NCBI GenBank assembly: GCA_903873395.1
Contig: CAIQOJ010000087.1
Location: 37,147-101,146, forward strand
Length of the DNA stretch: 64,000 nucleotides
Origin: an uncultured Acidimicrobiaceae bacterium
Lineage (GTDB): Bacteria; Actinomycetota; Acidimicrobiia; Acidimicrobiales; RAAP-2
Direction: 5' to 3'
Shown here: piece by piece, positions 1-64,000 of the stretch
How the letters are laid out: the number at the start of each line of letters is the position of its first letter
Numbering within the stretch: position 1 is the first letter of the stretch
The notes under the pieces: generated by a model
What the model was told of the DNA's origin: nothing
What the model saw: only the letters and a program-made list of their open reading frames with translations
Database searches by the model: none
Translations under genes and position numbers: made by a program

Positions 1-2277
1 GACGACAAGCTCCTTGGACCAGGCACGCGTAAAGGGTCGATCTGCACCTCTGATCTCCACCGGACCAAGGATGGCGACCTCGATCTCACAGTCGAGCAGT
101 GTCGAGAATTCACAGGCAGATTCTCGAATGGCCATCGTGAGCGACCCTTCACCACCACGTTCCCGCAATGCCAGAACGGACCGGGATCCACCCCCATCGG
201 CATCGTGGGGCGATTGATCGAGCAAAACGTCGCTGACTTCGGGATCTTTTCCATCCACCTGGCAGCGGCCGCCATTCGTCGGCTCATTCGACCAAGCCCG
301 CTCGTGATCATTGGTGGCGACGGGTCCCGGACGACTCGACTCGATCAGTGCAATGACAGAAGTCACATCATCGGACGTCACCACCTGTGGTTGGAGGACA
401 GCTCCAAACAGTGCCAACGCGCCCGTGCCGAAGGCAACTTCCCCGTTCGAGGGGCGCGTGATCCTCAACGCCGCGAGGTCCCCCGACTCCGTCGGCCATT
501 CACCACTCCGGCGACTTCCGGCCTCGGTGGAGTCGAAACCCACAACAGTCAGGAACGACTCGGGATTGGAAGCTCGACGGAAGACGGCATCAAGGACGTC
601 ATCGGGAGTGTCAGCCGAGCACAGCAGCACGGTGGGCGTTCGCAACGACCCCGGATCGTCCTCAATGCCGAAAGCTGCCAACTGATCAGCACTGAGCAGT
701 TCAACATGAGGAAAGCGCGTGAGCTCACCTCCGAATCCACAGAGCAGCAACCGGAATCCGGTCCATCCGGGTGAAGTAGCGAGTTCCAGGGCCAGCGCCC
801 TGATGAGACCGTCCGCAACACCTCCGGTCGCTTCGACCACGACGGGCCCCAGGATCCCCATGTCCACGAAGGTGACACCTTCCGAATCACGCCCAATTGC
901 CGCGAGGGCGGAAGGAACAACCTGCCCCTCCACAGCACCACGGGACGTACTGACTGATCGATGCAGGTCAGCGGCACGCAGGTCAGCGCGACGGATCGCA
1001 GCGGTTCCGTCATCGAGTGTGGTGAAGAGTGGGGGAACCGAACCGACGCCTTCGGGACCTCGAAACACGAGCCTCACGTCGAGGTTCGACACACGGATCC
1101 CGATGATTGACCCCGCCCGGGAAGTGGCCACACTTCCTCCCATCCATGCTGCATGGGCGGCTCGAGCAGCTTGAACCTCATCCGCACCGTCACCTAGCCG
1201 GAGGCGTTGTTCGATCTCTCCGGCTGCTGCCGCGGGTTCATCGGACACGAACTTGTCGGATCTTCGCCGCTGCACACGCCGCCAGCGATCCACCAGGTCG
1301 GCCACGCCCACCCCAATGATTCCTGCTCCGAGTGGTGCGATCGGAACAGTCCCGACCAGCGCAGACCCGGTCGACGCAGTCCCGTTTGGCGCAGACCCGG
1401 TTGGCGCCTGTCCTTGGTGCGCCGGCTCAACTGAGGGATCCGACGGCGTTCCGCTGCGGGCGAATGACTCTGTTGGACGGGGTGCGACCGGCAGGACCAG
1501 CGTCCACCCAACGGACAGTGCGTGATCAGATTCCAGTGCACCTCCATCGGCCTGCATCGTCCCGTAGTTGGCAACAGCGATGTCACGCCACCGCCTGCCG
1601 TCCCCAAGGCGATTTTCAGCAATCGACCACAGGGTCTCTCGAGCTTGCACGGTGTGGCTGACCGGACGGTCCTCGTTCTTCGATTCAGCCGCAGGTTCCC
1701 ATGGCGAATCAGGCCCCATGGGGACATGGACTGAGACCGGGGTGGGTCTCGATATCTGCTCGGCCGTCGAGATGTCGGTGGGATCGTGGGCGCCATCGGC
1801 AAGCGATGCCACAACGCCGAGCCCCGGGCGGCCAGGCCCGATCACCGAGGTGGACGTCGCCACGCGTGTCGGAGAAGCATTCGGCACTCGACTCACCAGT
1901 GTGAGAGCAAAGGCTCCGCCGACCAGGATTGCCGCGACGGTATGCACGCTGCCCGATCCCATCAACCGATCTGATGGCTGGCCAGTGATACGAGCCTTGA
2001 CCTCTGCGGCGATGCAACAGACCACCCAGGCCCAACAGATCCACGATGCCGCCAAGCCTGCCTGGATCGCCAGCAGCGTGACCGCGTGGCCTGGAGACCC
2101 GCCGTGAGGCCCGACAGCACCAGAGATCACCGCAGGGACTTCAAGAAATGGAACCAGGCCATGAAGGGCAAGCCACACCGGTACGCCGAGGACCACGACA
2201 GCCAGGGCAACGAGAGATAGCAACCCGGCAATCAGGGACTGACGAGCCGGATCAGGAGGAAGAATCGCAGGCTTCAC
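1..2277 (-). CDS. LysM-domain membrane protein with C-terminal BTAD-type regulator start (partial, 3' end beyond window start)
   Basis: Own translation of the minus strand from GTG at 2277: VKPAILPPDPARQSLIAGLLSLVALAVVVLG... TM segments, then LysM-like HTVQARETLWSIAENRLGDGRRWRDIAVANYG, ending ...EVAILGPVEIRGADRPFTRAWSKELVV at the edge; no in-frame stop seen; GTGA overlap with upstream gene. Not in ORF track because it has no stop in the window. Confidence 0.85.
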   Translation of the reverse strand, partial: MKPAILPPDPARQSLIAGLLSLVALAVVVLGVPVWLALHGLVPFLEVPAVISGAVGPHGGSPGHAVTLLAIQAGLAASWICWAWVVCCIAAEVKARITGQPSDRLMGSGSVHTVAAILVGGAFALTLVSRVPNASPTRVATSTSVIGPGRPGLGVVASLADGAHDPTDISTAEQISRPTPVSVHVPMGPDSPWEPAAESKNEDRPVSHTVQARETLWSIAENRLGDGRRWRDIAVANYGTMQADGGALESDHALSVGWTLVLPVAPRPTESFARSGTPSDPSVEPAHQGQAPTGSAPNGTASTGSALVGTVPIAPLGAGIIGVGVADLVDRWRRVQRRRSDKFVSDEPAAAAGEIEQRLRLGDGADEVQAARAAHAAWMGGSVATSRAGSIIGIRVSNLDVRLVFRGPEGVGSVPPLFTTLDDGTAAIRRADLRAADLHRSVSTSRGAVEGQVVPSALAAIGRDSEGVTFVDMGILGPVVVEATGGVADGLIRALALELATSPGWTGFRLLLCGFGGELTRFPHVELLSADQLAAFGIEDDPGSLRTPTVLLCSADTPDDVLDAVFRRASNPESFLTVVGFDSTEAGSRRSGEWPTESGDLAALRITRPSNGEVAFGTGALALFGAVLQPQVVTSDDVTSVIALIESSRPGPVATNDHERAWSNEPTNGGRCQVDGKDPEVSDVLLDQSPHDADGGGSRSVLALRERGGEGSLTMAIRESACEFSTLLDCEIEVAILGPVEIRGADRPFTRAWSKELVV
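1344..1418. repeat. 15-nt degenerate tandem repeat, about 5 units, within LysM gene
   Basis: gaacagtcccgacca/gcgcagacccggtcg/acgcagtcccgtttg/gcgcagacccggttg/gcgcctgtccttggt; encodes APTGS/APNGT/ASTGS/ALVGT. Confidence 0.8.
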
Positions 2278-2717
2278 GATTGCCCGACCGTGACACCGCG
2301 GAGATTCCGAGCCGACGACGACGCGCTGACGTGCAGCCATGCAATGCCGACCATCCCGAGGATCGTCGTCGGCACAGCATACGAGACATGGACCGTCACG
2401 AGCCCGGCCGCCACCGAGGCTGACCCCGGGTGACCCGCCGCCTGAGTGAATCGCTCGGCAGCGGCCACGGCCTGGGTCGGGTCTACACGCACAATGCCGA
2501 GGCGCAGGAATCCAACGTCCACTGCGCCAGCTCCAGCCCGGGCCGCCTGTTCGGCCTCGACCGCTGCAGCCTGATGGGCCACAAAAGCGGCCCCGCCGTC
2601 AATCACAAGGCCCAGCAGAACCATCAGCATCGGCAGCAATAAGACAAGAGCGACGGTGAACGATCCGTTCTCGCTCGAAGTCAGGCTCTTGTCCGACCAT
2701 CGCGTAGACACCGTCAT
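2274..2717 (-). CDS. TadG/TadE-like pilus-associated protein
   Basis: MTVSTRWSDKSLTSSENGSFTVALVLLLPMLMVLLGLVIDGGAAFVAHQ..., N-terminal TM like Tad pseudopilins; start overlaps upstream stop (ATGATGA). Confidence 0.7.
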   Translation of the reverse strand: MTVSTRWSDKSLTSSENGSFTVALVLLLPMLMVLLGLVIDGGAAFVAHQAAAVEAEQAARAGAGAVDVGFLRLGIVRVDPTQAVAAAERFTQAAGHPGSASVAAGLVTVHVSYAVPTTILGMVGIAWLHVSASSSARNLRGVTVGQS

Positions 2718-2719
2718 CA

Positions 2720-3142
2720 TCAGCCCACCGATCGATAGGGGTCGAGCGGGGCAACCGCTGTGGCCGACACCACAGTGGACCCAGGCATTCCCGGCAGCGT
2801 GATGTCTGACAGCAGGACGAGACAGGCGACATGGACGACCGCCTGGCCTCCAGGCACGAATCTGCTCGTATCGATGACGTAGGAGATGCGTGCACATGTG
2901 TGTCTCCGTTCGATGAGATTGATGACCACATTCATGGAGCCAACCCACTGGGCCGTCTGAACGGTGGGGAGCACAGCGGCTGCCTCTGCTCCTGCTCGCG
3001 CCGCTTCGACCACCTGTTGGCGAGCCTCCACTACCCGCCCGAAGGTGAGGGCAGCCAGGAGTAGGAGCAAGATGATCGGCGTCAGGATGACAAGCTCCAC
3101 AGCAGCGAACCCTGACTCGTCTCGATGACGACGAGTGCTCAC
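2720..3142 (-). CDS. TadE-like pseudopilin
   Basis: GTG start in GTGA overlap; VSTRRHRDESGFAAVELVILTPIILLLLLAALTFGRVVEARQQVVEAARAGAEAAA. Confidence 0.8.
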   Translation of the reverse strand: MSTRRHRDESGFAAVELVILTPIILLLLLAALTFGRVVEARQQVVEAARAGAEAAAVLPTVQTAQWVGSMNVVINLIERRHTCARISYVIDTSRFVPGGQAVVHVACLVLLSDITLPGMPGSTVVSATAVAPLDPYRSVG

Positions 3143-3534
3143 TCTGATCCCCTGAACTTCTGGATCGTTCCATTGGCGCTGCTCGATACCGAGAGCACTA
3201 GGCCGGGCACGATGGTCGGCACATGAGCCGAAACCCTCACGACCAGGGCGTCGCCCGGCAGGACGGCAGCCGTCACAGTCGATGCAGAGACATTGGCTCC
3301 TGGTGCGTGGAGGATTGCCTGGGCCTGGGCAACTCCGACGCCAGCACCTCCGCCGAACGAACGTCCGACTCGATCGCCCTCCGAGGCAGCCAGCTGGGCA
3401 ACCTGGGAAGCGTGCATCCACATGGCACCTTGCACGACAACGAGGATGAGGAACATCACAACCGGGACGAACAAGACCGCTTCGACCAGAACGGTGCCTT
3501 CTTCATCCCGGGTGTGGCGGGGGCCAGCCCCCAT
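3139..3534 (-). CDS. TadE-like pseudopilin
   Basis: MGAGPRHTRDEEGTVLVEAVLFVPVVMFLILVVVQGAMWMHASQVAQLAASEGDRVGR; G-x4-E pseudopilin motif. Confidence 0.8.
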   Translation of the reverse strand: MGAGPRHTRDEEGTVLVEAVLFVPVVMFLILVVVQGAMWMHASQVAQLAASEGDRVGRSFGGGAGVGVAQAQAILHAPGANVSASTVTAAVLPGDALVVRVSAHVPTIVPGLVLSVSSSANGTIQKFRGSE

Positions 3535-3638
3535 CAGCCTGCGCCCACATGAAGTTCGCCCCCCGGGGCCAAGGAGGGTGCCACCAAGCAGGAAGCGTCT
3601 CGCTCTCGCCAGCACCCTCCAGGGCGCGCCGTCAGGCT

Positions 3639-3833
3639 TCAGTTGAGGTTGATCGAGTTCGCCTTGGCGGTGACCTTGGCGACGATGATCGCTCCGACCC
3701 CTAGAGCCAGCGCAGCGAAGATGGCCGTCAAGATGACTTTCTCGACCACTGATCCCTCGTCGTTCCATCCTCCAGCACCATGGCAACGCTGACGGGCATA
3801 CGCCCAGAGCATCACGATCTGGATTGGCATCAT
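3639..3833 (-). CDS. Flp/Tad-type pilin-like small protein
   Basis: 64 aa MMPIQIVMLWAYARQRCHGAGGWNDEGSVVEKVILTAIFAALALGVGAIIVAKVTAKANSINLN; position between TadC and TadE; strong upstream SD. Confidence 0.7.
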   Translation of the reverse strand: MMPIQIVMLWAYARQRCHGAGGWNDEGSVVEKVILTAIFAALALGVGAIIVAKVTAKANSINLN

Positions 3834-3840
3834 TGGTAGT

Positions 3841-3846
3841 CCTCCT
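3841..3846 (-). promoter_or_regulatory. Shine-Dalgarno AGGAGG of the pilin gene
   Basis: + strand CCTCCT at 3841-3846, 7 nt before ATG at 3833. Confidence 0.8.
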
Positions 3847-3926
3847 AGTGGTGGTTTCTGTTTCCTGATGGTCAGGCTGTGCGTCGGTGAACCTCTGAGC
3901 TGCACCGAGTGGAAGCGTCGAAGACG

Positions 3927-4829
3927 TCATACAAATCCTCCGATGATCCGCTGGAATGCCGGGTAGCCGATAAAAAGTAAGAAGCCGAGAAGGAGGAGCG
4001 CTCCTGGGACGAAGAGTCGCTCCGTCATCGCATTCGCTGCCGATTCCGCCTCGGCCTGCGCATGGCGACGCATGGCCGAACTCCTTGCCTCCAGCGCTTG
4101 GCGAATTCTCGTCCCCTCAGTTCCAGCCAACTGGACCACCGCTGCGAGTTCGGTCAGTTCGGGTACGCCCAGTTCTCCGCCAAGTCCCGCCAGCGCCGTC
4201 CACGGCGGGCTTCCGCTCTCTCGGGCCGCCAGCAGCACCGAGGCAATCCTGCGTGCCCCCCATGCGGGGCTCACCTGGGCGGCGGCCACAACTGCCCCGT
4301 CAACTCCTACGCCGCCGGCTAACCCCATAACAACTAGGTCGGCGAACGATGCCACTACGGCTCGGAGATGACGGCGACGCTCCCCTGCCGCTCCTCGGAG
4401 GCGGACGACCAGCAGGCTGATGGTCGCTGCCGGAACCAGGAACATCGCGATCAGGACGGCGGCGACAGGGGCGGCGACACCGAGTGCGGTGAGGGCAAGC
4501 CAGCTCACCGGTGGCACGAGAATCCCAGCGGCGCCGGCCACGACAACCTGGCCGACCAGGGTGTCGAACGTCCTGTCGGTTATCGCTAGATCACAGCGCA
4601 GATCGCCCACGAATGGACCTTCGCTCCACCCAGCCTTTTTGCAGGCCTCGAGGGTCATGCGACCGATTTCGCCCATGCTGGCAAGAGTCGGCTGAGAGAC
4701 AAGGGTGCGATCCGTCCGCTCCCATGCGTCCAAGGCGCCGGTCAGGCTGGGCGTTGCTGTTCGCAATCCCCACAGCATCCCCACCAGGCCCACGCCACAG
4801 ATCACGGCCAATAGCACGACGCCGGTCAT
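3927..4829 (-). CDS. Type II secretion system F family protein, TadC-like
   Basis: 300 aa membrane protein with GspF/TadC-type features (LGGELGVPELTELAAVVQLAGTEGTRIRQALEARSSAMRR); operon position. Confidence 0.85.
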   Translation of the reverse strand: MTGVVLLAVICGVGLVGMLWGLRTATPSLTGALDAWERTDRTLVSQPTLASMGEIGRMTLEACKKAGWSEGPFVGDLRCDLAITDRTFDTLVGQVVVAGAAGILVPPVSWLALTALGVAAPVAAVLIAMFLVPAATISLLVVRLRGAAGERRRHLRAVVASFADLVVMGLAGGVGVDGAVVAAAQVSPAWGARRIASVLLAARESGSPPWTALAGLGGELGVPELTELAAVVQLAGTEGTRIRQALEARSSAMRRHAQAEAESAANAMTERLFVPGALLLLGFLLFIGYPAFQRIIGGFV

Positions 4830-5704
4830 CGACCCTCCTGGGTATGAGCCAAGAGCCGAATAGCCCGGGGTGGCTTGGACATCGAGACCATCAAGACGAT
4901 CGCCGTGGCATACAGCCCAGCCACGGCCAGCAGGACGACTTGGCCGGCCGGCGTGGCGAACGGCACAAGATACGAGTGAGCGAACACAGCAAGAAGGGCC
5001 ACGAATCCGAGAGAGAACAGGACGACGGTGCGCACACCGCTGCGCACCGATGCACGGCTGGTTTCGACCCGAAGTTGGAGTGCCACTTCTTGCCTCGTAG
5101 ATTCAGCCAGGGCCCCCAAGAGGTCGCCGAGGCGTTGTGCTCGAGCACTGAATGCCAACAGAAGTGAGCAGACGACTCGATCCGCACATGGATCGTCAAG
5201 GGAATCGGCGAACTCCAGGAGTGCTGCCCGTGGCGCCACGCCAACGCGAATCTGACCGGCCAAACGCTGGAGGGCAGGCCGAAGAGGGGCTGGACTCAGG
5301 TCAGCCGTCACGACAAGTGCCTGACCCAAGCCGGCCGAAGCAGCCAGTGTCCCGTGCAGCATTTCGGTCCATGTGGCGATGGCCTCCAGGCTCTCGACCG
5401 AGGCTGCCGTTCTCGTTTCACGCAGAACCCGAGGCAGACCCCACCCGACAGCCGCAGCAATCGGTCCAGTCACAGGCCATCCCGTGACCACAACGGCCAC
5501 GACGCCAGCCGCAACGGGAAGGCCCATCTGTCGAAGCAGCCGATGGCTCGATCCTGTCGTATCCGATGGTTCTGGGGTTTCCGACCTCTCTTCTGGACGC
5601 TTCTTCCAACCCACGCCGTCGACCAATGTCAGCGCAGCGGCTAGCAGTCCAACTGCCGCGGCGGCCCCGCAGATGGCCACGAGAACCACTGAGCCCGTCA
5701 CCAC
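4826..5704 (-). CDS. Type II secretion system F family protein, TadB-like
   Basis: 292 aa; WTEMLHGTLAASAGLGQALVVTADLSPAPLRPALQRLAGQIRVGVAPRAALLEFADSLDDPCADRVV. Confidence 0.85.
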   Translation of the reverse strand: MVTGSVVLVAICGAAAAVGLLAAALTLVDGVGWKKRPEERSETPEPSDTTGSSHRLLRQMGLPVAAGVVAVVVTGWPVTGPIAAAVGWGLPRVLRETRTAASVESLEAIATWTEMLHGTLAASAGLGQALVVTADLSPAPLRPALQRLAGQIRVGVAPRAALLEFADSLDDPCADRVVCSLLLAFSARAQRLGDLLGALAESTRQEVALQLRVETSRASVRSGVRTVVLFSLGFVALLAVFAHSYLVPFATPAGQVVLLAVAGLYATAIVLMVSMSKPPRAIRLLAHTQEGR

Positions 5705-7083
5705 CGCTCGCCTTCGTTGGTCGCGGTGATGTCGAATCCGAACTGACGGAGCTCTGCGACCGTCTCTGCTCGCAGTGGAGCTGCCGGGCGTGCCCGACGA
5801 TCTGGGCCGGGGCGATAGATCTCGTTCGAGATGATCTGCACGCCTTCGGCGTCGACCACCTCGCGCACCGAGGAGATGAAGCGGTCTCGACGAGGTCGCG
5901 GGGGAAACGAACGGCGACCTGATTCGACATCGGTGGCGTGTTCGACTTCGGGCTCGTCGGAGAAGTCGTGCATCTCCGAGTCGAGGTGCACCACAAAATG
6001 AACGGCTCCGGAAATGAGGAGGTTCGTCGCCTCGACGGCGAGCCTCTCCGGGGACTGCACGGCATAGGAGGCAATCCGCCGGAACGCCCCTGCTGACGAT
6101 TCAGCATGAATTGTGCACATCGAGCCTGAACGCCCCTGGCTCATTGCATTGAGCATCGGCAGGATTTCATCACCGAGCACCTCACCGACAATGACTCGAT
6201 CGGCGTTCATGCGGAGGGCTCGGCGTACAAGGTCGGCCACCGTGATCCTGCCCTCACCCTCGAGATTGGCCGGTCGAGCCTCCATGGCGACAAGGTCTGG
6301 GTGTCGATCAGTTGTCGCATCAAGGCCAAGTTCGAAGGACTGTTCGATCGTCACCACGCGCTCGCGGGGAGGAATCTCCGCGGCCAGTGCTCGAAGCAGC
6401 GTTGTCTTGCCCGAGTTCATTGCTCCGGTGACGATGATGTTCTTCCTCGCCCGGACGGCGGCCCTCAGCAGCGAGCACAGCCCCAGGTCCATCGCTCCCA
6501 TGCCCATCAGGTCGCCAAGGTCGAGATCGCTGAAGCGGTGGCGGCGGATGGAGACCGAGGGGCGCCCTGTCACCGCCATGACGGCCGAGAGTCGACTCCC
6601 GCCAGGGAGTTGCAGGTCGAGTTCGGGACGACCTGCATCAAACCTTCGTTCGGAGAGTCCGAAGCGAGAGGCAGCCGTTCGGATCACATCGACGAGTTCC
6701 TCATCGTCATCAGCAATGGGCTCGGCCATCCGTTTGGATCCGTCAGCGCGAGTCACCCACACGCGATCGCATCCGTTGATGTCGATGTTCTCAACATCAG
6801 AATCATCGATCAGTGGCTGCAGGCGACCAAGTCCGAACAGAGCATCGAGCACCGATCGAGCCAGCTCTTCCTCGTCACTCGGCGTAAGGGCTGGTGCGTG
6901 CCCTCGATCGTCGGCGTCTTCCCCGGGGGACCACGAGGGAGACCCGAGGTGGCGGTCGAGGTGTGCGTAGAGGCGTTGCCTTGCGAACTCGCGTCGATCA
7001 TCACTGTCGAGGCTGGCGAGTTCCGGCCCAGCCAAGTCTTCAGCGACATCCCGGCGCACCAGTGCGACCAGTGCTGTGTTCAT
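5698..7083 (-). CDS. CpaF/TadA family secretion ATPase
   Basis: 461 aa; NIIVTGAMNSGKTTLLRALAAEIPPRERVVTIEQSFELGL, ALRMNADRVIVGEVLGDEILPMLNAMSQGRSGSMCTIHAESS. Confidence 0.95.
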   Translation of the reverse strand: MNTALVALVRRDVAEDLAGPELASLDSDDRREFARQRLYAHLDRHLGSPSWSPGEDADDRGHAPALTPSDEEELARSVLDALFGLGRLQPLIDDSDVENIDINGCDRVWVTRADGSKRMAEPIADDDEELVDVIRTAASRFGLSERRFDAGRPELDLQLPGGSRLSAVMAVTGRPSVSIRRHRFSDLDLGDLMGMGAMDLGLCSLLRAAVRARKNIIVTGAMNSGKTTLLRALAAEIPPRERVVTIEQSFELGLDATTDRHPDLVAMEARPANLEGEGRITVADLVRRALRMNADRVIVGEVLGDEILPMLNAMSQGRSGSMCTIHAESSAGAFRRIASYAVQSPERLAVEATNLLISGAVHFVVHLDSEMHDFSDEPEVEHATDVESGRRSFPPRPRRDRFISSVREVVDAEGVQIISNEIYRPGPDRRARPAAPLRAETVAELRQFGFDITATNEGERW

Positions 7084-8036
7084 GGTGCTCCTTCGACGTT
7101 GCTGGCGGTCTTCTTCTGGAATGCCCCCGCCTCGTGGGCAGCCAGCACCGGGATTGCCGGGCGCACCGCCCGATCGTCAGGTCGCGGTTGGCTCGGAGAC
7201 CCTGTCCGCCTCAACCGCGCACCGGATCGGAGCTTGCGGGTTGTGCGAGGCCGGTTGCTTCGACGGGTCTGGTCGGAGTGAGATCCGGGCGAGTTCGTCG
7301 AATCGGTTTCGTGGGGCATCTCCTCGGCCAACTCCGCCGCCAGCCTGCGAGAGGCGGCAAGGAGAGCCGATCCAGTGAGTCGACGAGCCATGCCGCCCGC
7401 ACCAGCCGCCACAGCTGCAGCCCGACCATCCAGAGGCATCCGGCCCACCAACTCGAGACCCGTGAACTCGAGGAGTTCGTGTGCACTCGGCGCTGGGCCA
7501 ACGGTCACCAAGCCCACCGCTCCGCCCGTCGCGTCCATCAACCACGCAGCGCGCTCACGCACATGAATCAAGTCCGCCGTCCCGCCACGGGTGACGACAA
7601 GAGTTCGGTCGCTTCGGGCCATCCAGGTCTGGATGCCGCCACCACTGGGCGAGAGCCGACCGAGATCAACCACGATGCTTTCGATCCGATCCCACCTCTC
7701 CCCTGGAAGGGCCCACAGGGGCGTACACAACGGATCATCGGCGTCAGGCACGTCGGCTCCACGCCCCGCAGCCAAAACCGGCAGTCCTCCTGGGAGGTAC
7801 TGCAGGTGACCATCGAGCGACCAGCCATCCAGAGAACGGCGTTCCGAGGAGCGCAATGAACTCCAACCGACGTTGCCCGACAGGCCAAAGCGGCCGGCAA
7901 GATCGCCACCTGATGGATCGGCTTCGACTACGACCGTCTGGCCCACGACCCGGTCAGGCCAGGTGCTGGCCAGCAGCGTGGCCAACGTAGTCACGCCTGG
8001 AGAGCCCTTGATCGAGCAGAGCGCGACACACGTCAT
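7080..8036 (-). CDS. TadZ/CpaE-like ParA/MinD-type protein
   Basis: MTCVALCSIKGSPGVTTLATLLASTWPDRVVGQTVVVEADPSGGDLAGRFGL; deviant Walker A; operon position. Confidence 0.8.
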   Translation of the reverse strand: MTCVALCSIKGSPGVTTLATLLASTWPDRVVGQTVVVEADPSGGDLAGRFGLSGNVGWSSLRSSERRSLDGWSLDGHLQYLPGGLPVLAAGRGADVPDADDPLCTPLWALPGERWDRIESIVVDLGRLSPSGGGIQTWMARSDRTLVVTRGGTADLIHVRERAAWLMDATGGAVGLVTVGPAPSAHELLEFTGLELVGRMPLDGRAAAVAAGAGGMARRLTGSALLAASRRLAAELAEEMPHETDSTNSPGSHSDQTRRSNRPRTTRKLRSGARLRRTGSPSQPRPDDRAVRPAIPVLAAHEAGAFQKKTASNVEGAP

Positions 8037-8836
8037 GCTCGCCCTCCCGTCGAAGCTCCACCGGAAACCTGCGCCGGAGCGGACCCCTTGGCAGTCGAAG
8101 GGATCAGCACGAGGCTCACCTGCCCGGCTGCCGCAGCTACGGCCACAGGGCCTGCCGTGGCCACGGGTACGGCCAAACCAACGAGAAGGGTCGTGCCACT
8201 CGATGGGCTCACCGGGGACGCAGAGGTCACCACCATTGCCGCCGATGCCAAGGTCACAGACGGAGAACCCGCTGTCGGCTCGACCGATGCACCAGACGCT
8301 GACGAGGAGACGGACGGCAGCGACGCTGACGATCCGAAGGTTTCGACCACGAGGACCTGTTGACCAGGGGCCAGGCCTGCTGGAGGGAACTCCCCGTCCT
8401 TGAGCGCAACCCCCACGATGGCATCGCCTGATGGAACCGAGGAGCCGGTTACAAGGTCGGCCGCCACGAGAAGTGCGCCTGCAGGCACAGTGACGGCGGA
8501 TCGGTGGCCGATCACGGTGTTCGCATCCGCTGTCGGTACCGTCGCAACCGCACTCGGAGTAGCAGCATCCACGGCATGAAGGTCAGCCTTGGCAATCACC
8601 TGGCCTTCCGGGATCGTTCGGGCGGCAACGAGTACGGAGTTCGTGTGTTGAGCCGACGAGTACAGCGACACGAACGCAGCAACGGAGAGGCAGACGAGGC
8701 CTGCTGAGGCTGCGGCCACCAGGGGGCGTCGATTCTTGGCGGGCGGGGTCGGACTCTGAGGCGAGGCAGGCGGCCGGCGTGGCGGTCGCTCTGGGGTCTC
8801 ATTGACCTGTCGACCCGATGAGATTGTGCTGGTCAT
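8033..8836 (-). CDS. SAF-domain CpaB-like pilus assembly protein
   Basis: One TM then VLVAARTIPEGQVIAKADLHAVDA...PAGALLVAADLVTGSSVPSGDAIVGVALKDGEFPPAGLAPGQQVLVV; ATG at 8836 overlaps upstream TGA. Confidence 0.85.
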   Translation of the reverse strand: MTSTISSGRQVNETPERPPRRPPASPQSPTPPAKNRRPLVAAASAGLVCLSVAAFVSLYSSAQHTNSVLVAARTIPEGQVIAKADLHAVDAATPSAVATVPTADANTVIGHRSAVTVPAGALLVAADLVTGSSVPSGDAIVGVALKDGEFPPAGLAPGQQVLVVETFGSSASLPSVSSSASGASVEPTAGSPSVTLASAAMVVTSASPVSPSSGTTLLVGLAVPVATAGPVAVAAAAGQVSLVLIPSTAKGSAPAQVSGGASTGGRA

Positions 8837-9819
8837 GGGAGAAACCTCCACGTTTGGCGAGAATTTCCAGTTGTCGAAGGCAGGACGCCCACGCTCTCGA
8901 TCTGCGTCACACGCAACGAGGTCGCGCCAGATGTAACGAGGCCTGGGAGCTGACCGCCGCCTGCCACCCCGCGGGAGGTCCACGTCACGGCCCAGTCGAT
9001 AGATGCAGAGATTCGGAAGGCAGCAGCGTCAGAGGAACCGCTGGGGGACCACTGGCCTATCGATGTCCGGAGGTAGCGATGTGTGCACCCCGCGTGCTGC
9101 ACCTGCCCTGGTCGCGTCGGGTCAAAGGGGCGTCCTGGACCTGCGCATCGGAACTGCCCACCATCTCCCGTCGACCACACGACATCGACCGGAGTCGCCA
9201 CCGCGGTAGCCGACACAGAACCGGCAGTGACGGAGACCGAATAGGAGTGCCAGATTGACGGGTCGATCCAGAACCAGGTATCCAGGTTGACGACCGATGC
9301 CCCCAAGGGGTTCGTGCGGAGCAGTGGCCGGGGCAACACCAGTGAATGCTCGGCCTGCAGCGCCACCGTTCGAGGATCGACGGCTGGCACAGGAGCGGAG
9401 ACCGCCGACGAAAGCCACACCGTCTGGGTGACCTGAGACCCGCTGGACTTGTTCGTGCAGGTAACCGAATACCAGGCCCCGGGGAGAGGACCGCCGGGGG
9501 CGGAGCCTCCCTCGTTATTGAGGGCGAGATAGGTCGAGATGCACGCCCATCCGCCACCTTGGCTGGATGGTCCACCTCCACTCCCACCGCCAGCACCAGT
9601 GGAACCCGGACTACCCGCCCCCGAGGAGGCCCCAACGGACACCGTCCCGCCACCGCTTGACGCGCCCGTCGAGTCGGCTCCCGCGGGACCACCAACGAAG
9701 GCTCCGAGCCCCGAAGCGACCATGACTGCACCTGCCGCAGCACGCCGAAAAGTCGGCGTGCCCACCCCAGGGATTCTGAGGAATCGACGGATCTGCTGTG
9801 CATCGGAACGTGCCTCCAT
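8833..9819 (-). CDS. Secreted Gly/Ser-linker protein, first gene of the Tad operon
   Basis: MEARSDAQQIRRFLRIPGVGTPTFRRAAAGAVMVASGLGAFVGGPAGADS... signal-like N-term, GSSG linker, CISTYLALNNEGG...YSVTCTNKSS; start codon choice uncertain. Confidence 0.65.
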   Translation of the reverse strand: MEARSDAQQIRRFLRIPGVGTPTFRRAAAGAVMVASGLGAFVGGPAGADSTGASSGGGTVSVGASSGAGSPGSTGAGGGSGGGPSSQGGGWACISTYLALNNEGGSAPGGPLPGAWYSVTCTNKSSGSQVTQTVWLSSAVSAPVPAVDPRTVALQAEHSLVLPRPLLRTNPLGASVVNLDTWFWIDPSIWHSYSVSVTAGSVSATAVATPVDVVWSTGDGGQFRCAGPGRPFDPTRPGQVQHAGCTHRYLRTSIGQWSPSGSSDAAAFRISASIDWAVTWTSRGVAGGGQLPGLVTSGATSLRVTQIESVGVLPSTTGNSRQTWRFLP

Positions 9820-10348
9820 GGGAGGGGAACCATACGAACGAGTAGCCCCGCCGGCCATGAAGGTTGCACGGGCAGTGCAAGTTGTTGGCGAGCGAAAGGG
9901 TTGCAGCATGGAGCGGCGCAATGGCCAACGATGAGGAGTCAGACGAGCGTGAGGCATGGCCGCGAGGATCCAGCCTGCGCCTTGCTCATTCCCTGGCCGG
10001 AGACCTTGCCGGCGAACGGAGCCGGTCGATGCAACGGCTCAACTGAGCGGTGATCCGAGGCTCTCACCAGGGAAACTGGCACATGGGACAGTTCCCATGT
10101 CCCGACATCGTCGACGACGTCGCCAGAAGATCCAGCAGTACCGTGGCCCCTCCCTGGAGGGACAACACCAGGTTGTTCTTCGGGGCACCGACGCCGGGAT
10201 CTCCCATTCCGAGGCGTTCCGCGACATGGCGGTTGGTGGTCACGTCTTCACGCCGGGTCACCCTGATGCCGTTGGCATTCGGCGTTCACCATCCGCCTGC
10301 ACCTCGTCGCAGACCCTTCCGGATCTAGATGAGCCCTGAAGTCGTGAC

Positions 10349-11308
10349 CTAGGTGGGCCGAGATCCAGGGCGTTCACCGTCGGATTCCATTCCCGCAACG
10401 ATCTTGGCGCTCATCTTGACGGCCTTGACCGCACTCGTCGCCCCTGCTTGCAAGACGACCGCCACCAGCAGCATCACGAAAGCCACGTAGCGGAGTACGT
10501 GCGACCCGATCATGACGATGGCCACCCGGCCGAGGATGTAGGACGGCGAGCAGATGATGGCCCCGACTGCGCCGCCCACGGCTGATGCCGTCAACTTGTC
10601 CCTCCGACTCTGGTCCGATCGAAGGCCAAGCAGGCGCGAAGGCAGTGCCACGTAGGCGAACATCATGAGACCAATGGTGATGCTCAAGGAAAGTGCGAAC
10701 CAGCCGAGCCCCCATCGGTCGGCAACCACGACGGAGAACCCGAGCAGAAAGCCCACTCCCACGCCCCACGTCAAGATGATCTTTCGGTGCTTTTTGGCCT
10801 CGACGAAGCCTGGCCGGATTTCCGGAGGGCCCTTGCGGGCTACAGCAAAGCCGAAGACGGCGTTCAGATAGAAGCTGGCGGCCGTACCTGCCACAAAGAA
10901 CAGCACCAGAATGATCAAGGTCACTCCACGGAATGCCACGAAACCCCGACCCTTCATGACGTGCACCTTGAGGTCGAGCATCGCCATCCAGATCCACATG
11001 GCGGGCAGCAACTGGACCAGCGTGAGGCGCCAGTTGACGAAGAGAAGTTTCACTCCCTGGAACAGCATCACGAATCCACTGACCAGCAAGGCCAAGGGAG
11101 CCAGCCACCTGCTGCGGGCGCTGAGGTCGAGCACCGCCCGCTCCACCATCTCGTCATCACCCTCATGAATGGCCTCGACAAGGTGTTCGATCAATGTCGT
11201 GACCGCTTCGCGACGCGTCCGTCGCAAAGAGGCATCGTCCCCGAGCGATTCGTTGTCAGATTGAGTCTCCGCAGACGATCGGCCGATCGGCGGCGTGGGG
11301 GTGACCAT
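10349..11308 (-). CDS. Conserved multi-TM membrane protein
   Basis: 319 aa with several hydrophobic segments; no shadowing ORF of better quality. Confidence 0.75.
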   Translation of the reverse strand: MVTPTPPIGRSSAETQSDNESLGDDASLRRTRREAVTTLIEHLVEAIHEGDDEMVERAVLDLSARSRWLAPLALLVSGFVMLFQGVKLLFVNWRLTLVQLLPAMWIWMAMLDLKVHVMKGRGFVAFRGVTLIILVLFFVAGTAASFYLNAVFGFAVARKGPPEIRPGFVEAKKHRKIILTWGVGVGFLLGFSVVVADRWGLGWFALSLSITIGLMMFAYVALPSRLLGLRSDQSRRDKLTASAVGGAVGAIICSPSYILGRVAIVMIGSHVLRYVAFVMLLVAVVLQAGATSAVKAVKMSAKIVAGMESDGERPGSRPT

Positions 11309-11458
11309 GAGGCCAGGTTAGTCATCGGAGGCGTTGCGTCTCAGGCGTCCCAAGATGGCGGCGCCACCTCAGAGATGTGCCCTCACGGCGAGACGCAGAG
11401 ATGAACACAATCCTGAACCGGCCCACCACTACGCACGGGGCTGGCACACTGTCACCCC

Positions 11459-13138
11459 ATGGCAGCCCAGTTCATCTACACCATGCGCGACCTGCGTCGC
11501 TTCTATCCACCCGACCGTGAGGTCCTCAAGGGCATCAACCTCTCCTTCTATCCCGGAGCCAAGATCGGCGTCATCGGCGGCAATGGCTCAGGCAAGTCCT
11601 CGCTGTTGCGCATCATGGCCGGCCTTGATGACGGATTCACTGGCGAAGCCCGTCTGACTCCCGGCTTCAGTGTCGGCTTTCTGGCTCAGGAACCAGACCT
11701 CGACCCGACCAAGGACGTCCTTGGCAACATCTCGGACGGCGTGGGAGAGGCCAAGGGATTGGTCGACCGCTTCAACGAGGTCTGCGCCGCCATGGGTGAC
11801 CCCGATGCCGACTTCGACAAGCTCTTGGCCGAGCAAGCCGACCTGCAGGACAAGATCGATGCTGCCGGGGCTTGGGATCTCGAGCGCACCTTCGAGATCG
11901 CCATGGATGCACTGCGTTGCCCACCAGGAGATGCGGATGTGACAACGCTGTCGGGTGGTGAGCGCAGGCGAGTCGCCCTGTGCCGACTGCTGCTCTCCAA
12001 GCCTGACCTTCTCCTGCTCGACGAACCAACCAACCACCTCGATGCCGAATCGGTGGCCTGGCTCGAGCGCACACTTCAGGACTACTCGGGCACTGTGGTG
12101 GCCGTCACCCACGACCGCTACTTCCTCGACAATGTGGCTGGTTGGATTCTGGAGCTCGACCGCGGCGCAGGCATTCCCTGGGAGGGCAACTACACCTCGT
12201 GGCTCGAGCAGAAGCAAGACCGTCTCGACCGAGAGCAGCGGACCGATCGATCGCGCCAAGATGCCCTCCAACGTGAGCTCGAGTGGATCCGCATGTCCCC
12301 CCGGGCCCGCCAATCGAAGGGCAAGGCCCGCATCAACGCCTACAACGACCTGGTCGCCGAAGCCGAAGCCGCCGAACGGCGGGCCGACCGACTGGAGATC
12401 ACGATTCCGGCCGGACCTCGCCTAGGCGACCGAGTCATCGATGCCGAACACCTCACCAAGGGGTTTGGTGATCGCATGCTCTTCGATGACCTGTCGTTCT
12501 TGCTGCCTCCTGGCGGCATCGTGGGTGTCATCGGTCCCAACGGTGCAGGCAAGACCACCCTGTTCCGCATGATGGTGGGCCAAGAACAGCCCGACGGTGG
12601 CAACCTCGAGGTTGGCCCCACGGTCGAGTTGGCCTACGTAGACCAGTCTCGGGACAATCTCGACCCCGAAGCCACCGTCTACGAGGAGGTCACCGGAGGG
12701 GTAGATCACATGGTGGTCGGCGGCCGCGAGATCCATGGTCGTGCCTATGTGGCCAGCTTCGGATTCACCGGTAGTGATCAGCAGAAGAAGGTTGGCCAGC
12801 TCTCCGGTGGCGAACGCAATCGTGTGCAGTTGGCGAAGGTGCTGACCGCAGGAGGGAACGTGCTCCTCCTCGACGAACCCACAAATGACCTTGACGTGGA
12901 CACCTTGCGTGCCCTCGAAGAAGCACTGCTGAGCTTTCCCGGTTGTGCCGTCGTGGTCAGCCACGACCGGTGGTTCCTCGACCGGATCGCAACGCACGTG
13001 CTCGCCTTCGAGGGCGAGTCTGAGGTCCGGTGGTTCGAAGGCAACTTCAGCGACTATGAGGTCGACCGCAAGAAGCGGCTGGGCGTGGATGCCGACCAGC
13101 CACACCGCATCAAATACAAGCCCATCGCCCGGGGCTGA
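11459..13138 (+). CDS. ettA: Energy-dependent translational throttle protein EttA (ABC-F)
   Basis: 559 aa; two ABC modules (GGNGSGKSSLLRIMAG; GPNGAGKTTLFRMMVG), ABC-F signature and N-term MAAQFIYTMRDLRRFYPPDREVLKGINLSFYPGAKIGVIG. Confidence 0.97.
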   Translation: MAAQFIYTMRDLRRFYPPDREVLKGINLSFYPGAKIGVIGGNGSGKSSLLRIMAGLDDGFTGEARLTPGFSVGFLAQEPDLDPTKDVLGNISDGVGEAKGLVDRFNEVCAAMGDPDADFDKLLAEQADLQDKIDAAGAWDLERTFEIAMDALRCPPGDADVTTLSGGERRRVALCRLLLSKPDLLLLDEPTNHLDAESVAWLERTLQDYSGTVVAVTHDRYFLDNVAGWILELDRGAGIPWEGNYTSWLEQKQDRLDREQRTDRSRQDALQRELEWIRMSPRARQSKGKARINAYNDLVAEAEAAERRADRLEITIPAGPRLGDRVIDAEHLTKGFGDRMLFDDLSFLLPPGGIVGVIGPNGAGKTTLFRMMVGQEQPDGGNLEVGPTVELAYVDQSRDNLDPEATVYEEVTGGVDHMVVGGREIHGRAYVASFGFTGSDQQKKVGQLSGGERNRVQLAKVLTAGGNVLLLDEPTNDLDVDTLRALEEALLSFPGCAVVVSHDRWFLDRIATHVLAFEGESEVRWFEGNFSDYEVDRKKRLGVDADQPHRIKYKPIARG

Positions 13139-13143
13139 ACCCC

Positions 13144-14211
13144 ATGTCCTCGCCCGCGACCCCACCGCCGGACCGTCCGCCCCGCACCTTTGCCAGCGAC
13201 AACTGGGCCGGTGTCCACCCACGGGTGATGGATGCGATCGTGGCCGCCAACGTGGACCATGCACCCTCCTATGGTGCGGACGAGATCACCGAGCGGGCGA
13301 TTGCCCTCTTCCAGCAAGAGTTCGGGCCTGAGGCGGAGGTCTACCTGGCATTCAACGGCACCGGCGCCAACGTTGTCGGCCTCCAATCCCTGCTCCGGCC
13401 CCATGAAGCAGTGGTCTGCGTGACGGGAGCGCACATCGCAGTGGATGAGTGCGGCGCTCCAGAACGGTTCCTCGGCTCCAAGCTGCTCTCCGTGCCCGGC
13501 GTGGAGGGCAAACTCACCCCTGATCTCGTTGAAGCCGCGGTAACGGGAATCGGCGATGAGCACCACGTGCAAGCTCGGGTGATCTCCATCACTCAGAGCA
13601 CCGAGGTGGGCACCTGCTACTCGGTCGAGGAGATCCGAGACCTCAGTGCGTGGGCCCACGAACGCCACATGCTTGTCCACCTCGACGGAGCCAGAATCTC
13701 TAATGCGGCTTCCTCGCTGGGAGTGGGCCTAGGTGACTTCGGTCGGTCGGCTGGCGTCGATGTCCTCTCCTTCGGTGGGACCAAAAATGGGGCACTCGGC
13801 GCCGAGGCCGTCATTACGTTCCGACCCGAAGCGAGCACTGGCCTGCGGTTCGTCCGCAAGCAGTCGATGCAGCTCGCTTCCAAAATGCGCTTTGCTGCTG
13901 CTCAGTTCGTGGCCCTGCTCAGCGATGGGCTGTGGGAGCGCAATGCAGCGCATGCCAACGCCATGGCACGCCGTCTCGCTGCAGGTGCAGCTGGCATACC
14001 AGGGGTGGTGCTGGCGCACCCCGTGCAAGCAAATGGCGTCTTTGCCGTGCTGCCGACTGAGGTCACTGCAGCGCTGCAGGCCGTCTATCCCTTCTACGTA
14101 TGGGACGCGGCGGCCGGTGTCGTCCGGTGGATGTGCTCCTTCGACACCACGCCTGGTGATGTCGATGCGTTCGTGGCGCTCCTGGGACAACTGATGGCAA
14201 CGCGAGCCTGA
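13144..14211 (+). CDS. Threonine aldolase family PLP enzyme
   Basis: FASDNWAGVHPRVMDAIVAANVDHAPSYGADEITERA...HLDGARISNAASSLG...DVLSFGGTKNGALGAEAVI. Confidence 0.93.
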   Translation: MSSPATPPPDRPPRTFASDNWAGVHPRVMDAIVAANVDHAPSYGADEITERAIALFQQEFGPEAEVYLAFNGTGANVVGLQSLLRPHEAVVCVTGAHIAVDECGAPERFLGSKLLSVPGVEGKLTPDLVEAAVTGIGDEHHVQARVISITQSTEVGTCYSVEEIRDLSAWAHERHMLVHLDGARISNAASSLGVGLGDFGRSAGVDVLSFGGTKNGALGAEAVITFRPEASTGLRFVRKQSMQLASKMRFAAAQFVALLSDGLWERNAAHANAMARRLAAGAAGIPGVVLAHPVQANGVFAVLPTEVTAALQAVYPFYVWDAAAGVVRWMCSFDTTPGDVDAFVALLGQLMATRA

Positions 14212-14329
14212 ATCTGCGAGCCGCTCAGGAACTGGCCTGACGGGAAGGCTCCCACGTGATTGCAGGGAGATACGCCCCGGCCCGACCTGTGCTCATAACC
14301 GGCGTTGCGGGATGCCCGAAAACTGGAAC

Positions 14330-14781
14330 CTACAGCGAGGACAGGTGGTCGTCGATCTCGACGGAAGCCGTCTCAAGCCCTGCCTGGGCCTCCGGGCTCA
14401 TCAGCATCGGCGGAACGTTGGTCTGAAGGGTGACGGTCCCAATACAGCCGTCGCCGAGGCCATTGAAGGTGATCTTCCTGACCACGCCGCCTTCGGTACC
14501 TGCTTCAGTGAACGAGCACGAGCGGATCGAACTCGATGAACACTCCGTTCAAGGGAACCTCATCACCGGTCGCGTCGAAGACCATCAAGGTCTCAAAGCG
14601 TCCGCCCGGACTTCGTTCGACCGTGATGAGGTCGGGTGCCATACTCGTTCCGATCTGCCTCCGAAAGTGTGTCGCGGGTTCGGGGGCGGGCTCTGGGGAT
14701 GCATGCAAACACCACGTCCGGTGGGGCATCGAAGATGCGAATGATCGTCAGCTCACCCAGATCGGTCCATGCGTCGCTCAT
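14330..14781 (-). pseudogene. SRPBCC/AHSA1-type protein, disrupted by two frameshifts
   Basis: Three successive minus frames together read one SRPBCC protein: MSDAWTDLGELTIIRIFDAPPDVVFAC / SPEPAPEPATHFRRQIGTSMAPDLITVERSPGGRFETLMVFDATGDEVPLNGVFIEFDPL / FTEAGTEGGVVRKITFNGLGDGCIGTVTLQTNVPPMLMSPEAQAGLETASVEIDDHLSSL*. Confidence 0.85.
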
Positions 14782-14823
14782 TTCCCGGTGATCAGGGGCA
14801 GACCTGGAAGATACGATCTACAG

Positions 14824-15312
14824 ATGGAGTGGAAGGGAATCAGACGCCTGTTCAACACCATGATCAGGTCGTATTACTTTCCCACCAAGTTGCGACTTCG
14901 AGCGCTGCGCCTCATGGGTGTGAAGGCCGGACGAGGTGAGATCCGAGCAGGAGTTGTCATCTCCGGGCCAAATCTGACCCTAGGGACTGGAGTCTTCGTA
15001 AACGCAGGAACGTCGCTACTTAACCAGGGTGGGATCGTCCTGGAAGATCATGTAGCCATAGCTCCCGAGGCACTGTTGCTTACCACGGGACATGAGATTG
15101 GACCTACGCGGCGCCGACAGGGGAAGTTGATTCGCGAACCGATCAGCGTGGGAGCAGGATCATGGATTGGAACCAGGGCAGTGGTGTTGCCTGGTGTCAC
15201 CATCGGACCAGGTTGTGTGATCGCTGCTGGGGCGCTGGTCAGCCGGGATTGCAGTCCGAATGGCCTCTATGTGGGCATTCCCGCCAAACGAGTTCGCGAT
15301 CTGCCCGGTTAG
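14824..15312 (+). CDS. Hexapeptide-repeat (LbH) acyltransferase
   Basis: MEWKGIRRLFNTMIRSYYFPTKLRLRALRLMGVKAGRGEIRAGVVISGPNLTLGTGVFVNAGTSLLNQGGIVLEDHVAIAPEALLLTTGHEIG...GVTIGPGCVIAAGALVSRD. Confidence 0.9.
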   Translation: MEWKGIRRLFNTMIRSYYFPTKLRLRALRLMGVKAGRGEIRAGVVISGPNLTLGTGVFVNAGTSLLNQGGIVLEDHVAIAPEALLLTTGHEIGPTRRRQGKLIREPISVGAGSWIGTRAVVLPGVTIGPGCVIAAGALVSRDCSPNGLYVGIPAKRVRDLPG

Positions 15313-15377
15313 GCCACATTTGGCATCCCATATATGTGCCGGAGGAGAGCACACGGGTGAGCGAATCCGACACCGGT

Positions 15378-16193
15378 TTACCTGCCCTCATTCACGTGGG
15401 AGCGGCCAGGGCCTGGAGGTCCGGCAAAGGCCTGAGCTACGGAGATCCAGTCCTCCGCCAAGCGTCCAGTGAGGGTGAGTCCCGTGTCGGTCACATTGCG
15501 CCTCTGGGTGACCACCAGGCAGAAATCGAGTGCCGTTCCAGTGATCGAGGCCGCCTCTGATGCTGGTTCCTCGTCACCAATCTCCCAGCGCCAAGGCTCG
15601 CCCGAAGGTGCGATCACCTCCACGACGATCTGGCCATCTGGGACGTCCCTGTCTCGGACGAGGTAGGAGAACGGACGGGCCCGAACTCCCAGGTGAGCGA
15701 TATGGCGCAGGCGATCGGTCGGCTGTCGATCGGCGCCGATGACATCCACGATGTCTTGGCCGTGAGCCCAGGTTTCCATGAGCCGGGCTGAAAGGAAGGA
15801 CATTGCCCCCATCGATGGCCCGAACCACGGGATCCTCGTCGAGGGCTCGACTCCAACGAATGCCTCCGTCATCTGCTCGTGCGCTTGATCCCACCACGCC
15901 AGAAGTTCGGTGCCACCCATCGACCGGCCCTTGATCAGATGGGCGTCCATAGGGTCACCGGTAGCCGCCACGAACTCGGAAGCAGCAGTGGCAAATACAT
16001 CTGGATCGACAACGGCCAACCTGCCGGCATCGTCGAAGAAGGCCAGGTGGCTGATCTGATCACGCACCATCCATCCTTCGGCAGGCGTCAACAGGTCCCA
16101 ACGTGGATCGTCGTCGCCGAGGTCGTCCATGATGGATCGGAGGGCTGTGTACTCAGCGTCGACGTCGGCACGCAGGTCGGTCCATGCACTCAT
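15378..16193 (-). CDS. TIGR03084-type / maleylpyruvate isomerase-like metal-binding protein
   Basis: WDLLTPAEGWMVRDQISHLAFFDD...FLSARLMETWAHGQDIVDVIG. Confidence 0.85.
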   Translation of the reverse strand: MSAWTDLRADVDAEYTALRSIMDDLGDDDPRWDLLTPAEGWMVRDQISHLAFFDDAGRLAVVDPDVFATAASEFVAATGDPMDAHLIKGRSMGGTELLAWWDQAHEQMTEAFVGVEPSTRIPWFGPSMGAMSFLSARLMETWAHGQDIVDVIGADRQPTDRLRHIAHLGVRARPFSYLVRDRDVPDGQIVVEVIAPSGEPWRWEIGDEEPASEAASITGTALDFCLVVTQRRNVTDTGLTLTGRLAEDWISVAQAFAGPPGPGRSHVNEGR

Positions 16194-16233
16194 GGGGCGA
16201 GGCTATGCCCCCGGACGCGCCCTGACCATCGCG

Positions 16234-16530
16234 TCAATGTTCTGCATCGATCCAGGTGCGAACCATCGAGACCACCTCGACCTCGGGATGAGACCATATG
16301 TAGCGCTCAACAGCGTCGAGCACATCATCGACATGGTGGCTTGTACCCGAGACCGCAGCAAAGCCGAGTTCGCTGCGCTGCCACTGGTCCTGGTAACCGG
16401 TCTCCGCTGCAGCCACGCTGAACTTCGATCTCGCCCCTTCGACCAGGTGGCGAATCACCGTCCTCTTGGCCTTGAGTGACTGACTCTCCCGGACCTTGAG
16501 ATCCACGGTCAGCAAGCAAGCATGTGGCAT
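16234..16530 (-). CDS. DUF503 family protein
   Basis: MPHACLLTVDLKVRESQSLKAKRTVIRHLVEGARSKFSVAAAETGYQDQWQRSELGFAAVSG. Confidence 0.9.
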   Translation of the reverse strand: MPHACLLTVDLKVRESQSLKAKRTVIRHLVEGARSKFSVAAAETGYQDQWQRSELGFAAVSGTSHHVDDVLDAVERYIWSHPEVEVVSMVRTWIDAEH

Positions 16531-16567
16531 TCCCCCAGAATGCTCTCTTCTGGAGGAATCCGCAGAA

Positions 16568-17971
16568 TCAGCGGAAGCTGTTCGGGCTTCCACCGCCCGA
16601 AGGACCCCGCCAGCCCGGACCAGCGGTCTGGCTTGACGTCCCGGTCGAGGTCGACGAGCCACCCTGACTTCCACCGTGACCCGGTCCCCAGGTCCACGGC
16701 TGGCCCGTTGCGTTGTCACCCTGCTGATTGGGAGCTGACGGTGCTGGCTGCTCGGTGGTCGAAGGCGTCGGGGCCGGAGGCGGCGAGGCTGGAGGCGGTC
16801 CCCACATCCCACCGTGACCGTGCGATCCATCCGAGGTGCCCGGTGCTTCCGACGATGCTGACGATTCTGGTGCTTCTGACGTCTCGGGTGCTTCCGGTGC
16901 CTCCACGAACACCTTGGTGGCAGCCACCGTGTTTGCCGTGTTGGTGCCGAAGACCGCTACATGGGTGCCGACCACAATGCTGGAGAACGCCGCCGAAGCA
17001 CCGTCGTGGCCTACGTAGGTGGTGGAGCCATCCACGGTCACGGTCACCGTCGTGCCATGGAACGACGTGACGGTGAAGGCGTCAGTGCCCACCGTGGCGA
17101 CCGTACCCATGGTGGCTGGCACTCCGTTGACCCCATGGGAGCCTTCGGGGGAACCATCACCGGCGGGATCCGTCGTCGTTGCACCCTCGCCACCGGTGGC
17201 CGGCGGGCCATCCCCACTCGGATGAACGGGCAGCACGATCACCTTGGTTGCCGCAACCGTGTTCGAGGTGTCGGTGCCAAAGACAGCCACCAGCGCACCC
17301 ACGGTCACATCGCTGAACGACGGCGAAGGCACTGCCGGATCGAGATACGTCGTCGCTCCGTCGACGTTGGCCGTGACGGTCGTGCCGTCCTTGGTCGTCA
17401 GCGTGAAGGTGTTGGCACCCACTGTCGCCACCTTCCCGAACGCGGCCGGAGGGGTGGTTCCGAATGATGGAGGCCCATGATGACCACCCATGCGGTGATT
17501 GGGTACGCCGATGATCACCTTGGTGGCGGTCACGGTATTTGCGGTGTCCGAACCGACGACGGCCACGATCGAACCGACCACCACATCGCTAAACGAGGGT
17601 GTGGCGACATCATGATCGAGGTAGGTGGTCGAGGCATCGACATTGACCGTCACCGTCGTGCCGTCCTTGGTGGTCAACGTGAAGGAGTTGGTACCTACCG
17701 TCGCCACCTTGCCGAACGCCGCAGGCGGGGTCGACCCGAAGGGCGACATGCCGTGGGGCCCTGGATCGTGGTGGCCCACCGGGGCCGAAGGAGCAGTGAC
17801 GGCATTGGCGATCGCTGCACTACCCACGGTCAGTCCGACCACCGCCGCTACAGCCGATGCCACGCGTACACTCCGGCGACCTGGCGTCTTGGATACGGTG
17901 CTTCCTGCATGGGGTGTTGCGACCTCTGGAACCATCATCGGTTCCGATCCACCCTCGAACCCCTCGCCCAT
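16568..17971 (-). CDS. Secreted protein with three DUF5666-like repeats
   Basis: Signal/anchor-like N-term and three ~75-aa repeats GKVATVGTNSFTLTTKDGTTVTVNVDASTTYLD...VVVGSIVAVVGSDTANTVTATKV; Gly/Pro/Ser-rich tail. Confidence 0.85.
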   Translation of the reverse strand: MGEGFEGGSEPMMVPEVATPHAGSTVSKTPGRRSVRVASAVAAVVGLTVGSAAIANAVTAPSAPVGHHDPGPHGMSPFGSTPPAAFGKVATVGTNSFTLTTKDGTTVTVNVDASTTYLDHDVATPSFSDVVVGSIVAVVGSDTANTVTATKVIIGVPNHRMGGHHGPPSFGTTPPAAFGKVATVGANTFTLTTKDGTTVTANVDGATTYLDPAVPSPSFSDVTVGALVAVFGTDTSNTVAATKVIVLPVHPSGDGPPATGGEGATTTDPAGDGSPEGSHGVNGVPATMGTVATVGTDAFTVTSFHGTTVTVTVDGSTTYVGHDGASAAFSSIVVGTHVAVFGTNTANTVAATKVFVEAPEAPETSEAPESSASSEAPGTSDGSHGHGGMWGPPPASPPPAPTPSTTEQPAPSAPNQQGDNATGQPWTWGPGHGGSQGGSSTSTGTSSQTAGPGWRGPSGGGSPNSFR

Positions 17972-18126
17972 CTGATTGCTCCTCGTTAGTCAGCGTTCCC
18001 CAGACGGAGCACGATGCCCCGGGCCGGTATCGGCTCCCCAGTCCTCAAACTTGAGCGCCGACGTACCCGATCCACCTGACCAGACGGCCAGGAGGATCTC
18101 TTTATGCTCATGATGCTTGCATAGCC

Positions 18127-18669
18127 CTAGGGCGCATGCTGGTCATCAGGTGTCGCTTTGGGCAGGATCGCATGCACATCGGACCAGCCCATCCCCACCG
18201 TCTCCGCCAACACGGTGCGGGCCGTCGGATCGACAACGACAAAGAACGGGTAGCCGCTGACCCGATAGTCCGACCACGCTCCTTCGCTCATCACCACAGG
18301 GACTGAGCCCATCTCGACCGACACGGCGGCAACGTCGCCGGGCGCAACATGCTCTGGTCCCTTGGTCACGACCACAGCCCGTACCGAGGAAAGCCCTGGC
18401 TCACAGAGTCCGGAGCCATCCGGGCGATCAGCAAAGCCGACCCAAAACTCGTGACACCCGAGGCAGTCGACAGAAAGGAAGGCCAACAGCAGCGGGCGAT
18501 GATCTGTCTCGTCGACGGCAATCGTCAACGGATTCCCGGTTGGGTCCTTCCCGACGATCGAGGCGGCAGGCCAGCCGATCGCCCCGCCCACACCGCCAGT
18601 CGGCACCGGTCGAAGGCCGCCGAGGAACAGCGGGTCCGTCAGAGGGTTGGGATCCGTGGACTCATGCAC
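18127..18669 (-). CDS. Thioredoxin-fold-like protein with CxxC
   Basis: LLLAFLSVDCLGCHEFWVGFADRPDG...GSVPVVMSEGAWSDYRVSGYPFFVVVDPTARTVLAETVG; GTG start at 18669 proposed. Confidence 0.6.
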   Translation of the reverse strand: MHESTDPNPLTDPLFLGGLRPVPTGGVGGAIGWPAASIVGKDPTGNPLTIAVDETDHRPLLLAFLSVDCLGCHEFWVGFADRPDGSGLCEPGLSSVRAVVVTKGPEHVAPGDVAAVSVEMGSVPVVMSEGAWSDYRVSGYPFFVVVDPTARTVLAETVGMGWSDVHAILPKATPDDQHAP

Positions 18670-18686
18670 GGGAGTCCCTCGCCGAC

Positions 18687-18983
18687 TCAGGCTCCGTTGC
18701 CCACTTCCGGCTCGATCGGCTCGACGGCGTTTCCATGGCCACACCACCGACACGACACCTCCCCCACCGACTCCTCGAGCACTTCGACGTCTTCAACGTC
18801 GAGCTCGCCGCCCACCGTGTAGTGGTGAAAGGCTCGTGTCGTCCGGGTTGTTGTCACGTCGAACCGGGTCAAGTTGCCACAGGCGGCACAGCGATAGCGA
18901 ACGGCGCTGTCGGCGGAAGTCGGAGCGGGCACGGCAGTCTCGTCGGCGGTCACGATCAAGACGGTACTCGGTGGCACACGCAC
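18687..18983 (-). CDS. Small zinc-ribbon-like protein
   Basis: 98 aa with paired motifs YRCAACGNLTRF and VSCRWCGHGNAV. Confidence 0.75.
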   Translation of the reverse strand: MRVPPSTVLIVTADETAVPAPTSADSAVRYRCAACGNLTRFDVTTTRTTRAFHHYTVGGELDVEDVEVLEESVGEVSCRWCGHGNAVEPIEPEVGNGA

Positions 18984-19026
18984 CTGATCGCACGACTCCC
19001 GAACATCTGTTCGCTACAGTGCAGCC

Positions 19027-20478
19027 ATGGCACTCGTCGTGCAACGGTCGTTCGACGACCTCGGCACCCCATTGTCCGACGTCACCTTCGTGGTGCTCGA
19101 CGTCGAGACAACAGGGGGCTCCCCGGAGAGTGCCTGCCTCACCGAAGTGGCAGCCGCCCGCTACCGAGGGGGCGAACTTCTCGCCACCTACCGGACGTTC
19201 GTGCGACCCGACACCCGGATCCCTCCCTACATCACTGCCCTGACCGGGATCAGTGATGCCATGGTTTCCGACGCTCCACCCGTCGGGGAGATGCTCGCAT
19301 CCTTCCTCGAGTTCTTAGGCGGCGCAGTCGTCGTTGGGCACAACGTTCGCTTCGATCTCTCCTTCATCAATCATGCACTCACGGCCACCGGCCGACCTCG
19401 ACTGACCAATGCCACCGTCGACACCCTGGCCCTAGCTCGCCGCCTTGTGCGCGACATGGTGCCCAACTGCAAGTTGGGCACCCTCGCCTCCTCGCTGCGC
19501 CTCGAGCATCAGCCGTGTCACCGCGCCCTGGACGACGTGCTGGCCACCGGTGATCTCCTCCATGCACTGCTCGAGCGAGCCGGTACGTTTGGGATCGTTG
19601 GACTCGAGGAGCTCCTCAACCTGCCCAAGTTGGTGGGACACCCTCAAGCCGACAAACTCCGCCTCACTACCCGGCTACCGCATCGCCCCGGTGTCTACTG
19701 GTTCTGCGATGCGGCAGGGAATGTGCTCTATGTCGGCAAGGCCACCGATCTCCAGAGTCGTGTCCGGTCATATTTCTCGGGCGATTCCCGGCACAAGATC
19801 GGCCAGCTGCTTCGCCAGCTCGACGCTGTCCATCACCACGTGTGCCCCGGCCCACTTACTGCTGCCGTTCTCGAAGGACGACTGATCCGAGCGTGGGCTC
19901 CTCCCTTCAACCGCCAGGGCAAAGTCCGTCGAAACCTCCCCGGCACACCTGAATCCAAGCCGAAGCGGTCACGGCGCAGACGAGGTGACCCGACGATCGA
20001 CCAGCTTGAGGGGGATCCTGCCGTCCTGCTCGGCCCACTCGCCGAGCGTCTGACCTCACTCTCGCTACACCAGCGCTACGAGGACGCAGGCCGTGTTCGC
20101 GACGAGGCCGAGCGCCTCCGTCACCTGCTGACGCGGCATCGCCGAGTCGAGTCGCTTCGACGCGTGGGGCGGATCGAACTCGTGATCGACGGTGAGGGCC
20201 TGGTGACACTCGACCGTGGTCTGCTCATCGAAACCGCGTCACTCTTCGGGCCCGAAGGCAGCACCGTTGCGACAACGGATCCCGCATTCACGCTGAGTGC
20301 CGATGGTCATGAGAACGAGCGGCTGATCGTGGCCCAGTGGCTCAAAGCGCATCCGGAGAAAGTACGCGTGGTCAAGGTGGAAGGGGGCGAAGGATTGGCC
20401 ATGCCAGCAGACCGGATTCCCAGACTCACCGAGTTGTGCCGCTCCGCTCCCCCAATTGGCGGTCCGTCAGCGCCTTAG
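19027..20478 (+). CDS. DEDD exonuclease (DnaQ-like) fused to GIY-YIG UvrC/Cho-like nuclease domain
   Basis: FVVLDVETTGGSPES...VVVGHNVRFDLSFINHAL...CHRALDDVLAT then LPHRPGVYWFCDAAGNVLYVGKATDLQSRVRSYFSGDSRHKIGQLL. Confidence 0.93.
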   Translation: MALVVQRSFDDLGTPLSDVTFVVLDVETTGGSPESACLTEVAAARYRGGELLATYRTFVRPDTRIPPYITALTGISDAMVSDAPPVGEMLASFLEFLGGAVVVGHNVRFDLSFINHALTATGRPRLTNATVDTLALARRLVRDMVPNCKLGTLASSLRLEHQPCHRALDDVLATGDLLHALLERAGTFGIVGLEELLNLPKLVGHPQADKLRLTTRLPHRPGVYWFCDAAGNVLYVGKATDLQSRVRSYFSGDSRHKIGQLLRQLDAVHHHVCPGPLTAAVLEGRLIRAWAPPFNRQGKVRRNLPGTPESKPKRSRRRRGDPTIDQLEGDPAVLLGPLAERLTSLSLHQRYEDAGRVRDEAERLRHLLTRHRRVESLRRVGRIELVIDGEGLVTLDRGLLIETASLFGPEGSTVATTDPAFTLSADGHENERLIVAQWLKAHPEKVRVVKVEGGEGLAMPADRIPRLTELCRSAPPIGGPSAP

Positions 20479-20511
20479 TTCTTCTCGGCCGATGTCCTTG
20501 TCCAAGGTGGA

Positions 20512-21624
20512 TCAGCTGACTTCCTCGGATGCTGCTTCGACCGTGATCCGCACAAACGACTCGAGCGCGCTGTGGGCACTCCCATCGTCGAGTGATGCCT
20601 CGGCCAGGGCAACGCCTGCGCCTAGATAAGGGGCGCGGCCAATGACCACCAGTGCAGCAGCCGCATTGAGCACGGCGATGTCCCGATGGGCAGAGCGCTC
20701 ACCGGCCAGGACCGAACGGATGGCGGCGGCATTGACGGCAGCGTTCCCCCCGACGAGGTCTGCGAGGGTGGCCCGGGCAATCCCGAGATCAGATGGATCG
20801 AGTCGCCAGGTCGAAACATCCACCGCACCGTCCTCAGCCACCACGAGCTCATGGACGGTGGACGGACCAGTGGTGGAGAGCTCATCGAGCCCGTCGTCGC
20901 CGTGGACAACCATGGCTCGCCGAGTCCCATTGGCTGCCAGCACCCCCAACATGTTGTCGGCCATCGATGGGTCGCTCACTCCCACCACCTGGTAGCGGGC
21001 CCGGGCCGGATTGGCCAGGGGACCCAGATAGTTGAAGACCGTGGGGATGCCCAACTCCCTTCGCACGGGGCCGGCATGACGCATGGCCGGGTGGAACCGA
21101 GGGGCGAAGCAGAATCCGATACCGATCTCGTCGATGCACCGAGCTACGCCAGCCGGGCCGAGATCGGCCACCGCACCCAGCGCCTCGAGCACGTCGGCTG
21201 CTCCGACCGCCGAGGACGATGCCCGTCCCCCGTGCTTGCACACTTTGGCGCCCGATGCCGCAACGATGAACGAGGCGATCGTCGACACGTTGATGGACTG
21301 GAGCCGGTCACCACCGGTCCCACACGTGTCGACCAACTCGATGCCGTCGGGCAGTTCGAGCGGTAGGGCATGGGCCAACATGGCCCGCACGAACCCGGTC
21401 ATCTCCCCCACCACCGCACCCTTGGCCCGCAGGGCGACGGCCATGCCGGCGATTTGGACCGGCGTTGCCCGCCCGCCTAGGACTTCGGACAGAACGGTCT
21501 CGGCTTCATCGACGGCCAAGGACTGGCCATCGAGCAGACGAGTAAGCACGCCAGGCCAGGACCCGAGAGCCTCGAAGGATGCGGTCGGAGTATCGGTCGT
21601 GCCCGTTCCCGGCGCCATGCTCAT
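20512..21624 (-). CDS. trpD: Anthranilate phosphoribosyltransferase
   Basis: LVDTCGTGGDRLQSINVSTIASFIVAASGAKVCKHGGRASSSAVGAADVLEALG; GPLANPARARYQVVGV. Confidence 0.96.
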   Translation of the reverse strand: MSMAPGTGTTDTPTASFEALGSWPGVLTRLLDGQSLAVDEAETVLSEVLGGRATPVQIAGMAVALRAKGAVVGEMTGFVRAMLAHALPLELPDGIELVDTCGTGGDRLQSINVSTIASFIVAASGAKVCKHGGRASSSAVGAADVLEALGAVADLGPAGVARCIDEIGIGFCFAPRFHPAMRHAGPVRRELGIPTVFNYLGPLANPARARYQVVGVSDPSMADNMLGVLAANGTRRAMVVHGDDGLDELSTTGPSTVHELVVAEDGAVDVSTWRLDPSDLGIARATLADLVGGNAAVNAAAIRSVLAGERSAHRDIAVLNAAAALVVIGRAPYLGAGVALAEASLDDGSAHSALESFVRITVEAASEEVS

Positions 21625-21626
21625 CT

Positions 21627-22808
21627 TCAGTCCCACCACAGGTCATGGTTGAGCACGCCTCGGCCGATCAAGCCGAGCTGGACCTGGGAGGTTCCCTCCA
21701 CAATCGTCAGTTGGCGGGCATCGCGATACCAGAGCTCGGTCGGATGGTCTTCCATGTAGCCCGCAGCGCCGAGGAGCTGCACGGCGAGTCCCGAAGCCCG
21801 AACGGCCACTTCGGTGGCGTGATACTTCGCCATCGACAACAGGGGGACGTACTCTTTGGTGAACCGACCCTGGTCGGCCATCCATGCCGAGCGATAGGTA
21901 AGCAGTCGCGCTGCCTCGATGTCGACGGCCACCTTGGCGATCTCCCACTGGATGCCCTGGAAGTCGGCGATGGTCTGGCCAAATGCCTCTCGCTGCTTGA
22001 CGTACTCAGTGGCGTACATCAGCGCACCCTCGGCTAAGCCGATGCCGCGGGCCGCCACGATGGGGCGCATGGCATTGAGGCCGAGCATGGCAAGTCGGAA
22101 CCCACCGACTTCGCCGATGACATTCTCTGCAGGGACGTGCACCTGATCGAGCAGGAGTTCGCCAGTGTCGACGCCTCGCACGCCCATCTTGCGGTCGGTC
22201 GAGCCGACGGAGACACCGTCCCACGAACGTTCCACGATGAAGCCGGTGATCGAGTCGTGGGCTCGACTCGACGGATCGCCCGTCTTGGCGAAGACCGTGT
22301 ACCAATCGGCCTGCACCACTCCCGACATCCAGCACTTGGTGCCGGTCAGGATCCAGTCGCCCTCATGGCCGGGGCGGTCATCGGGCACGGCGCGAGTGCG
22401 CATGCCCGCCACGTCGCTACCCGCTTGAGGCTCGGACAGTCCGAATGCGCAGCGCATGTCGCCCGTGGCGATCCCAGGGAGGTAGCGCTGCTTCTGGTCG
22501 TCGTTGCCAGCGATGAGGATCGGACCGGTCGGCAGCCGGGTGAGGAGCAGCATGAGGGCGGCGGTATTGGAGTACTTCGCCACTTCCTCGATGGCGATCG
22601 TCAGGCCGAGGATGCCTGCGCCGGAGCCACCGAGCTCGGTGGGCAGGCAGAGACCGAGGAGGTCGGCATCCCGGAACGCATCGAAGATGTCTTGAGGGTA
22701 GGCGCCGGTGGTGTCGATCTCCCGAGCCCGTGGTTTGATCTTGTCCTGAGCGAGTCGGCGCACCGACTGCTGGAGTTCGGAGAGTTCAGGGGTCAGGTCG
22801 AAGTTCAC
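21627..22808 (-). CDS. Acyl-CoA dehydrogenase
   Basis: VNFDLTPELSELQQSVRRLAQDKIKPRAREID...MRCAFGLSEPQAGSDVAGMRTRA...REAFGQTIADFQGIQWEIAKVAVDIEAARLL; GTG start. Confidence 0.95.
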   Translation of the reverse strand: MNFDLTPELSELQQSVRRLAQDKIKPRAREIDTTGAYPQDIFDAFRDADLLGLCLPTELGGSGAGILGLTIAIEEVAKYSNTAALMLLLTRLPTGPILIAGNDDQKQRYLPGIATGDMRCAFGLSEPQAGSDVAGMRTRAVPDDRPGHEGDWILTGTKCWMSGVVQADWYTVFAKTGDPSSRAHDSITGFIVERSWDGVSVGSTDRKMGVRGVDTGELLLDQVHVPAENVIGEVGGFRLAMLGLNAMRPIVAARGIGLAEGALMYATEYVKQREAFGQTIADFQGIQWEIAKVAVDIEAARLLTYRSAWMADQGRFTKEYVPLLSMAKYHATEVAVRASGLAVQLLGAAGYMEDHPTELWYRDARQLTIVEGTSQVQLGLIGRGVLNHDLWWD

Positions 22809-22862
22809 GAACGCTGAGGCTACCTGAGACACCTCGTCGGGTGATCGGTAGGATCGAAGTTC

Positions 22863-23762
22863 GTGACCACACCCCATGGACTGCCGCTGCCTCCTCCGGT
22901 GGGTGCATCGGCGCTTCCCAGCGGCACCTACGAGGGCAGCGTCATCATCGTCACCGGTGGAGGCACAGGCTTGGGCAAGGCCATTGCCTGTGAGTTCGGT
23001 CGCCTAGGGGGAGCAGTCGGCGTCCTCAGTCGTGACGAAGCTCATCGCGAAGCTGGCGTGGCCGCCGTCGAGGATGCCGGGGGCCGCGCTCTCGGCGTGC
23101 CGTGCGACATCCGCGATGCCGAGTCGATCACCAGGGCCTTCGACGTCATCGAGGCTGGTTTAGGGCCGATCGATGCGTTGATCAATAATGCGGCGGGCAA
23201 CTTCCCGGTGCCCGCAGAAGACATGAGCCCCAACGCCTGGCGCACCGTCGTCGACATCGTGCTCAATGGCACCTATCTCTGCTCGAGAGAGTTGGCCCGA
23301 CGTCTCATTCCCACCGAACGTGCTGGCTCCATTGTGAACGTCGGCGCTTCCTATGCATGGACGGGCGGGCCTGGATTCGCCCATTCCGCCGCAGCCAAGG
23401 CCGGGGTCAAGAATCTGGTGGAGACACTTTCGGTGGAGTGGGCCCCGTATGGGATCCGGGTGAATGGGCTGGTCCCTGGTCTCATTCCCCACGAGGACGA
23501 GGTGGCGTCCATCGCGGCCGTGCCCGGCAAGTACGAGGGTCAAGACGATCGGGTTCCGGCCGGTCGGGTGGGCACGCCTCGGGAGCTGGCCTGGGCTGCC
23601 ACCTACCTCTGTTCGCCGTATGCCACCTATATCTCAGGGCATTCCCTTGTCGTCGATGGGGCTAACTGGCAGCGCCGCCACACCGTGCAACCTCCGTTCA
23701 CACCTATTCGCGAGCAGTTGGGTCGACCACCGTTCGGCCAGCCAATCCCGCCGCGGCCCTAG
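22863..23762 (+). CDS. SDR-family oxidoreductase (2,4-dienoyl-CoA reductase-like)
   Basis: GSVIIVTGGGTGLGKAIACEFGRLGG...ALINNAAGNFPVPAEDMSPNAWRTVVDIVLNGTYLCSREL. Confidence 0.92.
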   Translation: MTTPHGLPLPPPVGASALPSGTYEGSVIIVTGGGTGLGKAIACEFGRLGGAVGVLSRDEAHREAGVAAVEDAGGRALGVPCDIRDAESITRAFDVIEAGLGPIDALINNAAGNFPVPAEDMSPNAWRTVVDIVLNGTYLCSRELARRLIPTERAGSIVNVGASYAWTGGPGFAHSAAAKAGVKNLVETLSVEWAPYGIRVNGLVPGLIPHEDEVASIAAVPGKYEGQDDRVPAGRVGTPRELAWAATYLCSPYATYISGHSLVVDGANWQRRHTVQPPFTPIREQLGRPPFGQPIPPRP

Positions 23763-23803
23763 TGACGTCCTGATCGATCCCGCAGAAAGGTCCTCCGCCC
23801 GCC

Positions 23804-24622
23804 ATGAGTCCTCACGATGCCCGACCACCGCTGACTGCCGAAGAGCGAGATCTGGTCCGACTCGAGATCGACGGACCGATCGCCGTCATTACCAACAACA
23901 GGCCGGAGAAGCACAACGCCATGAGCGACGAAATGGACCGTCGCCTCTTCGAGGTCCTCGCCGAGGTCCACGACACCCCAGGGCTTCGGGCCATCGTGTG
24001 GCGGGGCGAGGGGAAGAGTTTCTCCTCTGGACGCGACACCGGTCAGATCGGCGTCCGGGTCGAAGACATCTCCGATCTCGAGTTCATCGAACGCGGACAC
24101 CGGCCCACCCAGCAGTTCTTCTCCATGCCCTGCCCCATCATCTGTGCGCTCAAGGGCTGGGTGATCGGCGGCGCGTTTGAGCGGGCGCTCCTCTGCGACC
24201 TCCGTGTAGCGGCCGAGGGAACGCGGTTGATGCTTCCCGAGGTGGTCCACGGAGTGATCCCCGATACCGGCGGGGTGGCCCGGCTCTTCCAGATGGCCGG
24301 CCACGGAGTGGCGGCCGATCTCGCGCTGACCGGCCGAGTGATGACGGCCGAGGAAGCCCTCTCTCATGGCATCGTCAGCCGCCTCGTGCCGGCCGACGAG
24401 CTCGACGACGTGGTGATGGGCATGGCCGAGACCATCGCTTCAGCGCCGGCGTTCACCGTCAAGATGGCACGGCGAACGATCGCTAGTTTGGGACACGCCG
24501 AGGTGCAGCGCTCGATCTCGGAAGAGGCCCTTGCCCAATCCATGGTCTTCGCTTCGAACGACTACGCCGAAATGAAGGCCGCTCGCGCCGAAGGCCGGGT
24601 CCCCCTCTACCGCCAGCGCTGA
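23804..24622 (+). CDS. Enoyl-CoA hydratase/isomerase family protein
   Basis: [30 protein letters not shown]...[18 protein letters not shown]...[21 protein letters not shown]. Confidence 0.93.
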
Positions 24623-24680
24623 ACCAACCGAAGCGGTTCCGCACCTCATCAATCGCAGCAACAACAGGAGAGAAACCACC

Positions 24681-25577
24681 ATGGCCGACACCGCACGATC
24701 ATCCAAACCCACACGTTCCAGCGGCACCTTCGTGCTCGGGAGCGGGACCCCTGAGGCTCGCACCGTCCACCGGCTGGGCTTTGGCGCCATGCAGATCACC
24801 GGAGCGGGGATCTGGGGCGATCCCGCCGATCGCGACGAGTGCATCCGCACTGTTCGACGAGCCGTTGAGCTCGGCGTCGACTTCATCGACACCGCAGACT
24901 CCTATGGACCCGAGGTGTCCGAGCGCATCCTCCGCGAAGCGCTCCACCCCTATGGCGACGACCTGGTCATCGCCACCAAGGCCGGTCTCACCCGCCAGGG
25001 CCCGGGACAGTGGCTCCCGGTCGGTCGCCCGGAGTACCTCCGTCAGCAGTGCGAACTCAGCCTGCGACGTCTCGGCCTCGAGCGCATCGATCTCTTTCAG
25101 CTCCACCGGATCGACCCCCAGGTGCCGGCAGCCGAACAGTTCGGCGTGCTCGCCGAACTGCGCGACGAAGGCAAGGTGGCCCATGTCGGACTCTCTCAGG
25201 TCACGGTGCCGGAGATCGAAGCCGCACAGGCCATCGTTCCCATCGTGTCAGTGCAGAACCTATTCAATCTGACCAACCGGTCGTCGGCCGACGTTCTTGC
25301 CTACTGCGACGCCCACGGCATCGGATTCATCCCGTGGTTCCCCATCGCATCAGGGGCGCTCACCGGGCCGGAGACACCCATGGGTGCCGTCGTGGCCGAC
25401 ACCGGTGCGACCCCGGCTCAAGTCGCCTTGGCCTGGTTGCTCGCTCGGTCACCGGTGATGCTTCCCATTCCCGGGACCAAGTCCGTTGGCCACGTGGAAG
25501 AGAACTGCGAAGCGGCCACCTTGGTGCTGACCGACGATCAGGTGGCTCTCCTCAACGCCGTCCACGACGCTTCCTAG
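24681..25577 (+). CDS. Aldo/keto reductase
   Basis: [20 protein letters not shown]...[26 protein letters not shown]...[11 protein letters not shown]. Confidence 0.95.
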
Positions 25578-25690
25578 GGGAAACACCAACCACGGGGATC
25601 AGAACGACGCCGAGGGCTGAGCCACCCACGGGCGCGCTCAGTGGCCCAGGCCTGTGCTGTTACTCGGAGGCCTCAGACGTAGGAGGCCAC

Positions 25691-25732
25691 AGAGATCGCA
25701 GGGAAGAGATCGCAGGGAAGAGGTCGCAGGGA
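25691..25732. repeat. 14-nt tandem repeat x3, intergenic
   Basis: agagatcgcaggga x2 + agaggtcgcaggga. Confidence 0.95.
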
Positions 25733-25741
25733 TACGAGCCT

Positions 25742-26323
25742 TCAGTAGGGGCCGATGCGCTGGTCCGGGCTCGTATCAGTCCATACCTGCCCACCGGTCG
25801 ATACATACGAGGTCCATTGCGAGCCAGTCCACCAACGGACGTGGAAACGGCCACTTGGGTCGGGGTGCCAGGCCGGTGGGGGGAGGTCGTTGGGGACCGG
25901 CGAGCCGATCAACGCAGGTTGTTCGCTCCCGGCCAGCACGCCTGGACCACCCCCAACCCCCGGGTGGGCTGGTGCTGGAGGTGTGGATGCTGGTGGCGGG
26001 GTACTCACCGCACTGGCCGGCCGCGGATAGGCAGGAAAGTCCGAGGCCGTCGGCACCGAAGGCGCTCTCGATGCAGGGCCCGTTGACCGAGGGGGAACGG
26101 AACCACCTGCCGCCTTGACGCCCGCCCGGTGGGCAATGAGGTAGAGGATGAGGCCGATCAACCAACTGATCAACCAGATGAGCCCCCAGGCCAGCGACGG
26201 AATCCCCCACGGCGTGCGACCCAGGGTGCGCCGATCAGACTCGGACAGCACATAGCCCAGTACCGCTCCAAGGACGCCGATGATGACGGCGACCGCCGTC
26301 TGGGTTCCCGTGAGTTGCAGCAC
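25742..26323 (-). CDS. DUF2510-domain membrane protein
   Basis: N-terminal TM helices and C-terminal PPAWHPDPSGRFHVRWWTGSQWTSYVSTGG. Confidence 0.85.
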   Translation of the reverse strand: MLQLTGTQTAVAVIIGVLGAVLGYVLSESDRRTLGRTPWGIPSLAWGLIWLISWLIGLILYLIAHRAGVKAAGGSVPPRSTGPASRAPSVPTASDFPAYPRPASAVSTPPPASTPPAPAHPGVGGGPGVLAGSEQPALIGSPVPNDLPPPAWHPDPSGRFHVRWWTGSQWTSYVSTGGQVWTDTSPDQRIGPY

Positions 26324-26391
26324 AACTAGAGCCTAGGCGTGGGTGGGCTGCACCGTTGCTTCGTCCACTCTGCTCGTCGCCCACGTCATGC

Positions 26392-27144
26392 TCATCGACC
26401 GTGACGCCCGAGGGCAGCCTCGAAAAGGCCCGAGAGTTCGCCGTGAGAGTCGAGCATCGAGGCGACGTCATGCCCTGCGGCATGAGCGATGACGGTAGTG
26501 CCGGGCAGGTCCCGCATCGACTGGGCGTAGCGGCTGTCGCTCAAGTCATGTTCGCCAAAGTGGACAGAAATAGCGGTCCGGTGCACTCGCCCTTCAAGAC
26601 ACTGGACAAGATCGAGGTAGCCGTGATGGCGTGCTGATCGACGAGCCTTGCCGATGTGGCGGCGCCATCGCCGGTCCCTGGCCCGCCACCGTCCAAGCCT
26701 GGTGATCGTGGCCTGGGGAGCGAAGGAAACTACTTCGTCGGCCCCGCAAAGAACACCAAGGAGAATGGCCGCATAGCCGCCGGCGCCGCTTCCCACGAAG
26801 ACCCGACGCCCGCCCCCAAACTCATCGATGACTCGGGTGAGGGCTTCCATCGTCGACGGGATGTCTCGAGAGATGCCGCGTAGGCCCCGCTGATACCAAC
26901 ACTGCTCGACGTCGCGCACGAAGAGACGGGGCACACCGAGCCCGGCTGTCGATCCGACAAAATCAAATGCCGGGGATTCGAGGTCGGCATCGAGGTCGCT
27001 GAAGATCACCAGCACTCCCCGTCGAGTTGCGTCCAGCCCCTCGCTGCCTCGGGACCCTCGCTCGCCTACGGCCTCCCAGGCCAGTGCACACGCCGGATCC
27101 CTGTCGGCGTGCTCAAGGTCCGGGGGGCGAGCGACAGATGTCAT
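26392..27144 (-). CDS. Alpha/beta-hydrolase-like protein
   Basis: VFVGSGAGGYAAILLGVLCGADEVVSFAPQATI; GxGxGG nucleophile-elbow-like motif and late GHDV. Confidence 0.6.
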   Translation of the reverse strand: MTSVARPPDLEHADRDPACALAWEAVGERGSRGSEGLDATRRGVLVIFSDLDADLESPAFDFVGSTAGLGVPRLFVRDVEQCWYQRGLRGISRDIPSTMEALTRVIDEFGGGRRVFVGSGAGGYAAILLGVLCGADEVVSFAPQATITRLGRWRARDRRWRRHIGKARRSARHHGYLDLVQCLEGRVHRTAISVHFGEHDLSDSRYAQSMRDLPGTTVIAHAAGHDVASMLDSHGELSGLFEAALGRHGR

Positions 27145-27464
27145 GAGCGCCAGACGCTAGCGGCCAATGAAGGAGTGGATCGGCCCGAGTATCGGGGCGA
27201 GTATCGGGGCGAGGTCGTGTTGGCCGTGACCGTCGCACCCTCTCCTCGGCATGGTGGCGACCAGTGTCGAACTCCAACCCAGAGCCGCGTATTGCGTTGC
27301 TGTGCCTCGTGGAACGACGCATTCCCCTTGCCAACCGTCCCAGCCCCAGTGGACTCGAGATCGGTCAACACTCTGATCGTCGTCTGTGTAGTGAGCTCTC
27401 GAGCAGAGGTGGGATCACCGTTGTTGACCACAACCTGGGAGGCGCATGGCAGCCAGCGAGCCGC

Positions 27465-28115
27465 CTAGCGGATATCGCCGAGCGGCACGTTCGGGTCGTG
27501 ATGGGGCAGCGGCAGTCGAACCAAGCGAGCCAGGAATGGAATTGTCCAGGCCAGCACCGGGCCGGTCAGCAGCACAAAGGCGACAGTCACTATCCCTATC
27601 GGCCCTCGAAGCCCGAAGGCAACGGCAAGAAGGACTGCCTCGATTCCCCAGCGCGCTGAGCGAAGTTTGGCTCCACGGGCCACCAAGGCAAGCATGAGCT
27701 CTTCGAGTGCGCCGGCCCCGAGATCAGAGATCACGTAGCCAGTTACTCCTAGATAGAGCACGGCGAGCGAAGCCGCCGCCAGCACAGCTCGCACCACGAT
27801 CCCATGCTGCACGGGCAGAAGGGCCAAACCAAGATTGATGACGAGGCCGATACCCAGGCCGACCACCACCGTGCCCACCCGCGGTCGGCGACCCAAGATC
27901 CACGCCAGCGCCAAGACGAGGCCGACGTTGAGCCACGAGGCGACACCGACCGACAAGCCCGTGATGCGTCCGACGCTGGCATTGATGGCATCGAACGGGT
28001 CGGTGCCGAAGTGAGCCCGCAGCATGCCGGCAATGCCGAGCCCGGTGCAGGTGATGCCTCCGGCCAAGGTGGCAACCCGGCTTATCCTCAGACGCCGAGC
28101 GCTCAGGCCATCCAC
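27465..28115 (-). CDS. YczE/YyaS-like membrane protein
   Basis: TCTGLGIAGMLRAHFGTDPFDAINASVGRITGLSVGVASWLNVGLVLALAWILGRRPRVGTVVVGLGIGLVINL. Confidence 0.75.
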   Translation of the reverse strand: MDGLSARRLRISRVATLAGGITCTGLGIAGMLRAHFGTDPFDAINASVGRITGLSVGVASWLNVGLVLALAWILGRRPRVGTVVVGLGIGLVINLGLALLPVQHGIVVRAVLAAASLAVLYLGVTGYVISDLGAGALEELMLALVARGAKLRSARWGIEAVLLAVAFGLRGPIGIVTVAFVLLTGPVLAWTIPFLARLVRLPLPHHDPNVPLGDIR

Positions 28116-28308
28116 AATGCTCCTCGCCGGCCGATGGCCTCGTGCTGTCTTGGCCTGCCTGTCGATGCGACAGCCTCTCGCCAGTCGATGCTAGACGGCG
28201 GGTCGAACTGAACTTCTCCCACGGGCTGCTCGAAGTAAGGAAGTGCCGACCGCAGAGCAGTCGAAGTCCTGTGTCAGTGCTGTCTGGAGGCTATTCCTGC
28301 AGGTCATG

Positions 28309-29262
28309 TTACGGACCCACTGATCGCTGCCAGCTGATCTGCCTTGCGATGCCCTCGTCGATCTCCATCTGGGGCATCCAGCCACACGCGTTGGTGAGCT
28401 TGGCAATCGCAGCATGGGTCGAGATCTGGAGTCCAACCGGCGTAGGAACCATATGCCGCTCGGCCGTTCGTCCGATCTGCTCGTCGATGATCTCGAGGAC
28501 TCGATCAAGGGAAACTTTCCGTCCGCTGGCAACGTTGTAGATGCCGGCCGGGAACGTCGGGCTGAGCATCGCCCCTAAGGCGGACACCACGTCATCGACA
28601 TAGGTGAAATCTCGCCCAAGGCCGCCATGGTCGTGCACGTCGATCGGGCGCCCTGTGAGCGCGGCATCGATGAAGCGATGAAACCCCATGTCGCTCCGCT
28701 GCCCAGGTCCGTAGACCGAGAAGAGTCGGGCGATCACGAGTGTCGTCGAGGACGCAGCAGCCACACCTGCGAGATGCACCTCTCCGGAAGCCTTGCTCTC
28801 ACCATAAGGAGAGCAAGGGCGGATCTCCTGAAGCTCGTCGCCGTCGACCAGGGTGCCGTACACCGACGATGTGGACGCATGGACGAAGGTCTTCACGCCT
28901 CCTTCGACGCAGCGAGCGAGAAGTGCCGTTGCCGCCAGGTCGTTGACCCGACGGTACTCATCACGGTGCCCCCAACTCTGTGATTGGCCGCTCAATCCAG
29001 CGAGGTTCACCACCCGCCCACAGGAAGCGATCGCCGACTGAGCCTCGCTATCGCCTATGTCGGCTTCGTGGAACGAGAAACCTGGTCGGCTCAACAGGGC
29101 CGACAGCCGCGCCCTGCGGCCCCGCGACGGGGACACGATGTCCGTCAGTGAATCGACCCCGACAACGACTCGCCCCTCGTCGAGCAGATGAGACACCAGG
29201 TTGGTGCCGATGAAACCAGCACAGCCGGTGACAGCGACTGGATCCTGATCTCCGGACGACAT
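28309..29262 (-). CDS. NAD-dependent epimerase/dehydratase
   Basis: MSSGDQDPVAVTGCAGFIGTNLVSHLLDEGRVVVGVDSL...FVHASTSSVYG...SPYGESKASGE. Confidence 0.93.
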   Translation of the reverse strand: MSSGDQDPVAVTGCAGFIGTNLVSHLLDEGRVVVGVDSLTDIVSPSRGRRARLSALLSRPGFSFHEADIGDSEAQSAIASCGRVVNLAGLSGQSQSWGHRDEYRRVNDLAATALLARCVEGGVKTFVHASTSSVYGTLVDGDELQEIRPCSPYGESKASGEVHLAGVAAASSTTLVIARLFSVYGPGQRSDMGFHRFIDAALTGRPIDVHDHGGLGRDFTYVDDVVSALGAMLSPTFPAGIYNVASGRKVSLDRVLEIIDEQIGRTAERHMVPTPVGLQISTHAAIAKLTNACGWMPQMEIDEGIARQISWQRSVGP

Positions 29263-29305
29263 GGGCTGCACTGTAGGTGTTGGGGTCGGAAGTAGAGTTC
29301 GCCAG

Positions 29306-30220
29306 GTGTCAATACGAAGCCCAGCCCTGGCAGTAGTCATCCCGGCGGGGCCCAACGATGACATCGCCGACACGATTGACAGCGTGGTCACGTTTGTCGA
29401 CAAGCCACGCAGGATCGTCATCATCGACGACACCGGCGGAAGGAACCTTGACGAGATCGCTGCGCGGTCGGCCGACATTGACATCATCGGTCCGATCAAT
29501 CCCCGTGCAACCCGCGGAGGCCGGCTTATGGAGAACATCGCCAACGCCTACCTCCACCTGCTCGCCGACTTCGAGTTCGACGCGCTGCTTCGCATGGATG
29601 CCGACGCGCTGATCGTCGGTCCGGGACTGGCAGCGATGACCATGAGGGGTCTGGCCGAGGATGAGCAGATCGGTCTGCTCGGTGCCAATCGACTGAACCC
29701 TGGCGGTGGTCTCCGAGATTGGTCATGGGCGGCTGGGGAACTGACTCGATCCTGTGGAGTCGCTGGACTTCGCCATCCCCGCACCCGACACCTGCTGCGT
29801 CGGCTCCGAGGCCAGGCAGTGCAGCACGGCTACACCATGGGCGAAGGTCCACAAGGCGGGGGCTACATCCACTCCCCGGCTTTGGTGAGGGCCATGGCCG
29901 ATCAAGGGTTTCTTGATCCATGTGGTTTGAGCCACTGCCTCATGGGCGAGGACCAGATTTTCGGACTACTCGCCTACGCCTGCGGTTTCCGCATCGGCGA
30001 GTTCAGCGGAGCCCATGGTCCGCTGGGTGTTCGCTGGCGGGGTCTACACGCAGCACCACCCGACCTGATCGATCAGGGTTGTCTCGTCGTCCACTCAGTT
30101 CGAAGCTTCGAGACCATGTCCGAAGAGGAGATCCGACGGTGGTTCCGGGATCATCGACATGACGGACGTCACGGACCGTCCGATCCGACCATCGGTCCCG
30201 ATCACCACTCTTCGTCATGA
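29306..30220 (+). CDS. Glycosyltransferase-like protein
   Basis: VSIRSPALAVVIPAGPNDDIADTIDSVVTFVDKPRRIVIIDDTGG...FDALLRMDADALIVGPGL; GTG start. Confidence 0.75.
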   Translation: MSIRSPALAVVIPAGPNDDIADTIDSVVTFVDKPRRIVIIDDTGGRNLDEIAARSADIDIIGPINPRATRGGRLMENIANAYLHLLADFEFDALLRMDADALIVGPGLAAMTMRGLAEDEQIGLLGANRLNPGGGLRDWSWAAGELTRSCGVAGLRHPRTRHLLRRLRGQAVQHGYTMGEGPQGGGYIHSPALVRAMADQGFLDPCGLSHCLMGEDQIFGLLAYACGFRIGEFSGAHGPLGVRWRGLHAAPPDLIDQGCLVVHSVRSFETMSEEEIRRWFRDHRHDGRHGPSDPTIGPDHHSSS

Positions 30221-30431
30221 CTGGAGCCACTAGGTGCCCAAGCGATCGGCTCGAGGCCTCATCTGCGTGCCTGCCAACTCCTGACCCCTGAGTCAGATAC
30301 GTCAATTCTCGAGTCGCAGGGCCTTGAGTCGCTGATGCCCCTGACCGGTTCAGGGCCCTACGGTTGGGTGAAGGGATCACGATGGGTATCCGGAAGTCGG
30401 GGTCTGCTGCACGATCCGGTGACAGTTTCGG

Positions 30432-30545
30432 TTAGGCAGATTCGACGCTCTTCGGGGTCATGATCGTCTCGAACTCCACCGGGGTCAACCGGCCGAGACC
30501 GGCCTGGCGCCGACGGCCCGAGTTCTGGGGGTTCGGCCGGGTCAC
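30432..30545 (-). mobile_element. C-terminal remnant of an IS3-family-like transposase
   Basis: Minus strand reads ...RRRQAGLGRLTPVEFETIMTPKSVESA*, like the C-terminus of IS3 OrfB (RRRHxxLGxLTPVEFE), followed by CCGAAACTGTCACCGGATCGTGCAGCAGACC resembling an IS3-family end; no upstream transposase. Confidence 0.65.
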
Positions 30546-30568
30546 AGCGAGCCCCTGACGGGCACCCT

Positions 30569-30645
30569 TGGTGGGGACGGAGGGATTCGAACCCTCACTG
30601 GAAGCGGTTTAAGCGCCCTGCCTCTGCCGATTGGGCTACGTCCCC
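30569..30645 (-). tRNA. tRNA-like gene, class I cloverleaf with UAA anticodon and encoded CCA
   Basis: GGGGACG TA GCCCAATCGGCAGAGGC A GGGCG CTTAAAC CGCTT CCAGT GAGGG TTCGAAT CCCTC CGTCCCC A CCA: perfect acceptor and T stems, 7-nt anticodon loop with TAA at 34-36, 5-nt variable loop. Confidence 0.85.
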
Positions 30646-30672
30646 GAGGACCCGACTGTAGGGCCCAGCGCT

Positions 30673-32385
30673 TCAGGTCGTCCGATGTCCGCTGGAAACG
30701 CTGAGTACTTCGGCTACTGCTTCAAGTTCAGCCGACCGGGGATCGTCGATGGCGTGCACCAGGCCGGATGCACCAGGCCAAGGTCCCAGCACAGTGGTCG
30801 GGCGCCGATCCGGCTGCCAACCTGACCAATCGCCCAGGGGAGGGCACGACGGCACGCCCGTCCGGGCCATCGATGCCCATGCCTCACCCATGGCGTCCGA
30901 GAGAGCCAGTGCGTCATCACCTCCGCCTGAGAATGCCTGCACAACCGGGTGGCGCAGCGAGCCGAAGACGAACGGGATCTCGAGTGCATGACACGAACCC
31001 AACACGCCGCCGAACGCCGGTGATGCCCACGTAAACAGGTACGTAAACGTGCCAACTCCTGGCGCCGCTGCTGATGCATGAGCATCGGCCAATCGCACAC
31101 TGGCGACCCGGAAGATCGATTCGGTAGCAATAGCCGACCACAGAGCGAGTGGGTCGGTGGCTTCACCACGTCCGGCGCGCGCATTGGTGACTGCGGCGAC
31201 CACGGCGTCTGCCTGATCGGATCCGCATCCGAGTCGCTCGACCCAGCGCACCAGGCCAGCGCGATCGAGAGAGGTGAGTGCTGGATTGCCCAGGGCGAAG
31301 AAGGCTGCTTCATCACGAGTCGTCCCGACCAGCAGATCGACGCCAGACGCCGATCCCGCAGCCACGGCGTCTACAGGCACAGCAGGCAGAAGCCCGCCAT
31401 CGACCACCGGCGTCAGCAGCAGGCCGGCCGATGCGCCTCCGTGGCTCGTGGGTGCGTATTCCTGTGCTGCGGCCACCAGGGCCTCCACCGGGACGCGCTC
31501 GAGTGCTTGGCGTGTGCATGCCACTCCCAGATGGTCGGCCAACCGCTCGGTTCGCTCGGCTGCGGCTTCAGCTGAGCACGTATAGGCCGGTCCGCTCTCG
31601 ACCACAGCGCGCCGGAAGAGGCCGGATGCTGCCGGGCTGCCCAGCAAGGCCGACACGCTCATCCCGCCGGCCGACTCACCAACGAGGGTGACGTTGTCTG
31701 GGTTGCCGCCGAAACCAGAGATGTAGTCACGCACCCAGGCCAATGCGGCAACCTGATCGGCGAGACCCCAACTCCCCCAGCCGTTCCATGTCTCATCACC
31801 CAACCACGGCTGTCCGTCATCGGCCAGGGCGGGGTGCGCCAAGAAGCCGAGCAGTCCCAGTCGGTAGTTGATCGTGACCACCACCACGTCTTGTTCTCGA
31901 GCCAACAGGCCGCCTCGGGTCAACGCTCCCGATCCAGAACCCGATTGGAACGATCCCCCGTGGATCCACACCAGCACCGGCCGATTGGCTCCATCGAGGC
32001 CTGGGGTCCACACGTTGAGAGCAAGGCAATCTTCGTCCGTCGGCTCGGGCTTGCCGCCCAGGGCTTGGTCCATCGCCCCCTGAACCTGTGGGGCCGCAGG
32101 CCCGAACCCATCGCAATCCCGCACCCCAGCCCAGGGCATGACCGGTCCAGGCGGTCGCCAACGGCGCCCACCTGCGGGCGAACCAGCGTAGGGAACTCCC
32201 GAAAAGGTCCACACTCCGTCGCGCTGCACGCCGGAGATGCGTCCACCGGCTACCTCGATCACGCCGTCACCCATCACACCCTCCAGTCCCGGCCCGAACA
32301 TGCCGATACCAGGGACAACGTAGCCACCAGCGACCGGCCGATGGGCCGGCCAACCGCCGAAGAGATCGCCCACGTCTGATGTCAT
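30673..32385 (-). CDS. Type-B carboxylesterase
   Basis: EDCLALNVWTPGLDGANRPVLVWIHGGSFQSGSGSG...VTLVGESAGGMSVSALLGSPAASGLFRRAVVESG; start at MTSDVGDLF uncertain. Confidence 0.93.
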   Translation of the reverse strand: MTSDVGDLFGGWPAHRPVAGGYVVPGIGMFGPGLEGVMGDGVIEVAGGRISGVQRDGVWTFSGVPYAGSPAGGRRWRPPGPVMPWAGVRDCDGFGPAAPQVQGAMDQALGGKPEPTDEDCLALNVWTPGLDGANRPVLVWIHGGSFQSGSGSGALTRGGLLAREQDVVVVTINYRLGLLGFLAHPALADDGQPWLGDETWNGWGSWGLADQVAALAWVRDYISGFGGNPDNVTLVGESAGGMSVSALLGSPAASGLFRRAVVESGPAYTCSAEAAAERTERLADHLGVACTRQALERVPVEALVAAAQEYAPTSHGGASAGLLLTPVVDGGLLPAVPVDAVAAGSASGVDLLVGTTRDEAAFFALGNPALTSLDRAGLVRWVERLGCGSDQADAVVAAVTNARAGRGEATDPLALWSAIATESIFRVASVRLADAHASAAAPGVGTFTYLFTWASPAFGGVLGSCHALEIPFVFGSLRHPVVQAFSGGGDDALALSDAMGEAWASMARTGVPSCPPLGDWSGWQPDRRPTTVLGPWPGASGLVHAIDDPRSAELEAVAEVLSVSSGHRTT

Positions 32386-32560
32386 TGCTGCCAACACCAA
32401 TGTCAACTGTCCAAACAGATGCCGCTGAGGCCCTGCGTCATTCCAGGCCATCGCCCATCGCCTTGCGAGTGGCTGAACAGGTAATTCTTAGCCAGATTGC
32501 ATTGTTTGACCCCCACTGGGGCACTACCGTTCGGGCATGGTCACCGCAGGGAGCAGCACG

Positions 32561-33982
32561 ATGACGCGGCGCGGACGCATCGTCGTCCTTGCTGTCGGAA
32601 TTGGCGCCCTGGCGCTTCCCTTGCTTCCCGTCACGCCAGCCGTCGGCGCGCCGACAGGATCCACGACGACCACCACCACCTCAACTCCGACATCAACGAC
32701 TACAACAACCACGTCGCCAGCGGATGCCCAGATAGCCGCAGGCGAGGCGCTAGCAGTTGCTGCCGGGGCGCAGATCGCCAAAGAACAGCAGACGCTGGAT
32801 GCCGCTGACGAGGCCTACAACCAGGCGGTCATCCGCCTGCAATCGACCCAGACTGCCCTGGCCACCACCGCAGCGTCTCTTGCCGCCCAACGGGCCAAGC
32901 TCGATGCTGCCCAGAACGTGCTGCGCCAAGACGTCATCCGGTCCTACACCGCTGGTGCCACCTCAGTGGCGGCATCCCGACTCTTCGCCTCGCCCACCGG
33001 TGCGTCTCAGACTCGCGACATCTACCAGCACCTCGGTATCGGCAACTTGGCCGCCGAGGTAGCCAAGGTTCGCTCCGGGCAGCAGGAGTTGAACGCCACC
33101 CAAGCGAAACTCCGTTCTCAAGAGCAGGCACAGACGGCCCAGTTGGCCAACCAGGAAAAGACCCGCCAAGACGCCATGGCGGCAGCGGCGCAGGCCCAAG
33201 CCACGCTCGACTCGATCAACGGAAGCCTCGCTCAGGCCATCGCCCAGCAAGCTGCCGCCCAGGCCCAGGCGGCAGCAGAAGCGGCTGCGAATGCCACGTC
33301 CGACTCGGCGAGACAGGCAGCGGCATCGGCTGCGTCCCAGGCAGCCCAAGTTGCATCGACGGTGAGTGGTGGGAGCGCTGCTGCTCAGGCGGCAAACGCC
33401 TCGGCCAACCAGGCAGCAGGTGGACCACCAGCCGGAGGGGGAGGCAGCACCCAGCCACCAGCTCCTGCGCCCGCTCCAACCCCCGCAACCACACCAACCA
33501 CGGCACCGAGGTCTACGCCGGGGACCACGAGGCCTCCGACTCGGACTCCTCCCCCGCCTGGCGTCACCGGGGTAGCGGCCAGCGGATCAGCCAATGCCGC
33601 CGGCCTCGCCGCGGTGCACGCGGCAATGAAGTATCTCGGGGTGCCCTATGTCTGGGGGGGAGCGAGCGCTTCGGGCGTCGACTGCTCAGGTCTAACCATG
33701 GTGGCTTGGGCCCGAGCGGGGGTCTCGCTCTACCACTCGGCCGCCATGCAGTATCAGTTGTCACCACACGTCAGCCTCAAGGCTCTGCAGCCCGGCGACC
33801 TTTTGGCCTACGACCTCGACGGGACGGGTATCGACCACATCGTGATGTACGTAGGACCGACACTTGATGGCCGGCCAACCCCCTACGGCTCGGGAACCAT
33901 CATCCAAGCCGCCCACACCGGCACCGTCGTGTCGTTCAGTCCCTTGTGGTACTACGGGCTCGTCGGCGCGGCCCGCCCCTAA
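32561..33982 (+). CDS. NlpC/P60 family secreted peptidoglycan hydrolase with coiled-coil region
   Basis: Signal peptide MTRRGRIVVLAVGIGALALPLLPVTPAVGA, Ala/Gln-rich coiled coil, C-term AMKYLGVPYVWGGASASGVDCSGLTMVAWARAGVSLYHSA. Confidence 0.92.
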   Translation: MTRRGRIVVLAVGIGALALPLLPVTPAVGAPTGSTTTTTTSTPTSTTTTTTSPADAQIAAGEALAVAAGAQIAKEQQTLDAADEAYNQAVIRLQSTQTALATTAASLAAQRAKLDAAQNVLRQDVIRSYTAGATSVAASRLFASPTGASQTRDIYQHLGIGNLAAEVAKVRSGQQELNATQAKLRSQEQAQTAQLANQEKTRQDAMAAAAQAQATLDSINGSLAQAIAQQAAAQAQAAAEAAANATSDSARQAAASAASQAAQVASTVSGGSAAAQAANASANQAAGGPPAGGGGSTQPPAPAPAPTPATTPTTAPRSTPGTTRPPTRTPPPPGVTGVAASGSANAAGLAAVHAAMKYLGVPYVWGGASASGVDCSGLTMVAWARAGVSLYHSAAMQYQLSPHVSLKALQPGDLLAYDLDGTGIDHIVMYVGPTLDGRPTPYGSGTIIQAAHTGTVVSFSPLWYYGLVGAARP

Positions 33983-33999
33983 GCGGTCCGATGCCCTCA

Positions 34000-34044
34000 T
34001 TGCCTCAGACCGCGTTGCCTCAGACCGCGTTGCCTCAGACCGCG
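34000..34044. repeat. 15-nt perfect tandem repeat x3, intergenic
   Basis: ttgcctcagaccgcg x3. Confidence 0.97.
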
Positions 34045-34068
34045 TTGCCACTCAGGCGCTGAACCCTC

Positions 34069-35070
34069 ATGGCCCTTGCGATCACGTTGCTCATCCCCGC
34101 CTACAACGAGGCGGAACGCCTAGGTGATGCCATGGCCCGATTCGACCATGCCGTCGCCAAAGGAGCTGTCGACCTTGAGGTGACCGAGGTCATCGTGGTC
34201 GACGACGGAAGCAATGACGCCACCGCCGAGGTTGCGGAGAGGCTCCTCGATGCCTATCCCCACCACCGCGTGATCCGGCACCAGGTGAACCAGGGTAAGG
34301 GTGCAGCCGTGCGCACGGGCGTGCGAGCCACACGGACACCCGAAGTGGCGTTCTTGGATGCCGATATGAGCCTGGATCCCATCGGACTGCCAGCAATGCG
34401 CGAGGCGCTTTCGGTTTCGCTGGCTGCCGTGGCTTCCCGCACTGTCCCTGGCTCGATCGTCGATGATGCCACCTTCGGACGCATAGCAATGAGCAGAGTC
34501 TTCAACTTCATGGTGACCGCCGGCACCGGCATGGCCATTCGCGACACCCAGTGTGGATTCAAGGCCTTCCGCACCTCGGTGGCCCGCCTCCTCTTCCACC
34601 TGGTGCGCGTGGACGGCTTTGCCTTCGATGTGGAGATCCTCCGGGTAGCGCATCTCCTCGGCATGCCCATCACCGAGGTTCCTGTTCGATGCCACAACGT
34701 CGGAGGAAGCACGGTTCACCCAGCTCGGCACGCGTGGGCGATGCTCTCCGAAGTGCGTCGTTCTCGCAAAGGCGGATTCGACATACCTCCGGTGACGGCG
34801 CTGACCGTCCGTGGTGCCAAAACACCGACGCCCGACATGGTGGCCGCAGCAGTAAGCCCGGCAGTTGCAGGCGCCCCGGTTCCCGTGCTCTCGCGAGTTG
34901 GCGCGATCACGGTGCTCCTACCCCTGATCGGTGACGATGAGGCAGAAGCGGCCCAGGCGGCACTCGTCGCCCTGAGCGGCCCGGTTGAGCGCACTCAACT
35001 CCACCTGGATGACATCATCGCCCTCGGGCCTCTCGCACCCCAGTTGGCAACGACGAACTCCCTCGCCTGA
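34069..35070 (+). CDS. Glycosyltransferase family 2 (dolichyl-phosphate-glucosyltransferase-like)
   Basis: MALAITLLIPAYNEAERLGDAMARF...VIVVDDGSNDATAEVAERLL...KGAAVRTGVRATRTPEVAFLDADMS. Confidence 0.92.
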   Translation: MALAITLLIPAYNEAERLGDAMARFDHAVAKGAVDLEVTEVIVVDDGSNDATAEVAERLLDAYPHHRVIRHQVNQGKGAAVRTGVRATRTPEVAFLDADMSLDPIGLPAMREALSVSLAAVASRTVPGSIVDDATFGRIAMSRVFNFMVTAGTGMAIRDTQCGFKAFRTSVARLLFHLVRVDGFAFDVEILRVAHLLGMPITEVPVRCHNVGGSTVHPARHAWAMLSEVRRSRKGGFDIPPVTALTVRGAKTPTPDMVAAAVSPAVAGAPVPVLSRVGAITVLLPLIGDDEAEAAQAALVALSGPVERTQLHLDDIIALGPLAPQLATTNSLA

Positions 35071-35151
35071 CGGACACCCGAGCGGCTCCAGCCCGCATAT
35101 CGCCAGGCTCGATGTGACCGTCCGACCTCACGGATCCGTCTCGGGGGTACC

Positions 35152-36156
35152 ATGACCGAGGTGAGCACAGATCCCGGTGGGCCCCAGCCCGGAGCCGACC
35201 CGCGTGCCGTGACCAACGCTCTCCTGCACGAGAGCGGCCGTGCATCCGCTGAACAGATGTCTGAACTCCTCGACGAGGACGCAGTTGCACTCGACGAGGT
35301 CGGGACGGTGTCCTATCTCCCCGTCGTGGCAAGGCCTGAACTCGACGGAGAGATCGAGCCCCTCGAGGATCCCCGGCGCTCAGATGTCGATGGCTGGGGT
35401 CGCTCCGAGCACATGCGGTCACTGGTGCGACGCCTCTACGACCCCCTCTATCGCCACTGGTTCCGGGTCGAGTGGGAGGGACTCGACAAGATCCCGACCG
35501 AGGGCGGTGCACTGCTCATCGCCAATCATGCTGGCGCCATCCCAGCCGATGCCCCGGCAATCATGCACGGCATCGAAACCGAGCTCGGACGAACCGTCTA
35601 TGGCCTTGCGGACACCTTCTTCCGCACCCTTCCTGGCGTAGGAACCATGTGGTCCCGCGCCGGCGGCGTTCCAGCACACCCCGACAATGCCTACCGGATC
35701 CTCCACGATGAGCAGCAGCTCGCCCTGGTGTTCCCCGAGGGAACCAAAGCGACGTCAAAGACCTACACGGATCGCTATCGCCTCCGCCGCTTCGGACGAG
35801 GCGGGTTCGTCGAGATCGCCATGCGAGCCGGCGTCCCCGTCATTCCCATTGCCGTCGTTGGCGCGGAAGAAGCCATGCCGATCGTCTTTCGCAGCACCCT
35901 GATGGCCAAGGCGCTCAACCTGCCCTACTTCCCGATCACGGCCAACTCACTCCTGCTCGGGCCACTTGGCTACGTCACGTACTTCCCCGCCAAGTTCAAG
36001 TTGCGGGTGCTCGATCCGATCACTTTCGATGTCGAGCCCAATCTCGAGCGCTATTCACGCAGCCGCCTCATGGACGAGGCCGAGCGGGTTCGATCCCTCC
36101 TCCAGGACGCGTTGCACGACATGCTCCGTGAGCGTCGCAGCGTCTGGTTCGGTTGA
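35152..36156 (+). CDS. Lysophospholipid (PlsC-like) acyltransferase
   Basis: GALLIANHAGAIPADAPAIMHGI...RAGGVPAHPDNAYRILHDEQQLALVFPEGTKATSK. Confidence 0.93.
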   Translation: MTEVSTDPGGPQPGADPRAVTNALLHESGRASAEQMSELLDEDAVALDEVGTVSYLPVVARPELDGEIEPLEDPRRSDVDGWGRSEHMRSLVRRLYDPLYRHWFRVEWEGLDKIPTEGGALLIANHAGAIPADAPAIMHGIETELGRTVYGLADTFFRTLPGVGTMWSRAGGVPAHPDNAYRILHDEQQLALVFPEGTKATSKTYTDRYRLRRFGRGGFVEIAMRAGVPVIPIAVVGAEEAMPIVFRSTLMAKALNLPYFPITANSLLLGPLGYVTYFPAKFKLRVLDPITFDVEPNLERYSRSRLMDEAERVRSLLQDALHDMLRERRSVWFG

Positions 36157-36159
36157 TGC

Positions 36160-37206
36160 ATGGGTAGTCGCATCCTCGTCACCGGCCTCGACACCTTCTG
36201 GGGTGGTCGCATGGCGCAGGCCCTCGAAGCCAGGCCCGATGTGGACATGATCCTCGGCCTCGGCACCAATGACCCCAAGGTGCCGCTCGAGCGCACCGAG
36301 TTCGTCCGCTCCGATCAGCGCTACTCGATCCTCAACAGAATCGTTCGAGCCACCCAGGTCGACACCATCATCCACACCTTCCTCGAGACCAACTCGATTG
36401 CGGTATCGGCTCGGATGCTGCACGAGATCAACGTCATCGGCACCCTCAACTTGCTGGCCGCCGCTGGTTCGAGTGGATCTTCGGTTCGCCATGTCGTGGT
36501 CAAGTCCTCGACCCACATCTACGGGGCCGGGTCCGAGGACCCCGCCTGGTTCCGCGAGACCGACGCCAGGACATCCCCGGTGCGCACGCGCCTTGAGCGC
36601 TCGCTCATCGAGGTCGAATCACTCGTGCGCGACTTCGCCGATGACAACCCCCACCTCGCCGTCACCGTCCTGCGGTTTGCCAACGTGCTCGGCACCGACA
36701 TCGTCACACCGATCAGCCACAACCTCCGACGGCGCATCCTGCCTTGCATCGCGGGATTTGACCCTCTCGTGCAGTTCGTCGAAGAAGACGACGTCGTGCG
36801 CTCGCTGGAGTTCGTCACCACCAACCGCATCCCGGGAACCTTCAATGTCGCCGGAACCGGCAAGTTGCCCTGGAGCGAAGTTGCATCGTTCGGAGGGGCA
36901 AGACTCATGCCACTGCCCCCCGTGCGCCCGCGGGCGTTCGCCAGCCCACTCGGTCGCATGGGTGTCATCCAGTTCCCACCGGAGATGGAAGGGCTGCTTC
37001 GCTATGGACGAGGCGTAGACACCACCGCACTTCGGGCCATGGGCTTCGACTACCGCTACACCAGCTCAGGGACGGTGCACAGTTTCGCCCGCGCCAACAA
37101 CCTTCGTCGGGCAACCGGCTCGACCGAGCCTGCCTATCGCTACGAGCAAGAGGTCGAGCAGTTCTTCCGCCACTCGCCCACCGTCGTTCGCAGTTCCGAC
37201 AGCTGA
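36160..37206 (+). CDS. NAD-dependent epimerase/dehydratase (SDR)
   Basis: MGSRILVTGLDTFWGGRMAQALEARPDVDMILGLGTND; syntenic with PlsC as in other actinobacteria. Confidence 0.88.
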   Translation: MGSRILVTGLDTFWGGRMAQALEARPDVDMILGLGTNDPKVPLERTEFVRSDQRYSILNRIVRATQVDTIIHTFLETNSIAVSARMLHEINVIGTLNLLAAAGSSGSSVRHVVVKSSTHIYGAGSEDPAWFRETDARTSPVRTRLERSLIEVESLVRDFADDNPHLAVTVLRFANVLGTDIVTPISHNLRRRILPCIAGFDPLVQFVEEDDVVRSLEFVTTNRIPGTFNVAGTGKLPWSEVASFGGARLMPLPPVRPRAFASPLGRMGVIQFPPEMEGLLRYGRGVDTTALRAMGFDYRYTSSGTVHSFARANNLRRATGSTEPAYRYEQEVEQFFRHSPTVVRSSDS

Positions 37207-37322
37207 CAGTTCACGCCTGACGACCCACGGCGGACAGCCAAGCGAATCCCGCAGTGCGCTGAGGCCTCGAAGAGCCATTCGTCGCTGCTGCATCCTCGCT
37301 GCGCCCCGCACCCACCCGTGCG

Positions 37323-37949
37323 TCAGGCTTGGGCCAGCCATGCCGCCCGAAGCTGAGCACCACGAGCAGCCCACTCCTCGGTGGTCATGGCGTAGCGGAC
37401 GTGGTCTTCCCATTCGCCATTGATCTCCAAGAAGCCGAGTGCTGTTCCCTCTTCGCGCAGCCCCAGTTTGGCCACAACGCGTCGACTCGCAATGTTGCGA
37501 GGGATGATGGCGATCTCCACCCGATGGAGCCGGAGCGTCTCGAAGGCATACTGCAGGACGACGACGACCGCCTCGGGAACTAGACCCAGGCCCGCCATGC
37601 GCTCGTCGATCCAATACCCGATCGACCCGTTCTGAAATGGTCCACGCTGGATCGAGGAAAGGGTGACTTCGCCGGCGAAATGACCATCGACGAAGATGCC
37701 GAAACCGAAACCCGTGCCCAACTGGCGCTCCCGCTCACGCATGCCACAGCGAGCGGTGAAGTTGGCTGCGTCCTCGGGCGGAAGAGGTGAACCCTTGGAG
37801 CGTGGCTCCCAGGGAACAAGCCAGTCACGACAGTGGTTGCGCACCTCGAGCCAGGCCGGGTAATCGGCTTCGACCAGGGTGGAGAGCCGCACCCGGCGTC
37901 CTGGCAACTCCAACGAACGAATGGAGTGGGAGCGCACGGCTCGGCTCAT
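37323..37949 (-). CDS. GNAT (RimJ/RimL-like) N-acetyltransferase
   Basis: FGIFVDGHFAGEVTLSSIQRGPFQNGSIGYWIDERMAGLGLVPEAVVVVLQYAFETLRLHRVEIAIIPRNIASRRVVAKLGLREEG. Confidence 0.93.
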   Translation of the reverse strand: MSRAVRSHSIRSLELPGRRVRLSTLVEADYPAWLEVRNHCRDWLVPWEPRSKGSPLPPEDAANFTARCGMRERERQLGTGFGFGIFVDGHFAGEVTLSSIQRGPFQNGSIGYWIDERMAGLGLVPEAVVVVLQYAFETLRLHRVEIAIIPRNIASRRVVAKLGLREEGTALGFLEINGEWEDHVRYAMTTEEWAARGAQLRAAWLAQA

Positions 37950-38079
37950 CGTCCGCCACCTCGTCCTGCCTGCACCGTCGATTGGTGTTGTGCCGTGATG
38001 GGGCCATGCCAGGTCGAACGTAGTTCCGACACGGGTACTCCCCGACCGAGCATGCGGGCGATCACGGCCGCATCGTAGG

Positions 38080-40080
38080 TCACCGCTCGGCCACCAATGC
38101 CGACCCACGTGCTTCATCGATGCCCTGTGCGATCTCCTGGTCTTCAGCGCTTGCTTCGACCACAGGCGAAGGGTCCTGGGCAACCAGTCCATCGACCATG
38201 GACAACCATTTCGCATCTTCTGTCGGAGGACGCATCGGACACCATGGCTCGAGTCTGCTCAGGTTCGGGTTGTAATACGGGTCGCCAGCCCGCAGAACGT
38301 CGCTCCAGCGCCGGAGGAACTCCTGATAGTCCTGGTAGTAGCCGGACAGCCCCCGACTGATCGACTCGTAGTGCGTGAGTCGGGCATGCGGCGTAAAGAC
38401 GTTGCGGTAGCCCGCTTGGGTCACGCGGATGCAGAAGTCGACGTCGTTGAACCCCACGGCAAAAGCTTCGTCGAATCCCCCTACCTCCTCGAAGACGGCA
38501 CGACGCACCAGCAGACACGCGGCGGTAACCGCGCTGTAGGAGCGAACGACCCGGTCCCACGAGAAGTAGCCGTGGTGGTCATCGGGCATACCGATGAAGA
38601 TGTGGCTGGCCACTCCCCCGAGTCCGAGGACTACACCCGCGTGCTGGAGGCTGCCGTCGGGGTAGACGAGCCGTGCTCCCACTGCGCCGACGTCGGGATC
38701 TTGGGCGCGCTCCACCATGGCTCCCAGCCACCCCTCCGACGTGGCCTCGATGTCGTTGTTGAGGAAGAGCAGCATGTCCGATGTGCAGGTCGCGGCCGCA
38801 GCATCGTTGATCGCCGCCCAGTTGAACGGACCCGGAAACTCGAGCAATCGCGTCCGGGGACGATCGGCCAGCATGCGTCGCAGTGCCCGCGTCTCTGGAT
38901 CCGTACTTCCATTGTCGACCAGCACCACTTCGGTGATCGGGTGCCCGGAAGAGCGCTCGATGGACTCCAGACAGGTCACCGTGAGGGCAGCCTGGTCGCG
39001 GAAGGGAATGATCACGCTGATCGTCGGCGAACCTTGGATCCGGTGACGCACGTGGTAGGCACCGGGAAAGGGGCCCGTCTCCACATGCGCTTCCCACCCT
39101 CGCCGAGATACGGCGTCCTCGACGACGCGACGGCTGGCGTCATGAGCCCACGGCTTGGCATCGCTGGCACCGGCCGCCGAGCCAGCGACCACCCGCCAGT
39201 GGTAGAGGATCTTCGGGATGTGCACGATGCGCCGTGCCTGCTCGGTGGCTCGCAGCATCACGTCGAAGTCTTGACTCCCGTCGAACTCTGATCGGAAGCC
39301 GCCGATGCGATCGAGCACCTCCTTGCGGATCACGGTCAGATGCCCGAGGTAGGGGTAGGACATCAGGAGCTCAGGGTCCCAGTCGGGCTTGAGGTGGGGA
39401 AGGAATGGCCGCCCGAGCTCATCGAATTTGTCCTCGTCGGTGTAGACCACGTCAACGTCGTCGTGGCCGGCGACGGCCAGCGCCACCTCAGCCAAGGCGT
39501 TCGGGTCGAGCTCGTCATCGTGATCGAGCAGTACGACAAACTCGCCCGTGGCCCCGGCCAGGGCTCGATTGGTGGCTTTGGAGATTCCTCCGTTGCTCTC
39601 GAGAGCCATGACGTGGATCCGGGGGTCTGATGCAGCCACCTCGGCCATAGCTGCCGTCAGGTCAGGGTCGCCTGATCCGTCGTCGCACAATCGGAGTTCC
39701 CAATCCTGGTAGCGCTGAGCCACTACTGAAGCCACGCAGGCCCGGAAATACCAGAGCGATGGACGATAGACCGGCACGACGATGCTGAGAAGAGGTCCCT
39801 TCGTGGGCAGCGCAGCGTCGTCGGCCACCGTCTCTTGGGGGTGATCGTGGCGCCACTGCTCTCGAAGATGAATCCAGTGCCAGTAGTTAGGTGGATGCGC
39901 TGCGGCGTTCAAGCCCCACGGATGTCCCTCTGACCCGTCGTCCTCGGGCTCGAGGGCGACAGCCAGGCGGGTGGCCATGACATCCAATGCTGCCGAAAGA
40001 CGCGCACTCTCGTCTGTCTGGCCACTATCTGAGCGACCGAGTCCTTCAGGGGCATCTCCGGTCATGAGCAGGCCATCCAC
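38080..40080 (-). CDS. Two-domain family 2 glycosyltransferase
   Basis: Two GT-A modules: LLSIVVPVYRPSLWYFRACVASVVAQRYQDWELRLCDDGSGDP and ISVIIPFRDQAALTVTCLESIERSSGHPITEVVLVDNGSTDPETR. Confidence 0.93.
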   Translation of the reverse strand: MDGLLMTGDAPEGLGRSDSGQTDESARLSAALDVMATRLAVALEPEDDGSEGHPWGLNAAAHPPNYWHWIHLREQWRHDHPQETVADDAALPTKGPLLSIVVPVYRPSLWYFRACVASVVAQRYQDWELRLCDDGSGDPDLTAAMAEVAASDPRIHVMALESNGGISKATNRALAGATGEFVVLLDHDDELDPNALAEVALAVAGHDDVDVVYTDEDKFDELGRPFLPHLKPDWDPELLMSYPYLGHLTVIRKEVLDRIGGFRSEFDGSQDFDVMLRATEQARRIVHIPKILYHWRVVAGSAAGASDAKPWAHDASRRVVEDAVSRRGWEAHVETGPFPGAYHVRHRIQGSPTISVIIPFRDQAALTVTCLESIERSSGHPITEVVLVDNGSTDPETRALRRMLADRPRTRLLEFPGPFNWAAINDAAAATCTSDMLLFLNNDIEATSEGWLGAMVERAQDPDVGAVGARLVYPDGSLQHAGVVLGLGGVASHIFIGMPDDHHGYFSWDRVVRSYSAVTAACLLVRRAVFEEVGGFDEAFAVGFNDVDFCIRVTQAGYRNVFTPHARLTHYESISRGLSGYYQDYQEFLRRWSDVLRAGDPYYNPNLSRLEPWCPMRPPTEDAKWLSMVDGLVAQDPSPVVEASAEDQEIAQGIDEARGSALVAER

Positions 40081-40264
40081 AGATGTTTGAGGGCGCCTTC
40101 ATGCGTCGTCATCGGGTTCCGCCGCAGAAAGACCACGTTTCCGAAAGTAGCAGTCGCCGCGACGCAGGCGGGGCACGACGGGACCACTACGGCCGAGACG
40201 GCCAGTTAGTCGCCCCAGGGCCTCCCGAAGCCGTCCGGCCTGTCCAGGTACACTCTGGCCGACC

Positions 40265-40354
40265 CAGGTCGTGAAGAGGCAGGTCGTGGAGAGGCAGGGC
40301 GTGGATAGGCAGGGCGTGGAGAGGCAAGGCGTGGAGAAGCAAGGCGTGGCACCA
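40265..40354. repeat. 15-nt tandem repeat x6 at the start of a coding region
   Basis: caggtcgtgaagagg/caggtcgtggagagg/cagggcgtggatagg/cagggcgtggagagg/caaggcgtggagaag/caaggcgtggcacca. Confidence 0.95.
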
Positions 40355-40876
40355 CCAGCGATCGATCCTGAGGAACTCCTCGAACAACTCAAGAGTCAAC
40401 ACCGTGTGCTGCGTTGGGAGCCTCTGGCGCCAGAGCAGTTGAGCAGCGGTCGCGAACAGGCGAGGGCGGGAGTCAACCTCGAATACCTCCACCATCACTG
40501 GCAGCTGCCCATCACCTTCACCCCAACGCCAGCACCGGGTATCCGTGGCCGACTGCGCAATCGGTTGGGCGCCTTGGTCTTTCGGACCTTGACGCCCTAT
40601 CTGACAGCCGAACAGGAACTCCTGGTCAACATGGTGCGGGCCACCGACGCCCTCGAGAAGCGTTGTGACGAGTTGACCGATCGCATCGACACCTTGCGCA
40701 ACGAAGTCATGCGCCGCCAGGTGGCCGAAGCCAAGAACCAGGCCGAGTTGGCCGCATGGCTTACCTTGGACCGTCCATCCGAACTGCCGATCGACGCAGA
40801 GCCTTCGCCATCTGCCTCCGACTCCGCGAACACCACATCGGCCGGCACGACTTCCGATGCCGCCAACGGCGGGTGA
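40271..40876 (+). CDS. Protein with N-terminal pentapeptide VERQG repeats, coiled-coil region; glycosyltransferase-linked
   Basis: (V-x-R-Q-x)n N-terminus then IDPEELLEQLKSQHRVLRWEPLAPEQLSSG...VNMVRATDALEKRCDELTDRIDTLRNEVMRRQ; start codon ambiguous among six in-frame GTGs; GTGA overlap with next gene. Confidence 0.75.
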   Translation: MKRQVVERQGVDRQGVERQGVEKQGVAPPAIDPEELLEQLKSQHRVLRWEPLAPEQLSSGREQARAGVNLEYLHHHWQLPITFTPTPAPGIRGRLRNRLGALVFRTLTPYLTAEQELLVNMVRATDALEKRCDELTDRIDTLRNEVMRRQVAEAKNQAELAAWLTLDRPSELPIDAEPSPSASDSANTTSAGTTSDAANGG

Positions 40877-42162
40877 CCAACTCGATTGACGCCAACCGGG
40901 ACCAGGACTCCGCGGCATTCGCTATCCCCCTGTCCTCGGCATCGGCGACCGGTCCCACCGTGGTCGTGTTGGCCACGCAGTGGGAGACCTCGAGCGAGGC
41001 CGGCTGGATCACCCGTCAGGTAGCTGGAGCACTCGCCTGCCTCGGGACCGTCCACGTCGTGACCCCTGGCGGCGGGATCGCCTCCGTGCGGACCGACGGA
41101 GTCTTCACCGTGCATCACCTTGGTGGCCTCCTCCGCCCGCAGGCTCTCGTGGAAGGCAACGTCGTTGCTGATGCCCTGGCGGCAGTCGACCGAGCGGCAC
41201 GTGAACAGAGTGCGCTCACAGGACCGATGCGGCCCGAAACCACACTGCTCGATCGAGGACTCACCGAGGCGTGGAGTCCGGCAAGCGGCGTGCTCGACGA
41301 TCTACGGCCCGACCTCATCGTGCTGGCCGACCACCGGAACCTCGGAGCATTGGCGGCAATCCAACGTCATTCGCCCACGGCCCCCGTCGCTCTAGTGGCT
41401 CTTGATGACGGCCGCGGCCACCTCGAACTCGCCGAGTTCGCGCCCGTCCTTGATCGAGCCGATGCCGTCTTGGCCATCACCGAGGCCGAGCGGCTTCGAC
41501 TCGAGGCCAGAATGGCCGCCAGAGGGATGTCGGCACCCGTCACCCGGATCGGCGCTCCGATGGTTGCCAACTCCAGCGCCCGGAGCGAACCCAATACCTG
41601 GGTTGGAGACTCCGACTACCTCTTCGTCTTGACCGACACATCGTCCGAGGACGCCAGCGTGCAGACCGAGCTTGCCCGGCTGCTCACACTGCGATTCTGT
41701 GACCGCCCGGTCGGCATCGCCCACACGGACGGATTCTTCGCCTGGCACGAAGGTCGGTTCAACGACGGCTGGGCCATCGAGCGTTCCAGTGACCGAGCCC
41801 GTCTGATGGCATGGGCACGAGTGACCATCGACCTACGCCACGCCTCATTATTCGGACGTGACGTCGTCGAGTCCCTCCTCTTCGGAACCCCGGTGGTCGT
41901 TCCCCACGACAGTCAGGCCCGACAACATGCCCATCTCGGAGGTGGCGGTTTGTGGTTTGAAGGCCCTGCTGATCTCACCTGGGCCACCGAAGCGCTGCTC
42001 GATCCCGCACTGAGCGAACAGCTGTCCCGTCAGGGCAAGGCCTACGCCGAAGAGCTGTTCGGATCCACGGACCGATTCATCGATCGGGTCATCGAGGCCT
42101 GTCAACTGGACGTCTCCGACCTGCCCGAGGTCGTCCGAAGCCCATCAGCTGCCCAAGCCTGA
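40873..42162 (+). CDS. Glycosyltransferase (GT-B-like)
   Basis: VTNSIDANRD...TVVVLATQWETSSEAGWITRQVAGALACLGTVHVVTPGGG...FGRDVVESLLFGTPVVVPHDSQARQHAHLGGGGLWFEG. Confidence 0.8.
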   Translation: MTNSIDANRDQDSAAFAIPLSSASATGPTVVVLATQWETSSEAGWITRQVAGALACLGTVHVVTPGGGIASVRTDGVFTVHHLGGLLRPQALVEGNVVADALAAVDRAAREQSALTGPMRPETTLLDRGLTEAWSPASGVLDDLRPDLIVLADHRNLGALAAIQRHSPTAPVALVALDDGRGHLELAEFAPVLDRADAVLAITEAERLRLEARMAARGMSAPVTRIGAPMVANSSARSEPNTWVGDSDYLFVLTDTSSEDASVQTELARLLTLRFCDRPVGIAHTDGFFAWHEGRFNDGWAIERSSDRARLMAWARVTIDLRHASLFGRDVVESLLFGTPVVVPHDSQARQHAHLGGGGLWFEGPADLTWATEALLDPALSEQLSRQGKAYAEELFGSTDRFIDRVIEACQLDVSDLPEVVRSPSAAQA

Positions 42163-42192
42163 CCACACCGTCACCACCGCCTTGGGCGGAAA

Positions 42193-43152
42193 TCATGCCA
42201 GTTGCGAGGCAATCAGGCCGTCGAGGATGTCGGCCTCGGACACCAGGCACTCCGTGAAGCCCAACGCAGACATCACCCCGTCGAGCACGAGCACTCCTCC
42301 TACGATGACATCTTCACGGCCAGGCACCATCCCGGGTCGGGCGAGCCGCTCGGCCGCAGTGTCGCTGGCCAGGACGTCGCGCCAGCGCCGGACGTGATCC
42401 GCGGTTAGTACGACGTGGTGCACCAGGTCGCGGTCGTAGTCCGTCATCTCGACTTCGAGCGAAGCGATCGTGCTGACCGTCCCGGCCAGCCCCACCAGTC
42501 GACGAGCAGTGACGAACTGCGGGTGAGCCGATATCGCCCGCTCGATCTGAGTGGCCACCTCGGCTGCCGCGGCGGCCAGCTCGGAGGCCGCTGGTGGATC
42601 AGTGGCCAAGAAGCGCTCAGCCATCCGAACGCAGCCCATCTGTAGGGAGACCGCGGTCAGATCCGGGTCGTTGGCATCAGCACCGGCCACCAACTCCGTG
42701 GACCCACCGCCGATGTCGACGACCAGGAAGGGGCCATCGACAGGATCGAGATCGGCCACTGCCCCGGCCAGGGACAGGCGGCCCTCCTCGATGCCCGTCA
42801 ACAGCTCGGGTTCGATTCCCGTGACCCGCCCCGCTGCCGCCAAGAACTCTGCCCCGTTGGCCGCATCACGCGCCGCTGAGGTGGCTGCCAACCGACCACG
42901 TTCGACGCCGAGGCGATCCATGACGGATCGATACTCGGTCAAGACGGCCAACGTCCGCTCGATCGCCTCAGGGGCGAGTCGTCCAGTGGCATCTACGCCC
43001 TGGCCGAGCCTTGTGATCTGCATCAGCCGCTCGATCGGTTGTCCCGATGCGTCAGACACCAAGAGTCGGGTGGAGTTGGTTCCACAGTCGATGGCGGCTA
43101 CTGGCGCCGCTGATGAAGCGACAACGGGTGCGGAGGCGGTGCCCATACCCAC
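42193..43152 (-). CDS. Ppx/GppA phosphatase family protein
   Basis: AAIDCGTNSTRLLVSDASGQPIERLMQITRLGQGVDATGRL...LVVDIGGGSTELVAGAD. Confidence 0.95.
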   Translation of the reverse strand: MGMGTASAPVVASSAAPVAAIDCGTNSTRLLVSDASGQPIERLMQITRLGQGVDATGRLAPEAIERTLAVLTEYRSVMDRLGVERGRLAATSAARDAANGAEFLAAAGRVTGIEPELLTGIEEGRLSLAGAVADLDPVDGPFLVVDIGGGSTELVAGADANDPDLTAVSLQMGCVRMAERFLATDPPAASELAAAAAEVATQIERAISAHPQFVTARRLVGLAGTVSTIASLEVEMTDYDRDLVHHVVLTADHVRRWRDVLASDTAAERLARPGMVPGREDVIVGGVLVLDGVMSALGFTECLVSEADILDGLIASQLA

Positions 43153-43282
43153 GTTGCTACCACGCTGGAGATGCCCTCAAGGCCCCGAGAGAACCTCCGA
43201 GACTGACGGGGCCTCGTGCACGTCCCAGACTGGGCGTGTTGGACCTAGCACCACAGGACACACCGGTGATGTCCGGTGATGG

Positions 43283-43812
43283 TCAGGCCGGATGCAACCC
43301 GATCTGTGCCGCCGTCCACGCACCGATGGGATCATCGGCGCCAGTCAGCCACCACGCCAGATGAGCGTGCAGACACTTCGCACCCTCTCGAGTGCCGCCG
43401 ACTCCGCCCGTTGGCGTGGGACCTGTCCATGCTGGATCGATCAAGGCATCTCGCTCCGCCGCGTACCGCTGATGTGCCTCAGCCACTGCCTGCGGCGAGC
43501 AGGCCGCCTCAGCAGCCCGGACGCCTCCTGTGGACTCCAACCGGCTGACTGACTCTCGCAGGAACGGATCGACTAGCCAATAGCGGGTGGGCATTGGCGT
43601 GCCATCGAAGAGAAACGGGGCGTTGGTGATGACCGCTGGCGTGCCATCGGCACTCCTGACGCTGACTTCGAAGGCTCCTGATGGCTCCCGGCCGAGCAGG
43701 CGAGCCACGGCATCGTGGTCGGACTCTGCTGCACCGTTCCCGGCTGCATCGGTCTCGCCTTCCCCGCGGTCACGTCCCCCGGCCGAGCCGGAGTCGCCAC
43801 GATCAGATGGCA

Positions 43813-43816
<4 letters not shown>
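43283..43816 (-). CDS. DUF501 domain protein
   Basis: AVARLLGREPSGAFEVSVRSADGTPAVITNAPFLFDGTPMPTRYWLVDP...GVKCLHAHLAWWLTGADDPIG-like; syntenic with ppx and eno. Confidence 0.92.
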
Positions 43817-45914
<2,098 letters not shown>

Positions 45915-46009
45915 CTAGTGGTGGGCATGACGCTACCACCAGCACCACCGCCCACCAGGGAATTCCTCGAGTCGGAGACTCGTCGAGCGGGTGGAGTCCT
46001 AGGGCGCGA

Positions 46010-47536
46010 TCAGCCGTGATCATCGATGTCGGCACGGAAGTTCCGCGCACGGGCGAGGAGCGCCGTTTCCGGATCCACGCCCAGGGCGCGGGACACACCG
46101 ACCAGATCAAAGAGCAGTGAGCCCACGTCCTCCGCCAGTGCCGCCGATGCACCTTCGCCGTCGGCCACGTCACTTGGCATGCCCTCGACCTCAGATGCCT
46201 GCGGGCCGGCCGCCGTCTCCGCCAAGGCGGCGACGCCTTGGGCAACCCGTGCCGCCTCGTCGGCCAAGGTGGGCAGCACCATGCCGACCGCAGCAGCCTT
46301 GCGCTGGAGTTTGGATGCCAAGGCCAGAGCAGGGAGTGAGGCGGGGATGCCCTCAGTGACCGAGGACCGGCCCTTTTCGGCTCTCTTGATTGCCTCCCAG
46401 TTGGCAGCCACCTCGTCAGCGGTGTCGGCCGTCACGTCACCGAACACATGAGGATGGCGCAGGACCAGCTTGTCGTGGACGCCCCGGGCCACATCGGCCA
46501 AGGTGAACCGCCCCGCCTCGGCAGCCAGGGCTGCGTGGAAGTACACCTGGAAGAGCAGGTCGCCCAGCTCTTCTTCCAGATGGGCCACAGCGTCAAGGGA
46601 CTCGCTACTGTCGCCTTGAAGCGTCGTCACGGCATCGACACTCGTAGCGGCATCGACGCTGGTAGCGGCATCGACACTGGTAACGGCATCGACACTGGTA
46701 ACGGCATCGATGGCCTCGAGTACCTCGTGAGCCTCCTCCAAGAGGTGTCGCCCCAATGACGCATGGGTCTGGCGCTTGTCCCACGGGCATTGCTCCCGCA
46801 AGGTGCGTACAAGTTCGTCCAGGGCCACGAGTTCAGAAGCCACGGGTGCCGCCAAGGCCGGGATCCACAGGGACGTCAGGTGATCCGGCTCAAAGGAGCG
46901 ATCGAGATCTGACCAGTCGACCTGCCAGATCGCCTCGTCATCCAGGCCGAGATGATGCAGGACGGTCACAGGTTCGTCGGGTGGTTCGTCGACCGCGAGT
47001 TTGATCTCGGAGAGCACATCCCTGCTCCAGCACTGAGCAACCAGCAGTGGGCCTCGCTCCCCTGCCGCATCGATGGCGAACCGCTCACCATCGACCAATC
47101 GCAGCCCGGCGGCTACCGGATCGACGCCCAGTCGAGCCAGCGCCAGGTCAAGAAAGGAGACAGCCGGATGCACGGTCAGGACCACGTCGCCGGCCACCAC
47201 AGCCGGGTGCCCAGACAGGAGTACCACCGTGCGCTCGGCCACCGATGGCGATCCGGGCACGACGTAGAGGACTGTGCCGTGCTGATGAGCTTCGGCGATG
47301 AGATCTTCGACGATGCCTTGATAAACCTCGTCAAAGGAGTCAGCCGACTCGTAGCGGTGATCGAACGAGCGTGCCGAAGGTGCCACCGAAGCCGCAGGAT
47401 GGCGACTGGTACGCAGGAGAACGGCCCGAGCCGACCGCATGAGCTCGATGGTCCCGGTCGTCACCAAGTCGGGACCTGATGGACCGAGACCCACGACATC
47501 GATCCGGGCGACCTCGCTCACTGCTTCCTCAGACAT
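46010..47536 (-). CDS. mazG: Tetrapyrrole methylase-like domain fused to MazG nucleotide pyrophosphohydrolase
   Basis: IDVVGLGPSGPDLVTTGTIELMRSA...REQCPWDKRQTHASLGRHLLEEAHEVLEAI...LEEELGDLLFQVYFHAALAAEAGRF. Confidence 0.95.
   Translation of the reverse strand: MSEEAVSEVARIDVVGLGPSGPDLVTTGTIELMRSARAVLLRTSRHPAASVAPSARSFDHRYESADSFDEVYQGIVEDLIAEAHQHGTVLYVVPGSPSVAERTVVLLSGHPAVVAGDVVLTVHPAVSFLDLALARLGVDPVAAGLRLVDGERFAIDAAGERGPLLVAQCWSRDVLSEIKLAVDEPPDEPVTVLHHLGLDDEAIWQVDWSDLDRSFEPDHLTSLWIPALAAPVASELVALDELVRTLREQCPWDKRQTHASLGRHLLEEAHEVLEAIDAVTSVDAVTSVDAATSVDAATSVDAVTTLQGDSSESLDAVAHLEEELGDLLFQVYFHAALAAEAGRFTLADVARGVHDKLVLRHPHVFGDVTADTADEVAANWEAIKRAEKGRSSVTEGIPASLPALALASKLQRKAAAVGMVLPTLADEAARVAQGVAALAETAAGPQASEVEGMPSDVADGEGASAALAEDVGSLLFDLVGVSRALGVDPETALLARARNFRADIDDHG
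46626..46715. repeat. 18-nt tandem repeat x5 in frame within mazG
   Basis: gtcacggcatcgacactc/gtagcggcatcgacgctg/gtagcggcatcgacactg/gtaacggcatcgacactg/gtaacggcatcgatggcc. Confidence 0.95.
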
Positions 47537-47542
47537 GACGGC

Positions 47543-48700
47543 TCAGTTTGGCAACGTCGTTGCAGTTGTGGAGGTGGCTCCGCCCGACGATGCTCCGCCA
47601 CCACTCGATGCTGTTGTGGTCGGGGCGAGGAACTGCTGAGGTGGCGCGGGCGGTGGCACGACTCGCAAGCGACGCCACGTCCCATAGTGGGGATTGATGG
47701 TGATGGTCGTCTTTCGGGAGTAGTCGATGAGATTCCGACTGACCCGCTGCACGTTCGTCGTGCCTCGCACGATCTGGCTGCGGATCAGCGAGGCCACGGT
47801 TGTCACCGGCTGCTCTGAGGTACTCGTGACTTCGTAGACCGCCCAGATGCCACTGGACGTCTTGATCGGCGTGATCGGCTCACCCGGCGTCAACGAGTTC
47901 AGTTGGAGTGCGGACTTGATCCGGCCGGCGGTGAAGGTGCAACCCAACTGGCCACCTTGGGCACCTGTGGTCTTGTCGACCGACGAACTCGCTGCCAGGT
48001 CGGCGAAGGATGCTCCTTTGTGCAGCTTGTTGCTGACGATGTCAGCATCAGCTTGATTGGCAGCAGCGATCACGCTCACGCACACGGTAGTGAACGAGTC
48101 CCGATTGGCCACGTAGTACGCCAGCACAGCCCGGTCGGACAGATCTGCCCCGTGCGTCAAGAGCGAGGCGTCGACGGCCTGAGCATTGACCTGGGCCGAG
48201 CGCACACCAGGCGGCAGTTGGGCCAGAAGTGAGGTCCCGGTCAGTGGCGTACCGGTCGGACCCACGCAGGGTGAACCGCCGTTCTGCCCGGCCGATTGGA
48301 TGTTGGCCTGGATCTCGCCGTCCAGGATCTTGGCGTACTGCTGAGAGGCCGCCGATCGATCGGCCGCCGTCACCGTCGCACCTGCCTGGTCTGCGTAGTC
48401 CACGGCCAGGGCGTTGCCCACCAGGTTGGAAAGGACGGAGCTGGCGAATGCCGTGGCGTATGTCCCCGAACCTCCCGCTCCGACACCTGAGAATCCCAAG
48501 AGTTGGGGGTTCTGCAGCGCCAGCAGACAGCGACCGGCGGTCGACGTGGTCAACGAGTTCATGGTGTCGTTGAGTTGGGACACCGTGACGGTCTGGCTGC
48601 CCACGGTGGCTGCCCGAGGGGCCACCCCGCACGCCGAAACCGATGCTCCGGCAAGGAGAACGGCGACTGCGGCCACCAGGCCGGCGAGGATGCGCTTCAC
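47543..48700 (-). CDS. PpiC/SurA-like peptidyl-prolyl isomerase lipoprotein
   Basis: VKRILAGLVAAVAVLLAGASVSACGVAPRAATVGSQTVTVSQLND lipobox; SNKLHKGASFADLAASSSVDKTTGAQGGQLGC parvulin-like. Confidence 0.85.
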   Translation of the reverse strand: MKRILAGLVAAVAVLLAGASVSACGVAPRAATVGSQTVTVSQLNDTMNSLTTSTAGRCLLALQNPQLLGFSGVGAGGSGTYATAFASSVLSNLVGNALAVDYADQAGATVTAADRSAASQQYAKILDGEIQANIQSAGQNGGSPCVGPTGTPLTGTSLLAQLPPGVRSAQVNAQAVDASLLTHGADLSDRAVLAYYVANRDSFTTVCVSVIAAANQADADIVSNKLHKGASFADLAASSSVDKTTGAQGGQLGCTFTAGRIKSALQLNSLTPGEPITPIKTSSGIWAVYEVTSTSEQPVTTVASLIRSQIVRGTTNVQRVSRNLIDYSRKTTITINPHYGTWRRLRVVPPPAPPQQFLAPTTTASSGGGASSGGATSTTATTLPN

Positions 48701-48756
48701 GGCCGGGATGCTACCGGGTGCTCGAGGCTGGACCTGAGCGCCTCCGTCGCATGTCG

Positions 48757-51700
48757 TCAGTCGGCCGGGACCAACTCCCGCAAAAACTCGACCAGGCTGG
48801 CCGCGAACCGGCCTGACGAGCCCGGAGTGAACGGCATGCTGAGTCGCTCGGCTGTGTCCTGGTAGGTCGCCCCAGGAGCCAGCCGGCGCAGCCGGACCTC
48901 GGCCGAGGCGGGCAGGGTGATCGGATGCAACTTGGCGACGGCCTTGCCCCCCGGGCCGCCCCGGGGTCCAGCTCCCTCGGCGCCGAAGCGGGGCACAGAG
49001 ACGGAGAGTTCGTTCACGCCGAGGCGCAGGCATTCGACCCGCAAGAGGGCGACATCGAGCAGAGCAGCGGCAGCTTCCGGCGGAGGCCCGAACCGGTCCA
49101 GCCACTCAGCCCGCACGTCCTCTACCTCGGCCAGAGTGCGCACGGCCGACAGGCGGCGATACGCCTCCAGGCGGACGTCCTCGGCCGCGACGTACTCCGC
49201 AGGCAGATGGGCGGCGTCGGGAAGGTCGAGTGAGAGTTCGATGACCTCGGGGCGGGCCTCACCTTTGAGCTCGGCCACTGCCTCGGACACCATCTGGACG
49301 TAGAGGTCGTAGCCGATGGCGGCGATGTGCCCGGATTGGTCTCGACCCAGCAGATTGCCTGCTCCTCGGATCTGCAGGTCGCGTAGGGCGATCTTGAACC
49401 CTGATCCCAGCTCGGTGTGGTCCCCAATGGTGCGCAGCCGCTCATAGGCCGTCTCCGACAGCACCATGTCTGCGGGGTGGAAGAGGTAGGCATAGGCCCG
49501 TTGACCGGCACGGCCCACACGGCCACGCAACTGATGGAGCTGACCGAGGCCGAGAAGATCGGCACGATCCACCACCATGGTGTTGACGGCCGGCATGTCG
49601 ATACCCGACTCGACGATCGTGGTGCAGACCAGGACGTCGTAGCTGCGCTGCCAGAAGTCGAGGACGATCTGTTCGAGGCTCCCCTCGTCCATCTGTCCGT
49701 GAGCGACAGCCACGCGAGCCTCGGGGGCCATGCGGCGCACCCGTTCGGCCACTGCCTCGATGTCTTGCACGCGGTTGTGCACGAAGAACACCTGGCCCTC
49801 GCGCAACAGTTCACGTCGAATCGCCTCGGAAGCGGCGGCCTCATCGAACTCTCCGACATGGGTCAAGATCGGCCGGCGAGCAGCTGGAGGCGTGTTGACC
49901 ATCGACAGGTCTCGGATACCCGTGAGCGCCATCTCCAACGTTCGAGGGATCGGGCTGGCCGTCAAGGTCAAGACATCCACTCCATCCGAGAGCGCTTTGA
50001 TGGCTTCTTTGTGGCTCACCCCGAAGCGCTGCTCCTCATCAACGACGAGGAGGCCCAGGCGCTTGAAGGTCAGGTTCTTGGACAACAATCGATGCGTTCC
50101 GACCACTACATCGATGGTCCCCTCGGCCAGGCCGGTGATCACCTCAGCAGCCTGGGCATCGGTCAAGAACCGGCTGAGCAGAGCCACCGACACGGGATAA
50201 GGGGCATAGCGATCGGTGAAGGTCTGGAAGTGCTGGCTGGCCAGCAGGGTCGTAGGCACCAAGACAGCTGCCTGTCGGCCATCTTGGACGGCCTTGAAGA
50301 CGGCTCGAACAGCGACTTCGGTCTTACCGAAGCCGACATCGCCGCAGACCAGACGATCCATGGGCTGAGGCCGCTCCATGTCGGCCTTGATCTCCTCGAC
50401 GGCCCGGAGTTGGTCGGCCGTCTCGACGAAGGGGAACGACGACTCGAGTTCGGTCTGCCAAGGCGTGTCGGGAGCAAAGGCATGTCCTGGTACCTGCAGG
50501 CGGCGCCGATACAGCTCGACGAGTTCCTCGGCGACTTCGTGGACCGCAGATCGGGCTTTGGCTCGAGCCTTTTGCCACTCGGATCCACCCAGACGGCTGA
50601 CCGATGGAGCGTCACCACCCACGTAGGGCGTGAGGAGATCGATCTGATCGGTCGGCAGATACAGCCGATCGCCACCTCGGTATTCGAGGAGCAGATAGTC
50701 ACGGGTCGATCCGCCCATGGTTCGGGTGACCATGCCCCCGTAGCGGGCCACACCGTGTTGACGGTGGACGACGTAGCTTCCTGGCGCCAAGTCGTCAAAG
50801 AAGCCATCAACCGGACGGGCCCGGGTGCGGGCTTGGCGATGCGGACGGTTCCGGCCGGTGATGTCCGACTCGGCCAGTACGGCCACGCTGGCACCTGAGA
50901 GCACAAAACCCCGGTCGACGGCAGCCACCACGATCCGTGCCCCGGGGAGGGTCAGGTCCTCGTCGGGAGGTGCAACCGATAGCACCAGTCCCTCAGCGGC
51001 CAAGAGTTCGGCCAGCCGATCTGCTCCGCCCGACGTCGGTGTGCACACCACGACTGACGACCCGGCAGCCACCTGGGCTCGGATCTGATCGGCCAGACGA
51101 GTCCCATCGCCAAGGACGGGCTCCCATCCACGACTTTCGATCAGGGGTACGGCAGGACTCTCGGCGGAGGGCGTCATCGACAGGACGGCTGCCCTTGTGG
51201 TCGTAAGTAGGCGATCGAAAGGCAGATGGAGTCGAGGGGCTTCGTCGTCTTCGGCCAATCCCCATGTCCCAGCCAGAGCTTCAGCCAGTGCCGCTTCTTC
51301 GTCGAGCAGGTCCGACGCTCGGTCTCGGATGCGCCGAGGCTCGACGAGGACTACCTGTGCCCCTTCGCCGAGCAGGTCGCAGAGGAGTTCCTCCCCCTCG
51401 ACCAGCCACGGAAGCCACGACTCCATGCCGTCAAAGAGTTCCCCATCTTCGATCTTTGACCACTGATGACGTCCCCAGGGAGCCGAAGCCACCAGGCCGC
51501 CAGCCCGTGCGCGCATGGCGTCATCAGGCACCACCTCTCGGCAGCCGAAGATCTCCACCGCATCGAGCGGGGCCAGCGATCGCTGATCGGCCACGTCGAA
51601 CACCGTGAGGCGGTCGACCTCATCTCCCCAGAGGTCGATACGGACAGGCTCGTCGGCTGTCGACGGGAACACGTCGACGATGCCACCACGCACCGAAAGT

Positions 51701-52269
51701 TCCCCTCGATGTTCGACGACCGGTTCACGGCGGTAGCCGAGGCCGACGAGTTCGGCCACGAGGTCGTCGACGCCCACCTGGTCGCCGGTGGCCAATCGCA
51801 CCGGCCGGGCTGCCTGGCGCCACGGTCCGAGTCGCTGCAGCAGTGCCTTGATCGGCGCGACAACGATGTCGGGCGGCGCCACATGGGCGTCCGCACCCTC
51901 GGTATCCGCACCCTCGGGATCCGCTCCCCCCGACAGACGCCACAACGTGCGCAAGCGCTGACCCATGGTGGCTACCTCAGGACTGACGCGCTCGAACGGG
52001 AGGGTCTCCCAGGCGGGAAACATCTCAATGTCCGCCGGCCCGCCATCGGATGCCGAGGCAAATGCCCCAAGGTCGTGGGCCAACTGCTCGGCGGCCGCAC
52101 CGGTAGGAGTCACGACCACTACCGGACGCCGGCTACCCAGCCGAAGGAGTCCAGCTAGAGCAAAGGCCTGGGCCGGCCCGGACACGGCCAACGTCGCGCC
52201 GCGCACGCCGACCACCTCGGTCATGGCCGGTTCGTTGCGCAGCAGGGCGGGAAGCGAGTGCAGGCTCAC
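48757..52269 (-). CDS. mfd: Transcription-repair coupling factor
   Basis: 1170 aa; VCGDVGFGKTEVAVRAVFKAV, VVDEEQRFGVSHKEAIKAL, TLTASPIPRTLEMALTGIRDLSMVNTPPAARRPILTHV. Confidence 0.99.
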   Translation of the reverse strand: MSLHSLPALLRNEPAMTEVVGVRGATLAVSGPAQAFALAGLLRLGSRRPVVVVTPTGAAAEQLAHDLGAFASASDGGPADIEMFPAWETLPFERVSPEVATMGQRLRTLWRLSGGADPEGADTEGADAHVAPPDIVVAPIKALLQRLGPWRQAARPVRLATGDQVGVDDLVAELVGLGYRREPVVEHRGELSVRGGIVDVFPSTADEPVRIDLWGDEVDRLTVFDVADQRSLAPLDAVEIFGCREVVPDDAMRARAGGLVASAPWGRHQWSKIEDGELFDGMESWLPWLVEGEELLCDLLGEGAQVVLVEPRRIRDRASDLLDEEAALAEALAGTWGLAEDDEAPRLHLPFDRLLTTTRAAVLSMTPSAESPAVPLIESRGWEPVLGDGTRLADQIRAQVAAGSSVVVCTPTSGGADRLAELLAAEGLVLSVAPPDEDLTLPGARIVVAAVDRGFVLSGASVAVLAESDITGRNRPHRQARTRARPVDGFFDDLAPGSYVVHRQHGVARYGGMVTRTMGGSTRDYLLLEYRGGDRLYLPTDQIDLLTPYVGGDAPSVSRLGGSEWQKARAKARSAVHEVAEELVELYRRRLQVPGHAFAPDTPWQTELESSFPFVETADQLRAVEEIKADMERPQPMDRLVCGDVGFGKTEVAVRAVFKAVQDGRQAAVLVPTTLLASQHFQTFTDRYAPYPVSVALLSRFLTDAQAAEVITGLAEGTIDVVVGTHRLLSKNLTFKRLGLLVVDEEQRFGVSHKEAIKALSDGVDVLTLTASPIPRTLEMALTGIRDLSMVNTPPAARRPILTHVGEFDEAAASEAIRRELLREGQVFFVHNRVQDIEAVAERVRRMAPEARVAVAHGQMDEGSLEQIVLDFWQRSYDVLVCTTIVESGIDMPAVNTMVVDRADLLGLGQLHQLRGRVGRAGQRAYAYLFHPADMVLSETAYERLRTIGDHTELGSGFKIALRDLQIRGAGNLLGRDQSGHIAAIGYDLYVQMVSEAVAELKGEARPEVIELSLDLPDAAHLPAEYVAAEDVRLEAYRRLSAVRTLAEVEDVRAEWLDRFGPPPEAAAALLDVALLRVECLRLGVNELSVSVPRFGAEGAGPRGGPGGKAVAKLHPITLPASAEVRLRRLAPGATYQDTAERLSMPFTPGSSGRFAASLVEFLRELVPAD
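51887..51931. repeat. 15-nt tandem repeat x3 in frame within mfd
   Basis: gcgtccgcaccctcg/gtatccgcaccctcg/ggatccgctcccccc. Confidence 0.85.
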
Positions 52270-52351
52270 CGGGTCAGGGTACCGGCGCCGAGGACCAGCC
52301 CTGCACGGCAGTCAGGCACGAAAGTCAGGCACGAGCTAGCCACCATGACCG

Positions 52352-53068
52352 TCAGGCTCCCGGGTTGATCTGGTTCATGGCGTGATGGACACCATCGATG
52401 GCGATGTGCTCGACGGCATCGGCGGCCACCTCGGCGGCCACGGACAGCGTCTCGCGTTCGGCTGCGCCCGGACGCTTCAGCACGTAGTCGGCACCGGGCT
52501 GACGGCCCGGAGGCTTGCCGATGCCGATACGCACGCGCAGGTAGTCAGGCGAATGGAGATGGGCGTGGATCGACTTGAGTCCATTGTTTCCCGCCGTGCC
52601 CCCACCGACCTTGATCTTCACCCGACCTGATGGCAGATCGAGTTCGTCGTGGAGGACCACCAAACGATGCAGGCCGCCACGTCGGGCTTGGCCACCAGCT
52701 GGCCGTCCGAGATCAGGGCCTCCGAGATCAGGGCCTCCGAGTTCAGGGACTCCAGGATCCACGCCTTCAGTGTCATCGAGGATGCCGGAACGACGCACAA
52801 GTGACGCCACGGCGAGACCGGACTCGTTCATGTAGGTCAGCGGGACCGAGCAGAGGATCCGCAGTCCGCCGATGGTGACGGTAGCCACGCGGGCCCGCAA
52901 GCCCTTTTCGACGCTGAGGCTGCCGAGATGACGGTCCACCAGCCGCTCGACGGCATCAGCCCCGATGTTGTGACGGGTGCCGGCATACTCAGCACCCGGG
53001 TTTCCCAGGCCAACGACCAGAAAGTCCGCTGGGGTGCCCCGTCGAGGGCCGTCCGTGGCGGGACGCAA
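52352..53068 (-). CDS. pth: Peptidyl-tRNA hydrolase
   Basis: FLVVGLGNPGAEYAGTRHNIGADAVERL...VPLTYMNESGLAVASLV...LVVLHDELDLPSGRVKIKVGGGTAGNNGLKSI. Confidence 0.97.
   Translation of the reverse strand: MRPATDGPRRGTPADFLVVGLGNPGAEYAGTRHNIGADAVERLVDRHLGSLSVEKGLRARVATVTIGGLRILCSVPLTYMNESGLAVASLVRRSGILDDTEGVDPGVPELGGPDLGGPDLGRPAGGQARRGGLHRLVVLHDELDLPSGRVKIKVGGGTAGNNGLKSIHAHLHSPDYLRVRIGIGKPPGRQPGADYVLKRPGAAERETLSVAAEVAADAVEHIAIDGVHHAMNQINPGA
52705..52764. repeat. 15-nt tandem repeat x3-4 in frame within pth
   Basis: gtccgagatcagggc/ctccgagatcagggc/ctccgagttcaggga/ctccaggatccacgc. Confidence 0.9.
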
Positions 53069-53080
53069 CTGCGACAGTGC

Positions 53081-53719
53081 CTAGCCCTCGGCGTCGCCGG
53101 ACGCGTCGCCAGCCGATGCGCCCTCGGCACCTTCGCCAGCCTCGTCCTCATCTTCGCCCTTGACTCGCGGCGCCAGACCCGTGGCAGCAAGAACGGTGCC
53201 TTCGGTCTCCAACTCAACGCCGTCGGGCACCGTGATGTCCGAGACATGGAGGGAAGCGCCGATGGTCAGCGACGTGATGTCGAGTTCCATCGTGGAAGGG
53301 ATCGCTCCGGGCTTGGCCTTGACCTGCACGGAGAAGACCAACTGGTCGACGATGCCACCGCGACCGGTGACCTCGGTGGCCTCGCCCACCAGGGAGACCG
53401 GCACCTCGGCACCGACCTGCTGATCGGCATCAACGACGAGGAAGTCCACGTGAGTCACCACGTTCCGCACAGGGTGGTGCTGGACGTCACGTGCCAGCGT
53501 CAGGTGCTTGGTGCCATCGACATCAAGGGTCAGCACCGTGTTGAGGCCACCATCACCCGACATGGCGATCTGGAACTCTCGGGCAACCACGGCAACCGAC
53601 ACGGGGTCAATGCCATGGCCGTAGACGACACCGGGGATCTTGCCCTCACCGCGCAGGCGGCGGGTGGCGGCCGAGCCGATCTCGCGGCCGGTATGGGCGG
53701 TGAGCGTGGTCACGGACAT
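53081..53719 (-). CDS. rplY: 50S ribosomal protein L25 / Ctc
   Basis: GSAATRRLRGEGKIPGVVYGHGIDPVSVAV...HLTLARDVQHHPVRNVVTHVDFLVVD. Confidence 0.96.
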   Translation of the reverse strand: MSVTTLTAHTGREIGSAATRRLRGEGKIPGVVYGHGIDPVSVAVVAREFQIAMSGDGGLNTVLTLDVDGTKHLTLARDVQHHPVRNVVTHVDFLVVDADQQVGAEVPVSLVGEATEVTGRGGIVDQLVFSVQVKAKPGAIPSTMELDITSLTIGASLHVSDITVPDGVELETEGTVLAATGLAPRVKGEDEDEAGEGAEGASAGDASGDAEG

Positions 53720-53917
53720 GCGGGGGACTCCTCAGTCAGGCGGTGGTGGATGCGGCGGACTGCCGCTGGTCAAACGATCGAGTGACGAACTGACCCGCTC
53801 GGACAACTGAGAAGCCGACCCGAGGGGAGCAATTCGTGCGACCCGTCATGCTAGTGCGCTCTGGGCGTGTCGGCCACACGCCCGCCAAATGGCTCAGGAG
53901 AGCGTGGCCACGCAGGA

Positions 53918-54889
53918 TCAGGCGAGGTTTTCGCCACCGAAGATCTCGCTGACCGACGAGTCCTCGAACACTGCATCGATTGCATCGGAGATCAACTTGG
54001 CCACCGACAGCACCTCGAGCTTGTCGAACCGGCTCTCGGGAGCGATGGGCAGCGTATTGGTCACAACGACCTTGGTAAGCGCCGAGTTCTTGAGGCGGTC
54101 CACGGCAGGGTCGGACAACACCGCATGGGTGGCCATGCACCACACTTCGGCTGCTCCACGTTCAGCGAGGAGTTCGGCCGCAGCCACGATGGTTCCCGCC
54201 GTGTCGATCATGTCGTCGATCAGGACACATTGGCGGCCCTCGACTTCACCGACGACGTGGAGTGCCTCGACCTGATTGGCCACGCCCCGGAGACGGCGCT
54301 TATGGACGACGGCGAGGTCGGCGGTCAGGTGCTGGCTGAAGCGCTCAGCCACCTTCACGCGACCCGCATCCGGAGCTACGACGACCAGGTCGTCCTTGAG
54401 GTGGGCTCGGAGGTAGTCAATCATCACCGGGGCGGCAGTGAGATGGTCGAAGGGGATGTCGAAGAACCCCTGGATCTGCCCCGAATGGAGGTCCACGCTG
54501 ACCACTCGGTCTGCGCCTGCCACCGACAGCATGTCAGCGACCAACTTGGCCGTGATCGGCTCGCGCCCGGTGGCCTTGCGATCCTGCCGCGAGTACCCGT
54601 AGTAGGGGCACACAGCGGTGATGCGCTTGGCTGAGGCGCGCTTGGCGGCATCGATCATGATCATCTGTTCCATGAGCGAGTCGTTCACCGGACCGCAGTG
54701 GGTCTGGACGATGAAGACGTCGCTTCCCCGGATCGAGCTGTCGAACCGGCAATGGATTTCGCCGTTGGCAAACTCGCGCAGGTTGGCCTCTCCCAGGTCG
54801 ACGCCGAGATGTTGTGCAATCTCCAAGGCAAGCTCAGGGTGCGATCGACCCGAGACGAGATCCAGACGGCGACGAGGGGTGAACTCCAT
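53918..54889 (-). CDS. prs: Ribose-phosphate pyrophosphokinase
   Basis: MEFTPRRRLDLVSGRSHPELALEIAQHLGVDLGEANLREFANGEIHCRFDSSIRGSDVFIVQTH...ITAVCPYYGYSRQDRKATGREPITAKLVADML. Confidence 0.98.
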   Translation of the reverse strand: MEFTPRRRLDLVSGRSHPELALEIAQHLGVDLGEANLREFANGEIHCRFDSSIRGSDVFIVQTHCGPVNDSLMEQMIMIDAAKRASAKRITAVCPYYGYSRQDRKATGREPITAKLVADMLSVAGADRVVSVDLHSGQIQGFFDIPFDHLTAAPVMIDYLRAHLKDDLVVVAPDAGRVKVAERFSQHLTADLAVVHKRRLRGVANQVEALHVVGEVEGRQCVLIDDMIDTAGTIVAAAELLAERGAAEVWCMATHAVLSDPAVDRLKNSALTKVVVTNTLPIAPESRFDKLEVLSVAKLISDAIDAVFEDSSVSEIFGGENLA

Positions 54890-54899
54890 GGCCTGGAAC

Positions 54900-56072
54900 C
54901 TACCGCGCTTGAGCCGGGGGTTCCCACGGTGCGGGTGCGGCAACGACCCCGGGTGGTACCTCGGTCCCTTCGGCCAGGGCAACGAACGGGCCAACCTGTG
55001 CGTTGGCGCCGATGACCGCGCGCTTTGCCACCGAGGACGTGATGCGCGCCCCCTCGCCCACCTCGGTATCGACCAGGTGCACGTCGGGACCGATCTCGGC
55101 ATGCTCGCCGATCGTGCACGCCCCCTGCAGGATCACACCGGGGAGTAGAACGACATCGGCGGCCAGGTCAACGTCGACGTCGATATAGGTGGTCTGGGGA
55201 TCCCACATCGTGACGCCACGACGCATCCATCGCTCGTTGATGCGGTCCCGCAACTCAGCTTCGGCTACCGCCAACTGCGCCCGATCGTTGACTCCTGCGG
55301 CCTCCATCGTGTCGTCAATCACCACTGATCCGACCCGATGGCCCGCCTCGTAGAGGACACCAATGACGTCGGTCAGGTAGTACTCGCCTTGTGCGTTGGC
55401 CGGGCTGACCCGCCGCAGCGACGGTGCCAACACGCTGCGCTTGAATACGTACATCGAGGTATTGACCTCACGAACCTCGCGCTCGTCTGCTGTGGCATCC
55501 CCGTGCTCGACCACCCGCGCCACGGCGTCGTCTCGTCCTCGAACCACTCGGCCGTAGCCAGTCGGATCGTCAAGTTCCGCGGTCAGAAGTGTGGCGGCGT
55601 CGTCGCTCTCGCGATGCACCCGGACGAGGCGAGCAACGGTGGCGGGCCGCAGTAGCGGCGTGTCACCGGGCAGGACCAGGACATCGCCCTCCTCGCCGCC
55701 CACCTCTTCGGGCAAGCCGGTGAGGGCCACCGACATGGCGTCGCCGGTCCCCCGCTGCTCCACCTGTTCTACGAACTCGATGACCATGCCCGGTGGAGCG
55801 TGCTCAATGAGCGTCTTGGTCACCCACTCGGCTCGGTGACCCACGACGACGACGACCCGAGCAACGGACAACTCGGCCAGTGCATCGAGTACGTGAAGGA
55901 CCATGGGCCGACCACACAGCCGGTGCAGTGGCTTGGGGCGCTCCGAGCGCATCCTCGTGCCGGCTCCAGCGGCGAGGACAACGACCGACAGAGGTCGCGC
56001 GTCAGAGGCACCGTCCGATGCAGGCTCGTCCCATTCGTCCAGGGGAACCTGGGGATAGGTGCGGATCACCAC
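54900..56072 (-). CDS. glmU: GlmU-type UDP-GlcNAc pyrophosphorylase, C-terminally truncated (acetyltransferase domain mostly missing)
   Basis: SVVVLAAGAGTRMRSERPKPLHRLCGRPMVLHVLDAL...VLPGDTPLLRP...EVNTSMYVF; ends ...VIGANAQVGPFVALAEGTEVPPGVVAAPAPWEPPAQAR*. Confidence 0.93.
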   Translation of the reverse strand: MVIRTYPQVPLDEWDEPASDGASDARPLSVVVLAAGAGTRMRSERPKPLHRLCGRPMVLHVLDALAELSVARVVVVVGHRAEWVTKTLIEHAPPGMVIEFVEQVEQRGTGDAMSVALTGLPEEVGGEEGDVLVLPGDTPLLRPATVARLVRVHRESDDAATLLTAELDDPTGYGRVVRGRDDAVARVVEHGDATADEREVREVNTSMYVFKRSVLAPSLRRVSPANAQGEYYLTDVIGVLYEAGHRVGSVVIDDTMEAAGVNDRAQLAVAEAELRDRINERWMRRGVTMWDPQTTYIDVDVDLAADVVLLPGVILQGACTIGEHAEIGPDVHLVDTEVGEGARITSSVAKRAVIGANAQVGPFVALAEGTEVPPGVVAAPAPWEPPAQAR

Positions 56073-56191
56073 GAGAGCACGTCCGAAGCAGGCGGAGAAA
56101 CGGTCATGGGCCTAGTCTTGCCACGTCGGCGCACCTCGTGCGAACGATCCCCACGATCGCCCGCGCTCAACTCGCCAACCAACCACCGCCC

Positions 56192-57790
56192 ATGCCCACG
56201 CTGCCCACCGCAATCGATCCTGCATCCGACACGTTCCGTGCCAATGCGCGCGCCATGAGCGAAGGTCTCGATCTCGTCCAAGCCGAGCTCGAAGTGTCCC
56301 GTGCTGGCGGCGGAGCCCACTACGTAGAGCGGCACCGCAGCCGAGGCAAGCTCACCGCCCGAGAGCGCGTCGAGCTGCTGGTCGACCGAGATACGCCCTT
56401 TCTCGAGATCTGCCCCTTTGCCGCTTGGGGAACGGACTTCACCGTGGGGGCCTCGATGCTGTTGGGGATCGGTGTGGTCGAAGGAACCGAGTGCCTGGTG
56501 TCGGCCCATGACCCCACCGTCCGAGGCGGGGCCATGAACCCCTGGTCGTTCCGTAAGGGCGCTCGGGGTTCGGACATTGCACTCGCCAACCGGTTGCCCG
56601 TCATCAACCTGGTCGAGTCCGGTGGAGCCGACCTGCCGAGCCAAGCTGAACTCTTTATCCCCGGAGGCCGGGCGTTCCGAGACCTGACCCGGTCATCGGC
56701 CGCAGCCGTGCCGACGGTGGCCCTCGTCTTCGGCAACTCGACCGCAGGCGGAGCCTATGTGCCCGGCATGAGCGACTACATCGTCATGATCGAGCAACGC
56801 TCCAAGGTCTTCTTGGGTGGCCCGCCCCTGGTGAAGATGGCCACCGGTGAAGAGTCGACCGACGAAGAACTCGGTGGCGCATCGATGCACGCCCGCATCT
56901 CCGGCCTGGCCGACGAACTCGCCGTCGACGAGGTCGACGCCATCCGTCTGGGCCGCCAGATCGTCTCCCGCCTGAACTGGCGCAAGCAGGGTCCGGGTCC
57001 GTCGATGCCCGCCGATGAGCCGGTGCACGACCCAGACGAACTCTTGGGCATCGCTTCGGCCGATCCCAAGGTGCCCTTCGACCCCCGTGAAGTCCTGGCC
57101 CGGGTGGTGGACGGATCACGCTTTGACGAGTTCAAGCCCCACTACGGCACCAGCCTGGTCACCGGGTGGGCCTCGATCCACGGGTTCCCGGTCGGCATCT
57201 TGGCCAACCAGCGGGGGGTCCTCTTCTCAGAGGAGGCCCACAAGGCCACCCAGTTCATCCAACTGGCCAATCAGATCGACACCCCGTTGATCTTCTTGCA
57301 GAACACCACGGGATACATGGTGGGCAAGGAGTACGAACAGGGAGGAATCATCAAGCACGGGGCGATGATGATCAATGCGGTCTCTAACTCATCGGTCCCG
57401 CATCTGACACTCAACATCGGCGCCTCATATGGAGCCGGGAACTACGGCATGTGCGGTCGGGCCTATGACCCCCGCTTTCTCTTCGCCTGGCCCAACGCCC
57501 GTTCGGCCGTCATGGGTCCAGCCCAACTCGCAGGCGTGCTCTCCATCGTCGGTCGGGCCTCGGCCGAGTCCAAGGGCCTGCCGTTCGACGAGGAGGGGGA
57601 CGCCGCCATGCGGGCAATGGTCGAAGCCCAGATCGAGTCCGAGTCCCTACCCCTGCACCTGTCATCTCGCCTCTACGACGACGGGATCATCGACCCCCGC
57701 GATACTCGCACCGTGCTTGGCATGTGCCTGTCGGTCATCCACGGGTCCCCGATTGCCGGGACCCGGGGCTACGGCGTGTTCCGGATGTGA
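56192..57790 (+). CDS. Acyl-CoA carboxylase carboxyltransferase (beta) subunit
   Basis: MPTLPTAIDPASDTFRANARAMSEGLDLVQAELEVSRAGGGAHYVERHRSRGKLTARERVELLVDRDTPFLEI...GSYGAGNYGMCGRAYDPRFLFAWPNARSAVMGP-like. Confidence 0.96.
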   Translation: MPTLPTAIDPASDTFRANARAMSEGLDLVQAELEVSRAGGGAHYVERHRSRGKLTARERVELLVDRDTPFLEICPFAAWGTDFTVGASMLLGIGVVEGTECLVSAHDPTVRGGAMNPWSFRKGARGSDIALANRLPVINLVESGGADLPSQAELFIPGGRAFRDLTRSSAAAVPTVALVFGNSTAGGAYVPGMSDYIVMIEQRSKVFLGGPPLVKMATGEESTDEELGGASMHARISGLADELAVDEVDAIRLGRQIVSRLNWRKQGPGPSMPADEPVHDPDELLGIASADPKVPFDPREVLARVVDGSRFDEFKPHYGTSLVTGWASIHGFPVGILANQRGVLFSEEAHKATQFIQLANQIDTPLIFLQNTTGYMVGKEYEQGGIIKHGAMMINAVSNSSVPHLTLNIGASYGAGNYGMCGRAYDPRFLFAWPNARSAVMGPAQLAGVLSIVGRASAESKGLPFDEEGDAAMRAMVEAQIESESLPLHLSSRLYDDGIIDPRDTRTVLGMCLSVIHGSPIAGTRGYGVFRM

Positions 57791-57792
57791 CC

Positions 57793-59931
57793 ATGGACAC
57801 CTCACACGCCCCCCAATCTCTGCCGAATACCTCGTCTCCGCCCACTCACTCGACGTCGGCGCGGCCCATTACCCGCCTGTTGGTGGCGAACCGAGGCGAG
57901 ATCGCCCGACGCATCTTCTCCACGGCCTCGCACATGGGAATCACCACGGTGGCCGTCTATTCGGATCCGGACGCTCATAGCCCACACGTGCTCGAAGCGG
58001 ACCTGTCGGTGCGCCTGCCTGGAAGCACGCCCACAGAGACATACCTGCGGGCCGACCTCCTCCTTGAGGCCGCCCGGGCCAGCGGGGCTGACGCCATCCA
58101 CCCTGGCTACGGGTTCTTGTCAGAGTCGGCCGAGTTCGCCCGGGCCGTCGTCGACGCCGGATACACCTGGGTTGGTCCGCCCGCCCCAGCGATCGAAGCC
58201 ATGGGTTCGAAGATCGGATCCAAGGATCGCATGCGATCCGCTGGCGTGCCCACGTTGGATTCCATCACCGTCGACGGCGATGCCTATCCAGCGATCGAAG
58301 CAGTGGATGCTCTCGGGTGGCCCGTGTTGGTCAAAGCATCTGCCGGCGGTGGCGGTCGAGGGATGCGCATCGTTGAGGGGCCCGGGGATCTCGCCGAAGC
58401 GCTGGACAGCGCCCGTCGCGAGGCAGCCTCGGCCTTCGGTGATGCCACCGTCTTCCTCGAGCGCTACGTCACCTCGCCTCGCCACATCGAAGTCCAGGTA
58501 CTTGCCGACACGCACGGCTCAGTAGTCGCCCTGTTCGAACGAGAGTGCTCGATCCAGCGACGTCACCAGAAGATCATCGAAGAGGCACCGTCCCCGGCTG
58601 TGGGACCTGAGCTTCGAGCGCGTCTTTCTGAGGCGGCCGTAGCGGCCGCCCGGGCCGTGGGCTACGTGAACGCGGGAACCGTCGAATTCGTTGTTGATGC
58701 CGCTGGCGAACCAGCCTTCTTGGAGATGAATACCCGGTTGCAAGTGGAGCACCCGGTGACCGAGGAGGTCAGTGGTCTCGATCTCGTGCGCCTTCAGCTG
58801 CTGGTCGCCAGCGGAGCACCACTTCCCGACGAGGTCCATGCTGCCGTGGCTCGGGGGCCGGTGGGTCACGCAATCGAGGTACGGCTCTATGCCGAGGACC
58901 CTGGAGCAGGATGGCGCCCTTCCACCGGGCGTCTCGAGCGCTTCGAGATCGACCGTGGCCGACCTGGGATCCGCGTCGACTCTGGCGTGCGGACCGGCGA
59001 CATCGTGAGTCCGCACTATGACCCCATGCTGGCCAAGGTCATCGTCCACGCGCCGACGAGGAGCGAGGCTGGCGCACGGCTGGCTGCCGCCCTCGCCGGT
59101 GCCCACATCCATGGGGTCACCACCAACCGCGACCTGCTCGTGCGCACCCTCCGACATCCGGACTTCGTATCCGGGCATACCGATACTGGATTCTTGGAAC
59201 GCCACGGACTCACGGGTCCCCAAGGGCTGGCCTCTTCCCTCGCCGATGCATCTGCCATCGGCCGGCACGCACTGGCTGCCGCCTTGGCCGCGCAGGCGGC
59301 TCGACGTCGAGAAGCAACGGTGTTGGCCGGACTTCCTTCGGGGTGGCGGGGCAATCCCTGGGACCACCAAGAGGTGTCCTTTGCGGTGGGTGACCGGACC
59401 GTGTCCATCGCCTATCGACTGGACCGTCGCCGTCACCGATCCCCCGACGGAGACCCTCGCCAAGAGGTGACCGAGGCCCTGGTGGATGGCGTGCCCGCCG
59501 ACCTCACGGTCCTTTCGTTCGAACCCGACAATGTGGTGATCGAAGCGTCCGGGGTGACCCGTTCCTATGCCGTCCACCTGGTGGGCACGACCGCCTACGT
59601 GGACGGGCCCGATGGAAGTTCGCGCCTCGAGCACATCGACCGGTTGCCCGAGCCCGCCGAGCTGGTGGTGGAAGGCTCCTCGCTCGCCCCCATGCCGGGC
59701 AACGTGGTCCGGGTGGCAGTCGCGTTAGGCGACACGGTGGCGACCGGAGCCACCCTGGTGGTACTCGAGGCCATGAAGATGGCGCACGCCGTGCGTGCGC
59801 CGTCGGGCGGCACGGTGTCCGAGATTGCCGTATCCGAAGGTGACCAGGTCGAGACGGGTCAGATCCTCGTGGTCGTTGACGTCGATGGCGATGCCACTGA
59901 CGCAACCACGGAAGTCGATACCGGGGCATGA
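57793..59931 (+). CDS. Acyl-CoA carboxylase biotin carboxylase/BCCP (alpha) subunit
   Basis: RLLVANRGEIARRIFSTASHMGITTVAVYSDPDAHSPHVLEAD...GYGFLSESAEFARAV; biotin site LVVLEAMKMAHAVRAPSGG. Confidence 0.97.
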   Translation: MDTSHAPQSLPNTSSPPTHSTSARPITRLLVANRGEIARRIFSTASHMGITTVAVYSDPDAHSPHVLEADLSVRLPGSTPTETYLRADLLLEAARASGADAIHPGYGFLSESAEFARAVVDAGYTWVGPPAPAIEAMGSKIGSKDRMRSAGVPTLDSITVDGDAYPAIEAVDALGWPVLVKASAGGGGRGMRIVEGPGDLAEALDSARREAASAFGDATVFLERYVTSPRHIEVQVLADTHGSVVALFERECSIQRRHQKIIEEAPSPAVGPELRARLSEAAVAAARAVGYVNAGTVEFVVDAAGEPAFLEMNTRLQVEHPVTEEVSGLDLVRLQLLVASGAPLPDEVHAAVARGPVGHAIEVRLYAEDPGAGWRPSTGRLERFEIDRGRPGIRVDSGVRTGDIVSPHYDPMLAKVIVHAPTRSEAGARLAAALAGAHIHGVTTNRDLLVRTLRHPDFVSGHTDTGFLERHGLTGPQGLASSLADASAIGRHALAAALAAQAARRREATVLAGLPSGWRGNPWDHQEVSFAVGDRTVSIAYRLDRRRHRSPDGDPRQEVTEALVDGVPADLTVLSFEPDNVVIEASGVTRSYAVHLVGTTAYVDGPDGSSRLEHIDRLPEPAELVVEGSSLAPMPGNVVRVAVALGDTVATGATLVVLEAMKMAHAVRAPSGGTVSEIAVSEGDQVETGQILVVVDVDGDATDATTEVDTGA

Positions 59932-61772
59932 CTGAGCCCCTTCGGATCGCCAACTGCTCCGGCTTCTATGGCGATCGACTGTCAGCAGCTCGCGAGATGG
60001 TCGAAGGTGGGCCCATCGACGTACTTACCGGTGATTGGCTGGCCGAGCTCACCATGCTCATCCTCTGGAAGGGCATGCAACGCGATGCGTCCCGTGGTTG
60101 GGCGCACACGTTCTTGACGCAGATGGAAGACGTACTGGGCACCTGTGTCGACCGAGGCATCAAGGTGGTGACCAATGCCGGGGGCTTGAACCCCGCCGGT
60201 CTGGCCGATCAGATCCGCGTACTGGCTCAGAACCTGGGCATCAACGTCTCGGTCGCGCACATCGAAGGCGACGACGTGCTGGCCCGTATGGAATCACTCA
60301 CCGAGTCCGGACATCCATTCACCCACCTCGACACGGGACAACCACTCGACCAAGCCAGCGGGCCCGTGGTGTCGTCCAACGCGTATCTCGGCGCGTGGCC
60401 CATCGTCGAAGCCCTGTCGGGCGGAGCCGACGTTGTCGTCTGCCCTCGGGTCACCGACGCGTCGCTGGTGGTGGGCCCGGCAGCCTGGCACCACGGATGG
60501 AGTCCAGACGACCTCGATGCCCTGGCCGGAGCCGTGGTGGCCGGGCACGTGATCGAGTGTGGGCCACAAGCCACCGGGGGCAACTACGCCTTCTTTCACG
60601 AAGTACCCGGCCTCGAGCACCCCGGTTTCCCTCTAGCCGAGGTAGCTGCCGATGGTTCGGCGGTCATCACCAAGCACCCCGGCACCGGAGGCCTGGTATC
60701 GGTGGGGACCGTCACCGCCCAGCTCCTCTACGAGATCGGCGGCCACCGCTACCCCAACACCGACGTCGTAGCGCGTTTCGAGACCATCGAGATCGACCAG
60801 GTGGGGACGGACCGGGTTCGCCTGTCAGGCACCCGTGGCCTTGCGGCCCCGGCTGACGTCAAGGTCTGCATCAACCTGCTCGGCGGGTGGCGCAACTCGA
60901 TGACCTTTGTACTCACCGGCCTCGACATCGAAGCCAAAGCCGACCTGACCGTCCGGTCCCTCATCCACGCTCTGGGCGGGACGGATCAGTTCGCCGAGTT
61001 CGACGTCCGACTGATCCGCTCGGACAAAGAGGATGCCCCGACCAATGCCGAGGCAACTGCCCAACTGAGGATCACCGTCAAAGATGACGATGCTGAACGG
61101 GTAGGACGGCGCTTCTCCTCGGCCGCCACCGAGTTGGCGCTCGCCGGCTACCCGGGCTTGCACCTCACCGCGCCGCCAGGAGCGGCCACGGCCTACGGCG
61201 TCTACTGGCCAGCGCTGCTGCCTGCCGGATTGATCACGCCCGTCGTCATCCACCAAGACGGTCGCCGAGTCGATGTTCCCCATGCTGCAAACGTGGCTGC
61301 CAGTGACGCGGCGGTGGGGTCGAGAGAGTCTGTGGCGGACGTGGACGAGCAGGTAGCTACACGTTCGACGTCGGGCGAACCGAGTGCGTCGAGCATCCTT
61401 GAAGGAGACACCGTCAGAGAGAAGACGGACGGAGGTGAGACGGCGAGGCTTCCGCTTGGGACGATCATCGGGGCCCGCTCGGGCGACAAGGGCGGAAATG
61501 CCAACGTCGGCCTGTGGGCCCGGGATGACCAAGGGTGGGCCTGGCTCGAAAGCGAACTCACCTTGGAGCGATTCCGACAACTCCTTCCCGAAGCTGGCGA
61601 CTTGGACATCGAGCGCCATGTCTTCCCTAATCTGCGGGCACTCAACTTCGTCGTCATCGGGCTCCTAGGTGAAGGTGTGGCTTCGTCGACCCGACCCGAC
61701 CCTCAGGCCAAGGGACTCGGTGAGTACCTCCGCAGCCGGTTCGTCGACCTTCCGGTAGCTCTGATCCGCTGA
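59928..61772 (+). CDS. Acyclic terpene utilization AtuA-like protein (DUF1446)
   Basis: MTEPLRIANCSGFYGDRLSAAREMVEGGPIDVLTGDWLAELTMLILWKG...GTIIGARSGDKGGNANVGLWARDD; ATGA overlap with upstream gene. Confidence 0.93.
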   Translation: MTEPLRIANCSGFYGDRLSAAREMVEGGPIDVLTGDWLAELTMLILWKGMQRDASRGWAHTFLTQMEDVLGTCVDRGIKVVTNAGGLNPAGLADQIRVLAQNLGINVSVAHIEGDDVLARMESLTESGHPFTHLDTGQPLDQASGPVVSSNAYLGAWPIVEALSGGADVVVCPRVTDASLVVGPAAWHHGWSPDDLDALAGAVVAGHVIECGPQATGGNYAFFHEVPGLEHPGFPLAEVAADGSAVITKHPGTGGLVSVGTVTAQLLYEIGGHRYPNTDVVARFETIEIDQVGTDRVRLSGTRGLAAPADVKVCINLLGGWRNSMTFVLTGLDIEAKADLTVRSLIHALGGTDQFAEFDVRLIRSDKEDAPTNAEATAQLRITVKDDDAERVGRRFSSAATELALAGYPGLHLTAPPGAATAYGVYWPALLPAGLITPVVIHQDGRRVDVPHAANVAASDAAVGSRESVADVDEQVATRSTSGEPSASSILEGDTVREKTDGGETARLPLGTIIGARSGDKGGNANVGLWARDDQGWAWLESELTLERFRQLLPEAGDLDIERHVFPNLRALNFVVIGLLGEGVASSTRPDPQAKGLGEYLRSRFVDLPVALIR

Positions 61773-62080
61773 ACTTCTGCGCCGGCGGACCAGTTCCCAC
61801 GGCTTGCCCCGATGCCACACTCGCTCCATCTTGCGCGAGTGTGCCCCGAAGCAGATCCACTTCGTTCCTTGATCGAACTGCTGATTCGCAGTTGACGAGA
61901 AAAGGTTGCAACTCTATGGTGCAGTTCAGTCGCCAACTGGTAGCAGTGAAGGTGCTACTCAGTTTCTGAACGCTGGGTCGCCAGTTTCAGTTGGCGCCTG
62001 GGTGGACGTCTCGGTGGACGTTTCGGTGGGGGTGCCTGTGGGGAGTCCGCTCCTTCCAGGCCACGACAAAGGGGGTGGGG

Positions 62081-64000
62081 GTGGCAGACGATCAACGTGG
62101 CGCCCAGTCCCATCTCGGAGCCAAGCGTGCACCGGCCCCTGAACAAGCAGCACACACGCTGGGGGCTCTCGGATCGCACGGCATGGCCAGCCTGGATGGC
62201 ACCGACGTAGCCGCCCACCGGGATCAGGCCAGGAACCGACGCCTGCGGTGGCTTGCCTTCCTGTTGTCTCTCGTTGCCGGAACACTGATTGTCCGCGACC
62301 TGCTGGCCCCAGGGGCCTCGTTGCCGATGCCCACGGTGCCAGCCGCCCTTCACCCGTTCCTCGTACCCCTGGCCCTCATCGTCGTTCTGGGTCTGGTGAT
62401 GGTGGTGCCGATGCTCGGTGCCGGACGTTCGCCGCACATCCTCTTCCGACCAGACGAACTCCACATGGGCTTTAACGACGTCCGAGGTGCCGACGCCCTT
62501 GTCGAGGAAGTCACCAAGACCCTGAACCTCTTCTTGGCCCACCGAACGTTCGCCGAGCAGATGGGCGGCTCTCCACGTAAAGCCATCCTGTTCGAAGGGC
62601 CGCCAGGCACGGGCAAGACCTACATGGCCAAGGCCATGGCCGCCGAGGCCGGTGTGCCCTTCCTCTTCGTCTCCTCGTCGGCCTTCCAGTCGATGTTCTA
62701 CGGCCAGACCAACCGCAAGATTCGGTCCTACTTCACTGCCCTGCGCAAGCACGCGCGGCGTGAGGGCGGGGCCATCGGGTTCATCGAAGAGCTCGATGCC
62801 ATCGGCGCTCGACGCAGTTCCAACGGCGGTCAGGGTGAAGGAGTTCCTGGAGTCGTCAATGAACTCCTCATCCAACTCCAATCGTTTGAACAGGTTCCTC
62901 GGATCCAACGCTTGAACGCGCGGTTGATCGACGCCGTCAATTCATGGCTCCCCGTCGATCGCCGAATCGCCAAGCCTGTCCATCGTCCGGCCAACATCTT
63001 GATCATCGGGGCCACCAATCGGGCCGAGGACCTCGATCCTGCGCTGCTTCGACCAGGCCGATTCGACCGGAACATCTACTTCGGCATTCCCGGTCGCGCA
63101 GGACGCCGCGACATCATCGACTACTACCTTTCCAAGAAGGCTCACGAGCCCGAACTCGACCTCGAGGCACGCCGTGACACCCTTGCCGCCATGACGGCCG
63201 GGTACTCGCCGGTGATGATCGAGCACGTCCTTGACGAAGCCTTGGTCTGGGCGCTCCGCCGAGGAGCCACCCGCCTGTCGTGGCGAGACATTCAGCAAGC
63301 CAAGATGACCGAGGAGATCGGCCTCACCCAGCCCGTTGACTACACGCCCGCTGAACGAAGGACCATCGCCACCCACGAGGCGGGCCACGCCACCATTGCC
63401 TGGTTGGTCGGCGAAGGCCGAACGCTCGAGGTGCTGAGCATCGTCAAGCGTCGAGAGGCCCTGGGTCTTCTCAGTCATTCCGAAACCGAAGAGCGTTTCA
63501 CCAAGACCCGATCCGAGCTGCGTGCCCTCATCGAGATCGCCTTCGGCGGCATGGTGGCCGAGGAACTCTCCTTCGGGGAGGCCACCACCGGCGTCGCCGG
63601 TGACCTGCAAGCGGCGACGGTGAGCGCCTGTCAGATGATCGGCCTCTTGGGCATGGGCAACACCCTCATTTCGGCGGGAGCCATCGAGCACCCGGGAGGA
63701 CTCGTGACCAAAGTGCTGTCCAACGACGCATCCCGAGACGAGGTCGAAGGACTCCTGCGGTCGGCCAAGCACGCGGTCAAAGGTCACCTTGAAGCGAATC
63801 GCCGAGTACTCCATGCCTTGCGTGACGCTCTGCTGGTTCGCAGTGAGCTGGTGGGTGAAGAGATTCTCGAGGTCATCGACAGAGCCCAGGCCGACCCGAA
63901 CATCTTGCCCCGCTCCCTGCGGGCCGTGAGGTCGACCGACGCGACGCCAGGACCCTTCGGCACCAGGGCGACTCGCCTTGCTCCGCCCGCCGAGGTCTGA
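62081..64000 (+). CDS. Divergent FtsH-like AAA ATPase / M41-type metalloprotease
   Basis: Walker A FEGPPGTGKTYMAKAMAAEAG, SRH ATNRAEDLDPALLRPGRFDRNI, zinc motif HEAGHATIAW; two TM segments. GTG start proposed; TGA at 63998-64000. Confidence 0.88.
   Translation: MADDQRGAQSHLGAKRAPAPEQAAHTLGALGSHGMASLDGTDVAAHRDQARNRRLRWLAFLLSLVAGTLIVRDLLAPGASLPMPTVPAALHPFLVPLALIVVLGLVMVVPMLGAGRSPHILFRPDELHMGFNDVRGADALVEEVTKTLNLFLAHRTFAEQMGGSPRKAILFEGPPGTGKTYMAKAMAAEAGVPFLFVSSSAFQSMFYGQTNRKIRSYFTALRKHARREGGAIGFIEELDAIGARRSSNGGQGEGVPGVVNELLIQLQSFEQVPRIQRLNARLIDAVNSWLPVDRRIAKPVHRPANILIIGATNRAEDLDPALLRPGRFDRNIYFGIPGRAGRRDIIDYYLSKKAHEPELDLEARRDTLAAMTAGYSPVMIEHVLDEALVWALRRGATRLSWRDIQQAKMTEEIGLTQPVDYTPAERRTIATHEAGHATIAWLVGEGRTLEVLSIVKRREALGLLSHSETEERFTKTRSELRALIEIAFGGMVAEELSFGEATTGVAGDLQAATVSACQMIGLLGMGNTLISAGAIEHPGGLVTKVLSNDASRDEVEGLLRSAKHAVKGHLEANRRVLHALRDALLVRSELVGEEILEVIDRAQADPNILPRSLRAVRSTDATPGPFGTRATRLAPPAEV

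Follow-up and report, generated by a model that had tools for sequence, protein, structure and literature searches.

A short-armed tRNA gene that probably supplies the UUA-reading leucine tRNA of an uncultured Acidimicrobiaceae bacterium

The gene described here raises the question of which amino acid is carried by a bacterial tRNA that has a leucine anticodon but the short variable loop of a class-I tRNA. It lies in a stretch of 64,000 nucleotides (hereafter the window) from the draft genome of an uncultured Acidimicrobiaceae bacterium (G000). The original prediction, which was made from the letters of the window, suggested that it could be a mischarging or regulatory tRNA, a novel isoacceptor, or a recent derivative of another tRNA. 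Our analysis of the gene and its relatives indicates, with a probability of about 0.93, that it makes the ordinary, and probably the only, UUA-reading leucine tRNA of the cell, in class-I form.

A search with ARAGORN found a single tRNA in the window, a tRNA-Leu(taa) of 77 nt with encoded CCA on the minus strand (30569-30645, anticodon at position 35), and the Rfam model RF00005 matched the same gene (30645-30572) with 56.7 bits against a gathering score of 29 (E=1.4e-9). Direct reading agreed with both programs, bearing out the prediction that the gene encodes an intact tRNA of class I whose anticodon is UAA, a combination unexpected for bacterial leucine. The acceptor stem has 7 bp (GGGGACG/CGTCCCC) and the discriminator base is A73 (30572, minus strand). 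The D-arm (positions 10-25 of the tRNA; 30620-30636, minus strand) is of the leucine type, GCC-CAATCGGCAGA-GGC, with a 3-bp stem, a long D-loop, A14 and A15, G18 and G19, and A20a-G21-A22. The anticodon stem (GGGCG/CGCTT) has 5 bp, including two G-U pairs, and it closes the loop CTTAAAC, in which the anticodon UAA (34-36; 30609-30611, minus strand) stands between U33 and A37. The T-arm, GAGGG-TTCGAAT-CCCTC, has a 5-bp stem. Between the anticodon stem and the T-arm there are only 5 nt, CCAGU (44-48; 30597-30601, minus strand), the last of which, U48, pairs with A15. A class-II tRNA would have a variable arm of at least 10 nt that forms a stem here, and the layout of allo-tRNAs or tRNA-Sec (8/4 or 9/3 with a long arm) is also absent, as the window tRNA has 7/5 stems and the 5-nt loop. 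Folded as a single strand, the unmodified RNA is more stable than shuffled sequences (z=-2.45), and in the same prediction the D/anticodon region favours a pairing partly different from the cloverleaf.

No other tRNA gene accompanies it in the window, and it is not part of a tRNA array. It lies 27 nt past the stop codon of a carboxylesterase gene on the minus strand (30673-32451, PF00135), and a scan for promoters and terminators beside it gave nothing useful. Directly 3' of the tRNA gene is a minus-strand frame (30432-30527) that ends in GRRRQAGLGRLTPVEFETIMTPKSVESA-stop and by eye resembles the C-terminus of an IS3-type transposase; no other part of such an element was seen in the sequence read there.

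To place this tRNA within the decoding set of its host, the tRNAs of G000 (a 2.82-Mb draft, 94% complete) were inventoried by an Rfam search followed by ARAGORN on the matched loci. Four class-II leucine tRNAs of 85-86 nt were found, with the anticodons CAA, CAG, UAG and GAG and a stem of about 13-15 nt where the window tRNA has its 5-nt loop, and no second UAA tRNA of any class was found among the 46 Rfam matches. A leucine-type D-arm with a paired 3-bp stem occurs in exactly five tRNAs of this genome, namely these four and the window tRNA. The inventory also includes a tRNA that ARAGORN calls tRNA-Asn with the anticodon AUU (L073, contig C69:469-541), which is unusual in bacteria, and a normal tRNA-Asn(GUU) is present elsewhere in the genome. 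Two patterns, one for class-I UAA and one for class-II UAA genes, were then run on 101 genomes of the host's taxonomic family, each at least 90% complete. The class-I tRNA(UAA) was found in 95 of them, which answers the suggestion to look for the same tRNA in relatives, and the class-II tRNA-Leu(UAA) in none (0/101). The class-II pattern is not blind, as such genes do occur in other families of the host's order. Because of this distribution, and because G000 has no other UAA tRNA that we could detect, the window tRNA is very probably the sole UUA reader of the host's family. The expectation of an additional, normal class-II tRNA-Leu(UAA) is therefore not supported in these genomes. Two other parts of the original prediction stood: the three UUA codons that it named in the window are all in frame in their quoted sequence contexts, and UUA is indeed rare, with one occurrence among the leucine codons of seven neighbouring genes, where CUG and CUC are the commonest.

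We searched for relatives of the gene beyond this family with a pattern that combined the D-arm with the junction between variable loop and T-arm and placed no constraint on the anticodon. In the host's order, matches were found in 106 of 397 genomes and 72 of 204 genera, and a reversed control gave 0 matches. A scan of the GTDB collection returned at least 119 stretches, mostly from actinobacteria. The matches listed include Mycobacterium, Corynebacterium, Nocardia, Rhodococcus, Tsukamurella, Bifidobacterium, Amycolatopsis, Salinispora, Nocardioides and Microbacterium, while the non-actinobacterial ones listed belong to Chthonomonadales, one Rokubacteria MAG, and one deltaproteobacterial MAG. 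A looser pattern, run on 149 genomes sampled across the phylum, matched 41 of them, one match (G456) not being a leucine tRNA by eye. Among viral contigs (IMG/VR), at least 116 stretches contain the class-I tRNA-Leu pattern, and in Lactobacillus phage LP65 class-I UAA, UAG and CAA genes lie close together, three in a row. Genes of this form appear in sequence records simply as tRNA-Leu. Judged by its sequence, the window tRNA is a member of an extensive family of leucine tRNAs in class-I form, found across the actinobacteria, mycobacteria included, and in many phages. Such a distribution, together with the presence of the gene throughout the host's family, does not support the idea of a recent derivative; the nearest of the suggested readings was the novel isoacceptor, which we would specify as a short-armed isoacceptor for leucine whose conservation extends from the family to much more distant lineages. 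Two further loci are of note. In the complete genome of Actinobacteria bacterium IMCC26103 (G419), two class-I tRNA-Leu(UAA) genes lie 13 kb apart (C1:76672 and C1:89599) and differ in their D-arms (GAGACA vs GAGGCA), and class-I UAA and CAG genes are adjacent on a contig of 2.9 kb from a Parvularcula bin (L160, 1422-1556), in what may be a phage tRNA array.

The same relatives bear on whether the gene is functional at all. A degenerate pseudo-tRNA or a sequencing error, with a normal tRNA-Leu(UAA) that escaped detection reading UUA, could be imagined from the rarity of UUA, the occurrence of G-U pairs at two positions of the anticodon stem, and the draft state of the genome. However, neither broken stems nor a lack of conservation was seen: the stems are intact, the gene is conserved across the family, and the class-II gene that this explanation calls for is missing from every family genome searched. 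Across 156 class-I genes, the stems pair in 98-100% of cases at almost every position, a single position showing as many as six standard pair types, and the anticodon-stem pair 31-39 is standard in only 85% of the relatives. Because the stems remain paired while their sequence changes, these compensatory changes indicate selection on a working tRNA, and we consider a pseudogene or an error extremely unlikely.

Several observations point to leucine as the amino acid that a working tRNA of this kind would carry. Among the matches listed, 265 distinct class-I genes from genomes and viral contigs were parsed (parsing failed for one other viral match), and their anticodons are those of leucine in 264, the exception being one viral GTG. 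The discriminator base is A73 in 263 of the 265. As A14, A15, G18, G19, A20a, U48 and C12-C13 were set by the search pattern, their constancy across the set is by construction, but in the window tRNA A73, U8:A14, A15-U48, G18G19 and A20a are all present by direct reading, independent of the pattern. In E. coli, LeuRS needs A73, U8:A14, A15-U48, G18G19, A20a and contacts with the D/T-loop, while the long arm is dispensable, and tRNA-Leu variants without it are still charged (PMC9976931). The features that confer serine identity are the long arm and G73 (PMC9976931), and the window tRNA has neither.

A single LeuRS above the family cut-off was found in each of the nine genomes examined, and the same enzyme must therefore serve leucine tRNAs of both classes. 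A special LeuRS was considered as an explanation and rejected, because an insertion of about 45 residues before the KMSKS motif does not track the class-I tRNA. The LeuRS sequences of G000 and G006 (L233 and L235), both of the window's genus, have KMSKS and lack the insertion, whereas other actinobacterial LeuRS carry it, with KMGKS or KIGKS, and these include the class-I carriers Mycobacterium asiaticum, Nocardia carnea, G037, G030 and G175 (L236 and L237 were left out of this comparison). In the window's genus, what is missing looks like the leucine-specific domain. The window tRNA is very likely charged with leucine, as judged from these identity elements. In the mechanism that we propose, the single bacterial LeuRS would recognise A73, the core formed by A15-U48, U8:A14 and G18G19-A20a, and the D/T-loop corner, and would charge the short-armed tRNA with leucine, while SerRS would presumably be kept off because the tRNA has neither a long arm nor G73. 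The charged tRNA would then read UUA, and probably UUG by wobble.

A class-I leucine gene is only rarely accompanied by the class-II gene of its own anticodon. Leucine tRNA genes of both classes were tabulated in 76 genomes, in a hand-transcribed, pattern-based table that is incomplete and misses some genes. Of the 88 class-I genes, only 3 occur together with a class-II gene for that anticodon in one genome, against 28.0 expected by permutation, and 0 of 20,000 shuffles were as low, although shared descent among the genomes inflates these exclusion statistics. In the 20 genomes where all five leucine anticodons were found, there was no overlap between the classes (0/20). The one-contig genome G030, for example, has CAA and UAG in class I and UAA, GAG and CAG in class II, while Amycolatopsis roodepoortensis has CAA, UAG and UAA in class I and GAG and CAG in class II. 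The anticodons that switch are UAA, UAG and CAA, with different ones affected in different families, and CAG and GAG, the anticodons for CUG and CUC, are class II nearly everywhere. The exceptions include a Rokubacteria MAG with UAA in both classes and, most clearly, Actinosynnema sp. ALI-1.44 (G441, L186) with both CAA and GAG in both; class-I tRNA-Leu(GAG), present in the latter, is rare. We propose that class-I isoacceptors for the three switching anticodons would have taken the place of their class-II counterparts genome by genome.

This one-for-one substitution also bears on the possibility that the window tRNA carries another amino acid, as a mischarging or code-altering tRNA. Its class-I form is compatible with that, as is the raw similarity of its D- and T-arms, which are about as close to tRNA-Asn, tRNA-Thr, tRNA-Lys and tRNA-Trp as to class-II tRNA-Leu. 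However, among the matches listed its relatives vary among leucine anticodons only, it combines the leucine D-arm with A73, and a different amino acid would leave UUA without a dedicated leucine reader in the host's family. We therefore regard another amino acid as very improbable, and the proposal of a mischarging tRNA is not supported by the same evidence. As to how the class-I leucine tRNA family arose, the similarity of the D- and T-arms favours neither of the origins that we considered, the loss of the long arm from a class-II tRNA-Leu or descent from another class-I tRNA.

Because class-I tRNA-Leu genes are carried by phages, phages may have spread them, and the class-I lineage as a whole may have a distant origin in phages. 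The frequency of such genes in phages, on more than 100 IMG/VR contigs and in the trio of LP65, might even suggest that the window gene is itself a phage-derived accessory that supplements decoding rather than a housekeeping tRNA of the host. We find this highly unlikely, as the host's family carries it as one conserved gene on the chromosome, with no class-II counterpart, and in the window it is solitary.

A leucine tRNA of this form can be compared with class-II tRNA-Leu, as in E. coli and G000. The two are alike in the leucine anticodon, A73, U8:A14, A15-U48, G18G19, A20a-G21-A22, the 3-bp D-stem and the presence of a single LeuRS, and differ in that the window tRNA has its 5-nt loop instead of the long arm, A9 instead of G9, and C12-G23 with C13/A22 instead of G12-C23 with G13/A22. 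Animal mitochondrial tRNA-Leu(UUR) is likewise of class-I form, decodes UUA and UUG, and is charged with leucine through A73 and A14 (PMC9976931). In contrast to these tRNAs, which are encoded in mtDNA and charged by a mitochondrial LeuRS, the window tRNA comes from a bacterial genome as part of a bacterial and phage gene family, has stable stems, and is the predicted substrate of the general bacterial LeuRS.

The UUA reader of Streptomyces, the tRNA-Leu(UAA) bldA, also serves a GC-rich actinobacterium; it is class II, and its regulatory role has been demonstrated. With UUA rare in a GC-rich genome and only one reader found, a UUA-linked developmental switch besides decoding can be considered. 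We judge it unlikely, and it would add a role to the tRNA, not change its identity.

Short-looped leucine tRNAs have been noted in mycobacteria. In M. mucogenicum and M. phocaicum, a tRNA cluster contains a tRNA-Leu(TAG) with a short variable loop, and the class-II isoacceptor is present as well (PMC6582537), and in M. tuberculosis only Leu-2, -3 and -5 are named as long-looped (PMC11541572), which implies that its other leucine tRNAs are not. These cases, each a single one mentioned in passing, probably belong to the same class-I family. They were the only two remarks on short-armed bacterial tRNA-Leu that we found in a search of the freely accessible literature. For this reason, and because such genes are annotated plainly as tRNA-Leu, priority cannot be firmly claimed.

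A 2023 review states that tRNA-Leu is long-armed everywhere except in animal mitochondria, and the genes described here contradict that rule. The window tRNA is a tRNA-Leu by every functional mark tested, yet it lacks the defining mark of class II. More broadly, though at somewhat less than even odds, class-I tRNA-Leu may be a generally unrecognised lineage on phages and chromosomes that has repeatedly displaced the class-II readers of UUA, UUG and CUA in actinobacteria, many of which, mycobacteria included, would keep a mixed set served by one LeuRS. For tRNA annotation, isotype models based on long-armed tRNA-Leu may mark class-I genes as doubtful. Work on LeuRS of mycobacteria and on toxins that target tRNAs is affected too, as some of the leucine tRNAs involved are class I. 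The natural pairs of class-I and class-II leucine tRNAs make the purpose of the long arm testable, whether it lies in discrimination by SerRS and TyrRS, in stability, or in editing. Many genomes offer a natural experiment in which a single LeuRS must take both forms in one cell.
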